Positions 1 through 64,000 of a stretch of 64,000 bases of DNA are shown here, in pieces. Where the stretch lies: the NCBI RefSeq assembly GCF_018320785.1, contig NC_054878.1, positions 44,759,429 through 44,823,428 of the forward strand. Reading direction: 5' to 3'. The notes below the pieces were generated by a model. The model saw nothing but the letters and a program-made list of their open reading frames with translations, was not told the DNA's origin and did not search any database. Source of the stretch: Cheilinus undulatus. Lineage: Eukaryota; Chordata; Actinopteri; Labriformes; Labridae. Position 1 is the stretch's first letter. Each line of letters starts with the position of its first letter. The position numbers were made by a program, and so were the translations under genes.

Positions 1-299
1 AGACGTCTGATGATAAATCTGATTAACGTGGCTCTTTAAACACCGTCAGCAGAAAAAGGTGATTACTGGGATCAGCTTTAACAGTTTGACGGATTAAAGA
101 TGTTTTTGTTTTTGAACGCAACTCTTCAGTCCTCACAGCAGGAGGGCGAGGAGCACACGAGACCTCTGTGGGCCTGAACCGTGTCCCAAATGTAGACGTA
201 GACCAGCAGTCCACATTATTTATGTGGAGACAAATCTCAGATCCAACATCCTGGACATGGGCATGAAGTTCTACAGGTTCATCTAAAAATCCACAATGT

Positions 300-833
300 T
301 GTGAAAAAACATCCATCCATCCATTCATCCATCCATCCACCTTGCATCCATCCATTCATATACCATCCATCCATTCAACCATCCATCCACCTTGCATCCA
401 TCCATTCATATACCATCCATCCATTCATCCATCCATCCATAAACCATCCATCCCTCTGTCCATCCATCTTAACATCCATCCATAAACCATCCATCTGTCT
501 GTTTGTCCATCCATCCATCTTACATCATCTTTAAACCATCCATCAATCCATTTGTCATCCATCCATTTACCGTCCATTCATCCATCCATTCATCCTTATA
601 GAGATAGAAACACATCTCTATTAATCCCAATGTAACTTTGAGACTAATCCATCCAGGCATCCATCCATCCATCCACCTGTTCATCCATCCATCCATCCAT
701 CCATCCATCCATCCATCCATCCATTCACCATCCATCCACCTGTTCATCCATCCATCCATTCACCCATCCATCCATCCATCCATCCATCCATCCATCCATC
801 CATCCATCCATCCATCCATCTCTCCACCACCAG
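300..833. repeat. (ATCC)n microsatellite array
   Basis: Imperfect CATC/ATCC tetranucleotide repeats with short spacers such as ACC and TTC. All open frames in it (runs of SIHP or MDGW) are by-products. Confidence 0.95.
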
Positions 834-1914
834 GATAAGTTTTCCTATCGATAGGTCTTTTGCAGAGGACTGTATGCATCAGTTGAGAACTGCAGATGGG
901 GGGCAGGTAGTGATTTCTGCATGGATAAAAGCTACCAAAAGGCCATGATAGCAGCTTTTCATGACTATGCCAAGTGTTTCAAAAATGTTCATTTAGCTTG
1001 GATTTAATTCAAAAAGTTAAACTTCTTTATATTCAAGATTCAATTCAACAAAGTGAAATATTTGAAGAGTGTAATCTAGTGATTGCTAAGAGGAACCATC
1101 GCTGTATGGGACAAATAGGCTTCCCACATAGGACAAACAGACTTACAGGGTGTCTCCTGGTCACCTCCTTTATATAAACTGCTAACAAGGATTCCTGGAA
1201 TTTGTCAAACATTTTCTGGATTTCCCAAACCTTCACGAGTCTCAGAAATTTCTCAGGATCATATAAATATTTTTCAAAAGTGAATTGGTATTTTGCCATC
1301 TTTTCTGTATCTTGCAGAGGTTGGGGGATCTTCTAAGCATTGTAATTTTACTACAGCTGTCCCTTTGGTAGCTGTGTGGACCTAGAATGAGGTTTCTTTG
1401 TTTTTCTTAACATCAGCTGATTTTATAAAGACATTAGCCCATCAGATTTGAACATCTTCCCTCTCTGCTCACTGTTTCAGCGTGGTCAAAGATCATTTGG
1501 TTTCTCCACATCATAAAGAGTGCTGTCTGGGGTGTCGGCCGGCAGAATAATCCGGTGTGATTGGCAGCTCAATATGAGAGCTGTTGTGATGTTCTCGTGT
1601 CTGGATCAGTTTAAAGCTGGGGCTATGACCTCTCCTCGTCCTCTTTAAGGCCTCGATGAAAGAGAGCTCATTTTACCTGGAGCAGAGACAAAGACCCAGT
1701 GTTTGGTACGGTGAGATCATAGGCCAGAGAGGACGGACAGCGCTCAAATGAGCCGTCATCAAATACCAGAACGTTCACCGACCTCTGCTCCACCAACGCT
1801 CTCCTGAGAGGGACTAAAGGTTGTCAAAATGTCTAAAAGACTTTTATACCATGTTCTTTCACAATGACACTGTAGGAAATGGGATATCAGAACTAAGATC
1901 TCAAACACTGCTGG
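834..1914. other. Stretch between the two (ATCC)n arrays, no gene seen
   Basis: 834-985 is similar to 2487-2590 (shared AGGATAAGTTTTC, GCAGA and CATGACTATGCCAAGTGTT). The rest has no coding signal that I can support. Confidence 0.6.
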
Positions 1915-2486
1915 ATGAGTATCATCCATCCATAAATAATCCATCTATCCATATACCATCCATCTCTCATCCATCCATAAACCATCCAGCCATCCATGAA
2001 CCATCCATCCATCTATTCATCCATCCATGCATCCATCCATAAATCATCCATCCATCCATGAACCATTCATCCATCTATCTTTCCATGAACCATCCATCTA
2101 TCCATCCATCCCTGCATCCATCCATCAATCCATCCATCCATAAGCCATCCATCTATCCATCATCCATCTATCTATCCATCAAGCTATCCATCCATTCATC
2201 CATCCATCCATCCACAAGCCATCCAGCCATCCATTCATAAGCCATCCATCCATCATCTATCCACCAATCCATCCATCCATACATCCATCCATCCATTCAT
2301 CCATCCATAAGCCATCCATCCATCCATCCATCCATAAGCCATCCATCCATCCATCCATCCATCCATCCATAAGCCATCCATCCATCCATCCATCCATAAG
2401 CCATCCATCCATCCATCCATAAGCCATCCATCCATCCATCCATCCATAAGCCATCCATCCATCCATCCATCCATCCATCCATCCAC
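1915..2486. repeat. (ATCC)n microsatellite array with ATAAGC interruptions
   Basis: Tetranucleotide repeats with a secondary periodicity caused by the spacer CATAAGCC, most regular at 2300-2460. Confidence 0.95.
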
Positions 2487-2589
2487 CACCAGGATAAGTT
2501 TTCTAATCAGTAGGTCATTTGCAGATGATTTAGGTGTCGGTGAAGAACGCCATGATTTTAGCTGTTCATGACTATGCCAAGTGTTCAAA

Positions 2590-3947
2590 GTGCAGTGTCC
2601 TGATTATTGATAATTAATATTAGGCAGAAAAACAAGTTAACATAAACTCATGGAGAAATGGCAGCAGGCAGGAATGAACCCTCTGAGCCCTCAGCAGACA
2701 TGATTTCAGAAAAATGTGATTATTTCCACTGGGATAGCTAATGATCAACATACTTATAGTAATGCTTGGTTAAATTCAAACCTCTGATTATGCCGGGAGG
2801 GGATATTTCACATTTCTCTTTATCAAAATATGTGAAATAAACAAATGTTCACCAGTATCTAAGTCTCTCCTGATTGAAATGGGGTGTCAAAACGTTACCA
2901 TTCTTAGCTGCTGCTATTCTCAGATATTCAGTCGTGACTTCTTGTTGGATACAGACCTGCTTTTATTGGACGATCAGATTATAACATGAACTTGCCACAG
3001 AGCATACAGGAAATAAGTGAACAGTGCAAAGATAACACAAGGTTCAGATGATTTCTGACTCGTCCAGAGATCTGTCTGTGAGTTTTTAAAGTGAAATGAG
3101 ACATTAAGGAGCAGTGGTGAACATAGACTAACTGATGTGTGTTAAAAGGGACAATAAAACTTGCAATTAATCAGATTTCAAAATTAGTGCACTAATTATG
3201 TTTCTTGATCGATTAGGATTAATGCAAAAATAATAACATAACATAGAGTTTGAATAAAACTGATGATAAAACAGATTAACATGTCTTGCTCATTCACCAC
3301 TGCACAGGTTAAAGTGAACTGTTTCCCTTATTTGACTTCAGTAAAGTTGGCAGCCTTAGCTTTAAATTCTGCAGTAATGTTGGCTGTGAGAAATGTAAAT
3401 ATGCATTCAATCAAAGCAGACATGAGCACGATGAAAATGAAGAATGAAGACCACGGCTGATCCAGTAAAAAGGTCTGAACTCTTTAGTGTGGGTTTTTGT
3501 TCTGCTGATCAAAGCTGGTGAACACACACTCACACGGATACGGTGTGTGGATATGTAGGTCAAGTGTTTAAACTGTGTGTGTGTGTGAAGCTGCACCAGA
3601 GAGATGCTCAGATTTAATTTCATGCACACTGATCCCTTCATTTTTTTCATATCCATGTACATTCATAGCCTCTGAACTTTGGGGTTGCTGTGATAGAAGA
3701 ATTTTGATTTGATTCATATAAAAATGAAGCTTTGAGCTCGCTGCCTGAGTCGGCATCCACAGTTTTCAGTTGGTTGGGCTTAACTCTAACCTTTATCTAG
3801 GGTTTACACTGACGTCTGATGTCAAAGAACTAAAACATAAACTTAAACACAGGAACAAATACTCTTCTTCTTAAAGGGACATTTCAGAGTTTTTGAAGTT
3901 AGGTTGTTTGAGGTACTCTGCAACAGAAGTGCCATGACCCTTTAGAG
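2590..3947. other. No gene or clear repeat seen
   Basis: AT-rich unique-looking DNA with a short GT run near 3570-3590. No open frame here has supportable homology. Confidence 0.5.
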
Positions 3948-5033
3948 CAGTGTTACTCAACCCTGCTCAACCAAAGAGCCAAATTGTTGAAAAATACCTT
4001 TGCAAGAGCCACGATGTAAGTGGTGAGAAGTGGCAAAAACAGCTTGAAGTAGCAATAAAAAAGTAAAGGTGGCAAAAAATGGTCCAAACCTAGAAAAAAA
4101 GTGGCAAAAATATGAGAGAAAATGGGCAAAAATGGTGAAAAAGCAGCCAAGAGTGGCAAAAAGGGCAAAAAGGAAACAAGTGGTATTTAATGGCAAAAGG
4201 TAGCTTAAATAGGCAAAAAATGGGATAAAAGCGTCAAAAAGATGTTGTAAAAATTTGCGAAAAAAATGGAAATAAGTGATATTTAATGGCAAAGGTTAGC
4301 TTATACAGGCAAAACTGAAAAAAGGGGCAAAATGGGATAAAAGTGGCAAAAAGAGGTTGAAAAAATGTGCAAAAAAAATGGAAATAATATTTAAAATAAT
4401 AATAAAATAATATTTAATGGCAAAGGTTAGCTAAAATGGCAAAAATGGGATAAAAGTGGCAAAAAAATGAGGAAAAAGAAGCAAAAAGAAGTTGCAAAAA
4501 TGGCAAAACAGGAAACAAGTGGTATTTAATGGCAAATGGTAGCTTAAATGGGCAAAAATGGTGAAAAGGGGCAAAATGGGATAAAAGTGGCAAAGAGATG
4601 TTGCAAAAATGTCAAAAAAATGGAAGTAAGTTGTATTAAATGGCAAAGGGTAGCTTAAATGGCTAAAAATGGGATAAAAGTGTCAAAAAATGGGGAAAAA
4701 GAAGCAAAGAGAAGTGGAAAAAATGGGCAAAACAAGAGTAAGCAAGTGGTATTTAATGGCAAAGGGCAGTGTGAATGGACAACAATGAGGAGGAAAAGGG
4801 GTGAAAATAGTGAAAAGGGCAAAATTGGGATAAATGTGTGAAAAATGGGATAAACGGGACGATTAAGTTCGACAATTAAAGCCTTCTCTATAAGTCTGGG
4901 TAACAACTGATCACTGTGCTTACTTTCTGAGGTCAAAGTTTCCCTTTTTAAGGTTTTCTGGGGGGAAATATTTCAAATTAAGACACAAAAGAGCCACAAA
5001 TAATCACAAAGAGCCACATGTTGAGTATCACTG
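3948..5033. mobile_element. hAT-like non-autonomous element filled with GTGGCAAAAA repeats
   Basis: Left end CAGTGTTACTCAAC, right end the reverse complement of CAGTGATACTCAAC. The flanks CTTTAGAG (3940-3947) and CTTCAGAG (5034-5041) form an 8-base target duplication with one mismatch, the hAT hallmark. The interior is a degenerate tandem array (TTTAATGGCAAAGGTAGC..., TGGGATAAAAGTGGCAAAAA) without transposase. AGAGCC motifs lie just inside both ends. Confidence 0.85.
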
Positions 5034-5177
5034 CTTCAGAGTGTTGACCCTTTTAGCATGACACACTAAGAAAAGCTAGGCTTTATGGGTAGCAGACAGG
5101 TAAAGCTGCTCTGCATCATTTAGCAAATCTGGGTAAAAATGGGCCAAAAGACAGTACTGGCTCAATTGTGTGGCCTT

Positions 5178-5463
5178 TCTGTGTGGAGTTTGCATGTTCT
5201 CCCCGTTCATGCGTGGGTTCTCTCTGGGTACTCCAGCTTCCTCCCACCACCAAAAACATGCTCATTAGGTTGATTGGTGACTCTAAATTGCCCGTAGGTG
5301 TGAGTGTGAGCGTGCCTGGTTGTCTGTCTCTATATGTCAGCCCTGTGATTGACTGACTAGTCCAGGGTGTACCCCGCCACTCGCCCAGTGACAGCTGGGA
5401 TAGACTCCAGCCCCCCGCGAGCCCCAATGGTGTAAGCAGTATAGAAGATGGATGGATGGATAG
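5178..5463 (+). mobile_element. Retroposon 3' fragment ending in (GATG)n, common fish type
   Basis: GTGTGGAGTTTGCATGTTCT, AAAACATGCTCATTAGGTT, CTAAATTGCCCGTAGGTGTG and CAGCTGGGATAGACTCCAG are hallmarks of a very abundant fish dispersed repeat that ends in GGATGGATGGA. A shorter piece of the same family is at 50777-50850. Whether it is a SINE or the 3' end of a LINE I cannot tell. Confidence 0.75.
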
Positions 5464-6105
5464 TGCAATATGGCCTCATTTAAGATGTAGACCCCTTTTC
5501 TTGAAACTGAATTATCTTTTATGAAGCAAACCATTTGGACGATAAAATCAGACATCAGAATTCTCTCGAAAAATAGAGAAGAAGAAACTGAGCCAACTCT
5601 GGTGGAAAAAAATTAAATAATTGCAAAATGACATGAAAATTAGTGACATATTGTCCCTTCTGATGAGGCAGCTGTTTATCAGCAATGTGTGATGATGAAC
5701 AGCAATCAGGTGGCGTCTCATTTCTTAACCCTTAACACTGTTTCGAGGGGCAAGGGGAAGAGGTAGACGAAGGGGAAAGGGGTAGAAATGGGATTGGCCC
5801 TAAATAAACCCCCGGCTTAAAGCTAACTCCACACACTTTGGACTTTTGAAAAATGCCCAAAAAATGGACGGTTTGGTACTGAGAGGAGGGAGGGGAAAAG
5901 GATGGGGTTTTCCAGATGAGGTGGGAGTGACGTCCCCTTGCCAGAAAGTGACACGGACTCCTGCAGCACTGCTGCCTCAGAGTGATCTTTAGAGGTGGGG
6001 GATTTTTCCCCTCCAGAGTCCCCTGAAGCAGGCTATTTCTATAGTGTAGTGGTAGACCGTGGTGGTCCTGAGCACTACATGTTGGCTCCAGCACCGGCAT
6101 TGCTA
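5464..6105. other. No gene seen
   Basis: Unique-looking DNA. The open frames here have no recognisable product. Confidence 0.45.
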
Positions 6106-6260
6106 ATACTACTACTACTACTACTAATAATAATATAATAATAAACTTATTTATATAGCACTTTTAAAAACAAGGATTTACAAAGTGCTTTGACATGCAG
6201 AAAAACAAAGCAGCAAGATTAAAACAACAAAACAACAACAAAATGAGAACACTTAAGGGG
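6106..6260. repeat. ACT/AAT microsatellite joined to a dispersed repeat fragment
   Basis: ACTACTACT then AATAATAAT runs lead into TTATTTATATAGCACTTTTA and CAAAGTGCTTTGACATG, a motif pair that occurs at the end of many fish retroposons. A similar tail with AGTAGTAGT is at 63195-63250 on the other strand. Confidence 0.55.
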
Positions 6261-8470
6261 AGGGAACCTAAACAAGATCAAAACCCAGACTACATGTTCA
6301 GCTCAACAACACTGTTACTGAGACATTTTTAGAAATAAAATTCCATGGAAGTCATTAGAGCTTTGATAGATTTCACATGACATCGACAGAGCTGAGACAA
6401 CCTGAGACGTCATTAAAACAAAGACATCATAAGGACCCACGATTACTCGGCCAACACATGAACCCAACCACAGAACCTGAGACCAAAGGACTTAAGTTTT
6501 AAAAAGCAAGTAAAAGACAAGCAATAAGAACTAAAAGATTAAGAGAAGTAAAACTGTACTATTGGATTTTGTTGAAAATTCTCTAAAGTTTAAACTTCAC
6601 ACTGAGGACCCGATCACTTACAGTTCACAAAGGTTCCTCTGGTTCGATAGTAGACACAATAACTCTGCTTCATGTTTCCTGTTTTTATGTGTCAGCACGT
6701 TGACTCGTCCAATGACAGACAAAGAAGTCAGACGCACACACACAGTTACACACAGATACACGCTGACAAACGCACACGCTGTAAAACCCAGACGAGGTCA
6801 GACAGGGCCAAGCGCCTGCTTCCTGTCCCTCATTTCCCACCTTCCTGTTCTGACCCCGGGCTGTGTGAGAGAGAGAGAGATTAGGTCCTCCCAGTTCACC
6901 AGTTCATCAGTGTGAGGCAGAACTGGGCAGGAAGTGGAGTTAAAGTAGGCCGATGATACACACAAACACAGCCGTCCCATTTAATGTGGAATTCCAGCTC
7001 TACTTCAGGGATCAGATCAGTAATCAGAGACGGTGCTTTCAGATCCTGACCAGCTCTTTATCCGGGACCATTTTCACTTCTATTAAACCGAGCAGATAAA
7101 GCAGGAGTTCACCAACAGTTGAAGTTAAAGTTACAGCAGTGGCTGAAGAGTGGTCATCAGAGTGACTCTGAGTATTCAGTATTCTGGACAGGGTTGTTTG
7201 TCAAAGAAACATGACTAATCAGTGAAGCTCAGATTCATTTCATCCTCTGAGCTGTACAGAAAACGTGGAAGAAGGAAGAGAGTCAGTGTTGGTGTAGTTT
7301 TTGTTCTGACTCCTCCTGAGTGTCAGAGTCGTGGGCGTCCACGTCACGCCACGCTGCTGCTGCTAATGAAACCTTCATGGTCTGTGGAAGAGGAGGATTT
7401 AACCTCCACGCTGACACAGCAGAGGAGGAGAGGATGTAGGAGGAACAAGTTTCATTCTTTAAAAGCAGAAATGTCAGTGTTGTGTCCAAAGGTTCCAGAA
7501 ATATCAAAGGCTCCTTCAACAGAGTATTTTTTTCCAGTATTTGAATCCTCTCTGTGTTCCTCTGCTGGTTTTAATGGGAGCCAGTCTGGAAACCATTGAC
7601 GGCGTTACAGTCAGGCCTCGCTGCTTCTACTTCCTGCTCTGCTGTGTTTATGGGACGTTTGCTCACATTATTTCCTCTGTTTGAACCAAAGAACTTTCTG
7701 GAAACACAAACACTGAGCTGGTCTTTTCTCTCTCTGATGTCTTTGGTTTAAATATCTGAATATAAAAGCACCATAATGGCAGTTTCAATCATTTTTAAAC
7801 CTTCTGAAATGAATTGATCATTTCAGTTTTCTCAAGGTGATGAAGATTTTTATTTACAAGTGACAAAAGTAGGGCTGTACATCATTAATTAGTTAATCAC
7901 TGAACTTCAGTTGTTAGTCACAATTAATCTCATTTAAAACCTCATCAGTTTACATTTTAAAACAAAGTATTACACTTATATTGAACCATGTGACCCTTTG
8001 TTGGCTCTCTGATTGGTCCACTGACCAACCAATCAGTGTTCTCCTACCACCAGCAACCATTACTGAGCCACGTCCTGTTAGACAAACTTTCTGAAGTCGG
8101 CGTAGCACTGAGAGTGTGACTTTAATTTGGTAATCCATGTGTTTCTTCTATGACATTAGGCTGCTATCTAGTATGAAAAAAATCTAAATTCTGACTTTGC
8201 AGCTGGAATACAAAACCTGTCAAGTTGGAATTCTGACTGAATATGCAAAATACTCTACTTCTGAGGTTCAAGATAGAGTTTTAACTTGAATCTCTGAAGA
8301 ATTCTGAGTAGAAGTAAAATGGATTTAATATGTAAACTTTATACTAGTTTAAAAGTCTGTGTGCATTGATAGTATGGTTGCAAGATGTGCAAAGGCTGCA
8401 AGCATGCTGACTGGACACTGTGCAAGTGTGAGCATGAAGTGAGGACTTTTACTACAAGAAGCTTCTTAAG
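6261..8470. other. No gene seen; CA-rich patch and a hAT-like end fragment
   Basis: A CACACA-rich stretch lies at 6730-6785. 7870-7945 begins TAGGGCTGTACATCATTAAT, like the end of the hAT family at 23098-24705. The open frames at 6562-6915 and 7222-7599 show no recognisable domain. Confidence 0.45.
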
Positions 8471-8474
8471 GTGT

Positions 8475-9508
8475 TTGAGTTACAGTGATTAATTAGTGCA
8501 ATGTACAAATGAGATAAGGCATTGTACCACAGGTACAGTACCACTAAGTTACACTGAGTAGCTTAATTAGTCCAATGTGCATATGAGGTTGGGAATTTTA
8601 CTGCAGTGATTTACGTTACAGTAAGTAGATTAATAAGTGCAATGTGCATATAAGATAAGGCATTTTACTGCAGTGATTTTAGTTACATTAAGTAGATTAA
8701 TTAGTCCAATGTGCATATGAGGTTGGACATTTTACCGCAGTGATTTTAGTTACACTAAGTAGTAAATTAGTCCAGTGTGCGTATGAGGTGAGGCATTTTA
8801 CTGCAGTGATTTAAGTTACACTAAGTAGTAAATTAGTCCAATTTGCATATGAGGTCTGGCATTTTACTGCAGTGATTTTAGTTACACTGAGTTTGATTAA
8901 TAAGTGCGATGTGCATATGAGGTTAGGCATTTTATCACAGTGATTTACGTTACAGTTAGTAGATTAATAAGTGCAATGTGCATATATGATAAGGCATTTT
9001 ACAGCAGTGATTTCAGTTACACTACATAGATTTATTAGTCCAATGTGCATATGAGGTTAGGCATTTTTTTCACAGTGATTTCAGTTACAGTTAGTAGATT
9101 AATTAGTCCAATGTGCATAAGAGGCGAGGCATTTACCACAGTGATTTATGTTATGGTTAGTGCAATGTGCATTTAAGATAAGGCATTTTACTGCAATGAT
9201 ATGAGTTACACTAAGTAGATATATTAGCACAAAGTGAAAATGAGATAAGGCATTTTACCATAGTGAGTTAAGATACAGTTAGCTCAATAAGAGCAAATAT
9301 GCATATGAGGTGAGACATTTATTGCAGTGATTTATGACACAGTCAGTTGATTAATTAGTGCATATTAGATGAGGCATTTTACCACAGTGAATAAAGAAAC
9401 GTTAAGAAGATTAAGAAGAGTGATGTATATATGAGGTGAGGCATTTACCGCAGTGATTGAAGTTACAGTCAGTAGATTAATTAGAGTAAATGAGCATGTG
9501 AGGTGAGT
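8475..9508. repeat. About 67-bp minisatellite, roughly 15 diverged copies
   Basis: The unit reads about GCATATGAGGTTAGGCATTT, ACTGCAGTGATTTTAGTTAC, ACTAAGTAGATTAATTAGTC, CAATGT. Copies differ by 10-20 percent and small indels. No coding potential. Confidence 0.9.
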
Positions 9509-10260
9509 TTGATACCTGAGGAGGTGATACAGTTAAATGTGATCTTTCCTGCTGAGCCAAACTTCTGTGCAGCGCTGTCATCGTCTGATTTCAGCCTCTT
9601 ATCCTCCAGTCGGCTCCCTCTCTTTCGTTCATTTGCATATTTTCAGTCAGCCTTCAACTTCCTCATCAGCAGACCAGGATGTAAAAACACTCAGAGGTCA
9701 TCAGCGAGTTATTTTTAGAGGTCTCTGTTATATCAAGCACTTCATCAAAACCACAGGAGGATTTATTTTTAGCTGTGAAGGCCTGGCAGTAAAAGAGCTC
9801 TGCTTACATGTGATTGGTGGTTTTTAAACACTGATGTGTTCCCAAGTCTAACAGAATCTTCTTTTTGTACATGAGGAATCAAACTCCTGAATCATACAGG
9901 TTGTAAAAGTTTTTTCTGGCTGTTGTTTGATTGCTTTTCTGCTTTATTGTGAAGGCTGAAGTCAAATGATGTTAGACAAAGGTTCTCTTATGGAGCTTGG
10001 CAACAAGACGTCACACCCCGGTCTGCCATGGCGAGCTGCCATGATGTGTGGCAAAAGCTGCTCAAAAGGGGGGTAATATAGCATTTTCAAAACATAAAAG
10101 CCTTTTCTCCAAAAAAAAAAAAAATCTGTTTTATTTGTGATGTTAACAGTAAGGATGGGTACACTGACTAACATTTGGAAAGTCAGACTTTATAGCCTGG
10201 CCATGATGTGCACAAACATCAGGACACAACAGAATAAAGTAGAAAGAATTGAAACAACAT
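9509..10260. other. Mostly unique DNA ending in a transposon-derived segment
   Basis: 10165-10250 (TATAGCCTGGCCATGATGTG, ATAAAGTAGAAAGAATTGAA) is the inverted counterpart of 16905-16990, marking the flank of the repeat block that follows. Nothing else seen. Confidence 0.5.
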
Positions 10261-11165
10261 CGAGGGGAGGGGGAATATTATGGCAAAGTAAAGGCAGAAA
10301 TTGGTAGAGTGGGTTAAAAGTGGCATAAGTAGGCAGAAATAAGAGCTGAAAAGTTGTTAAAGAGTGTCAAAATGGAATAATTGGCCAAAAAAAGTGAAGA
10401 GGAGGCAAAAACTGGGATAAAAGCAGCGAATATGGTTTAAAAAGGTAAAAAGGAGTAAAAAATGGTAAAAACAAAAAAGTGGCATAAATGGGTAGTGAAA
10501 AGGAATTAAAATGTTCTTTGGTTAAAAAGAAGCAGAAAGTGGGATAAAAATGGCAAATATGGTTTACAAAAGGTTGGATAAAAGTGGCAAAAATTGTCAT
10601 GAAATGGTGAAAGGGTTAAAAAGTGGCATAAATGGGTGGTTTAAGTAGGGAAAAGGGGTTAAAATGCTGCAAACATTGGTTAAAAGTGAAGTAACTGGCC
10701 AAAATAAGTGGTGAAAAGCAGTTGAAAAGTGTCATAAACTGAAAAAAGTTTGTAAAAAGAGGCTAAAAGTCAAATACAAATGGCAAATTTGGTTTACAAA
10801 AGGCAAAATGGGCATAATATGGGGCAAAAATGGTCTTTAAATGATAAAAAAAGGGGTTAAAAAGTGTCATAAACAGGCTTAAGATTGGCATACATGTTTT
10901 AGAATGATCAAAAGAAGGTTAAAAGAGGAAAAAGTTGGATCACAGTGGCAAATTTAGTTTACAAAAGGCCAAATTAGGTATAAAATGGTGAAAAGCGGTT
11001 AAAAAGTGGCATCAATGGGTGGCTTCAGCAGTGAAAAGGGGCTGAAATATCACAAAAATTTGTTAAAAGCGGCAAAAATAGGAAAACAGTTCAAAGAGGC
11101 AAAAGTGGGTTTAAAAATGTTCAGAAAGAGTGTTGAAAAGGAGTTTAAAAAGTGGTGTTAATAAA
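10261..11165. repeat. GTGGCAAAAA-family degenerate array
   Basis: Repeats of the type GGGTTAAAAAGTGGCATAAATG and AAAGGCAAAATGGG continue for 0.9 kb. Same sequence style as the interior of the hAT-like element at 3948-5033; its right border is not clear. Confidence 0.8.
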
Positions 11166-12880
11166 CAACTTGAACATTAAAAACCTAATAAGAGCTTGGC
11201 AGTCTTTCCAGCACAGCTGTTAGCAGGAATGCTAGCACCAATGCTACTGATCTAACACATGCATTAAAAGCATCAGTAAATCACGGATGAGGAGAGAACA
11301 TTCACGTGTTTTTCTGTGGGCAGGCCTGTATGTGGCCGCCACTGTAGCAGCTGTTAGGGGTGTTACAGGATGCACACACCTCTGTGAACTGTTGGATTCA
11401 TTTTAAAAACATTTCCATGCTAACAGGTTTCTGTAGTCCAGCCGTAGCTGTGTGTTTTTGACATCCCGGCTTCTCTCACAGAGTTCGACTGTCAGCAGTC
11501 CTGTCTCTGAGCTCTGCAGGCCGCTCCTTCGACCTCATGGCTCGGTTTTTGCTCTGATATCATTGCCAGCTCTGAGGCCTTCAAAGTTAGAAACTGCTTT
11601 TAGGAGAGTTTGTTGTGGATCCATACTGAGCTGAGAAACCCCAGAGGCCTTATGGTGCTCCCAGAATCCTCTCCTTGACCCTGTCCTCCCGGGCTTCCCG
11701 CTGGCGACCTTTGTGTTGATAATCTAAAACTCTACGGTGTCATTTCCATATTCTGAAAAGCCTCTTCCTGTTTTACAGCGGGGCAGTAAAGACAGCAGCA
11801 GAGAGGAGTTAAAGATTGACACGAGCTCTCACTCCTCTCTTTTATTGTCACTCTGATTTCTGCTGCATCTTTTCTCTCCGACCTCCTAACCTTCCCGGCC
11901 TATTCACCGCCTCCTTCCAGGCTCTAAAATTATAATCAGGACTCAATTTTGAGCTCTGATGCTGAAAACGATGTCTTTGACCTCAGTGACTTCTGTGTAA
12001 CCTCCTGTTCTTATTACCCAGAAGCCTCGGCGTTGGTCTCAATTATCCGGAGCAGAATCCTCCGATTTATCAGCCTGGAGAGGATCCAGCGCCGTCTTTG
12101 AAGTGCTGCCAAACATCTGATCAGAGAACAGCAGATCAGCCCGAGTATTTCCTCTGATACGCGTCTTGATTCGTGTGATTGCTCCGCCGCTTCACCCGGG
12201 ATGGAAACGCTCGGGATGAAAGATTCAGGATGGGAATTTAAGAAAACACGTCCAAGCTTTGTTCTGAAATTCTTCTCGTTCAGCTTCACGAGGTCCAGAT
12301 GAGAAACAAATACTGTAAACAAGAAGAGACTTTTACGTCTTTAACAGCCAAAAACAAGCCTGAAAAGGTAAAAAATGAGAACGGGATGGATAGAGAGAAG
12401 AGATAAGAAGATAGGAGGATCAAGTGAGGACATTTTTATCACTGCAGGGATGTTCTGTACTGAGATTAACATTTCTCCACAATAAACCCCTGAAAAGGAG
12501 GGAACAAGGGTTAAAAACTAAAGAAAAAGCTCAATAAATATAAATATGTCATTCCTCTGCCTCTTCTTCTTCTTTATCTTTATCATCATCACCGCCATCA
12601 TCATCATCATCATCATCAACACTCCACTGTACCAGGATTTATTTAAGAGAACTGTTGCTGGATTAAATAATCCTGTAAATATCAGCTAGCCTGAATAAGA
12701 CATTCAACGCTCATTTGTTTCCTTTCCTCCTTTCTGCCGGTCTTTACTTTTTCCAAACAAAAATGATTCTCTCCTAAGTTTGGACTGAACCTCCAAAGAC
12801 CTGTGTGTAAATATGAGGACAGAATATTTTGGCCTTCAAACTACATAGTAAGGCTGAATCCCAATTCTCCCCTTAACCCT
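11166..12880. other. Unique, moderately GC-rich DNA without a supported gene
   Basis: 11420-12330 lacks repeats and has balanced composition. No exon with a recognisable product was found. A (CAT)n run lies at 12588-12620. It could hold conserved non-coding sequence; that needs an alignment. Confidence 0.4.
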
Positions 12881-12885
12881 CAATC

Positions 12886-13120
12886 TTAATAACCTGACAC
12901 GCCAGATGGATTTGTTTCACTCATCCATCTGGAAAACCTTCAATAGTAAACGTTTGGGAAAGGGCAGAGGCTTTAAAAAAAACTCAAGAGTGTGATTGGA
13001 TGAATGTTCTGTCTGTCACATCTTTACGGGCCAATCAGAGCAACATAACACGTGACATAGCTGCGACCTAGGAGCGCGTGTGCAGCTACCGAGGAATAAG
13101 CGAACCATGGTGACTGAAGA
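12886..13120. mobile_element. Left part of a TAACCTG...-type DNA transposon, interrupted
   Basis: From TAACCTGACACGCCAGATGG to CCATGGTGACTGAAGAG it follows the left 230 bases of the element at 29085-29641. It stops where another element starts (CAGTGATTTTCAAAC at 13123). Confidence 0.75.
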
Positions 13121-13122
13121 GC

Positions 13123-13640
13123 AGTGATTTTCAAACGGTTTCTGCCCAAGGCACACCTAAGGTAACCTTAGTAAGGTTAAGCCAAAATCTCAAGGCACAC
13201 CATATTTAAATAGATAGAAAATAGACTTTTTAAATAATGTTACGGTGGAGGTGGCCTATAAGGGGAGATAAAGGGGAGAGCTTTCTGAGGTCCAGCCAAC
13301 TGGGGGATCATGGAGATGGCAAAGTTGGGCAAAAAGGGGCCAAACAATGCGTTAAAATTGGGAGAACTTGTTGAAAGTGTCAAAATAGTGGCAAAAATGG
13401 GTTACAAGTGGCCTAAAAGACTCAAATGTTATAAAAAAGGTGGTAAAAAATGGGTTAAAAGTGATTAAAAAAAGGCAAAATTGGGCAAAAAAAGTGGTCA
13501 AACAAAGACAAATATGGGTGAAGATTGTCAGAAATGTAGCATAAATGGGTTGAAAGTGTCAGAAAGGTGGTGAAAAAGATCATGAGTGGCAGAAAATGGT
13601 CAAAACAATGAAAGTGAAGTGGACACAAATTGCCAGCATA
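13123..13640. mobile_element. hAT-like left end followed by a GTGGCAAAAA-type array
   Basis: CAGTGATTTTCAAACGGTTT and CCAAGGCACACC look like a hAT end. From 13310 the GTTGGGCAAAAAGGGGCC-type repeats follow. The right end was not found. Confidence 0.6.
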
Positions 13641-14300
13641 GAGCCCAGAGGGTTAAACATGTAGTCTGTGAGCAAATCTGATTTAAATGATCCAGTCATA
13701 GGTGTTAGGACAGCTGTATCAAACAGCTTTGAGTATTGTTTTATTTTCTACTAGAATAATAATATTCAAGTTTAAATTTAGAACTTCTTCCTCGTGGTGT
13801 TTTGAATATTTCCCATCGTCTGATTTTATTAAAGGAAGAAGTGAACCAGAGTCATGGCGGATGTTAGATCCTCATCATTGATCTAAACTTACTGTCATCT
13901 GTTTATCCACTGAGAATCTGTCTGTTCTTCTACTGTTAAATAAAGTTTACATGGAGAGAAACAAAGAGGAGCCTGGTATATTTGATCATCACATTATTTA
14001 ACATGAAACTAAAACCAAAATAACATAGCAGTGTTTATTAACAGATGATAAATGTATTTTAATATAACATAAATGTACATTTCTGTTTAAATCAGCCTCT
14101 AAAAACTCTCAATAAAAAAACATCCAGCCTCTCAATAAACAGACCAAACATGTTTATGTTCACAGACAGCGCCCTCTAGTGGTCAAACATGACTATAACC
14201 CACTCCCCAGTCCCTCAATCCTTAACATAGAATTTATTTTCTCTGTTTAGAGCTGCTGTTTGAACCTCCAGATATCTGCAACCAGGAGATTCTTCACTTA
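13641..14300. other. No gene seen
   Basis: AT-rich unique-looking DNA without supportable coding sequence. Confidence 0.45.
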
Positions 14301-14303
14301 TAG

Positions 14304-14670
14304 TAATAATATAATATAATATAATATAATATAATATAATATAATATAATATAATATAATATAATATAATATGATATAATATAATAAAACATAATATAAT
14401 ATAATATAATATAATATAATATAATATAATATAATAAAACATAATATAATATAATATAATATAATATAATATGATATAATATAATATAATATAATATAAT
14501 ATAATAAAACATAATATGATATAATATAATATAATATAATATAATATAATATAATATAATATAATATAATATAATATAATATAATAAAACATAATATAAT
14601 ATAATATAATATAATATAATATAATATAATATAATATAATATAATATAATATAATATAATATAATATAAT
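14304..14670. repeat. (ATAAT)n pentanucleotide array
   Basis: Almost pure AATAT/ATAAT repeat with the variant ATAATAAAAC at four places (14384, 14434, 14504, 14584). Long IILYY open frames are by-products. Confidence 0.97.
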
Positions 14671-15690
14671 CTTGTATGGAGGCTAGTCCTCCAAGCAGGC
14701 AGGGAAGGTTCAGTCCTGATCAGGTCCGTCCACAGTGTGAGCTGGGCCCCTGACAAACCCAGAGAATGGCGTTCCCCAGGTGTGATTTATTGATGATGTC
14801 AGTGTATGTGTGATTGATCAGTAGCATTAGTGCTAGACTTTATGTTAGAGCTGAAAAGTGTCAAACTGTTATTTGGTTGTGATGTTGAAACTATACATTT
14901 GTGTTACTTTTCAACCGCCTTTTCCAGCCATTATTGCCACATGTTTTTGTCACTTTTAGCCTATTTTTTCAAGTGTTTGCTTCTTCCAGCTGCCTTTTTG
15001 CCTGGTCTGTTTGTCACCCGTTTTTGCCACCTTTCTGTGGTGTTTTACTGTTTACTTGTGACATTTATTGTGGTAACTTAGGGTTTCTGGAATCCTTTGT
15101 GCTGGCTGCTAACTTCACTCTGCTCTTCCTGAGGCCTTCCCCCTCCCCCTCCTTGGTACTGAGGAGAAGATCCACACCTGCAGGGAGTTGTTAATCTACG
15201 CTCCCTACTTCAGACCTGCTGCAGTTCTCCTCAGCGCCTGAGTTTTGTCTACTATCTCTTGTGGTAAACTCCAGCTCCAGGCACACACACACTCTCAGGA
15301 GTATTTTTTCAGAATATCTCCAGTGCTTTATCTTTGTGGATTTGTTACTGACGTGTCTCCTCCTTCCCTTCCAGTGTCTCACTCACCGCCTCACAGCAGC
15401 CCAGCTTCAGCACTCTCCCTCGTTGCCCTGACTCTCCCTGGACCCGCGGATTCCCCTTTACCCCAGCACCTAACCTGTAAAAAAAAACCTGTTCAAACTG
15501 CTCCTCTGTCTCCGGTTACTGGGTTCAAACCACCACTTTACATTACACTTTCGCCCATATTGTGTGGGTTTTTGGAAGATTTTTTTTCAGGTTTTATCTT
15601 TTTTTGGTTTGTTTTTTTTACTTTTTCCATTCTTTTCAGAAACTTCAATCATCATTATTTTTTAATATTATCATTATCATTGACTCGTTC
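14671..15690. other. No gene seen; unassigned retroelement-like sequence
   Basis: 14900-15065 is a short inverted GTGGCAAAAA-type stretch (TTGCCACATGTTTTTGTCAC). 15080-15560 is C/T-rich with an open frame (15245-15715) lacking any recognisable domain. Confidence 0.4.
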
Positions 15691-15699
15691 TTTCCCTTT

Positions 15700-17232
15700 C
15701 TTGCCTGTATTTTGATTTTTTGTCCCTTTTCACAATTTTCTGAAACTTTTACCCATTTCTGCAACATTTTTTTGCAACTTTTAAAGTTTTGCTGCTTTTA
15801 ACATATTTTATTTGTGGGCTGCCCCCCAGTTTTGCCGCTCTTGGCCCTTTTTTGATGCTAAAACCATTTTTACACTTTTAGACCATTTTTGCATTGTTTT
15901 TTGTGCAACTTTTAAGCTATTATTGCAACTCTTTTTGGCTACCTTGCCCTATGTTTACCACGTTTTTCCCCTTTTTTGCCCATATTATGAATTTTGCCCC
16001 AATTTCACCATTTTCCACCACTTTTACTCATTTCTGCAACATCTTTTTTACAACTTTTGCATACTTTAGCCATCCTCATATCTCTGCCCAATTCTTAAAT
16101 TTTTTTTGCCCAGTTTTGCTTCTTTTAACTTTTTTTTCTTTTTTTGCTATTTTTCTCCAATTTTGCCACCTTTTGCCCATTTTTGCCAATGTTAGCCTCT
16201 TTGTTTCCATTTTTGCCACTTTTGATCATTTTTGCATTGTTTTTTTGCAACTCCTTTTGGCTACCTTACCCCATTTTTGGCACTTTTTAACAATTTATTC
16301 CACTTTTTATTGCAACTTTTTTTCCATTTGTGCAGGTTAAAAAACAAACAAACATGTATTTTTAAATCCATTCCTGCCACTTTTTGCCCATTTTACATCA
16401 AATTTTTAAAACTTTTTTCCTTTTTTTTTTTTTTTTTTTTACATTTTTCATCCTTTTGGACACTTTAATAATTATAATTATTAATACTATCCTTATTATT
16501 ATTTACCAGTTCTTCCTTTTTTTTGGCCATATTATGATTTTTTCCCCCCCATTTTCACCATTTTCCGCCACTTTTACTCATGTCTGCAACATCTTTTTGC
16601 AACTTTTGCCTACGTTAGCCATCCTCACATTTCTGCCCGATTCTTTAATTTTTTTTTGCCCAGTTTTGCTTCTTTAGACTGGTTTTTTTTTTGCTGTTTT
16701 TCCTCCAAATTTGCCACCTTTTGCCCATTTTTGCCACTATTTGATCATTTTTGCATTTTTTTCTTTTGCAACTCCTTTTGGCTGCCTTACCCCATTTTAA
16801 CCCTTTAACCCATTTATGCCATTTTTTTTACTATTTGAATCAATTCCTGCCCATTTTCATCCATCTTTTTACTCTTTTCACAATTTTTCTATTCCATCCC
16901 TAAAAGCTTGTCTCAGTTCTTTCTACTTTATTTTCTGGCATCCTGACATTTGTGCATGTTGCGGCCCAGCTATGAAGTCTAACATTACTTTCCTAATCAT
17001 TTAGATGAGTTTGCCCATCCACAATGTTGGCATCACTAATAAAAAGGTGATGTTTTTAGTGAAAAGGGGTTTACATTTTGAAAAAAGCTCATCATGAATT
17101 AAAAAAAAAAAAACTGTTCTGTTGCTTTTATTCAGGTTAAAACATCTTATTATCAGATTAACTTTACTATGGACCAGGGTTTTGCTGACCTCCATGGGCC
17201 CTCAGTTGGGCCGGCCCCAGAAAGCCCCCTTC
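15700..17232. mobile_element. Inverted GTGGCAAAAA-family block with a higher-order duplication, ending in hAT-like sequence
   Basis: TTTTTGCCACTTTT-type repeats cover 15700-16870. A segment at 15985-16130 recurs at 16535-16680 (CACCATTTTCC.CCACTTTTACTC, GCCATCCTCA.ATCTCTGCCC), an offset of about 550 bases. 17120-17232 matches 33595-33690 (TATGGACCA, GGGCC.GCCCCAGAAAG). It runs up to 118 bases from the lectin-like stop codon. Confidence 0.75.
17127..17132 (-). terminator. Candidate poly(A) signal of the lectin-like gene, inside transposon-derived DNA
   Basis: AATAAA read on the minus strand, 218 bases after the stop codon. The surrounding 17100-17232 sequence is shared with the repeat at 33590-33690, so the signal appears to be supplied by a mobile element. 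Confidence 0.5.
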
Positions 17233-17349
17233 CCTCATGGGCAGCCTTGGCTCTGTGATCTCTCTCCTTGATTTCCTTCTCTGTCTTCTTCAAATAAGAC
17301 AAAAGCTCAAAATAATCTTTACAGTGTATAATTGTATCATGAATGAGAT

Positions 17350-18057
17350 TCAGTAGCAGATGAAGTTGAGCTTGTCCCCACAGTCCCAGTTCTCCCAGTG
17401 TCCCTCCTTGGTTAGAGCTCCGCAGCGTTTCCGTGTTGGACACTGGTAGTCCTGATCCTGTCCTTCCGGCCATGCCTCGTACACCAGAGGGTCGCCGTCC
17501 ACCCACAGCCAGCGGTCTCCAAAGAAGCGAAGGCCGATCCACACTCGCTCGGTGATGTTGTTGTGCTGGATCTCGCTCAGGGCCAGGAGCAGTTCAGTGT
17601 CCGAGTGCAGGCTGGTGAGGTCGATGTGCTCCTCTCTGCAGTGCTCCAGAGCTTCCTCCCAGGTCTTCTTCACACCGTCCACCATCAGTTTGAAGCAGAA
17701 AATAGACTTCTGTTCGTCCTTGGAGCCAACCATGCTGCTCTTGTTCCAGTACGCGTACTGTCCCTGAGCTGGATCGAATGGAATATAAGACAAGTTGGTC
17801 GCTTTTGCTCCTCCGGACCACCTCCATCCACTGTGATCATGGTACAAGCCGACCCATCCAGTAGCATGTCGTCGTCCAACCAGAACCTGGAAAACCTGGA
17901 ACTCCAGGCCATTGGTGATTGGAGAAAGATCCGTGCAGCATTTCCGGCAAAATTTCTGAGTGATCTCCCAGGTTTTTTCCCTCCTGAAATACGCATGCTT
18001 TGCAGAGAGACCGCCCAAACTTAACAGGATCAGCACAGAGAGGAGAATCTTGTCCAT
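17350..18057 (-). CDS. Secreted protein with two C-type lectin-like domains, intronless
   Basis: 235 codons in one exon. Residues 1-19 are a signal peptide (MDKILLSVLILLSLGGLSA). Domain 1, about 20-115, has WEITQKFCRKCC, GWVGLY and WRWSGG. Domain 2, about 118-235, has TWEEALEHCREEHIDLTSL, RVWIGLRFFGDRWLWVDG and ends ENWDCGDKLNFICY. The EPN/QPD and WND calcium-site motifs of sugar-binding lectins are absent, so calcium-dependent sugar binding is doubtful. The layout resembles the double-domain lectin-like genes that are abundant in teleosts. A CTCAG just before the ATG could be an acceptor for an intron in the 5' UTR. No symbol is justified. Confidence 0.88.
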   Translation of the reverse strand: MDKILLSVLILLSLGGLSAKHAYFRREKTWEITQKFCRKCCTDLSPITNGLEFQVFQVLVGRRHATGWVGLYHDHSGWRWSGGAKATNLSYIPFDPAQGQYAYWNKSSMVGSKDEQKSIFCFKLMVDGVKKTWEEALEHCREEHIDLTSLHSDTELLLALSEIQHNNITERVWIGLRFFGDRWLWVDGDPLVYEAWPEGQDQDYQCPTRKRCGALTKEGHWENWDCGDKLNFICY

Positions 18058-18149
18058 CCTGAGTCAGTCCACTTCTGTGAAGAGAGTTCCCTTTAATTCC
18101 CTCACGAGAGGAACATTTGCATGCATCAGCCTGAACTTGGATGTCCTTT

Positions 18150-18167
18150 CAAACTATTTAAATAAAG
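18150..18167 (-). promoter_or_regulatory. Possible TATA box of the lectin-like gene
   Basis: On the minus strand an AT-rich TTATTTAAATA box lies about 95 bases upstream of the ATG. It fits a TATA-type promoter with a short 5' UTR; motif only. Confidence 0.4.
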
Positions 18168-18189
18168 TTTCTGCCATTCAAATCCCCTG

Positions 18190-18775
18190 AGAGTGGAGAT
18201 TAAAGGTGCTGCAGCCTTTTTGACCCTGACTGCAGAAACACGAAAGCTTCTCTGGTCGTTTCACATTACGCATAAAGATTCCTTCCCCTGGTTGTTCCAC
18301 CCTCAGCTTGGAGGATTTCTGGTCTACTCTCCGTCACACTACCACCACCATGATTGGCTGTGAGCAGGGCCTGAAATTCACCTTTAGGACTGGGAGGAAA
18401 TCTCACAGCACAGAGCAGCCATCTTCCCAGAGTGCTTGACACTCCCCTCTTTACCGAACAATCACACGTGACAGGCTTAGACATGGTTGACCACCAATAG
18501 TAAAATCCGCCACTAAGAAGGCTGACGTCGCAATATTTCCCTAGACAACTTTGTGTAGAAAAGCCTCTATTTCCAATTCCCCTTTAAGGCTGAAGAAGTC
18601 AGACAGGTTTTAAAAATGTTTACAGGTGAGGCTAAAGGCTCACACCAGGGGACAGATGTTGATCTGTGCCAGGACTAACGATGACCTTCAGAGGTCAGAG
18701 GAGCCTCATTTAAGGGTCAATCTCATCGTCAAAGAGTGGGGAGACTTACCTGTCTTTCTGACTTCACAACACAAT
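18190..18775. other. Region upstream of the lectin-like gene, no gene seen
   Basis: Unique-looking DNA. No open frame with recognisable product. Confidence 0.45.
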
Positions 18776-18778
18776 CCA

Positions 18779-19695
18779 TCATGAGTCTGGTTCTGATCCA
18801 GGTTCCATCATGAGTCTGGTTCTGCTCCAGGTTCCATCATGAGTCTGGTTCTGATCCAGGTTCCATCATGAGTCTGGTTCTGCTCCAGGTTCCATCATGA
18901 GTCTGGTTCTGATCCAGGTTCCATCATGAGTCTGGTTCTGATCCAGGTTCCATCATGAGTCTGGTTCTGCTCCAGGTTCCATCATTAGTCTGGTTCTGCT
19001 CCAGGTTCCATCATGAGCCTGGTTCTGATCCAGGTTCCATCATGAGTCTGGTTCTGATCCAGGTTCCATCATGAGTCTGGTTCTGATCCAGGTTCCATCA
19101 TGAGTCTGGTTCTGCTCCAGGTTCCATCATGAGTCTGGTTCTGCTCCAGGTTCCATCATGAGTCTGGTTCTGATCCAGGTTTCATCATGAGTCTGGTTCT
19201 GCTCCAGGTTCCATCATGAGTCTGGTTCTGATCCAGGTTCCATCATTAGTCTGGTTCTGCTCCAGGTTCCATCATGAGTCTGGTTCTGCTCCAGGTTCTA
19301 TCATGAGTCTGGTTCTGCTCCAGGTTTCATCATGAGTCTGGTTCTGCTCCAGTTTCTATCATGAGTCTGGTTCTGATCCAGGTTCCATCATGAGTCTGGT
19401 TCTGCTCCAGGTTCCATCATGAGTCTGGTTCCGATCCAGGTTTCATCATGAGTCTGGTTCCGATCCAGGTTTCATCATGAGTCTGGTTCCGATCCAGGTT
19501 TCATCATGAGTCTGGTTCCGATCCAGGTTTCATCATGAGTCTGGTTCTGATCCAGGTTCCATCATGAGTCTGGTTCTGATCCAGGTTCCATCATGAGTCT
19601 GGTTCTGATCCAGGTTTCATCATGAGTCTGGTTCTGTTCCAGGTTCCATCATGAGTCTGGTTCTGATCCAGGTTCCATCATGAGTCTGGTTCTGC
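18779..19695. repeat. 29-bp minisatellite, about 31 copies
   Basis: The unit is CATCATGAGTCTGGTTCTG followed by ATCCAGGTTC. Copies differ mainly at one A/C position (GATCC or GCTCC) and one C/T position (GTTCC or GTTTC). Four identical CCGATCC/GTTTC units at 19430-19545 show recent local spread. Confidence 0.97.
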
Positions 19696-19901
19696 GATCT
19701 TTGTGAAGAGACTGCAGTAACATGGGTTCTGACTTGGAGCTGTAGCTACAGATCAGTGCTGATGAAGCTGTTTTAGCTGATGACATGATGATAATAATGT
19801 TCTTCATATTTCATGTTTGCTGTTCGAGTTTCAGTGATTTGTTGAATCTTTGCGTTGCTGCTGTTCTTGGTCTGACTTGAACAAATACGGCTAGATCAAT
19901 G

Positions 19902-20834
19902 TTAACCCTTTACCTACTGACCCAGCGCTGGCGCTGTGTTTTATATGTCTGGAGTATTATTACCGTAACTCTGTCAAAGTTTGTCCAATCAGAAAAAATC
20001 CAAGGGTGTTGGAAAGCTGAGAATTGTGGGCATGCGCACATATATGGTTGATTACGGTACTAGCAACCATCTGACGGTGGCATTCATAGCAAAACACCAG
20101 AAGTGTTGCGAGACTTTTACACAGATCTCAACACTGTAACCCCTTGAATGTTTGCTCAATCTAAAAAATTCCAACGCTGACAGAGAGCTGAGCATCTGTG
20201 CTTTCTGGCAATATGACGTGTGGTATATATATCACAGTAATGTCGAACAGCACCGCAAAAACTGCAGCTTTGGCAGAAGACGAGTGAGAAAGGAGAGTGA
20301 AGGAAGAGAGTAAAAGGAGAGCGAGCAAGAGTGGTGTTATGTTTTCAAAAAATAGCGTTAGATAGTGGCATTTGTGCGTGTCTGTCATGTGCAATAACAA
20401 TATGTTACTTGAGAATGTTGAGATTGCATTTTTCCACCTTTATCTGCACTAATTGTCGCCTATGTATATAGTTATCTTTTGCACTGTGTTTTGCACACCC
20501 AGAGTCCTAGACTCCAAAATGACTGGTGATTGTTCTAAACATGTATAGGTTCACGTTTCAAATGTCAAACCTAAACTTCATGAGCAATAACACAATTTCT
20601 TCTCATAAAAGCCATGAAAAACAAATCTGTTTTTGTGTTTTTCTTCTTTTAAACTGCTGACAATTCCATATAATGTGCAATAATCATTGACCAGATGTTG
20701 GAAAGTCAAGTTCAAGTACTCCTGGGAAAAGGGACCAAAGCTCTCAGACTTAGGGCATTTCCTGACTATTTTACAGCCATAATAACAAAATATGTCCAAA
20801 TTGCCATTTTTAGACTCAGTGGATAAAGGGTTAA
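19902..20834. mobile_element. piggyBac-like non-autonomous element
   Basis: TTAACCCTTTACCTACTGA at the left and the reverse complement of TTAACCCTTTATCCACTGA at the right, flush with TTAA target sites. 933 bases. No transposase domain recognised; the minus-strand frame at 20578-20964 crosses the right end. Confidence 0.75.
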
Positions 20835-23097
20835 ATAAACGAAGAAAACAATCCTGCTGATATGTTATAGAACTGTCGCCTCCTGGTGGTGAAATTCTAC
20901 TCTTCCTCGTTCCAGTATAAAACATATTTTCTAAAGTAGTTTGTTGGAGATTTGACATTTTCAAATACTTTATTCTTCACTGAATTCAAGGCTGCAGATT
21001 TTTCACCGTTATTTAAAAACATAAAAATTAAAAGTAAATTAAAGTCAGGCAGCTGTTACATTTAACATCAATGTTTTATTTGAGTTCATGTTAGCACAGT
21101 AAATTCATATTTAGAGCTTCAAGGACTCAAACATGGACATGCAGATTTACAGACGACACACAAACACAACATCTCTGATACTGAGAACTTTTTTTGATAA
21201 TTAACCTGAAGATGTTTTCTTTTAAACGTTCATTCTTAGGTTTTATTTTATTGTTCTTAAAAGTTTTCATTATCTGTTTAATTTTAAAAACAATATTTGA
21301 GGCAACATGGCATGCAGTGATTTGTTCTACTCTTTGTTTTAATTTTTGTTTTTCATTTATTCTGTAATAATTTGGCACTTATCTTTTCAATCCTATGAAA
21401 ACTTTGCCCAATCCTGTTCTTTAATACTCGATTGATTGGTGAATTTATTGACCAACGGATCAATTTAAACCTCAGTATCATCTCTGTCTGGACTTCACAA
21501 CATATCAACACGATCACAGATTTGTTCGTTCGGCTCTTTGTCACAATAAAACGTCACAAAAACACTAAAACAGTGATGCAAGTTAATAAATAATACTGAC
21601 AGATCAGCAGCGTTTTCACACACTCAGCATGGTTTTACTTTACCTTGTTTTAACAGCGTCAGAAAATATACATTCACATTTTTTCATTGGAATTTTCTTA
21701 GAACCCTTTGTTTAATCTTTTTAAAACAATGTTTTAGGAAAGTTGGACACTTTTAGATTATATTTTCAGAGAATAAAGTCAGAATGATTGTTCAGTTGTA
21801 ATCTAAGCATAAAAACCAATGAGGGGCGTTCAACCACAAGTATTTTAAAGGTCAACATTTCATGGACTATACTGTCAAATGTCTCATTAATGTGGATGTA
21901 AATGTACGACTTTAATCAGCATTGTCTTGTAAAATAAGACGCTTTAAAATTGCACCCATAATCCTAAACAAATTCCGACTTCATTGACTTTAATCTTGTA
22001 AAATTAGGACTACTATCTGGCTTTCCTTTCATAAAACTACCACCATAATCTTGTTATAGGGCAACTTTAAGCTGGTAAAGCCAAGACCATGATCTCATTG
22101 TACTGCAACTGAAATCTTGTTAAAATGTAACTATAATCTTGTTAAAAATTTCATTTTTAATCTTGCTAAATTACAGCTTTTATATTTTAATGCTCCCTTC
22201 AATTTTGACCTGGTGAATGTGATTAAAAAACCCAAACAGAACAGCTTTGAAATCAGAGCTGAGTGTGTGAGAAACTCAACTGCCTTCACAATAAAAGCAC
22301 AGCAGCTTTCACAATAAAAGCACAGTGAATCTTAAAGTTTCAACCATGTCCAGAATTAGTCCTTTTTTTCTAATTGTAAGTAAATCATGACCTTGTTCGA
22401 ACTTTTCTGATGTTTTTATGAACTCTATACGATATTTTCAAACATCTACAGTAAAGATTTAATCCTGCACACGTCTGAATGCTGACATCTGATTGGTCGG
22501 TTTGACTTCAGTTTTAGAGCTTCATATTAAATTTATTTTCATAATCATTAATGATGACATTTTAGCAGCACAAACTGTTTAACCTTCACAATAAAATGTC
22601 CAGGTCCTAAATGTGAAACCGCCCTGGTTGTTTTCAAATTAAATAGATTTCCTTTGATAAAAGTCTGATTTTATTTAAATATTTCTGATCAAATTTTCTC
22701 TGATTTTAAGGTTGTTTTTTTCTTTAGCTGTGTTTTTAAACTTCCAAAGCATCTAAATATTTAAACGTTGATTCCTGGAGACATCACAACATCATCAACA
22801 TGCAGCGCCTTCACGTTACAGTCACGTCTCTATTCCACTCCTACATATTTCTACTGACTAGGTTGTTTATTTATCATGCAGCTAACTGAACACTGATTAA
22901 CTGATCATAGCAAAGACAGAAACTACAACAACACAGACGGCCTCTTCAAGCCCACAATTTAGTGTTTTAACATCGAGAATATTTGAGTTTCAGCCTAAAC
23001 AGGAGCTGACCCGTGATGTTTTCTCCACATGTAAGAGGTAAGGTTGTCATTTTTTTAGCTTTTAACACCAATTTTTAAAATTGCAATCTGCAAGTTT
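20835..23097. other. AT-rich stretch downstream of kidins220, possible 3' UTR part
   Basis: No coding sequence supported. 21930-22190 has a weak 30-35 base periodicity around TAATCTTGTTAAA. AATAAA signals on the minus strand lie near 22867 and 21069 and are candidates for the kidins220 3' end. Confidence 0.4.
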
Positions 23098-24705
23098 TAG
23101 GGCTGTCAAGATTAATGACATTAATCGCAACTAACTGAGACCCATAAGTAGTAGATATTTTAAATTGTGATTAATTTCATGCTTTATTGTTTAATCTACC
23201 TGTAAAAGGAGGTCTGTATCCAAACAGGAAGTCAATTAGCCTTAGTTTAAGACAGTAGAACAATCCAGAATGACTAATGGTGTTTAAAAAGGGGTTGAAA
23301 TTATGTGATTAATCGCAATCAGCCACAATTATTCTGAGATTAATTGCAATAAAGCACAGAAATTCTAAGATTAATAGCAGTCAGTGGTAGAAATTCTGAG
23401 ATTAATTTCAGCGACTCCAGAAAAAATTGTAGATTAGTCATGATCAACCACAAACATTTCTAAGATTAATCACATTTTACTACTGAAATTCTAATGTGTA
23501 TCACAACAAACCAAAGAAATTCTGAGATTAATTGCAGTCAACCACAGAAATCCTTAAATGAATCCAATTTTAACTATAGAAATTCTGAGATTAATAGCAT
23601 TCAAAGATAGAAATTAATTGCAGCATCTACAGAAAAACTCAAGATAAGTCACGATTAACCACAGAAATTCTAAGATTAATCAAAATCAACCCCAGATAGT
23701 CTGAGATTGACTGCAATCAACTACAGAAATTCTGAGATGAATCACAATTAACTACATAAATTCTGAGATTAATTGCGATCAACCATAGAAGTTCTGAGAT
23801 TAACTGCAGTCAACCACAGAAATTGTGACAAACCACGGAAAGTTAGAGATAAATAATAATCAATCACATAAATCCTGAGATTATTAGTGTTCAAAGATAG
23901 AAATTCTGAGATTAATCGCAGGATCTACAGAAAAACTCAAGATTAGTCATGATTAACCTCAGAAATTCTAAGATATATCGCAATCAACCCCAGAAAGTCT
24001 GAGATTAATTGTAATTAACTACAAAAATTCTGTGATTAATCATGTTTACAATACTGAGATAAATTGTGACAAACCACAAAAGTATAAGACTAATAATCTG
24101 AGATTAACTGGGTTTTACTACAAAATCACAACTGACCACAGGAATGCTGAGATTAATCCCAACAAACCACAGAAATTAAGAGATTAATTATGATTTCACA
24201 CAGGACTTCCAAGATCAATAGCAATTAACCAAAGAAATTCTCAGTTTGGTAGTGATTTAAACGCAGAAATTCTGAGATAAATTGCAACAATTCACTGAAA
24301 GGTTGAGATTAATTGTGACAAACCACAGAAATTCTGCGATCAACTAAAGAAATTCAGAGGATAACTGTGATTTACAAAAGAAATTCTGAAATCAATCATG
24401 ACAAATCACAGAAAATGTATCAATCCCAATACACCATAGGAATTCTGCGATTAAAACTGCAATTAACTACAGAAAATCTGAGCTAAATCCCAACAAAACT
24501 CTAGAAAACTGAAATTAATCTCAATTACCACAAAATTCAGAGATCAATCTTAATTTAACTCAGAAATTCTGAGATTAATCACAATTAACTTCAGATTTTC
24601 TGAGATATCAATTGTGACCAACTTAAAAATTCTGTCATTTACTTCAATAAACTGCAGGAATTTAGAGATTAGTCTCAATTATAAATTGTAATCTTGACAG
24701 CCCTA
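23098..24705. mobile_element. hAT-like non-autonomous element with an internal 31-37 bp array, in the presumed kidins220 3' UTR
   Basis: Both ends carry TAGGGCTGTCAAGATTA in inverted orientation. The interior is about 40 diverged copies of a unit like CAGAAATTCTGAGATTAAT plus CGCAATCAACCA. No clear 8-base target duplication was found. The right end is 59 bases from the kidins220 stop codon. Confidence 0.8.
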
Positions 24706-24764
24706 GTTCAAACGATTTGTTTCTGCAGACCGTCTCCTGATGCTTGTGGTTGACCACGCTGAGC

Positions 24765-25973
24765 TCACAGGATGCTCTCCCGCTCCTCGCCAAAGGTGAC
24801 GGTGTCTGAGGAGACGGTGCAGATTTCAGGCGGGTCTCCGGGTTTCAGCCCCCTCTTCAGGTGGACGACTCTGACGTTCTCGTTGTTCGGCCCAGGTCGG
24901 GTGGCGGTGATGGAGGAAGTGGTGGAGGCGGTGCCGGAGGTCGGGGAGATAATGGCGTCACTGGAGGAGGAGGTGGTGGAAGAGGCGGGGTTGCAGGAGG
25001 AGGAGGTGGAACCCTCTGCGGGGGGGCGTGCTCGGTTGGCGTGCTGGGCGTTGGTGTTGTTGTTGAGCGTGACGTTACTTGGCGTGCGGTTCAGGTTGAA
25101 GGACTTGGATGAGGGCCAGGTGTCCTCGGGCGAGCTGGCGAGCAGGCTGCACTGGTCTTCAGAGCAGATGGACATGCGGGCGACGGCCGGGTCCTGCAGG
25201 CCGCTGAGGCTGCTGGGAACGCCTCGCTTCCTGGCCTGGCTCTCTTCATCCAGCTCGATCAGGTTGGCCCTCTCCAGCTGGGACAGGTCTGCCTCTTCAT
25301 CCTGCAGCGAGTGGTTTGGTGAGCTCTCGTTGGAACGCACGCCGGAGTCGGACGAGTCTTTCTTATCCAACATGGCGTCTGACAGGTAGTCCTTCCCCTT
25401 CAGTGCCAGTGATCCTCCAGGGAGTTTTGGGTCAACTGGTTTCTTCCCGTCTTTGAGCAGCGGGGCGTTGTCAGACTCCTCGGACTCTTCGTCATCACTG
25501 GTCAACTTCTGGTAGCGCAGGCCGCCCGCCGCCTTCAGCTTCAGGTCAGCAGCGCCCTGGAACAGCCCGCCCCTCTCTGCTGAGGTCTTGCGGGTCAGCA
25601 GAGATTTGGATGACCCGTGCTCGCCCTTCTCATCCTCCTCGGTGATGGGATCTAAAGCATCCCCATTGGCGGAGAAGTCGGTGCTGTCAGCGGGTGGTTT
25701 GGCGCTGCTCCTCTTGTTGAAAGACTTGCGTGCATCCTGCTCGCTGCCATCCTTGTTCTTGTCCTCTGATGATGATGTCATAAACTGACCCGGCTGTGGT
25801 TGGACAGGTCGCTCCCCGCCACCGCCACCCATCTCCAGCTGAGCCATCTGGGCAATGTACTCCTGGTAGGCATTGCGATACTCGGCCTGCTGTTTGTCGG
25901 TCAGTTTGGCGATGTCGTTGGATGACTCCTGAGAGTTCAGGCTTGTCATGCTGGCGGTTCTGTGAGCGCCACC
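24765..25973 (-). CDS. kidins220: kidins220 coding exon 28 (last), C-terminal tail
   Basis: 1209 bases including the TGA at 24767-24765. It encodes the [20 protein letters not shown] start, the conserved [35 protein letters not shown] and [17 protein letters not shown] blocks, a serine/threonine-rich stretch and the terminal FGEERESIL, a PDZ-binding end identical to human. The exon is GC-rich, so the opposite strand has a 205-codon open frame that is a shadow. Confidence 0.96.
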
Positions 25974-28900
25974 CTGAGGACAGACAGAGAACAGCAGAAG
26001 ACTGAGTTTACCGCCATCAGATGGCCTAAAGAGAAGCCGACCAAAGAAACATAAGCAAATTAGCAGCTTTTATTCTGTTTATGAAAAGATGATGCTTAAT
26101 ATTCATCAATGATCTTTTACCAGAAGTAGCAATGATATGAGACTATAAGAGCCACAGATTGATTAATTGATTTATGAATGTTGGTCATCAAATCTCAGAC
26201 CTTTGGAGGATGTTTTCCTCACCGTGTATCTATTGGTCCAACTAATTAAAATGAGAGATAACGAGTGTAAGGAGCTAATATAGGAAATCAGTGAGTAATG
26301 GGATCCTTATTCACAACCTTTTCTAAACTATGAAAGTAAAGTTCAAGTGCTTGTTGACAGGGATTGACCAACACAAAACTATTCAAATACACAATTCCAA
26401 AAAAGTTGGGGCACTGTGTAAAATGTAAATAAAACAGGATGCAAGGATTGCCAAATCTCATAAACCCAAAATTTATTCACAATAAATGTGTTGCTGCCAT
26501 CAAATTCAAAATTAGCTTATATTTTCATGAAAAAGCAAGAATTTCTCATTTTCAACATCTGATATGTTGTTTGTGTTCTACTGTCAGTTAAATATGGTTT
26601 ATGAGATTTGCTAATCATAACATCCTTTTTTTTATTTACAATTTTCTCAGTGTCCCAATGTTTTTGGAACTGGTGTTTTATTTACCATCCACTGCATGTT
26701 CCCATGTCTCGCTGGCTCGTCCAGCCCTACGTTGCTCAGCTCCTCAAAGCTCAGGTTGAAGCTGTACATCGGTGAAGCGTCTGTGTTGGCGGCACCGGCG
26801 TGAGGCGGAGCCACAGCTCGCCTTCCTGTCTCAATGTGACCGCCCACCATGCTGCCCTGTTCGCTGGCGACTTCCTCCTGCAGCACCTGGCTCTCTATGA
26901 GACGCATGTCCAGAACCTGCAGAAAAGAAAGACAGTGAGGTATAGGTTAAACATCCGTGATGCATTTTTGAAATCTCTTACTTATTTGGGATTAGTAGGA
27001 CCTGATCAGCTACAGTATTTCTAAAAAAACATGAAGTCCTCATATGAGGACAGAGGGTCTGTTGTACTGTGTAACACCGTGAAGACACCATTGAATGAGG
27101 CTAACAGGTCTAAGTTCAGCAGAATTAACAGTAATGCTGCAGATATGATGTCCTCATCATAAAAAAATATGATGTCCTCATTTGAGGATGGTTAGAGGTT
27201 AAATAACTTCATTAGAGAGTAAAATGAGGACACAAAAACCTTTAGATGACAGAGCATTTCTACTCAAAGGTGGACTAACCGTGGCTCTGAAGAGCTGCCA
27301 GTCTCCAAAGTTCATGTTCATCTCCTTCTTCAGCTCGTCGATGTTACACTGAGACAAAACTCTGCCGTTAACGTTCGCCTGAAAACAACAAAAACACCCG
27401 TTATTATTGCTCTTTCAACCATTTCCTAATTCATGTAGTTCTGCACTCACTGACCTTCCTGATCGTGGCGCTGTACTGTCCCATCATGCTCTGGTCGATG
27501 CCTTCGATCTGTCGCACGCGCTCACAGACGGCCTCTGTCGTCATGGAGCTGAGAAGGATGGCGGGAGTGCCAGACACCACAGAGGCCGAGCCCTGAACAC
27601 AAACGATCACAGATATTAATCCCAGGACAAAAAAGCACTTAGAAAATGTGTTTATATTCATATTTGTAAAGTTTTAAAACTGTTGGTGAGAAAAAGTCAG
27701 CTAGGACGCACAGGAGACAACACACGGGAGAGAAACACACCGGCAGTCGGAAAGGCTGGCTACACACAAGAGGATTTCAGGCCCGGTTCATGGGCTGGTC
27801 TAACTGACTGTCCAAGACTACAGTACAGATATGATTATGTTACAGCTCCTGACTGAATCAGCCACCTGAAACCGAAGATGTCAACCAGCCCCAGGATTCT
27901 CATGTCTGTCGAATCTCCACTGTGAAATCCTTACTAGCATATGTGCTGACTCACCGTTAGGCTGGATCAGAGGATTACGATGCTAAAAATCAGTTAAAAC
28001 TGTCCTTTTTTCCTAGTTTTCACATTTTTAAATCTGTCAAGATCTGAAAATTGTCTCGTGAACAGCCAGCCAAACAATCATTTTCACTGAATATCAAATT
28101 TTAAACAAAAAATTCCTACCAGATCTTCACTGGCATTTAAAACCTACCTAAACCTAAATTCATCCAAAACCATTCCCTATTACTTTTTCATGAACTTGTC
28201 TTTCTTTTGGGCTCTCTGTCATCTTGTCATTATGATAAAACTGACCAAAGTTAAGCGATGATAAAGCCTGAAGGAAAATGTCTAATAGGAACATCTAAAG
28301 AAGGTAAAACTGATTCTTCTTGATTAATGTTTATTTAAAACTCTGAATACTATTTTATGTCAAGTTCTTTATAAGCAGAACGAACAGTCAGTATTTGTGC
28401 CACATTTTGTGTTTACTTTTCTTTATGATGCTTTCTTACAGCGTGTAGGCAGGGACCTGTGTGATGTGAGGGGCTCAGTGAGGAAGCAAAGGGTTAAAAG
28501 GTGCCAAAAGGTGTTTAATCTACTCTATTGAAGCTACAGGCTAGTTCAGGCAGGCAAGGTGCATGCTGGGAGTTGTAGTGGGCTGAGCACTTCAGAGGGT
28601 GTTAGGCCGTGCCCCTGTTTGTACCCCGTATTTAGATCCATGCTGGATATTCAGATACCAAGTGGAGACATCTCTGCAGGGCTCTTTGTTTATCACCGTT
28701 AGAACTCCTCGATTATGATCATGATTATACTGATCAATATGGGATCACGATTATTAAATATGTTTTCTCACTATTTTTGATTATTTATCAAGCTTAAACA
28801 TCCTCAACACATGAATACAAAAACATTGGCTGTGCTTTTGAGGTAGTGATGATATACTTCTATGTGCAAAATATCAACAAAATTTAGTATGAATGGTAAA

Positions 28901-31900
28901 AACCTACAAACAAAACAAGTGAAACACAGCATGCAGGGTCAGAGAATTTTCCAGCCAACAGATTTTTAATTTGATATCAAAACTCGGCAGTTTCCCAATT
29001 ATTGTTGCAAAAAAGGGGAAGAAAATATGGAAAACCACACCCCTGACCCTTTCAGGCAGTTCAGTTTAAATAGAGCGGTGCTAACCTGAAACGCCAGATG
29101 GATTTGTTTCACACATCCATCTGGAAAACCTTCCATAGATGGTGTTCAGGAAAGGGCAGAGACTTCGAAAAAAACTCAGAGAGTGATTGGATGGACATTC
29201 TGTCACATCTTTATGGGCCAATCAGAGCAACAAAATACGTGAAAAATACGTGAAAATACGAGGAGTAAACTTCATAGAGAACTACATAACGTGAGCCATG
29301 GCGACTGTAGACATGCCAGTACACGACTTTTTTCATTTTTGAAAAGAAAACAACTCACTGCTGTTCCTTGTTCTTCTTTTAACGAAGAAATGTCATCAAG
29401 TTCTGTTAAACTGGCACTTTAGCAGCATCCACGCTAATGTCTTCTGCCATAATTGTACCGGTCTCTTGTTGCTGCTTGTCAACATCACGGCTCCGCCGCG
29501 CCTGAAAGCACTGCCCCTCGTCGCTGATAGGTCCTGACACTTTCTAACTGGGCCGAAACGGTTCAGATGGGAGCTTTGAAAGATGGATTCACCAGTGAGA
29601 AACACGGAAATGGGTGAATCCATCTGCATTGCAAGGTTAGAGTGGTGCATTTTAGCACTTCTGGTTCCTTCATCTGAAAGTCTACAAGATTTTTGACTGA
29701 GTTTACGGTTAAATGCCTGAAATAAGGTCAGTGGTGAACACAAGCTCAAGAGAGTACGCCCCCAGGTTCGGGGCTAACTCCCCACATAAGGTCATGAGAG
29801 AAAAATTCGAGAACGGCTTGTTTTAGCACATTTTTTCTGAAAGGTGAGAGGGAGGGGATGGATTTTTCTGGTACTTGAGGGGATTGTGGACAGGCCAGAG
29901 GCACATATTTTTGTTAGAAAAGTCTGAAAAGTGATTTTTGCATAATACGTCCCTTTTAAATGAGACAGATTTCCCATCACAAGGACCAGAGAGGGCAGAC
30001 ATCAGCTGAAGGAAACTGGAGTAAGATCAGAGTTTAAAGTGCTAAACCATGAACTGTTCTGAACCAAAGAGGACATACACGAGCGTTGTGACACCACTCC
30101 TCCAGGCTTTAGACTGATGCTATCATCCTAGCTGCTCATGTTAACATTAGACTGTTCAGTCTCCTAGGAAACATGGTTATTACTGCTAATTCTTCACATA
30201 TTGTTGTTATCATCATCACTGAAATTATCTGCAAATCCCAGAAAATCAATCAAGATGGATTGGTGGTCAGGGCAGCAAGAAATGTGCAAATCGTGAACAC
30301 CGGCGCTGAAGTTTAGTCATCTTGGTATCTGATTATCCAGCATGAATGTTAAAGCAAAATACAAACAAGGTCTAAGAGTGGGAGCATACAAGAGGGGGAA
30401 TAAAGGAAGTGACGTTAGGGAGGGTTCAATACCTGGTTCCGTTTTAAAGATGAACCCTTATACTGCAGACAGACAGAGACATAGACAGACACACAGACGA
30501 GTGAGGAATGAAGCACAGCTGGAGAGAAACATCTGGAAAAACACGGAACACTGATGGACAGCATGGAGAGAGGACAAAGTGAATTTTCCTTTTCCTGGTT
30601 TCAAGTTCAGATCATCGGACAGGAAGGAAGAAACCAGAGACAGCTTTTTCAAAGAAGCCCCGAAAACCAGAGAAGAAGAAGATAAAGGGGAAGAACAACA
30701 AGGAAACAACAGAGTAGAAGAAAATGCAGAAGAAAAAGAACCAGGTAGAGACCAAAGAGGAGAGGAAGAGGAGGAAACAGAAGAGGATGAAGAGGAGGAA
30801 CAACAAGAGAAAGACTAAGAGGAAGATCATAAAACAAAAGAAGAAGATGAAGAAGCAAAAGGAAAATAAGAGGGAGATGATGATGAAGAAGAAGAAACAG
30901 AAGAGAAGAAGGAGGAAGAACAAAGACTGAGAGGAAAGAAAAGAAACAAAAGAAGAAGAAAAACAAGAGGAAGATGAAGAAAAGGAAGAAGCAGAGGAGG
31001 AAGAGGAACAATTTGAGGAAGACTAAGAGGAAGGTAAAGCAATAGACGAAGAAGAAGCAAAAGAAAAACAAGAGGAAGAAGAAGATGTGGCTTCCTACAC
31101 ATTTTTAAAAAACAGATGTCGAACAAAAGGAGATAAACAAGAAGAGTAAGAGGGAGAAAACAGGAAGAGGTAGAAGGAAAAGCAAAAGGAGTAGGAAATC
31201 AAGAAGAGGAAGGGGAAAAAGGAGAAGAGCAAGAAATGGAAGAAAGAGCGAAAAAGGAAGAAAAAGAAAGAGAGAAACAAGAGGAAGAAGGAGGAAAAGG
31301 AGGAGGTGAGCAAGAAGAGAAAGAAGGTGACAAACAGGAAGCGGAAGAAAGAGTGAAAGAGAAAGGAGAAAAAGAAAAGAGAAATAGGACAAAACAAAAA
31401 GAGGAAGAAGGAGCAAAAGAAGGCAAAAAACAAGAAGAAGACCAAAAAGAATAAAAACAGAAAAAAAAGACCATAAGACCAGGAACAAGGGAAGAAGAAG
31501 CAAAAGAAGGAGAAAACCAAGAAGAAGAAGAGTAGGAGGAGATGAGCAGAGGAGGAGCAGTGTTTCATGTTAACAGCAGAAGAAAATCAACCTAATCTAA
31601 AAGCTGGTGCTCTGATTTTGAATGTGATGTTTAATAAAGAAAACTTACACATAAAAGAAATAGTGAAGAAAGTAAGTAAATGTTTAAATTTGAAAATTAA
31701 ACTAAGAAATCAGTCCTTAGTTCAACTGAAGTTTCCTTCTTCATCAGTAAAGACAAATTTAATCAGCGACAGAGTGAAATTCAGCAGGAACATAAGATTT
31801 TCTGTTTCCTTCCCTTTGATCTTTCTCTTTTGGTCTTTTTTTCTTCTCTGTGAATAAATCAGACCGGGTCTGTCATACAGTCAGTGAAACAAACAACAAT

Positions 31901-34900
31901 AAGAACAGATGAAAGATCAAATCATGAATCACAGCATTTCATCCATGAGTCAGTAGTTATGATCCTCTGGAGCTCTGGTTCACGTGTGTTTTATACTCAC
32001 GGGTGTGACGGCGTCCCGGCTGAGGGAGTTTTTGCGTGGTGGGCGTGGATGGAAGTATGATGTGTAGGAGGTGGCCACGAGTGGGCGGGGCAGCTGGTAA
32101 AGGTGATGGGGGAAATATGGCTGAAGGGGAAGGGGGGGGTAGAAAATCAAAATTCATGGAGATGATTCAACGAGAAACAACAAGAAGGAAGCAACTTAAA
32201 AAACATTAAACGGTGAATCTGTGCAGGTCATTTTAGTCCGTTTTATGAATCTGTAAAGGAGGATGATCGATGCCGTCAGCTGGCTGTGGTTCGTCTTTAT
32301 GAGATGTTAGCGATGCTGCTGTAACTCCTTGATCTATTTTAATACTCCTCCTGATCTGAGGCGTGGTTGTGCTCAAGTTCACGGCATTCTGTCACCTTTC
32401 CTGCTTAATGTGTACATGAATGATCGTTCTGAGCTGTTAAAAGCTTGTAGGACTGGATGTTTGGTGGGTGACAGACTCATTAACCCTCTGATGTATGCTA
32501 ATGACTTGGTCGTCCTGTCACCTTACACTGCTGGCCTACAGCAGCTTCTCAGACTCTGTTACAGTTATATTTAAAAAAATGTCATAATTACAGTAAGAAC
32601 CAAAGACCATCAAAAGCGGCTCCTTTTGTTTTAACCCCTTAAAGCCTGTTGTATCATATTTGGTACATACTTTTATGATACCTCTATCTAACCAATATGA
32701 TCATAAATTACTAAAAAAAACTCCTGAATACAATCAGAAAAATTATTTAAAAAACGCCCTCAAGTGGATTATCAGTTACCAAAAACACCTGCTGTATCAA
32801 ATAAGGTAAAAAAAATATATTTAGTAAATTTCATGGAAATTTTGATTTTTTTGATTTCAGTAGAAAGTGAAATATACATTTCAATTTCAAAAAATGAATA
32901 TTTTCTGGCAATAATTTGTGTTTTCAGGCTTTTTTAAAATTATTTTATATTATTTATTAAATATATTTTTAAATTACACTTTTGCCGCTTTACACCAATT
33001 TGGCCAAATTTTAACACATTTTTGCCACTTAAAATCAATTTTTTTCAACTTTTAAACCCTTTCCACTTTTTTTCTGCCTATTTTTGCCACTTCTAAACCA
33101 ATTCTTGCCACTCTAGTGTTGGCTCTGTTGACCCATTATTGCAACTATTAACCCCTCTTTGCCACTTTTTACACCACATTTCACAATTTGATATGCCCAT
33201 TTTTGTCAGTTTAACCCATTCCTTCTAATTTCTGCCTCAGCTAACCCTTTTTTGAAAGTTTCTGTGAATTTTCATCCCATTTCACTAAATTTCCACCTAT
33301 TTTTGGCACTTTAATGTCATTTCAGCCACTTTTTAATCCCGTTACCACTTAATATGCCTGTTTTTGCCTCATTTATGCCTTTTTTTGGTTATTTTTGCCA
33401 CTTTTATCTAATATTCAGCAATTACAACCCATTTCTGCTCTTTTAATATCCAATTTCACCACCTTTTCCACTATTTTTTTGCCATTATTAACCCATTATC
33501 AACGTACTTTAATTCCGTTTTTAACAAAAGGATTTACATTTTTAAAAGGGCTACTTGCTACACAAATTAATCAAATTTTGTTTCTTTGTTAAGAGTGGTT
33601 ATTATTCAGGTTAAATATAAAATACCACAGCTTAACGTTACAATGGACCATGATTTTGTTTGGCTACAGTTTGGCTGGGCCCCAGAAAGTTCTCCCATTT
33701 TTCCCCCCTATTGGACGGCCTTGTCCACACAAACTATTCTTGAATGTGCATGTCTGTGTTCAGCCACCTTCAGGTACGGGGGGGGGGGGGGGGTCCCTGG
33801 CACATTTATTGTGGGGTTGTGGGCTGAAAAGGTTGAGAGCCACTGGTTTAAATGACTGCAGAGATTCAACGTCAGCACAGAACAACAACAAACACAAATG
33901 ATAAAAGGTGAAACAGAACCAGGTGAGCCGCCGTGTGATGACATCACAGACTTACCTTCATGTGGACAGTCAAGACGAGTCGATGTTTGGGACTAAATGT
34001 GAGCTACAGCTTTAACAAAACCTGAAAACTGCTCAGAGTGGGCGTTTACGTGTCACTATGAATGACATCACCAGCCTGTGGGCGGGGCCTGAACTCACCC
34101 TGTTGTAGAAGGGGTGCTGCGGTCCAGCCATGCCGCTGTAATAGCTGCTGTGAGGCTGTGGGGAGACTACGCCCCCTGCTGACTGGTTGAAAGGACCGGT
34201 GAAAGAGGCGGATGGCGAGATCGCTGACGACACTTGAGAGTAGACGGAGGTGGGGCGGGGCTGAGCCTCCTGCAAGGGGAGAGGGGGGTAGGAAACCCCG
34301 CCCATGTTCATCTGCTCACGAGCCGCTCGAACATCTGGAGCAGAGAGTCAGAATTAGAGAATGTTTATATCAACGTTGATAAAAACAAGTGTGATGAACT
34401 TTAACATATTTGTAAACAAATTAACAATTAACAAAGTTTAATATTGATTAACTGTTCAAACCTTGAGATACAACAGCAGCAACACAACTAGCTGAGGTAA
34501 TTTTGCAGTGTATCTACCTGCTATGATCTCTTTGACTTTAGGGTGGTTTGTATAATAACATCAGTGGTATTTACAGCTTCTTTGCTGTGCATTTACCCCT
34601 ATAATTTCCAATTTCTCAGAGGAGTATTTGTGGTACTTGTAGCATTTTTTGCACCTTAGCTACCAAACACCATACGATCATGTTTGGAGCAGTATCAGTA
34701 ATTTTCCAAGTTTTTTTTGCAGTGTATTAATCCACTTTAATCTTCTTTTTATTTTTACAGTACCAATGAGAAGTATTTATTTACCCCCTCTGATGTTTTA
34801 CTCTTTCACTGATTTTATAAATCAATCATGGTCAATTTAATTTGATTTTTTTTTAACAAAACAAACCTCTTAAATGTCAAAATGAAAACAGATTTCTACA

Positions 34901-37900
34901 AAGTAATGTAAATAAGATAAAAAATATATAAGCTACAAAAGTGACTGCATAAATAATAACCCTGTTTTCACTTTAATATTAAAGAGTTTTTTTTTATTTG
35001 TTTTTAGTTTAAAAAATCAAATTATATTGACCATGATTAATTTCTATAATCAACAAATGAGTATAACATTCAGGGGGCTGATGTAATTACCTGCTATAAT
35101 TACCTCAACCAAGGAGGTTGTGTTCAGTTCAGTAAAATGCTATTCTCTCCCTTTGTCTGGTGAATTCAGGGGTGTGTTTATAGTTTTGTTGTGATCTAGT
35201 TTACCCTTTATAACAGGGGTGTCAAACTCAAGGCCCGGGGGCCCGCCAGATCACATCATATTTTTGTTATACTGTCCCACCAGTTTGAGGTCTGCAGATT
35301 TCCTCTAGAATAAAAATATGAATTTAACATTGATGAATCTAAATATCCTTCATAAATCAAAAAAACTTTAAAAGTTAAAAGTAAATATAATTGGAAAAAG
35401 TTAGGGATGTGGGAAAAGAAACTGATTTGTGTTTTCATTTCATGCTTTCAATTTCGCATTTCAAAATTCTAACTTAAATATCTGATTTTGTATTTTTATG
35501 TCATTTTTTAATTCATACTTTTGACTCTAAATCCCATATTTTGAACTTTTAGACTCTCAATTTAAAACTGAAACTCCTATTTTGACCTTTAAACTCATTA
35601 TTTTGACTTTTATCTTGCATTTTAACCTTTTAATTTCATAATTTGGATGTTTATTTAAGATCTTGCCCTCTTAATTTCATGATTTAAATATTTTCCTGAC
35701 ATTTTGATCTTTCATCTCCTTTGACTTTTAATCTCATATTTTGAACTTTTAGACACATAATTTAAATTTTAATCTCAGATCTTGACATTAGAGCTAGGGT
35801 TTTTTTTTTCCCATAATTCCTTACTGACGAAAATAGGATTGACAGTTTGTGGTTACATGTTGACTCTGTTATGCTCTCAGGTTAGAACTAAATTCAGAAT
35901 CCGGACCCTGCTGTGATTTAGTTTGACATCCCTGCATTATAATCTCTGTTTGTTTGGACTGTAATAAGCAGTATTTGTGATGTTTTTGCATTTCATTTAC
36001 CAGCTATTATCCCCCTTTGGTTGTAGTTGTATAAGTTGTATGTTTTGCAATCTATTAAACACTCTAATCTTTGTCTGGGGCAGTATAAGGTGTATTTGTG
36101 GTGCTTTTTGCAGTAATTTTACCTGTAATTTTAAGCTCCCTTTGTTTGGAGCTATGTGCAGTATTTGTAATATTTTTAGAGGTGTGTTTACTTGCTAAAA
36201 ATCTTTCTTTGAATAGGGGAGAATTTGTAGCATTTGTAGATTTTTTTTGCAGTATATTTGTGTACTAAGATCACCTTTTTTTGTGCAGTACTTTTGAATT
36301 TTTGTGGCATATTTACCCGCAATGATTTCCCTCAGTTTTGGGTCCAAGTTGACTGTGCAGGGCAGAAATGTGCGGATGTCTCTGGCATTCAGGACGGGAG
36401 TTCTGGATGACAGGAAGACCTCAAAGCTGCGAACGTCTCCATCGATCTCCAGCAGCGGCTCCACATCTTTTGTGGTTGGGATATTTTTGGAAACTCTAAG
36501 AAAACAGAAAACAGACGAGTGATTTCCTGATTCTGCAGCTCATTCTGGATCAATGTGATAAAACTATAGATGAGTTTATTTCTCTGAAAATGACTACGAC
36601 CTCTGACCTCTCATAGATGGTCTTGAGTGTGGCTTGATCGGGGACTCCATCAGTTTCCTCCAGGTACAGGATGAGCCAGGATGTCCTGTAGGGCCACTGC
36701 TCAGTCAGGTTGATCCAGGACGCCAGACGGTCCCAATTAAAGCTGATCTGATTGGCTCTCAGCAGACGACCTGATGAACAAACAGGAAGAGGAGGCGTTT
36801 GATTTCTGTTAGCTTCAGGATAAAAATCCTAGATATAACTTCAATATTTTCATAAAAGAATCAGAACTTAAAGTTTATTAAATAACAACAGAATAAATAT
36901 AATGTGTAAGCTTCTGACATCATTTTTTGGCGATTTTGACTCAAAGTTTACGTCCCTGTAAAGTGATCAATAAAATAGATAATTTAGGTTTATTGTATGA
37001 CAGGCCACTCTGTTACAAACCACCAGGCCAAATTTCAGGCAAATACAACATCTCTAAGTTTATAAATTAAGCTTCCACATTGTGAAAAATGAGGCAGTAG
37101 TATCTGCTCTAGGATGGTGTGGGCGTGGCGATTGAATGTGCCTTTTAGCATCGCAATGCTAACAACAGACAGGAGGGATTGAAATGCTCCTGCTTGGAGA
37201 GAGACAAAGCCCCAGTCCACTTCTTTTAAACAACCAGGACTAAAGACAAGTAAAATATGGATTAAAAAATAATTTCAGCAGGTAAGATGTTTATTCCTGC
37301 CTGGTTCAAGAGAAAAATAGACAAGCTCTCCAGCAATTAGCCTGCCCCCTGACCTTACAGTGAATTATGTCCAGAGCAGAGACAGAAATCCGTTTTCTGT
37401 CACAAATCTCTCTTTTATGGTGCTTTTGGTGTCTTTCATGACTAATTAACAGACTGTAGTCAGTCTAGGTCCACCTTTTCGGGTCGGATAGATATGCTTG
37501 GTACCCCAACAGAAGGATGCTTAAAAATGGGACGGTTAGGTTCACTTGTTTTGGTGCTTTCCCCAACTTTTTCCTGTATTAATACAAATAAAAGCTTAAT
37601 GAACCAGACGACTTTTAACCTGTACCTCTGTTCTTAAGTCAGACTGAACCGCCAAACCAGACTTTAAAGATGTATCAAACTTTTTTATCCAAAGATTTTA
37701 ATAGAAATTTCTCTGGACATATAAACATCAAAAGTCTGCTGCAAACTTTATCTCCTTATGTGCACTGATCCCACTCTTCATCGATCAGTTATGATATTGA
37801 TTCTATGATTGGATAATCAGCTGATGATTTACCTGTGACAGACACGATGTTGAGCAGCCTCCTCATGGTCTGCGGGCTGATGTCACTGAACCAATCCTCC

Positions 37901-40900
37901 GTCACCATCAGCTTCGTAAGATCGAATGACATCTGGCGAGTCACTGAGCGTTGCATCTGACGACGCCGGTGTGTGTCCTAAAAGCACAAATCAACGAATC
38001 AGAAATCGATCAAAGTCAAAATACATAGAGTGTGCTTAGGGGACTGATTTTATTTTGTTTTTTTCTTAACTGGTGTCAAAATTGAATCAAATGTGACTAA
38101 ATGAATCGGTCAACAGACTGGAATTTGTATCAAGTGGAATAAAATAAAACACTGGGGCCCCCCGCTCTTCCCTTAAAAATGTCCAAATGGTATAGTCCAT
38201 TATTTGCAAAATAATGCAAGTAAATGTAATTTAACAATAGTAAAAATATTGCTCATGAATGGGGAAATTATGGTTCAAAAATACATTAAAATGCATAGTT
38301 TTTTTGTTAAAATGATGCAACATTTGTTGCTTGGCTAGCCCGCTGAGGGGGCCCTGTGTAATATTCTTCCTGGGGGCCCAGAAACCCTAACAACGCCCCT
38401 GACTTTAATAACAGAAACAGGAAGGAGCTGCAGATAAATAATCATACATGTGTACGTACACTTACCCTGCGGTTTAGCGTCGTCTTGCTGCCAAACTTGG
38501 TTAATTCTCCCAGACTGTGCTGAGATAACTTCCTGTCCAACTCCTCATGCCAGCCTGCTAACACAAAAACAGATTCATAAATTCAGATCATCATAAAATC
38601 TAGTTTACAGGTCATTCCTGTACATGAGCTGCAATCTTTTTGAACCTCCTAAAGGTTTAAACCATTCTCCTGTGTAATGATTTAAAATCCCTTTGGTAAA
38701 GTCTGTAACAGTCGGTTTCTGTGTGGCTGTGTTGCTCTTCTAGTACCATCCGTTTTTAGTGTATGGAGTTTGCACTTCTACTAGCTGTAATACAGTAGCT
38801 GAGCTCTCAGCCTGCAGCTATAGACAGACTCGGAGCTCATAAGTCGCTCTGCCCTTCTCTGCCTGTCACAGTGTTCTCTGTCAAACCCTCGCTCCACAGT
38901 TTACTTACTTAAAGACTCTGTAAAGTGATAATAAATCTGTATTTAGGTTTTTATAACAGATCACTGTTTTATGAACCCCCAGGTCAAATTTCAGCCACAG
39001 AAAACATCTCTAAGTTTATAAAATTAAGCTTTAAAATCATGAAAGATGAGGCCGTAAAATCTGCTCCAGGATGGTGAGGGCATGTCTGTAAAATGAGCTG
39101 TAGCCACACCCACTCACAGGAAATGCAATCCTCTCAGAGAAAAAAAAAATGCTACAACATGATTGGATGAAAAGTATGAAAGCACTCCAGCATTAGGCCC
39201 ACCCCTTGACCTTACATTGACCTTATGATCAGAACAGCTACCTGGCTCTGTGCCAGAGAAGAGACAAAGTCAGTTTTCTGTCTCAAATCTCTGTTATGAA
39301 GCTTTAAATCAGTGTTACTCAACCAAAGGGCCAAACTGTTAAAAAGTACCTTTGCAAGAGCCACAATCTAAATGGTGAAAAGTTTCAATAAAAATAAGTT
39401 AAAGCTGGCGAAATAGGTTGAAAAACCTGAAAAACAGCGGCCAAAAATGGATGAAAAGGGGTAAAAAAGGCAGAAAAAGGCAAAAACTGGGTGAAAAGTG
39501 ACAAGAACTGTGGAGAAAAAGTGGCCAAAAAAGGATGAGAGGTGACAAAAAAATGACTTACAGGTGGCCATAATGGTAAAAAAAAAAAAAAGTGGCAAAA
39601 AAATGAGTGAAAAGTGACTAAAATTGGCAAAAGCAGCAAAAAAGTGGGGAAAAATGGAAAAAGTGATATGTAATGGCAATAGACCCCTTAAATGGGCAAA
39701 AAAAATGCAATTTGTGAAAAGCATGGTTACCTTCTGTGTTGGCTGCATCCCCATTAGCAGGCGCAGCAGAACACATCTTCTTAGCGCTGGAGAGTCCTCG
39801 GCTGTTGAGGAAGACGGGCAGGTGGACGATGTTCCTCATGTAGTCGTGTCCATTGATGTTAGAGTCTCTCAGCACGCTGTTCAGGTTCTGGTTGATGGCC
39901 TTGATGATGATGTGAGGGTCGCTGGCGAAGATGGAGATGAACGGGCCTTTGGAGAACAGCACTCGCACCTGAGAGCACAAACACGTAGGTCAGTGACCCG
40001 ACAACAAACCTATGAACCGTTTACTGGATGGAAACATGCTGTGAGCCTGCTGTTGAGGATTTTTTTTTAATCTGTTGATGTCTTCTATCATTTTGGGGCT
40101 TATAATGTTCATATTGTGGCTTTTTAGATTAATATCCATGCCTTTTAATATTCATGTAGTGGCTTGTTGTTTTCATATTAAAGCTATCTGCATTCTCTCA
40201 GTGCCAATCAAGTGCTCACATTGTATCTTCAGTATGTGTCTGTTGGCTTTTTGCCTGCATTCATGGCTTTTCCATTTCTTATTTGTCTTTAGTATTTTTG
40301 TTGTGGCCATTTGCATTCATGCTGTAGTTGCTTTTGCTTGTTTTGTAGCTATTCTTATTCATGCTATGGCTTGTTGCACAACTTGTTGCAGTTTGCTCTT
40401 GTGTTTTGGCTTTTTTTTTGCTCATGCGGCTTTTCACCCCCACATCAGTGCTTTCTGCGCTCATATCATGGCTTTTTACTCTCAAGTTGTGGCCATTACC
40501 CCCATGTCAGTGTTTTTTTAACTCATTTTGTGGCTAACTACCCCCATTCGAGTTCAGTGCATGCACTAATTTGTTGATTTTCTTTTTTTTTTAGCGCTCA
40601 TGTTGTGGTTCCTTGCACTCATATTGCTGCTTTTGCACACGTTCGGGCTTTTTGCAATCATGATGTTGCTCCTTATACTCATGTTGTGACTCCTTGTACT
40701 TGTGTTGTAAGCACTAATTTTGTGACTTTTTGCGCTCATATTGTGGCTCCATGTACATATATCATGGCTGTTAGCACTCATTTTGTGGCTTTTTGTGCTA
40801 CTTTTGTGCCTTTTTGTGATAATGTTGTGGCTTTTTGTACTCGTTTTGAGCCTCCTTGCACTCATCTTATTGCTTTGCACTCATGTTGTGCCCTTTTGCA

Positions 40901-43900
40901 CTAATTTTGTGGCTTCTTGCATTCAAGTTGTGGCTACGCTAATTTTTTGTTTTTTTGTGCTCATGTTGTGGCAGTTGGCATGTTTTGACTTTGTACCTTC
41001 ATGTTGTAGCTGTTTGCGCTATTTTTTTTTTGGCTTTTTGCACTCGTGTTGTGGCATATTTCCCCCATGTCAGTACTATTCAAGCAAAATCAGTTTCTTC
41101 TTCCACTGTTGTAGTATTTTGCCTGTATGTTGTGGCTGTTTGCACTCAGGCTGTGGCTTCTTCCGCTCTAATGTAGCTTCTTGCACTAGTATTGTCTCCT
41201 TTTGCACACATGCTGTTGCTTTTTGCCTCGATGTGACTTTTTGCATCATGTCAGTGGTATTTATACATAATTTGCTGCTTTTCGCAAGAAGAAGAGAGAG
41301 ATAAAGACGAAGAGAGTCCCAGTTGTGTACAGCTGTTGTTGTAGCTGTTTGTGTAGTGGTTGCATAGTGTTGTATCGTCTCACCGTGTCGAGCATCTGCA
41401 GCACTTTGTCCTGTTCACAGGAGTCCAGACCGTCAATGACCACCGCCAGCCTTGTCTGATGCTGCGTGAAGCTATCAATTGTCTTCGCCATCCTCGCCAT
41501 CAGCTCCACCTCGTTCTTCAGCACCTGAGGGGTGACATCATCACATTGAGCTGTACCTACTGCCTTCAAAATAAGAGCCCCCTGCTGGTTTAGTCGGAGG
41601 ATTCAGTGGTACTGATTTCATTCTTTAATGTCAGTCAAAGGTGGTTTGATGGTTTCTACAATGAAAACGAGACAATGACAAGCTAAAAACACATAATTAA
41701 GGCAGTCAGGACGATATAACCACCAACAAAAGCTGTAAAACATTTCATCTTCATATCTCACCTTCATGAAGCCCTCGCTCTTCAGCTTGTTCATCCTGTT
41801 GGCGGCGCTGTGGAGCCTCTTCCTCTGCGAGTTCAGCACAGAGTCGGTCACCTGCCACCAGGTCCTTACATTCAGCAGCAGGGCCAGGCCCACCACGCTG
41901 CCGATGGCGATCAGCACGGCGTTTACCGTGCGGTTATCCCCGTCCACCTTAAAGACGGCAAGCAGCGCCATGCCGGTGAGCAGGCAGGAGAGTACGAAGA
42001 CAAAGAGTATGAATGATGGGACGCAGCACGTCTTCTTCCACTTCTTCTTTCCTGAGGACAGAGGCGGAGCTCAGTGAGTGATTGTTCACCTGTGTGTTTT
42101 TATAGTGTGTATTTGTGTGAGTGTGTTACCCTGCGTCTCCTCCGTCTTGAACACTCTGAACAGACGCGTGGCGAGGAAGCCAAACTCTCTCTCGCAGGCG
42201 TCAGAGAGAGTGGCGATCATCTCAGCCATTGACGTCTCTCCTCCTACGCTTGATAGCCTGTTGTAGTCGGTGAAGAGGAACCTGCAGGGATGCACGATGA
42301 CATCATCAGCGTATGTGCGATTTTAACCTTTAACCTCGTCAACCTGAATCCGTCCTTGCAGGTGACGCTGTTACCTGACAGGAAGTGCTCGGGTGCTCTG
42401 CTCTGGCAGCTCAGGCGGGTTTACAAACATCAGCTTCAGCAGCAGCTCCAGGTACCCGATGTGACGTGCTAAACGAGTGCTGATAAGCCACGCCCAGTTC
42501 CAGCTCTCACCCTCACGGCGCCCACCAAAGTACACCACCACTGAGCGGGGGAGAAAACTTTATTTAAACAACTGAAAAGGGAAAAGGATCCAACTTTATT
42601 CATTCAAAAAAGAGAGAACCAGTTGGTTTCTCACCAAAGAAGAGGTAAAGCAGAGCGAGCAGGCTGAGCGACACAGCCATGGCGAGCTTTGGGTCGACGG
42701 TGAAGCCGAGGACGACGGCGACAGAGCCACAGAGCAGCAGAGACAGAAAGACCACGAGCCAGGAGAACTGAAACAACGGCTCGATCTGCTGCCCAGCAAA
42801 TGTCTTCATCTCATCTGAGGAAATGGAGAAGGTGAGTTAGTGTGTAACGTTTGTGTGCGTCACAGTGTAAGCATCATCACGGTTCAACTCTGAAAGGATT
42901 TTAGTCCAAATTAAAGATACTGGTATCTGATAAAAACAGAAGTCCTGGGCCTCATTTACCAACATCTTCCAATATATGTTGTAAAACCTGACATTTTGAA
43001 ATCATTTGTACCTGCTCAAGCATGGATACCTGTGTGTGGAGATAGGTTTATTTTATTTTTTGTTTTTTATTTTTTTAAGATTTATTTTTGGGCATTTTTG
43101 TGCCTTTATTAGATGGAGGAGGACAGTGGATAGAGTCAGAAACAGGGTCAAGAGTGGGGGTGAGACATGCGGTGAAGGACCTCAGGCAAGATTCGAACCC
43201 GGGCCGCCTGCGTAGACGGGGAGTGCCTTTAACCACTAGGCCACCTGCTCCCCTGGAGATAGGCTTTTATTTTGAAAAAACTTGGTTTAAGTTGATGAAA
43301 ATGCAGTAAAATATAATTAAAATTACATTTCATTGTGTAGGCTTTGTTTCTTGGGGAAGTGGTTCCTTTAAATCTTTTTAAAAGCAGGTTGAAGATATTG
43401 GAGGAAGATCAATCAGGCTGTAGATGTTTGACTGATGACTTTCTGCTCCGTGACTCAAGAGTTGATCTGTGTTAAAAATGTATTTCTGTTTCGTCTGTAA
43501 CTCTGTTAAATGTGCTGCTGCCTGTTCCAGCCTAACGAACTTACTTAATATAATTTTTTTTTTTTCTAAGCATCCTCACTCTTTGACAATTTAAAATAAT
43601 AGATAAAATGTGATATCAGAAAAGTGCTGTCACATATCTGAAATGATCACAACCCTTGTGTTTGTGACTCACCCTCCAGCTTTTTGAGCAGGAAGGACTT
43701 CCCGCTGCCCCACTGAGCATACAGACCCACACAGATAGGCGGCTGCATGGTGGGCTCGCTGAGGATGTCGGCGAGGGCAGAGCTGTACAGATCATACCCC
43801 AGCATGTCCCCGTCTGTCTCTGTGGGGGATAGATGACCTGCAGGACACACAGCTGAGAGTTAGTCTGATTTTGCTTTGTCTATGTGTGTATTTCTTTGTG

Positions 43901-46900
43901 TTCATATGTGTTTTTTTTCATCATGTTTGTATGTGTTTTTATTGTTTATATGTGTAGTTCATCATATCTGCATATTTAAAGTTATGTGCTAGTGTAAACT
44001 CAACATACGCGCTCCAAAGATCTGCGTCAGGATGCTCTTCTGGTGGCTGCAGTCGATGTTGTATGGGGTCTCTCCCGCCTTATTGGGCCGGTAAAGCAGG
44101 CGGCCATCTTTGGGGTTTCTGAGGAGGAGCTCAGCCAGACGGCGGCTTCGCCCACGGATGGCAATGTGGAGAGGCGTGTCTCCTTTCTGTGAGAAAAAAC
44201 GGAGCAGAAAAGTAAGCAGACATTAAGAGGATAAGAATATTGATCTCTCCCTTGTAAAGATGGCAGAGGAGAGGCAAGAGTGCACTGTGTCAGACTAACA
44301 TCCTACCAAATATTCTGGTAAATATATGGTCAAAAATATCTCATTACATTTGTTTGAAGACAAAATCTGCTGACAAGTCAAAACAAACATCTTATTTTGA
44401 AGGATAAAAATTTAATAGGCCTGAATTTATTCTGATGGATAAAAAATCTGCAAATAAGGCAAGAAAAGGTACACATTAAGATCAATAAGATATTTTGTGC
44501 CATGCTAATATGCCGACTTAAATGCCAGATTTACGCAGGTAAGAGCTTCTCTATTGCAAAGGATCCAATAAAGAATTTGTGCTGATGAGATGAAGACGTG
44601 AAAGTGCACAGACTTTCCCGACCCAGTGCACTCAGCCTGTGTTTTGCCACAGTGGAACAGTGGAGCATCAGTGGTTTTGCACTTAGATCACATCACAAAT
44701 TGGACAAATTTTATGCTCATAAAAGACATAAAACAAGAAAAGAGACTGTAAACTTCTTCAATGAGCTGATTTATTTAAAGGTGTGATATTAATGCATGCT
44801 GCTCTGACGTTTGATATAACACTGCAAAATATAAAATGACATTTTAAACTCACCACTGCTCCTCTAATTCTTCAGCTCACTTTCAGTTGGACAATTTCTT
44901 TCAAACAAAATGATTTATCTCTTTCTTATAGGAGCTAAGAGGCACACATGGCAGCAGAGATATCTGGCTGCTAACGTGTTTCATTTTCACACATTTTATT
45001 CTAAAGTGACTAATGCTGGGTTCCTACTGGTTCCACAGAGCATTGTTGTTAAAAGTCTATTTTGGGATACACAGTAACGACTGACTGAGGTGAAAAAAGG
45101 AGAAACAAGAAGGAGAGCAGGGGAGAGAGAAATAGCGCTGATTTAACACTTGGTTTTATTTGGTGTTAAATAGCACCACTTTACTGCCTGTATCAGTTAG
45201 CACTAGGGGTGTAACAGTATTTGTATTCGTCCCGGTCCATCACGGTACGGCTGTCACAGTTCGGTGCGCGCAGTAATAAGACGAATATGTCTGAGTGAGT
45301 GTTAAAAAAAGTTGAGTTCTCACTTCAATCCAGGTGACGGCAACGAGCCTAAAAGCTGCCAGCAACCGTCATTTCAGAAGAAAGAGCAGTTACAAAAACA
45401 AAGGAAGAGTGATGGCGCATGTGGAGTTAGAAGAGCTGCCGGCTTCATTTAAATCACCGGTATAACAATGGTGCTCTGGCTCTGTGAGTCATATTAACTT
45501 TACCTTCAACTATCAGCCTCAGAGGAGTGAGAGAGGGACTCTGCAGCTGTGTCATAGGTAAAGTTATCCTCAGATTTCACATGGCTTTAACCTCTTTATC
45601 CTCCAAGATGTGCTGTGAAAAGTTCTTCCAAACTTTGTAATAGGTCTTATTAGTTAAAAAAGTAGTCCAGTGCTGAAGTCAATGTTGAAATCAGCAAAAA
45701 AGACGCTAATTTGCATACTTAAGCTAACTTGCGGTTGTGTGATGATGTGTTCAAGTTAGCTGGGCAATTTTAGTGTTTAAAGAATGGGTATAAATATGTC
45801 AATATATCAATGAAATAACCTGGTTATTAAAAAATATATTTATTTATTAATATTTTTAACCAATGAAAAACTTTTGGAGGGAGGTCAAAGCACTATTTAT
45901 TATTCAAATGTAATTTATTCAGCCTATTTATTTTAATACAATTTAATTAAAAAGTGAAATTAAATTATATTTATCTGCTTTAATCACCGTACTGGAAACA
46001 TAACAAACCGTGACTTAAAAACCGAGGTACATACCGAACCGACATTTACCGTTACACCTCTAGATAGCACTGGTCTTTGTGGCTTAAGTTTTATTTGTAA
46101 TGAGGCTGATTTGGATCTGAGTGGAGCAATTTCACATAGAATTTTGAATATTCCACCTCCTACTACTAGTTTACATAAATGTAAATGGGAAATGGCACTC
46201 TGGATCAGCCACAATTTAATTTGCCATTATAACAGCTGAAAGAAAAACAGAGCTGTTATTTAGTTGATGTGCTCCCAAGTATCTCAAAATGAGATAGTGA
46301 TTAGTTTCTAATTTAGTTTCATGAAGCTCAACAAAGCTCACAGTTTCAAAAGAAAACATCGATGTTTTTGTAGAAGTTGTTCTGCATTTTTTGATGGATT
46401 CCTAAATGTGTCTAATGAATCTGATGTAGATTCCTTAAAAGTTGGAGTATTTTTTAATGATACTGATCATTGAAATAACAAATATTTAGTATTTTTGTGT
46501 TTAAAACGTCTGATTAAAGCTATGGAAACGTTTGAAGAATGTTTATAACCAGCATGCATGGCACAATAACAAGTAAATCCATCAGTGAAACTTATGTTGA
46601 AGGGTAAAATCCAGCTTCCACTTCCTGTGGCGAACCGTTAACCTTTCTAAATGTTGTCACCTTGTCCACAGCCGAAACTTTGGCTCCTTTATCCAGCAGA
46701 AGCTCCACGATCTCGATGTTCCTCATCTTGGTCGCTTTGATCAGCGGCGTCTCTCCGTCCTGACGGGAAGCAGCACACTCAACGTCAAAGCTCTGACATC
46801 ACACCCAGGAGGGGGCGTGGCCTGTGTTGGGTGTGTGGAGGACTCACCTTGGTGCAGGTCTCAGTGTCGGGGTTACACTGCAGGATGTCTCTCACCATGG

Positions 46901-49900
46901 TGGCGTTTCCTTTTTCTACGGCCCAGTACAGCGCAGTTTTACTCTCCTGGGACACAAAGACATGAAAACGTCACAACACTGGCACCAACTGTCCACATTA
47001 AAGCTGGCAAACCTTTTCTGATGATTCACTGACTGTGTCATGGGAGAGACAGAGAAAAACACATGTTTAAGCTGTTCAATTCTTAGTGTTGAGATGTTTT
47101 CATTGTGAAAAAAACTGTTTTGTAGTATTAATTTAAAAACAGTGTTAAAAAACAAATAAGGGGTAAACCAACCCTTGAACTTTGTTTTATTTTTCTAAAA
47201 TCATTTTTTTTTTTTTTTAATTAGGCCTTTTTTAAGAGTTGTCAGGTAGCCTATTCTATATTTAAACAACTTAAAGCTGATTTAACTCACAAAACAAAAT
47301 AATTTACTATTATTGTGTTTTATTATAATTGTAGAATTATCCCCAGTCCATAAAATATTGATGTTTCAGTGTTTTTTTATGAACTAGACTGAAGTATTTT
47401 ACCAGTTAGGTTAAATTATAACCCTTTGTCAAACTGGACCTCTGAGAGTTATGATTTTAAACATGCGGTATAAAAAAAATTAATAAATCAGGTTTTTAAA
47501 AATTGACAATGCAATGCAAAGTACAGTAATATAGTTTGGTGGTACAGTTTCACAATCTCTAATATTTATAATTATCTCAGTTTTCCTGCTGTCGTCTTTT
47601 GATGTAAACATGAATTATTTTGAAGAGATGTAAAATAAAATTCCTGACCATGCACCGTCCAACTATTACTGTCCTAAGCTCTTTTTACCCTCCAGGCCCT
47701 TTGCATCACTCACATGACTGAAAGCTATAAATATTTATAAAACCAAAACATTATGACAGCCTAAAGTCCTACCTTATTAAAGATTGCAAGTTTATAATGT
47801 AAGGACTATTTTTACTGATAATAGCACCTTTTTGTGGACAGAAATAAAATAAAGTTTTAAAATGTGCATGAATACCTTATTTTAAGTTTCACAACCCTTG
47901 TTGTCCTGAACATCCTCACGCGCTCTCACCTGTCCTCTGATGTCGATGTCGGCGTATTTATGAAGCAAAGCTCTGACGATCTCCACGTGACCCCCCCTCA
48001 CTGCTCCGATCAGCACCGTATCCCCGCTCTGCAACACAAACAGACCCAAATATGAGGTTACTCTACATAATTATTAAGGAGTGGTAACACCAAGTTAACA
48101 TAATAAAAAAAAAAATAAAAAAAAGTAAAACATGGAGGCAGGTACATTTCAAAAAGCAACAACATTCATGTACACCAGTGGAGAGATTCTCCAAATTCAA
48201 GGCTTTAATTGGACTCCAAACTAACACATCTCTGAAGTTGTGCAGACAGAATGAAAAAACACTTAGAGAAATCATTTCATCTCACCCGGTCTGGGATGTT
48301 GACGTACGTCCCAGCGTCCAGCAGGTCCTGGACGATCTCGGTGTAGCCCTCCTTGGCGGCGATCATGAGCGCAGTGTTTCCGTCTTTGTCGGTCATGTTG
48401 ACGTTCGGGTTCCTCTTTAGCAGCTCCTTCACCACCTCAGTGTAGCCGCCACGCACCGCCACAATCAGAGCTGTCATCGAGTTCTGCACAGAGAAATATG
48501 CAGATTAATTTCAGAGGGATGCCTGATTCTTCATAAATGAAGAGGATTTTCTGTATTAATTATTTTTGTTTATTGTGTTAAAACGAGATAAAAGTGATGG
48601 ATAGGACCTTTACTGCAATAAAGAACAATACTGTGTTAATACTACAGTATTAATGGCAGCGATAGCACATTAAAGGCCAGCAGTGTTTTCTTAGTAATGG
48701 CTGTATATCATCACTGTAAGTCCATTACCGCCCCCTCCTGGTCGACATCGGCTCCATTCTCCAGCAGGTGCATCACACAGTCGAAGTGTCCCTTCCTGGC
48801 GGCCCAGATCAGCGGGGTGGTCCCATACTGTCATAAACATACACATGGAAATATTCACAACATGCACTTATGTAGTAACAGTTTATTTCTTTTTATTGGC
48901 ACTGTAGCAGCAGAAAGTCTCCCTGAGGTCTGCAGGAATAAATCTGAGAACTGTGTTTGTGTCTTAAAACCTTTCACAACATTGCTGCTGTTTAGTTTGT
49001 GTTGGATTGTATTGATCTGTTTCATACTTTTATGTTGTTTTCAATGCTCTGACTGTAATTCTTGTTCTGTTTTGCTGTTTAGTACATATTTGTTTTGTTT
49101 TGGTGTAGCAGTGCCTCACCTTGTCAGAACAGTTGACTTTGGCTCCGTTCTGCAGGAGTATTTTCACGATGTCGGCGTGTCCTCGACCCGCAGCCCAGAT
49201 GATCGGATACACGCTGTACTGCTGCAGACGCACAGAAGAGGCACAAACAGGCAGCAGATGTGAGTAAAACAAGATCCAAGACTTAGGATCCAAGATATTT
49301 GGCATCAGTGAGCTGCACTGAGTCGTATTTTGGGTGGAGCTTTAAGTTGTGATGATAATGACATTTGATTCTTTATCTTTACCTGCAGATTTCACATAGT
49401 CTGTGTCAAAAGTGTTTCATTCATGATGCAGTTTTGCTCTGATTAATGACAGCCTCACCCACCAGGGACTTTACTGAAGCGTAGTAGATCTGGTTCTCTA
49501 GCTCATGGTCTACTACTTTTCTCTGGAGCTCAGAAATACCTTCTCATACAACCACAGAGGAATGGACTCCTTACTATTGACGTCATGTTGGACTAATGGG
49601 CTGTTTAGGGACTACAGTGGTTTTTTTTTTCTATTTTGTTGTATTTTGTGTATTATGTCTACTTTTTACATTTTGTCTGGCCCCCTTCCAAACGCATCTG
49701 AAAGCTGATATGGGATGTCCTTTTCATATCTCTGTTCATGTTTTACCAGATTTTTTTTGTATTTTGATGAACAAAATAAAATAGATCAAATCATAAAAAT
49801 GTTAGAACAGTCCAGTAGTGTTGGGATTCAGGCATTAGTGTGTTACCTGTCCTTTAGTGTTGGGGTTCAGGCATTAGTGTGTTACCTGTCCTTTAGTGTG

Positions 49901-52179
49901 GGGGTTCAGGCATTAGTGTGTTACCTGTCCTTTAGTGTTGGGGTTCAGGCATTAGTGTGTTACCTGTCCTTTAGTGTTGGGGTTCAGGCATTAGTGTGTT
50001 ACCTGTCCTTTAGTGTTGGGGTTCAGGCATTAGTGTGTTACCTGTCCTTTAGTGTCGGGGTTCAGGCATTAGTGTGTTACCTGTCCTTTAGTGTCGGGGT
50101 TCAGGCATTAGTGTGTTACCTGTCCTTTAGTGTGGGGGTTCAGGCATCAGTGTGTTACCTGTCCTTTAGTGTGGGGGTTCAGGCATTAGTGTGTTACCTG
50201 TCCTTTAGTGTCGGGGTTCAGGCATTAGTGTGTTACCTGTCCTTTAGTGTCGGGGTTCAGGCATTAGTGTGTTACCTGTCCTTTAGTGTCGGGGTTCAGG
50301 CATTAGTGTGTTACCTGTCCTTTAGTGTTGGGGTTCAGGCATTAGTGTGTTACCTGTCCTTTAGTGTTTGGGTTCAGGCATTAGTGTGTTACCTGTCCTT
50401 TAGTGTGGGGGTTTGGGCATTAGTGTGTTACCTGTCCTGTAGTGTTGGGGTTCGGGCATTAGTGTGTTACCTGTCCGGTAGTGTTGGGGTTGGCTCCGTG
50501 CTCCAGCAGCAGATTGGTGACATCCACACGTCCTTTGTAAGCGGCCCACATCAGAGCCGTCCAGCCGCCCTGTAAACATGTAAAATAAATGTCATTACAA
50601 GACGTAGCCAAATAAACTGGATCCTAACATAAATGAGGATGACAAAAGCAGAGGGGAAAAAAAATGTTGCACTGAGAAACAATGAAGAGGAGGGATGAAG
50701 AACATGTGATGAAAACTAAAACAAACTTTTTAAAATACTTTTACAACAGTTATGGTATTATTAAGTACTCTTGTTTAAACTCGACAGCTGGGATAGGCTC
50801 CACCCCCCTTGAACCTCAATTGGAAGAAGTGGTGTAGGAAATGGATGGGTGTTTATACTCAGTATCCATGAGCACCCAAATGTAAGTACTTGTATTTCTA
50901 CTTGGTCTGGAAAAATGCAGTATCGGGCATCCCTACATAGGTTTTTTCTAACATGCTCAAAAGCATGGTTTGAGTCTGTGCCAGAAGTTAAGAGAGGAAC
51001 CAGAGTTCAGCCCATGCAGTGCATGTGCACTTGTTTTATTTCAGCAGAGTATCAGCGTCTTTTATTCATTTCACTGTCCTGAGTAATGTCTGCTTGTGTG
51101 AAGGTGTGGTTTTGCCTATTATCAGTAGAAGTTTTTCACTTTGGTTTTTTACTTTGTTTAAAACTCTGTCTTTCCTCTTTACTGCCATTAATTCTAGGAG
51201 CATTACACAGAAAGGTGCGGAGCCAAAGAACCCTTCTAAACACTGGTCACTCTCACCATGTCTCTGTGCTCGATGTAGGCGCTGTTTTCCAGCAGCTCCT
51301 TCACCACATCCTCATGACCTTCCTTCGCTGCAGAGATCAATGCCGACCAGCAGTCCTGAACAGAGAGAGAGAGAGGCGGTTACCATGGGAACAAGCTTCA
51401 CAGAGAAGACTCATTTGTCTGTCTCCCAGCAACTCAGGTCAGATGGAGGTGTGTGTGTGTGTGGAGGCAGAATATGATTATTTTTTTCTGGGTCAGAAAA
51501 GAGAAGCCCAGTGGTGTGTTTGATTTTCTCACCACATCATCCAGGTTGACGTTAGCTCCTCTCCTGATCAGCTCCTGGACGATCTCCAGACTGCCCTGTT
51601 CAGCCGCCAGCATGAGGGGTGTCTGACCATTCTGTCAACACATAAACAAAAAAAAAACCAACAAAAAAACAAGTCAGACAGCAGTAACGGGAAACCTGGA
51701 CATTTATTCTAACAAAATGTTAGAGGTTGTTGCTATGTTAAAACTTTTTTGACACCAAATTCAGAGTAATTAACAAAAGGCATTACATTACCAGCAAACA
51801 GACTTGATGGTAATGCAAATATAATAGCACCTAAACATCAGTAGTATCAATTTATTTGGTATAAAAATATATATTGAATAAAAGTTTAAAAAAGGTAAAA
51901 GAAAATGTTTATATTTGAAGTAAAGAAGAACGCTGTGATTGATAATTCAAGATAAAAACTCCTTTGAACTTAACCATTAGAGTAACAGACATGTTATCAG
52001 GTCAGTTAGATCACTATCAGTGTGGTAATAAGAATAAAGTCACGTACGTCACTGCGTCCGTCCACCTCCTTGAAGCGGTCCAGGTGAGCTTTAAGGGCGG
52101 AGAGGTTTTCCTCTTCCACGTAGCTGAACAGGTTCTGGATGGCCAGAGTGGTCATCTTGATGGACGTGGTGGTGTCCAT
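24765..52179 (-). CDS. kidins220: Kinase D-interacting substrate of 220 kDa (kidins220/ARMS), whole coding region, 28 coding exons
   Basis: Membrane scaffold that links neurotrophin and other receptors to MAPK signalling (family knowledge). I joined 28 coding exons with GT-AG borders: 52179-52048, 51631-51533, 51355-51257, 50569-50471, 49218-49120, 48827-48729, 48483-48286, 48028-47930, 46946-46848, 46759-46661, 44186-44009, 43837-43673, 42814-42635, 42540-42375, 42281-42130, 42051-41762, 41524-41384, 39968-39731, 38554-38466, 37977-37833, 36770-36608, 36495-36317, 34334-34099, 32120-32001, 27592-27455, 27378-27280, 26916-26686, 25973-24765. The lengths sum to 5241 bases, so 1746 residues plus stop; human has about 1771. 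Predicted domains: ankyrin repeats about 1-405, P-loop NTPase about 450-960 with four membrane helices, proline-rich part about 1075-1150, SAM-like domain about 1200-1270, serine-rich tail ending ERESIL (PDZ ligand). No frame break or missing motif was seen. Teleosts often keep two paralogues; a or b cannot be decided here. Confidence 0.96.
26389..26676. mobile_element. MITE with about 80-bp inverted repeats next to the exon 27 donor
   Basis: Left ACAATTCCAAAAAAGTTGGG and right (reverse) ACCAGTTCCAAAAACATTGG continue in parallel to AAATCTCATAAACC on both sides. About 288 bases, no coding capacity. Confidence 0.85.
26686..26916 (-). CDS. kidins220: kidins220 coding exon 27
   Basis: 231 bases from [16 protein letters not shown] to GNMQWM, including the conserved [16 protein letters not shown] palindromic MITE lies only about nine bases beyond its donor. 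Confidence 0.92.
27030..27232. mobile_element. Small palindromic repeat element in intron 26
   Basis: Contains the perfect palindrome GTCCTCATATGAGGAC near the left and TGATGTCCTCATTTGAGGA near the right, with AATGAGGACAC at the end. It resembles a MITE-like fish repeat; borders approximate. Confidence 0.5.
27280..27378 (-). CDS. kidins220: kidins220 coding exon 26, SAM-like domain
   Basis: 99 bases. [20 protein letters not shown] and [11 protein letters not shown] are almost identical to human. Only 76 bases of intron separate it from exon 25. Confidence 0.94.
27455..27592 (-). CDS. kidins220: kidins220 coding exon 25, start of SAM-like domain
   Basis: 138 bases. [20 protein letters not shown] matches human AVCEKLKQIEGLDQSMLPQY. 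Confidence 0.93.
27660..29084. other. Intron 24 portion, no feature supported
   Basis: No missing kidins220 exon was found here. 28690-28790 has GATTATGATCATGATTAT-type sequence that may be an old transposon end. Confidence 0.4.
29085..29641. mobile_element. Complete copy of a TAACCTG/TAACCTTGC-ended DNA transposon
   Basis: Left TAACCTGAAACGCCAGATGG, right (reverse) TAACCTTGCAATGCAGATGG. The flanks AGCGGTGC and AGTGGTGC are an 8-base duplication with one mismatch, consistent with hAT. About 557 bases, no transposase. Relatives at 12886-13120 and 62424-62899. Confidence 0.8.
30640..31555. repeat. Polypurine (GAA/GGA-rich) tract of about 0.9 kb in intron 24
   Basis: The plus strand is nearly all A and G (GAAGAAGAAGA, GGAGGAAGAA); the kidins220 transcript therefore carries a long pyrimidine tract. 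Frames rich in E/K or L/F/S are by-products. Confidence 0.9.
32001..32120 (-). CDS. kidins220: kidins220 coding exon 24
   Basis: 120 bases, 40 codons from [19 protein letters not shown] to [10 protein letters not shown], borders CAG|CCATAT and CCC|GTGAGT. It matches the human segment after YNR only loosely. The human linker of roughly 35 residues that follows was not found in the next intron. Confidence 0.8.
32265..32575 (+). pseudogene. LINE reverse transcriptase fragment in intron 23
   Basis: The plus-strand frame reads [20 protein letters not shown], then [20 protein letters not shown], the palm region of a non-LTR reverse transcriptase. The YADD active site has become YAND and both sides are truncated, so it is dead. 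Clade not assigned. Confidence 0.85.
32630..32960. other. Possible piggyBac-like left end
   Basis: TTAACCCCTTAAAGCCTGTT at 32632 resembles a TTAA-flanked transposon start; no right end was identified. Confidence 0.35.
32985..33846. mobile_element. GTGGCAAAAA-family element with hAT-like right end
   Basis: Inverted-type repeats (TTTTTGCCACTTTT) run to 33560, followed by the segment shared with 17120-17232 and the end GGTTGAGAGCCACTG (33832-33846), a hAT-type terminus. The left end is not clear. A run of 15 or more G lies at 33779-33793. Confidence 0.7.
34099..34334 (-). CDS. kidins220: kidins220 coding exon 23, proline-rich region
   Basis: 236 bases. After DVRAAREQ it encodes the proline-rich stretch [20 protein letters not shown] and ends [20 protein letters not shown] ... 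YNR, as in human. This part is known to contact SH3 adaptors in the mammalian protein. Confidence 0.93.
34758..35060. mobile_element. Tc1-derived MITE in intron 22
   Basis: Left TATAAATCAATCATGGTCAA and right (reverse) AATTAATCATGGTCAATATA, the same ends as the Tc1 copy at 60825-61930, with the transposase deleted. Confidence 0.75.
35214..35934. mobile_element. hAT-like element with an internal 30-bp array, intron 22
   Basis: Left CAGGGGTGTCAAACT, right (reverse) CAGGGATGTCAAACT. Flanks CTTTATAA and CATTATAA are an 8-base target duplication with one mismatch. The interior repeats CATATTTTGACTTTTAATCT-like units. Confidence 0.88.
36317..36495 (-). CDS. kidins220: kidins220 coding exon 22
   Basis: 179 bases. 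[20 protein letters not shown] and [18 protein letters not shown] match human. Its donor (GCGG|GTAAAT) and the last exon bases resemble the unit of the tandem array in the next intron. Confidence 0.94.
36608..36770 (-). CDS. kidins220: kidins220 coding exon 21
   Basis: 163 bases. [20 protein letters not shown] and the segment to LKTIYE match human, phase 2 at the donor. Confidence 0.94.
36951..37440. repeat. Dispersed repeat copy A in intron 20
   Basis: Shares CTGTAAAGTGAT, CATCTCTAAGTTTATAAA, ATCTGCTC.AGGATGGTG and CTGACCTTACA-type blocks with copy B at 38915-39305, same orientation. Family not known to me. Confidence 0.7.
37833..37977 (-). CDS. kidins220: kidins220 coding exon 20
   Basis: 145 bases. 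[20 protein letters not shown] and the following segment to NIVSVT are nearly identical to human. Confidence 0.94.
38150..38401. mobile_element. Fragment of the CAGGGGCG-ended transposon, intron 19
   Basis: Right end (reverse) CAGGGGCGTTGTTAGGGTT. The body matches the element at 60169-60616 in the opposite orientation (AATGTTGCAT, GAGCAATATTTTTA, CCATTTGGACATTTTTA). The left end is missing. Confidence 0.75.
38466..38554 (-). CDS. kidins220: kidins220 coding exon 19
   Basis: 89 bases. It encodes [19 protein letters not shown], matching human SQNSLGEMTKLGSKTALNRR. The acceptor is a NAGNAG tandem (TAGCAG), so the 5' edge may be 38554 or 38557. Confidence 0.88.
38915..39305. repeat. Dispersed repeat copy B in intron 18
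   Basis: Diverged counterpart of 36951-37440, same orientation. Confidence 0.7.
39310..39725. mobile_element. hAT-like left end with GTGGCAAAAA array, abutting exon 18
   Basis: CAGTGTTACTCAACCAAAGG and CCTTTGCAAGAGCCACAAT match the left end of the element at 3948-5033. The array continues to within a few bases of the exon 18 donor at 39730; no right end. Confidence 0.75.
39731..39968 (-). CDS. kidins220: kidins220 coding exon 18, KAP domain
   Basis: 238 bases. [20 protein letters not shown] and [17 protein letters not shown] match human closely. The tail ([13 protein letters not shown]) lies in a variable acidic region. A hAT-like end sits in the intron right after its donor. Confidence 0.93.
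40085..41290. repeat. 21-bp minisatellite in intron 17, more than 50 diverged copies
   Basis: The unit is TGTTGTGGCTTTTTGCACTCA. It fills most of the intron between exons 17 and 18 and creates cysteine/histidine-rich open frames with a 7-residue period on the plus strand. Confidence 0.9.
41384..41524 (-). CDS. kidins220: kidins220 coding exon 17, KAP Walker B
   Basis: 141 bases, phase 0. It holds the Walker B-type segment [15 protein letters not shown] followed by VLQMLDT. Confidence 0.94.
41762..42051 (-). CDS. kidins220: kidins220 coding exon 16, second pair of membrane helices
   Basis: 290 bases. It begins with a lysine-rich patch (KKKWKKTCC) and contains two hydrophobic helices (about [20 protein letters not shown] and [18 protein letters not shown]), then a basic amphipathic stretch ending KSEGFMK. 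Confidence 0.94.
42130..42281 (-). CDS. kidins220: kidins220 coding exon 15, KAP domain
   Basis: 152 bases. [20 protein letters not shown] and the following segment to KTEETQ are nearly identical to human. Phase 1 at the 3' side. Confidence 0.94.
42375..42540 (-). CDS. kidins220: kidins220 coding exon 14, KAP domain
   Basis: 166 bases. It encodes [15 protein letters not shown] and the segment ending [13 protein letters not shown], strongly conserved with human. Confidence 0.94.
42635..42814 (-). CDS. kidins220: kidins220 coding exon 13, first two membrane helices
   Basis: 180 bases. Two hydrophobic segments (about [19 protein letters not shown] and [16 protein letters not shown]) separated by a short loop, the first membrane hairpin inserted in the KAP NTPase. 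Confidence 0.94.
43050..43255 (-). mobile_element. tRNA-derived SINE in kidins220 intron 12
   Basis: Read on the minus strand it starts GGGGAGCAGGTGGCCTAGTG, with an A-box (TGGCCTAGTGG) and a B-box (GGGTTCGAATC), then a tRNA-unrelated body and an AATAAATCTTAAAAAAATAA tail. The tRNA part is altered and not a functional tRNA. Confidence 0.88.
43673..43837 (-). CDS. kidins220: kidins220 coding exon 12, KAP NTPase Walker A
   Basis: 165 bases. It holds the P-loop (AQWGSGKS) after the conserved [19 protein letters not shown] start of the KAP domain. Binding of nucleotide by this loop is family knowledge. Confidence 0.95.
44009..44186 (-). CDS. kidins220: kidins220 coding exon 11, last ankyrin repeat and linker
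   Basis: 178 bases. It starts [20 protein letters not shown] (final ankyrin repeat) and continues into the linker ending SILTQIFGA before the NTPase domain. The donor splits an arginine codon (phase 1). Confidence 0.94.
44190..45200. other. Intron 10 portion, nothing supported
   Basis: No repeat or coding signal recognised. Confidence 0.4.
45204..46062. mobile_element. hAT-like element in intron 10
   Basis: Left TAGGGGTGTAACAGTA, right (reverse) TAGAGGTGTAACGGTA. Flanks GTTAGCAC and GATAGCAC are an 8-base target duplication with one mismatch. 859 bases, no transposase; CGGT-rich subterminal repeats at both sides. Confidence 0.9.
46661..46759 (-). CDS. kidins220: kidins220 coding exon 10, ankyrin repeat
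   Basis: 99 bases, phase 0, core [18 protein letters not shown], as in human. Confidence 0.94.
46848..46946 (-). CDS. kidins220: kidins220 coding exon 9, ankyrin repeat
   Basis: 99 bases, phase 0, core [20 protein letters not shown]. Only 88 bases of intron separate it from exon 10. Confidence 0.94.
47160..47870. other. Intron 8 portion, AT-rich, nothing supported
   Basis: Low-complexity T and A runs only. Confidence 0.4.
47930..48028 (-). CDS. kidins220: kidins220 coding exon 8, ankyrin repeat
   Basis: 99 bases, phase 0, core [18 protein letters not shown], ending DIRGQ|GTGAG. Confidence 0.94.
48286..48483 (-). CDS. kidins220: kidins220 coding exon 7, two ankyrin repeats
   Basis: 198 bases, phase 0: exactly two 33-residue ankyrin repeats fused in one exon ([18 protein letters not shown] and [18 protein letters not shown] cores). 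Very close to human. Confidence 0.94.
48729..48827 (-). CDS. kidins220: kidins220 coding exon 6, ankyrin repeat
   Basis: 99 bases, phase 0, core [18 protein letters not shown], matching the human repeat. The donor is GCG|GTAATG. Confidence 0.93.
49120..49218 (-). CDS. kidins220: kidins220 coding exon 5, ankyrin repeat
   Basis: 99 bases, 33 codons beginning [18 protein letters not shown], almost identical to human. The acceptor is a NAGNAG tandem (CAGCAG); the downstream AG gives the human-like length, the upstream one would add a glutamine. Confidence 0.93.
49808..50490 (-). repeat. 39-bp minisatellite made of copies of the exon 4 splice donor
   Basis: The motif TTACCTGTCC (plus strand) recurs from 49843 to 50467 at exactly 39-base steps, 17 occurrences with no indel. 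The highest-coordinate one is the real exon 4 donor. Each unit carries about 21 bases of exon-like sequence (AACCCCAACACTAAAGGACAG) up to the GT and about 18 bases of intron start. An open frame on the plus strand (13-residue period) is a by-product of this array and not a gene. Confidence 0.95.
50471..50569 (-). CDS. kidins220: kidins220 coding exon 4, ankyrin repeat
   Basis: 99 bases, phase 0, one ankyrin repeat ([17 protein letters not shown] core). Its donor GGACAG|GTAACA is the first of 17 identical-type donors at a 39-base spacing that form the minisatellite in the following intron. Confidence 0.92.
50777..50850 (+). mobile_element. Short fragment of the same (GATG)n-tailed retroposon, in kidins220 intron 3
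   Basis: CAGCTGGGATAGGCTCCACC and GAAATGGATGGGTG correspond to the last 75 bases of the copy at 5178-5463. Confidence 0.7.
51257..51355 (-). CDS. kidins220: kidins220 coding exon 3, ankyrin repeat
   Basis: 99 bases, phase 0, one ankyrin repeat with core [19 protein letters not shown]. The borders are CAG|GACTGC and GACATG|GTGAGA. Confidence 0.92.
51533..51631 (-). CDS. kidins220: kidins220 coding exon 2, ankyrin repeat
   Basis: 99 bases, phase 0, 33 codons beginning [18 protein letters not shown], a canonical ankyrin repeat start. The donor GTGAGA follows a GTG valine codon; the alternative GT one codon earlier would remove that residue. Confidence 0.92.
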
Positions 52180-52206
52180 GTCTGCGGTCTGTTACTGCGC
52201 CCCCTA
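52048..52206 (-). CDS. kidins220: kidins220 coding exon 1 (start codon exon)
   Basis: The acceptor is at 52206 and the ATG at 52179-52177, giving 44 codons that begin [12 protein letters not shown]. The segment [15 protein letters not shown] matches the conserved N-terminus of the family (human NYVEEENIPALKALL), which supports this start. The donor is GTACGT. Confidence 0.9.
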
Positions 52207-52924
52207 CTGACAGGGGACAGAACAAAGACACATCACGACTCCCTCCTTTGTCTTGAAAGGTGTTGTCATTTCAATGTAACCAGACTTCCAACAGGATTTA
52301 TTTGTTGAAAAGTGTATCAGTGTGTCCTTTAAGAGCACACTTATATCAGCATAAACATATTCACACATCTTGGACAGTAAGCAGGAGTGAACCAGTAGTT
52401 TTTACTGTATTTATTCCTATCATACACATCTGATTTGTGAAAAAGGCATGGTTGTATTCATTATGTTGATTTCTGACACTACTGATCAATCAAATAAAGA
52501 CTGGATTGTAAACACCATATAGAAATGTATTTCTAACTTTAATGATGAAGAATAGAGGATGATGAGAAGAGCGCTTCAGGATTCTGGTGCCCCCTAGTGG
52601 ACAATCTTTACACACTAATCTCTGATACTGTCCGTGATGTTAACTTGCTTTTATTATAATATTAAAGTTCTGATGAACTACCATCCATGACATTTAAATC
52701 CTCCTGCAGTTAGCATACTCCTCTCAGTATGACTGAAGTTTGACCCTCAGCGGCTTCCTTAAAGTCAAACCTGGTGTTTCTCTGTGCTCTGCTCCACACT
52801 GATAAAACTTCACTTCAGTCACAGAGGATGAAGGGCCTTTAAGGCTGGTTCTCTAATTGACTGTCACCATGGAAACTACCTGTGGGAGCAACCAGCCAAT
52901 CAAAATTCTGCTCTGGACATCAGT

Positions 52925-53335
52925 ACACAACCCCCTGGCCTTTCAAAAAAAGGAAAATTGAGATTAAAAAAATAATAAAAATCTAGACTAAAAAAAAAGG
53001 AAAGTCTAGATATGAAAACATATAATCTAGATTTTTAAAAGGAAAATCTACTTTGAAAAACGTGAAAAAATATAAAGGAGAATCAAAGTGGGGTTTTTTT
53101 TCTAAGAAAGGTTAAGTCTAGATTTTTTTCCAAAAAAAAAAAGGAAAAAAGAAAATATGTCTTTTTTTTTCAAAAAGGGGCAGGATAAAAAAAGATGAAG
53201 ATAAAAGAAATGTCGTTTTTCAAAAAAGGAGAGGTTAACCTTTTGAAAAAAAATGTAGATTAAAAAAAAGAAAAATCTATTTTACAATAAGACAACCTGC
53301 ATCTTAAAAAAAATCAAAAACGATATTTTAAGGGA
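52925..53335. repeat. Degenerate A-rich repeat with AATCTAGA-like motifs, intron 1
   Basis: Repeated GGAAAATCTA and AATCTAGATTTT-type motifs at 20-40 base intervals, next to the Tc1 element. Confidence 0.5.
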
Positions 53336-53677
53336 AATTCTAAACTTAAAACAAAAAGTAAGGCAATTTGTGTTTGGTACATTATTTCTTTGTTGTAATA
53401 ATGCTTCTTGAAAATAAATCTTATACTGTTGGAAAGCCTGTTTATTATCCTTTTACATGATGCCACATTTGTAAGGAACATGCATTTGTGGGATGAGCAG
53501 CAGAGCTGAGTATGTGGGCTGTGCCCATGAAAAATGTGCCAAATCTTCTCTGCCAATGCCAAACAGCTGATTCTGCCACTGACTCTTGTTTGGTGTTTGA
53601 TGGATTGGATGATTGAGGTTTGAAGAAACAAGACATATTGACAATTTAACAGTTTATTCATTTAACAAACAGGAGCC

Positions 53678-54210
53678 TCAGTAGCGAGTAGAAGAACCAT
53701 ACACAGCCACAACAGCCTGGCTCCTCCTCCTCATGCTGGTCACCAGCCTGGTCACACACTGCTGTGGGATGGCATCCCATTCTTCAACCAGCATTTGTCG
53801 CCAGTCAGCCAGTGTGGTTATGTTGGTCACTCTGGCACAAACAGCTTGCTCAAGCTGATCCCACAGGTGTTCAATGGGGTTAAGGTCAGGACTGCTGGCA
53901 GGACATTCCATCCTCTCCACTCCCAAATTCCGGAGGTAGTCTCTGATAAACCCCGCTCTGTGAAGGCGAGTGTTGTCATCTTGGAGGATAGAGTTCTTGT
54001 TGACAGGGTGAGAAAACAATATTCTCGGGGTGTTGTCTTCTTGGGACGCCCACTTCGCGGCCTGTCTCTGACATTCCCCGTTATATGGAACTTGGCCCTC
54101 AGTGTGGAGATGGTATTAGGGTTCACTCCAACTTGGGCTTGCAGAACACCAGCGTGAAGTTGCCCAACCGACAGGCCCTATCCAGATCAGTCAAACGTAG
54201 CATGCCAATT
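53678..54210 (-). pseudogene. Broken Tc1-like transposase
   Basis: Reading on the minus strand, an N-terminal MLRLTDLDRA start and a helix-turn-helix end (GRPKKTTPRE) lie in frames different from the C-terminal part, which keeps DDNTRLHRA and SPDLNPIEHLWDQLEQ, the second and third acidic positions of the DDE catalytic triad. The first catalytic aspartate region is deleted and at least two frame breaks are present, so no active enzyme can be made. Confidence 0.85.
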
Positions 54211-54255
54211 CTTGAAGCAGACATCTACTGACCACTGTAGCAGGGCCCGTGCTCA

Positions 54256-54293
54256 CAGGTGCTGCCAATCAGGCACCTGATTGGCAGCACCTG
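54256..54293. repeat. Perfect 18-bp palindrome with 2-bp centre inside the Tc1 element
   Basis: CAGGTGCTGCCAATCAGG, then CA, then its exact reverse complement. It lies between the transposase start and the right inverted repeat. Without mismatch over 18 pairs, it should form a stable hairpin. Confidence 0.95.
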
Positions 54294-55807
54294 GGGGTAC
54301 CAGAAGCTCAAAACAAGAGTCAATAGCAACAGCAAAATAAGCTCTTTAGCACTGGCAGAGAAGATTTGGCACATTTTTCATGGGCGCAACCCACATACTC
54401 AGCTCTGCTGCTCATCCCACAAATGCATGATCCTTACAAATGTGGCATCATTTAAAAGGGTAATAAACAGGCTTTCCAATGGTATAAGATTTATTACCAA
54501 GAAGCATTGTTACAACAAAGAAATAATGCACCAAACACAAATTGCCTTACTTTGTGTTTTAAGTTTATTTTTAATACCTCTGGATACCATATGACACTAA
54601 TGATCGGTGTTGTTATTGGTCAGTGTCACTCACAGAGGCTCAGTATCAGTCTCAATGAAACAAACATGTATTGGGCTTCCCTAGCACATGGTCAAAGTAT
54701 AACTGATAAATACTAAATGTACTGGTTCCAGTGAATTTAACCCAGAATAACTGACCAACTGCAGAAATATGAGCACACATTAACAGCTAGTCTTACTTTC
54801 TAAATACAATTCAAAGGTTATACTGGGATTATGATGTTTAAATGTATGTTAGTCAGTGTTTCCAGTCATTATATTTGCATCATCTCTCATCTGGACCTCC
54901 TCATCTGTTTCTTTTATTCTCTGAGGAAAACACTGAGTGTTTACTGCTCCAACAAATTAAAATAAATTAGCTGCTGCTGTTTTTGATTAGAATTACGACC
55001 CCAGTCTCTGCTGGGAATCTCTCAAGGGAACTACAGAGAAACTGCAAGATAATTAAAGTATTAAAAACAGGGATGAAGACATGGGTCTGTCAGCATTTAC
55101 AAGTCGAATTTAAACGTATTTTTGTACTGTCAGACATCCGGTTTTAGCAGCAAGGCTAATCAGTAACATGATAAGAAAAAAAAAAAAAAAAAACAAGGCT
55201 GTGATGTGATTTGAATATCCATCCACATGGTTGTTGTCATGTTTTTTGTTCCAATGAAGCAGCACGAAGAGGAATTATTTTCTTTTTTAACCACCATCAG
55301 ATTATTTATAATAAAATTGATTCATTGCATATAATATTTGTATTATAACTCTGCACAGGAATGTAACATTATGTAATGCCCTAATATAAAAAGAACACCC
55401 GATTATATTTGATCACTATTAACGGCGACTGTACGCCGAAGCTCCCTGTTAAATAGAGGCTTCGGTTGTTAGCCCCGGTCAACTATTTAATTTATATTTT
55501 ACCATTACACTGGTGTCATAAACGATTTGGTGTTAGTAACGTTACGCCGTGCTGTTAAAACACAGTACTAACCTAAATAACCTTCACACTTTAAGTCAAG
55601 ATTCATCGATTTAACACAGAAACAATACGTTAAATTAACTGTTTTACATTATAAAACACTGCTTTATTTCACAGGAATCTAACATTTAACCGTTACTGTG
55701 ATTTTTTTCTCATCGGTTCAGCGACGTCATAAGTGTCAATCAAATACTAATCGATGACACTAGAGGATGCTGTCGGTTAAAACGAAAAGAAAAAAACGCG
55801 TTATTAC

Positions 55808-55960
55808 CTTCAGAAAAGAATCGGATTCGGTATAAATGCTCTTGGTTCGGGTCTTGAGGCCCGTTTCACGGCGAGTTTGTCTCCGTTTCCTCGGCCTGTG
55901 TTTGGATGACAGCCTGGGTTCATTCTCCATCCGCAACAACAGCAGCCATCTTTGATCAGA
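55808..55960 (-). other. kidins220: kidins220 non-coding first exon (5' UTR), upper boundary approximate
   Basis: A GC-rich stretch ends in a good splice donor (CTGAAG|GTAATAA, exon edge 55808). The matching acceptor is at 52206, 27 bases upstream of the main start codon. It holds a 9-codon upstream ORF (55949-55920) and a longer open frame from an ATG near 55935 that runs 41 codons to the donor and meets TAG right after the junction. The transcription start is not visible, so the 55960 edge is an estimate. Confidence 0.6.
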
Positions 55961-56040
55961 ACAACAAGCGAGCGACACCCACTGCGAGTCGCCCTATCAA
56001 GCCCGCCGAAACAAGGCGAACACTTCCGCTTTGACGTGTC
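55942..56040 (-). promoter_or_regulatory. Probable TATA-less kidins220 promoter with YY1- and ETS-type motifs
   Basis: Read on the minus strand, AAGATGGCTGC at 55952-55942 matches the YY1 core often placed just inside TATA-less transcripts, and CGGAAGTG at 56028-56021 is an ETS/GABP-type site. The stretch 55960-56160 has more CpG than its surroundings. The motifs are seen; promoter function is inferred from position before the first exon. Confidence 0.45.
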
Positions 56041-56159
56041 AAAATAAAAGCGTAACTATTTATGCTACATTTCGAGGGTCGAATTTTTCCGAAAGAAAAA
56101 CGCTACAACTGCGTAATAAGTCGTGTTTTCGTAGCTCGAACGAGAACCTGATAGGGAAA

Positions 56160-58157
56160 TCGATTTGTTAGTGTTCATTCTACTTGTTTTTCCACTCAAT
56201 TAACGCATAGGCTAGACTTGATTATTTATTTTGAAGGTGTCGTTCTAAACCGTTACCTCAGATCGTAGTTCACAAAAGAGGCAGCTTTATTTTCACAACA
56301 ATAAATGCAATTATTTATTTATAAATGCTGCGGTTTCACCTGTTGTAAAATTCCATCAGTGTTAAAGCGGCTTACATTATTTTCAGACCCATAGCTTTAA
56401 TACGAGAAAAAAAGAATATGGACCAAACATGTTCCAAACAGCCGTAAACAAAACAAACATAATCATTGATTAATTACAGTGAAAAAAAGAACGGTTCTGG
56501 CAGCTGAGAAGACTGATGCTGCCATTTTGATTTTGTCCATCAAATGATAGGTGCTGGCTTTATTGGAGGCCACATAATAAAGCATCTTTCTATCAGGTAC
56601 CAAAGCCAGAGAACTAGATGACATATCCAAATATGAAATAAATAGCCTACTCACAAAGCCAGCAGTACTTCATCAGCTCTTAGAAGAGCATCACATCTCA
56701 GTTTATAGTAATATTTTAACATCTTTTGGTTGCTATGACAACCAAAAGGGGCCTTTGGGGGGCTTGGACTTTGGTCTTGGGACCAGGGGTCCTCCCCAGG
56801 GACTTTTCTGGATCATCAGAACCAGTCTGATGCTGTATTATTCGCTCTTTGCTCTTATTGACATTCACATTCACAATGCTCATCTTCATCAGTGAAGATA
56901 ACTTTAGCCATATACAGTGTGTATAGATATATGTAGATCATTCTTTTTCAGTCCCCCTGGATATTGAGGCCCGTGGCAGTTGCCTGCCAGTTCTTTGCCT
57001 AATTAAACAACCTATGGCCTTGTCTTTACTGATGTGTGTTTATATGTGAAAGATATTTTATCTGTAATCATGGCTATATACAGTGAATTCTGCACACGCT
57101 TGTAAAGATTACAGCCCAGTTACTCAGTAACAATAAAAATGTAGTAAATAACTGATTAACAGGTCCACACCATCCTGGAGTTGCTCTAATCCAGGTCCAG
57201 TATTGGTTTATTAGGGTGTAAAGTTCAGATAGTATGTAGCAGAAAGATGTTATCTTCCTGTTTTTCCTCTGCTGACAGGCACGTCCAAAGATGAATCCTA
57301 GCCCAAGACTTTATAAAGAGTCTATCCAACCTTCACCAACTATATATAACCCCAAATACAAGTCAAGTTTCCAAACTAATGAATGAGAAGTTGAAATAAG
57401 ATTATTTCACATAAGATAAACAAAGACCAACAAACTAAAGAGAGCAGGCAGGCTGTTGTGCTCCAAAGGGCCTTAAGATAGTCATCATGGGTATTTGTAT
57501 AAAGTTGCTTCAACGATTAGGACATGTATTTTGAATGTAAATGAGGGAATAGATGTAGTTATACTATTTCTGCACATAACTTTGTCCTGCCTAAGGGTGA
57601 CTCACAAAAGCACATCCATACCATTCTCGAGCACCTAAGGCTGCACCCTAATTTAACTATTGACTAAGATCAAGGACACTTCAGCCTCCTAACCAACCAC
57701 TGGTCAAAGCAAGTGAGCTAATATGGGTCCTAATGCAAGCAGGATACAGTTCACACCACACTTCAGTCTCATTTTCAGAGTTTATTTCTTCAAGTTTGCA
57801 AATCATTTTCCTCTTCTTTGAACCAGATCTCTTCACATCTTTCATCAAACCTCAATCTTTAAGGAGTCACATCAATGACATAAATAACGTGGACAAAAAG
57901 TGACATGTACAAATGTAAACACGATGTTCTCCTCAGTAACAAGAGTTCATACTGACTCTACGAAGAAGCTTCCTCCTTTTTCATGTAGAAACTAAAAGAA
58001 ATAAGGCGTCTGAGTGGACTAGTCATTGGCACTTTTTAAAAAATACTGTGAAGATGTGGTTTAATCCATTATAACACAACAAGACAGTCTGGGAGGTCAG
58101 ACTGTTCGAGGAATGTGGAGGTGAGCAATCTGCTTCTTTGTTCATTCATTTAGTCAT
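56160..58157. other. Intergenic DNA between kidins220 and mboat2, no gene seen
   Basis: A 10-bp hairpin (CTTTTGGTTG / CAACCAAAAG) is at 56723-56748. AATAAA-type signals on the minus strand near 57782 could end a long mboat2 3' UTR. Otherwise nothing supported. Confidence 0.4.
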
Positions 58158-58982
58158 TTAACCTCCTAAGACCCTGCATGTACGTCCTATGGTTTTCCTA
58201 TAACATCTAAGAATTTCTGATATTTAAAACTTCAGAAATAATTGTCCAGAATGTTCACTGAAGTTTAGGTACTATTCTTAAAATGTTGGGAGAATTTCTT
58301 TTATAATTGTTAGGACTTTTCTAGAAAATTTCAGGGAATTTGTTTGGGGTTTTCGGACAGTTTGATTGGTAATTTTCAAGAATTTTGTGAAAACTTTGGA
58401 TTTGTTTTTTTTTTTTTCATGAAAATTTTGGAAATTTGTTTGTATCTGGAGGGAATTTATTTTTAATATTTTTAATTTCTGGGGTAATTTGCGTATAAAT
58501 TTGGAATATCTTCATAAAAATTTTGGCAATTTATTTTTATTTTCTTTGGAACTTGATTTTTTTTTCATTTTTATAAAATTGTGGGAAATTTGCTCCAAAT
58601 TTTTCACAAGTCCACATGGAATTTTTGATAATTTTTTAATATTTGGGAATATTTACCAAAATTTTGCGGTACTTTTTCGAGGAAACTTTAAGAATATCTA
58701 AGATTTTCCACAGAAATTTGTGGTAATCTCTTTGAAATGTTCAGGAATTTTTGAGGTTTTGGAAAGGAAAATTTCCAAGGAATTCAGAACTTCAATCCAG
58801 TTGTTTATTCCCTGCAGAAACAGGACTGTCGGAAGATTTGTAAAAATCAATTTTTTGGTGATAATTTATTTCCATTTAAAGATAAAGCTGAGCTATTAAA
58901 CTTTTCAGATCCTCCTAATCCCAAATCAGTGGGAGACTCTGAAAATGAATTCCAAACAAAAGCTCAGGTCTCAGGAGGTTAA
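58158..58982. mobile_element. piggyBac-like non-autonomous element with internal array
   Basis: TTAACCTCCTAAGACC at the left and the reverse of TTAACCTCCTGAGACC at the right, both starting with the TTAA target site. The interior repeats GGGAATTTGTTT and AATTTTGGAAATTTG-type units. Confidence 0.8.
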
Positions 58983-59045
58983 CCAGTTTCTCAACCTGAT
59001 ATCAGGCTCTTATTATATGCTCTGTTCCCTTTGCCTCCTGTCTAG

Positions 59046-59427
59046 TAGGGTTGTCATCATATCTGATTTTAAACTTTGATAGTAAAAATCAAGCAATGCT
59101 TGTATTTTTTCATACCACAGCAAAAAGAGTCCAAGGTTAGGTGGATTTAGCAATAATGGACTTTCATTTTGGATGAACCACTAGCCATTTAAAGCTGACC
59201 TTCTGGTTGCTGATTGGTCAGCAACCAGAAGGTGATTCATAGCAATGATTCATAAAACCAATGAAAGGGTGAAAAATTGAAGGTAGTGAACACTTTTTAG
59301 AGGCAGTGTAAATGGATGTCAGGGATTTGGTACTTTTTAATACTGTCTGTATTGAAAAGACAGGTTGTAAAATGTAAAAGACGTGGTATCAAAGCATAGC
59401 AAAGTATCAGGTACTTTGACAACCCTA
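59046..59427. mobile_element. Short hAT-like element with a perfect hairpin
   Basis: TAGGGTTGTCA at the left and inverted at the right. Flanks CTGTCTAG and CTTTCTTG agree at 6 of 8 bases. 59198-59233 is a perfect 16-bp stem (ACCTTCTGGTTGCTGA and its complement) with a 4-base loop. Confidence 0.7.
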
Positions 59428-59852
59428 CTTTCTTGTCTTCCCTTCAATGATTCATTCAGCAGAACATGAAACTGGATCAGTTCATTTCTACAAAGATGGC
59501 CATGGCAGTTCAGGCAGTCTGAATAGTTCTTTCCACAGTTTCTCCACAGGAAGTGACAGAAAAATGTATTTATATAACCTCCATCAACACGCATTCCTCT
59601 CAGTCTGCCACCTTGTCATAAAAAGTTCCCGCCTGTTGGCTGTGCTGAGTCCAAACGGGGTCCTGGCAGTTGTACATCTTCGTAAACAGTTTGGTTGTGA
59701 AACGTTTCATGACAGGCCTTAGAAATCAGGACCGTTTGTGTCCTCCACGCCCATCAGGGAGCCTGTGCCCAGACCAGAGGAAGATTTGAACAGTTTTATT
59801 CCACCTCCTCATCTTTTTATACAAGTTCACAGAAATAGAAACGCTGCCGATC

Positions 59853-60030
59853 TCATGTGGTTTTCTCCTTGCGGCTGTAGTTGCTGTCTGTTGCCTCTGA
59901 GTGGCCCTGGACTTCGTCTGGCACCTGGAGAAGGTTCTTCTGCTGCTCTTTGAGGCGGAGATGTCTCGGTTTGACGGGTAACGCCACGGCGAGCAGGATG
60001 CAGCCAATATGGAGGCTGAAGTACCAGGAC
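59853..60030 (-). CDS. mboat2: mboat2 last exon
   Basis: 178 bases to the TGA at 59855-59853. It holds a final hydrophobic helix (WYFSLHIGCILLAVALPV) and a charged cytosolic tail without ER-retrieval consensus. Confidence 0.9.
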
Positions 60031-63000
60031 CTGCAGGGAGGAGAAAAGGGGAGGATTAGACACAATCGAAGGTTTCTGATACTCCTCAAAGATTTCTGGT
60101 CAACAATAGTTTTACTCCTTTGGTACTTTATGATCACACACATTTTAATATATTACAATGTATGGAGTCAGGGGCGTAGCTAGGAATTTTGGGCCCCCAG
60201 AAAGAATATAAACAAAGGGCCCCCCTTAACTGGCAAGCCAAGCAACAAATGTTGCATAATTTTTTTTTTACAAATATATATGCTTTTTAATGTATTTTTG
60301 AAGCGTAATTTCTCCATTTATGAGCAATATTTTTAACATGGTTAAGTTGAGTTTACTTGCATTATTTCACAGCACTGGACCATACCATTTGGACATTTTT
60401 AGGGGAGGAGTTGAGGCCCCCCAGTATTTATTTTACTGTATTTGATACAAATTTCAGTCTGCTGACCAATTCATTTTGTTTCTTTTGATAAATAATGTCA
60501 GTAATTACTCAGAAAAAATAGATAAAAACACACTTTTAATTGTAGGCTCCTCAAGGGCCCCTCCCTACTGTGGGCCTGGGTAATCAGTAACACCCCCACC
60601 CCGTGCTACTCCCCTGTATGGTGTCATTATTGCTGCAAAACATGAGACTGCATTTCAACGTATATTCAGTTCTTCCAACAGACTTCATTTTGGCTTTAAA
60701 AAGTACTTAAATTACTCAGCGATTTAAGCTGGATTCACTTTTAGCCATCTTTTTACAGATGTTAAATAATTTCTGTTAAGGTTTGGTTATTATTTTTGGG
60801 TCTCAGACATTTAAAACTTGTGTGTACAATGCCTATAAAAAGTATTCACCCCTTTCATCCTTTTACTGAATTTATAAATCAATCATGGTCAATAAAATTT
60901 GGCTTTTTTAAAAAAACATAACTCTTCAATGTCAAAGTGATAACAGATTTCCACGAAAAAATGTAAGTTAAACCAAAAGTAAATGTAATGTATAAAAAGT
61001 GATTCCGTAACTAGTTTACAGCCAATTGGTTCTAGAAGTAACACAATTAGTGAAATGGGGATCATTTAGTTGTAGTATAAAGACAACTGTGTCTGGAAGC
61101 TCCAGTCACTAGTTAATAAGTATTCCTGGCTACCATTACACCATGAAGACAAAAGAACACACCAAGAAACTCAGAGAAAAGGTTACTGAAAAGTCTAAGT
61201 CATGGCATGGATACAAAAAAATTTCAAGGTACTGAACATCCCCTAGAGTTCAGTTAAATCCATCATGAAGAAATGGAGGGAATATGGCACTTATGTAAAC
61301 CTGCCAAGATCAGGCCGTCCTCACAAACTGAGTGAGCGTGCAAGAAGGAGACTAGTAAGAGAGGCCACCAAGATACCTATGACTACTCTGAAGGAGTTCC
61401 AAGCTTCAGCGGCTGAGGTGGGAGAGACCCTGCAGCGGTGAAGCACGGTGGTGGCAGCATCATGCTGTGGGGATGCTTCTTGAAAATGAATGCAGCAAAA
61501 TGGTTTAAAGACAACAAGGTGAATGTTCTGGAGCAGCTGCGTCAAAGCCCAGACTTCAATCCAACTGAGAATTTGTGTCTGGACTTGAAAGGGCTGTTCA
61601 TACATGATCCCTGTGCAGAGCTTGAGCAGTTTTGTAAAGAAGAATGGAGTAAAATTTCAGTGTCCAGAAGTTTGAGTCTGATCGAGACCTATCCACACAG
61701 ACTCAGAGCTGTGATTGCAGCAAAAGGTGACTACTAAATACTGACTTGGAGGGGGTGAATATTTATGTAGTGACTTATTTTACATGACATTTTTGTATTT
61801 AATTGACCTTAATGTGTAGAAAATTGTTTTTTTTATTTGACATCAAAGAGTATTTTTTATATTTGTCAAAAAGCAAAATTATACTGACCATGATTGATTA
61901 ATAAAACCAATTAAAGGTTAAAACATTTAAGGAATGAGATCTTCTTGATGAGATAAAAGCAAATGTCTCCTGAAGAACAGCACGGCAACAACAGGCAGAG
62001 CAAACATGATTGGTCCATCCTCTACCTGTTTCCTATTGGTTAGCACATGAAAACAAAAACAATCTAAACTCCAGTAAAACACTGACACCAATCTAGTACA
62101 AAGACAAACTCGTTCCGTTCGCTGACCTGTAAAACTTGAGCGATGGACCCACAGACAGCAGGACGAAAGGCACCACCGTGTAGCAGATGGCGATCTGGGT
62201 GGCGGCCCACGTGATGACATCATAAACCAATTTATGGGTGGATGACTGCAGGAAGTATGGACGAACGTTGTGTCGAACCTGTGACGACAAAGTATCTATT
62301 AAAGAAGCTACAGGAAGGTACAGAAAAATCTGAAATAAAGGTTCATCAGATCACAGCTAACATAGAGTTAGTGCATCTGCCTCGTACAGAATTTACTAAT
62401 ACACAGTAATGGTTAGTGATAATATGGGAAAGCTTCAATAGGAAACGTTTAGAAAAAGGCAGAAGCTTTGAAAAAAGCTCAGAGGGTGATTGGATGAACA
62501 TTCTGTCTGTCACATCTCTACAGGCCAATCAGAGCAACCAACATGTGACGTAGCCGCTATCAAGCGACCGAGGAATAACACAAAACATGGCGACTATAGA
62601 CATGTAAGTACTTGACTTTTGTCGTTTTTGAAAAGAAAACAACTCACTGCTGTTCTTGGTTCTTTTAATAAAGAAACAGTCAAGTTCTGATAAAACTGGC
62701 ATTTTAGCAGCATCCACGCTAAGCTCTTCCGCCTCTCACTGCTGCTTGTTTACGTCACGCCTGAAAGCACTGCCCCTCGTCACTGATTGGTCCTGTCACT
62801 TTCTAACCAGGCCCAAACGGTTCAAATGGGAGCTTTTCAAGATGGATTCGCCAGTGAAAAACAAGGAAACAGGCATATCCATCTGCTTTGCAAGGTTAGC
62901 ATGTGGTTGGTTCTCCACGAAATCCATGAGCAGAAAAACATTTCAAGCAAGGAGAGGAAGTTCCGTATATGGGCAGAGAAAAATCAGAGGGTGTTAGTTT

Positions 63001-63855
63001 CATAAACAAGCGAGAGGAGCAAAATATCAGGTATTAATGGAACATTTGAAGAAAAATCTGAGCATAAGATTGTTACGTCATGCTCTCAACACACTAAAAT
63101 GTGCTCTTGAGTTTTGCAACAATAATGACTCCATAAGTTAGTGTCAAATCTCGTCTTCTGTCTTTTATAAAGCATCATTGGTTTCATGACAGGCGCTACA
63201 CAAATCTATTAATAAACTATTATTATTTTCATTATTAGTAGTAGTAGTAACTCCTTAGCTAAGAGCAAGGACAGCTCACCGCTCTGGCAGCCAGCGTGAT
63301 GACGATGCCGGTGAGGAAGGTGAGGTAGTAGCCTGGATACGCTCCATGCCACATGGCCGACAGGATGAAGGTGGCTGCTGTTGGGTGGTAGGGACAGCGC
63401 TCGTAACACACCCTGCCACAATAACACAAATGCACAAGTAGAAACACACATTAATGCTGTTACCCCATCCTAAATCAGGTTACGTTCTCTTCTCCTGCTG
63501 GTTGAGAACACTAGATTTCGACTACAGTGAAAAACATTAGAAATAGATTTAATAAATGTGGTGATCACCTTTTCAGCCAGTGAGCCGTCTGAATGTTCCA
63601 GTTATCGAGGAAAACTTTGAAGCTGGTGGCTAACTGAAACAAAAACACGAACTGTTTACAAAAATATGTGTAAAATGGATTTATCATAGCGTATGGCTTT
63701 AGCAGAGATTAGCACATCCAAGGACAGTTTTCTCTGTCCTGCTGTCCTCACCTCGATGTTGATGATCCTCAGGTTGGAGATGAGGTCCCAGCGGGGGGAG
63801 CCGTCCGCGTCGTAGCCATTAAAGCCGAAACCAGCGGCGTTGTTGATCGCATCCG
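59853..63855 (-). CDS. mboat2: Membrane-bound O-acyltransferase 2 (mboat2), last five coding exons, 5' part outside the window
   Basis: Lysophospholipid acyltransferase of the MBOAT family, an endoplasmic reticulum multi-pass membrane enzyme that re-acylates lysophosphatidylethanolamine and related lipids (family knowledge). Exons: 63855-63752, 63633-63569, 63412-63280, 62278-62127, 60030-59853, all GT-AG and in frame. They encode ADAINNAAGFGFNGYDADG, FLDNWNIQTAHWLKR, ILSAMWHGAYPGYYLTFLTG, TQIAICYTVVPFVLLSVG and a basic tail ending SRKEKTT. The family's catalytic Asn (in DNWN) and His (in WHG) are present 31 residues apart. MBOAT1 is similar, but adjacency to kidins220 in the human order and orientation favours MBOAT2. 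A possible poly(A) signal AATAAA lies at 59800-59795, 53 bases after the stop. Confidence 0.93.
60169..60616. mobile_element. CAGGGGCG-ended hAT-like element in mboat2's last intron
   Basis: Left CAGGGGCGTAGCTAGG, right (reverse) CAGGGGAGTAGCACGG. Flanks TATGGAGT and TATGGTGT are an 8-base target duplication with one mismatch. 448 bases. Confidence 0.88.
60825..61930 (+). mobile_element. Tc1-like transposon, degenerate, in mboat2's last intron
   Basis: Left end TACAATGCCTATAAAAAGTA with the GTATTCACCCC block typical of fish Tc1. The right side has GGGGGTGAATATTTATG and inverted CAATCATGGTCA. It contains a deleted transposase. Confidence 0.85.
61143..61737 (+). pseudogene. Broken Tc1-like transposase
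   Basis: N-terminal helix-turn-helix part (KKLREKVTEKSKSWHGYKKI, then NLPRSGRPHKLSERARRRL in a shifted frame) and C-terminal part (GGGSIMLWGCF, SPDFNPTENLCLDLKGLF) flank a deletion that removes the first catalytic aspartate. In-frame stops and frameshifts are present. Confidence 0.85.
62127..62278 (-). CDS. mboat2: mboat2 exon with the last but one membrane helix
   Basis: 152 bases, from VRHNVRPYFLQSSTHKLVYD through the hydrophobic TQIAICYTVVPFVLLSVGPS to KFYR. Confidence 0.93.
62424..62899. mobile_element. Left-truncated copy of the TAACCTTGC-ended transposon
   Basis: Matches 29135-29641 (GGCAGA, GTGATTGGATGAACATTCTG, GCATCCACGCTAA, CTGAAAGCACTGCCCCTCGT) and ends GCAAGGTTAG. The left inverted end is missing. 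Confidence 0.8.
63150..63250. repeat. Retroposon-type tail with ATT/AGT microsatellite
   Basis: GACAGGCGCTACACAAATCTAT followed by ATTATTATT and AGTAGTAGTAGT runs, a common end of fish retroposons. Confidence 0.5.
63280..63412 (-). CDS. mboat2: mboat2 exon with the catalytic His
   Basis: 133 bases, VCYERCPYHPTAATFILSAM followed by WHGAYPGYYLTF. The His of WHG is the conserved catalytic histidine. Confidence 0.94.
63569..63633 (-). CDS. mboat2: mboat2 exon with the catalytic Asn
   Basis: 65 bases, ATSFKVFLDNWNIQTAHWLK. The Asn after Trp is the conserved MBOAT active-site residue. Confidence 0.92.
63752..63855 (-). CDS. mboat2: mboat2 exon with ADAINNAAGFGF
   Basis: 104 bases, borders CTCAG|CGGATG and ATCGAG|GTGAGG. 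Encodes DAINNAAGFGFNGYDADGS and WDLISNLRIINIE, nearly as in human. Confidence 0.93.
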
Positions 63856-64000
63856 CTGAGGTTAAAAAGAAATATATTAGACTGATGAATAATGGCTTCA
63901 GGTGATGTTTGGTTACTCTACATGTGATCTGCAGAATATTTTGTTTTATTTTAACAAACTTTAAGACAGTGCTACACTCAGTGCTCACACATTAACATAA

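Follow-up and report, generated by a model that had tools for sequence, protein, structure and literature searches.

The splice donor of kidins220 coding exon 4 in the fish Cheilinus undulatus is the first of 17 identical donors that recur at 39-nt steps into intron 4, within the 64,000-nt stretch of DNA analyzed here (the window). We consider it probable that a minisatellite was seeded across the exon-intron boundary and has been tolerated because exon definition favors the donor nearest the acceptor. A segment over the exon 4/intron 4 junction, containing about 21 exon and 18 intron bases, would have been duplicated in tandem, and the duplicated junction would then have expanded within the intron by slippage or unequal exchange; the duplication is read from the anatomy of the array, and its date and mechanism we infer. 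Donor 1 would be both the ancestral and the working donor. We take the array to be most probably close to neutral, the true donor being picked by its position.

Anatomy of the array at kidins220 exon 4

The gene lies on the minus strand, as do all of the kidins220 features given below, and its neighboring ankyrin exons follow in order by translation. Exon 4 (50471..50569), a number counted over the coding exons, is a 99-nt, phase 0 ankyrin repeat exon recognized by its translation, its flanking AG/GT, and its match to PDB 9jxq_C, and it is bounded by TTTACAG on the 5′ side and GTAACA on the 3′ side. It is flanked by intron 3 (50570..51256; 687 nt) and intron 4 (49219..50470; 1252 nt), after which comes exon 5 (49120..49218), preceded by a tandem GCAGCAG acceptor. 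When exons 4 and 5 are joined at donor 1, their 66 amino acids match 66 residues of solved KIDINS220 (9jxq_C, residues 73-138, in the match table), which indicates that donor 1 yields the normal protein. At the tandem acceptor (49219-49225), the exon 4/5 junction may vary by one glutamine, and an extra CAG codon is seemingly included in related proteins from a bat (P0002; TGLQHSVYP) and, judging by its frame, from Lates (P0005). Elsewhere in the gene, two more exons with GTAACA donors lie at 42127-42375, one of these donors being followed by GTAACACACTCACACA, which is similar to the exon 4 intron start.

The array comprises 17 units of 39 bp (49832..50494), each made of about 21 exon-like and 18 intron-like bases, with its donor intact and a stop in frame. 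Its first donor is the true exon 4 donor, CAG/GTAACA (50465..50473, last exon base 50471; the slash marks the exon-intron boundary), and units 2 to 17 (49832..50455) are decoy donor units within intron 4, the last of whose 16 donors lies 628 nt from the intron end. We observed 17 exact GGACAG/GTAACA donors at strict 39-nt steps, with last exon-side bases running from 50471 to 49847, and TRF placed the array at 49816-50491 with a period of 39, 17.3 copies, 97% match, and 0% indel. The exact positions and TRF thus agree with the original prediction of an indel-free 39-bp array of 17 donor copies headed by the true exon 4 donor, and the 39-nt units with their exon-like bases likewise bear out its account of a tandemly duplicated exon-end donor that keeps the frame. 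The 12-mer GGACAG/GTAACA does not occur outside the array on either strand of the window. Being composed of head-to-tail units within the range of about 10 to 100 bp, in many copies and with high identity, the array is a minisatellite.

Unit columns 19 to 34 (GGACAGGTAACACACT) are invariant in 17 of 17 units, giving donor 1 and its 16 decoys 16 identical bases in common. The decoys had been counted as 16 and described as near-perfect; the count stands, and at the donor they are in fact perfect. The exon-like part changes from AACCCCAACACTACCGGACAG in unit 1 to AACCCCNACACTAAAGGACAG in most other units. Read in frame past the donor, every unit encodes V T H and then a stop, so that the stop foreseen in each unit is present throughout, although what had been given as TAA everywhere is TAA in 16 units and TGA in unit 9. 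Units 1, 2, 3, and 18 differ from the unit consensus at 5, 2, 3, and 13 bases, respectively, and units 4 to 17 at 0 to 2 bases, mostly at column 10, where A, G, and C form a block pattern. The 18th unit (49793..49831, the start being approximate) is degenerate, and a gapped alignment shows its donor destroyed by a 2-nt insertion and substitutions. Edge units that are the most diverged and inner units that stay near the consensus are the usual look of a minisatellite that is turning over. In an RNA fold of the array, the z score was -2.59, 1 of 20 shuffles folded at least as well, and the centroid was empty.

Tandem arrays are error-prone in assemblies, and the copy number could have been inflated or collapsed. 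We regard such an artifact as very unlikely here, given that the 1.17-Gb assembly is held in 46 contigs, that a search of the genome for the 762-bp region (which passes over very common words) found a single place, the kidins220 locus itself, and that the units can be told apart by their column 10 blocks and by the degenerate end unit.

Origin of the array and its location

The exon end is protein sequence under constraint. In a search limited to proteins between 0.55 and 1.75 times as long as the query, the exon end NPNTTGQ/V was present in 11 of 11 relatives, including Sinocyclocheilus (P0007), whose open reading frames extend out of exon 4 into intron sequence. No second NPNTTGQ copy was found in the 5 of these 11 that have intron tails of 18 to 43 codons; the tails of the remaining 6 are too short to show one, and relatives P0002, P0005, P0006, P0021, and P0040 do not read into intron 4 and are uninformative there. 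The tail starts with VT in 5 of the 11, which is compatible with a GTNAC donor like that of exon 4. In the paralogue on contig C18, the exon ends as NPNITGQ/GTACTG, and its 253-nt intron 4 contains no second copy of the exon end (best, 16 of 30 bases). From these exon ends, it appears most likely that the donor array is lineage-specific and that unit 1 is the ancestral copy.

Two further ideas were set aside. Intron gain by tandem genomic duplication reportedly proceeds through a within-gene tandem copy with splice-motif involvement. The kidins220 array likewise is a tandem copy within a gene that involves splice motifs, but its copies fall inside an existing intron and create no new one; the same exon end and intron in the paralogue and in the 11 relatives led us to reject this origin. 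The donor core is unchanged in 17 units although nearby columns vary, and we considered whether this invariance is a sign of selection. The argument is post hoc and concerns few mutations, and we attribute the invariant core to recent amplification, with selection as a possibility.

How surprising the location is depends on how common such arrays are. The window contains 25 merged tandem arrays with a period of at least 10, which occupy 9% of its bases at one per 2.6 kb. The window also holds a 29-bp minisatellite at 18775-19694 (31.7 copies, 95% match) and minus-strand open reading frames at 53681-54177 that resemble part of what is presumably a Tc1-like transposase. By our own arithmetic, which assumes random array placement, about 0.5 boundary-spanning 39-bp seeds would be expected by chance over the 33 kidins220 boundaries. 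An ungapped scan of these boundaries, within 400 nt and with some exon edges approximate, was positive at 1 of 33, the exon 4 donor, where 29 of 30 bases are repeated at +39; the other 32 reached 14 to 18 of 30 bases and showed no array. As a repeat, the array is plainly beyond chance; as a location, it is less so. The description of the array as unusual therefore holds for its 17 identical donors, which are striking, and is tempered by the 25 arrays in the window and by the other boundary arrays in the genome.

Choice among identical donors

CAG/GTAACA is a usable donor, given that the same 9-mer is the donor of the kidins220 exon ending near 42375. Its predicted pairing with U1 is about -8.0 kcal/mol, versus -11.8 kcal/mol for CAG/GTAAGT. 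Since all 17 donors are equal, only position and context differ among them: donor 1 yields an exon of 99 nt, which the decoys would lengthen by 39 nt at a time, from 138 up to 723 nt. According to Carranza and colleagues, when donors are close in strength the upstream one is preferred by exon-defined exons and the downstream one by intron-defined exons; their minigenes, in which two identical donors are combined with introns of 365 nt, bear out upstream choice under exon definition, and they cite a switch between the two regimes at about 200 to 250 nt of intron (PMC9225289). Those minigenes, like kidins220, place identical donors downstream of one acceptor, with two designed donors there and 17 natural ones here. 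With flanking introns of 687 and 1252 nt, and 628 nt past the last decoy, all of the donors fall in the exon-definition regime; equal donors beside long introns thus mean that donor 1 is already favored by the published rule, which was tested on two donors rather than 17. The decoys would be expected to bind U1 yet mostly lose, because recognition of exon 4 would proceed by exon definition, and no other donor is as near to its acceptor as donor 1. The original prediction held that the true site must outcompete the decoys; that it needs a special advantage to do so is not supported, as the position rule (PMC9225289) already points to donor 1 with introns of this length. Position alone may answer the worry about decoy competition.

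The closest known case is human IFI6 (6-16), whose minisatellite was reportedly described by Turri in 1995 as containing several splice donors. In IFI6, two of the downstream repeat units serve as donors, and three mRNAs result (PMC4526556). The kidins220 array, whose units carry donors and whose first donor is the exon's own, belongs to this known kind. It is unlike IFI6 in that its units are 39 bp long with a stop in each, that its 16 decoys have one donor sequence, and that it is known from sequence alone. The use of repeat donors in IFI6 means that decoy use may not be rare in kidins220. Moreover, in about 60% of human alternative-donor events overall, with strength not yet equalized, it is the downstream site that is preferred, and very weak identical donors lead to skipping of the larger exons (both from PMC9225289), so the weak GTAACA donor may behave differently from the donors on which the rule is based; SRSF1, for its part, can move choice to the intron-proximal donor (PMC5585400, in excerpt). 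Taken together, these observations lead us to expect some decoy use. If donor 2 or 3 were used now and then, the mRNA would gain 39 or 78 nt and meet a stop at the fourth of the new codons; such an mRNA would presumably be removed by nonsense-mediated decay.

If the decoys instead took a sizeable, length-dependent share of splicing, copy number would set the loss of kidins220 mRNA to nonsense-mediated decay, and the array would act as a rheostat, an alternative raised in the original prediction. None of the 16 decoys has lost its donor 9-mer, which is the same throughout, each unit has a stop, and the precedent of the used IFI6 donors (PMC4526556, in part) points the same way. We nevertheless consider this reading unlikely and unsupported by our results: the position rule favors donor 1 (PMC9225289), the stop arrives with the copied intron start and is not an added feature, the array is absent from the paralogue and from the 5 informative relatives, and the Kidins220 alternative splicing reported in the relevant part of PMC4470590 lies elsewhere, between exons 24 and 29 and at exon 32/33.

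A bipartite QKI response element combines an ACUAAY core with a UAAY half-site nearby. The array contains 16 ACTAAY and 34 TAAY, with UAAC overlapping each donor, and by its letters it includes such elements; ACTAA occurs 31 times in the 701-nt array, versus at most 13 times in any other 700 nt on the same strand of the window. Together, the U1 sites of the 16 decoys and the 31 ACUAA motifs (QKI/SF1 type) could form a landing platform that aids or regulates exon 4 inclusion while the decoys remain uncut. Excerpts of PMC13004596 state that QKI and SF1 compete for ACUAA, that two ACUAA elements are needed for QKI binding in RAI14, and that UACUAAY in the downstream intron is linked to exon inclusion in muscle, and the predicted U1 pairing of about -8 kcal/mol applies at each site. 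The same excerpts give the opposite UACUAAY pattern in brain (PMC13004596), GTAACA pairs with U1 more weakly than the consensus does, and the ACTAA density is an automatic by-product of copying one intron start; such a platform seems to us decidedly unlikely.

Every CAG/GTAA could also be imagined as both an acceptor and a donor, with the array removed stepwise by recursive splicing and leaving no mRNA trace. Nearly every unit has the CAG/GTAA core and a CTAAT branch-like motif. This reading fails because a polypyrimidine tract is missing before CAG/GT, the 18 nt upstream being 39% pyrimidine; in addition, a 39-nt intron is shorter than the usual vertebrate minimum, and we judge recursive removal exceedingly improbable. 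Choice of donor 1 by position, within a near-neutral array, is the reading that we carry forward.

Boundary arrays elsewhere in the genome

Genome-wide counts of repeated donor motifs point both ways. Three copies of CAGGTRAGT with 10- to 40-nt gaps gave 732 + 1886 matches, versus 214 + 91 for the reversed pattern, and three copies of AGGTRAGT with 25- to 35-nt gaps gave 412 + 881, versus 358 + 167; three copies of AGGTAAGT with 15- to 45-nt gaps gave 34 + 309, versus 665 + 628, and four copies of AGGTAAC gave 16 (14 of which are the kidins220 array), versus 137 + 1. Because of these opposing counts, and because a few long arrays dominate among the matches listed, we claim no general excess of donor arrays. 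We read the matches listed for the CAGGTRAGT and AGGTRAGT patterns from contig C1 to part of C4, a set in which the kidins220 array does not appear because its donor does not fit either pattern. These matches fall into at least 13 separate loci, one of which (C1:35.7M) is not a tandem array, leaving 12. Three of the 12 begin at the donor of an exon (selenos, C1:58.6M; trip12, C2:6.96M; and a gene-family exon, C4:53.416M), one, on the opposite strand, consists of acceptors (galnt7, C4:53.388M), one is a possible boundary case (C2:55.4M, for which Pfam gave no match), and seven have no clear exon by eye (C1:0.28M, C3:54.4M, and C4:0.59M, 1.58M, 1.98M, 12.6M, and 56.28M).

The largest of the exon-donor cases is selenos (Pfam Selenoprotein_S, E 2.2e-11), on the minus strand of C1:58598000-58604000. 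From position 3446 of the reverse complement, one of its exons carries 37 donor positions, mostly 19 to 21 bp apart and one mutated to ATGAGT, in an intron of 1045 nt with 315 nt beyond the last decoy. The next selenos exon, from position 4564, has 5 donors at 38 bp, with a true donor of CAG/GTACGT and copies diverged to CAG/GTCTGT; this second array came from the fetched flank and is outside the count of 12. In trip12 (PDB TRIP12, E 4.4e-21; minus strand, C2:6956500-6957800), an array of 35-bp units in 4.4 copies comes after the exon that ends in SRYWFYLYE and repeats its donor; the donors number four, three GTGAGT and a last GTGGGT. The gene-family exon has 3 donors at 43 bp (71% match); 178 proteins are homologous to it, and of the 120 that were listed, every named one is from a fish. 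A galnt7-like exon (PDB 6iwq_A, E 3.7e-30; minus strand, C4:53385800-53389800) has 7 acceptors at 49-bp steps, of which the last is the true one, and so mirrors the donor array of kidins220. Finally, a minus-strand 14-bp array of consensus donor motifs (AGGTGAGTTAAGAC) fills all 4 kb of one C4 locus and about 5 kb of another, within 56281000-56290500.

Minisatellite expansion at exon-intron boundaries has a further parallel in human segmental-duplication genes, in which internal tandem repeats, averaging 30-bp units and 4 copies, have altered introns (PMC2812944, in part). In the excerpted account, those cases are primate-specific paralogues with transcript evidence, whereas kidins220 is a conserved gene whose array was found in genomic DNA. 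Within the open-licence literature on donor minisatellites and fish exon-boundary repeats, we found nothing closer than the systems compared here.

That several boundary arrays are present in this repeat-rich genome would fit with their being nearly neutral beside long introns. A more far-reaching idea is that the kidins220 array is a copy-number-variable control element, combining U1 sites, QKI/SF1 sites, and stop-bearing decoys, whose allele length tunes kidins220 output. We think this quite unlikely; if it were true, the arrays of selenos, trip12, and galnt7 would form a group of similar elements that could exist only next to long introns, where exon definition shields the true site.

On our preferred reading, of a near-neutral array with its donor chosen by position, a boundary duplication that keeps the original site would place its decoys within the intron, at a greater distance from the site with which the original one pairs across the exon, so that exon definition would shield the true site and intron definition would not. 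Boundary arrays would then be predicted to survive beside long introns and not beside short ones; both of the cases measured, kidins220 and selenos, fit this prediction, a sample of two being too few to test it. The kidins220 array is a natural splicing experiment, in which 17 donors of the same sequence in a conserved gene differ in their distance from the acceptor, and selenos offers 37 donor positions in the same genome for the same question. Counts of junctions along arrays of this kind would show whether, under exon definition, equal donors are chosen on position alone and how steeply preference drops with distance.
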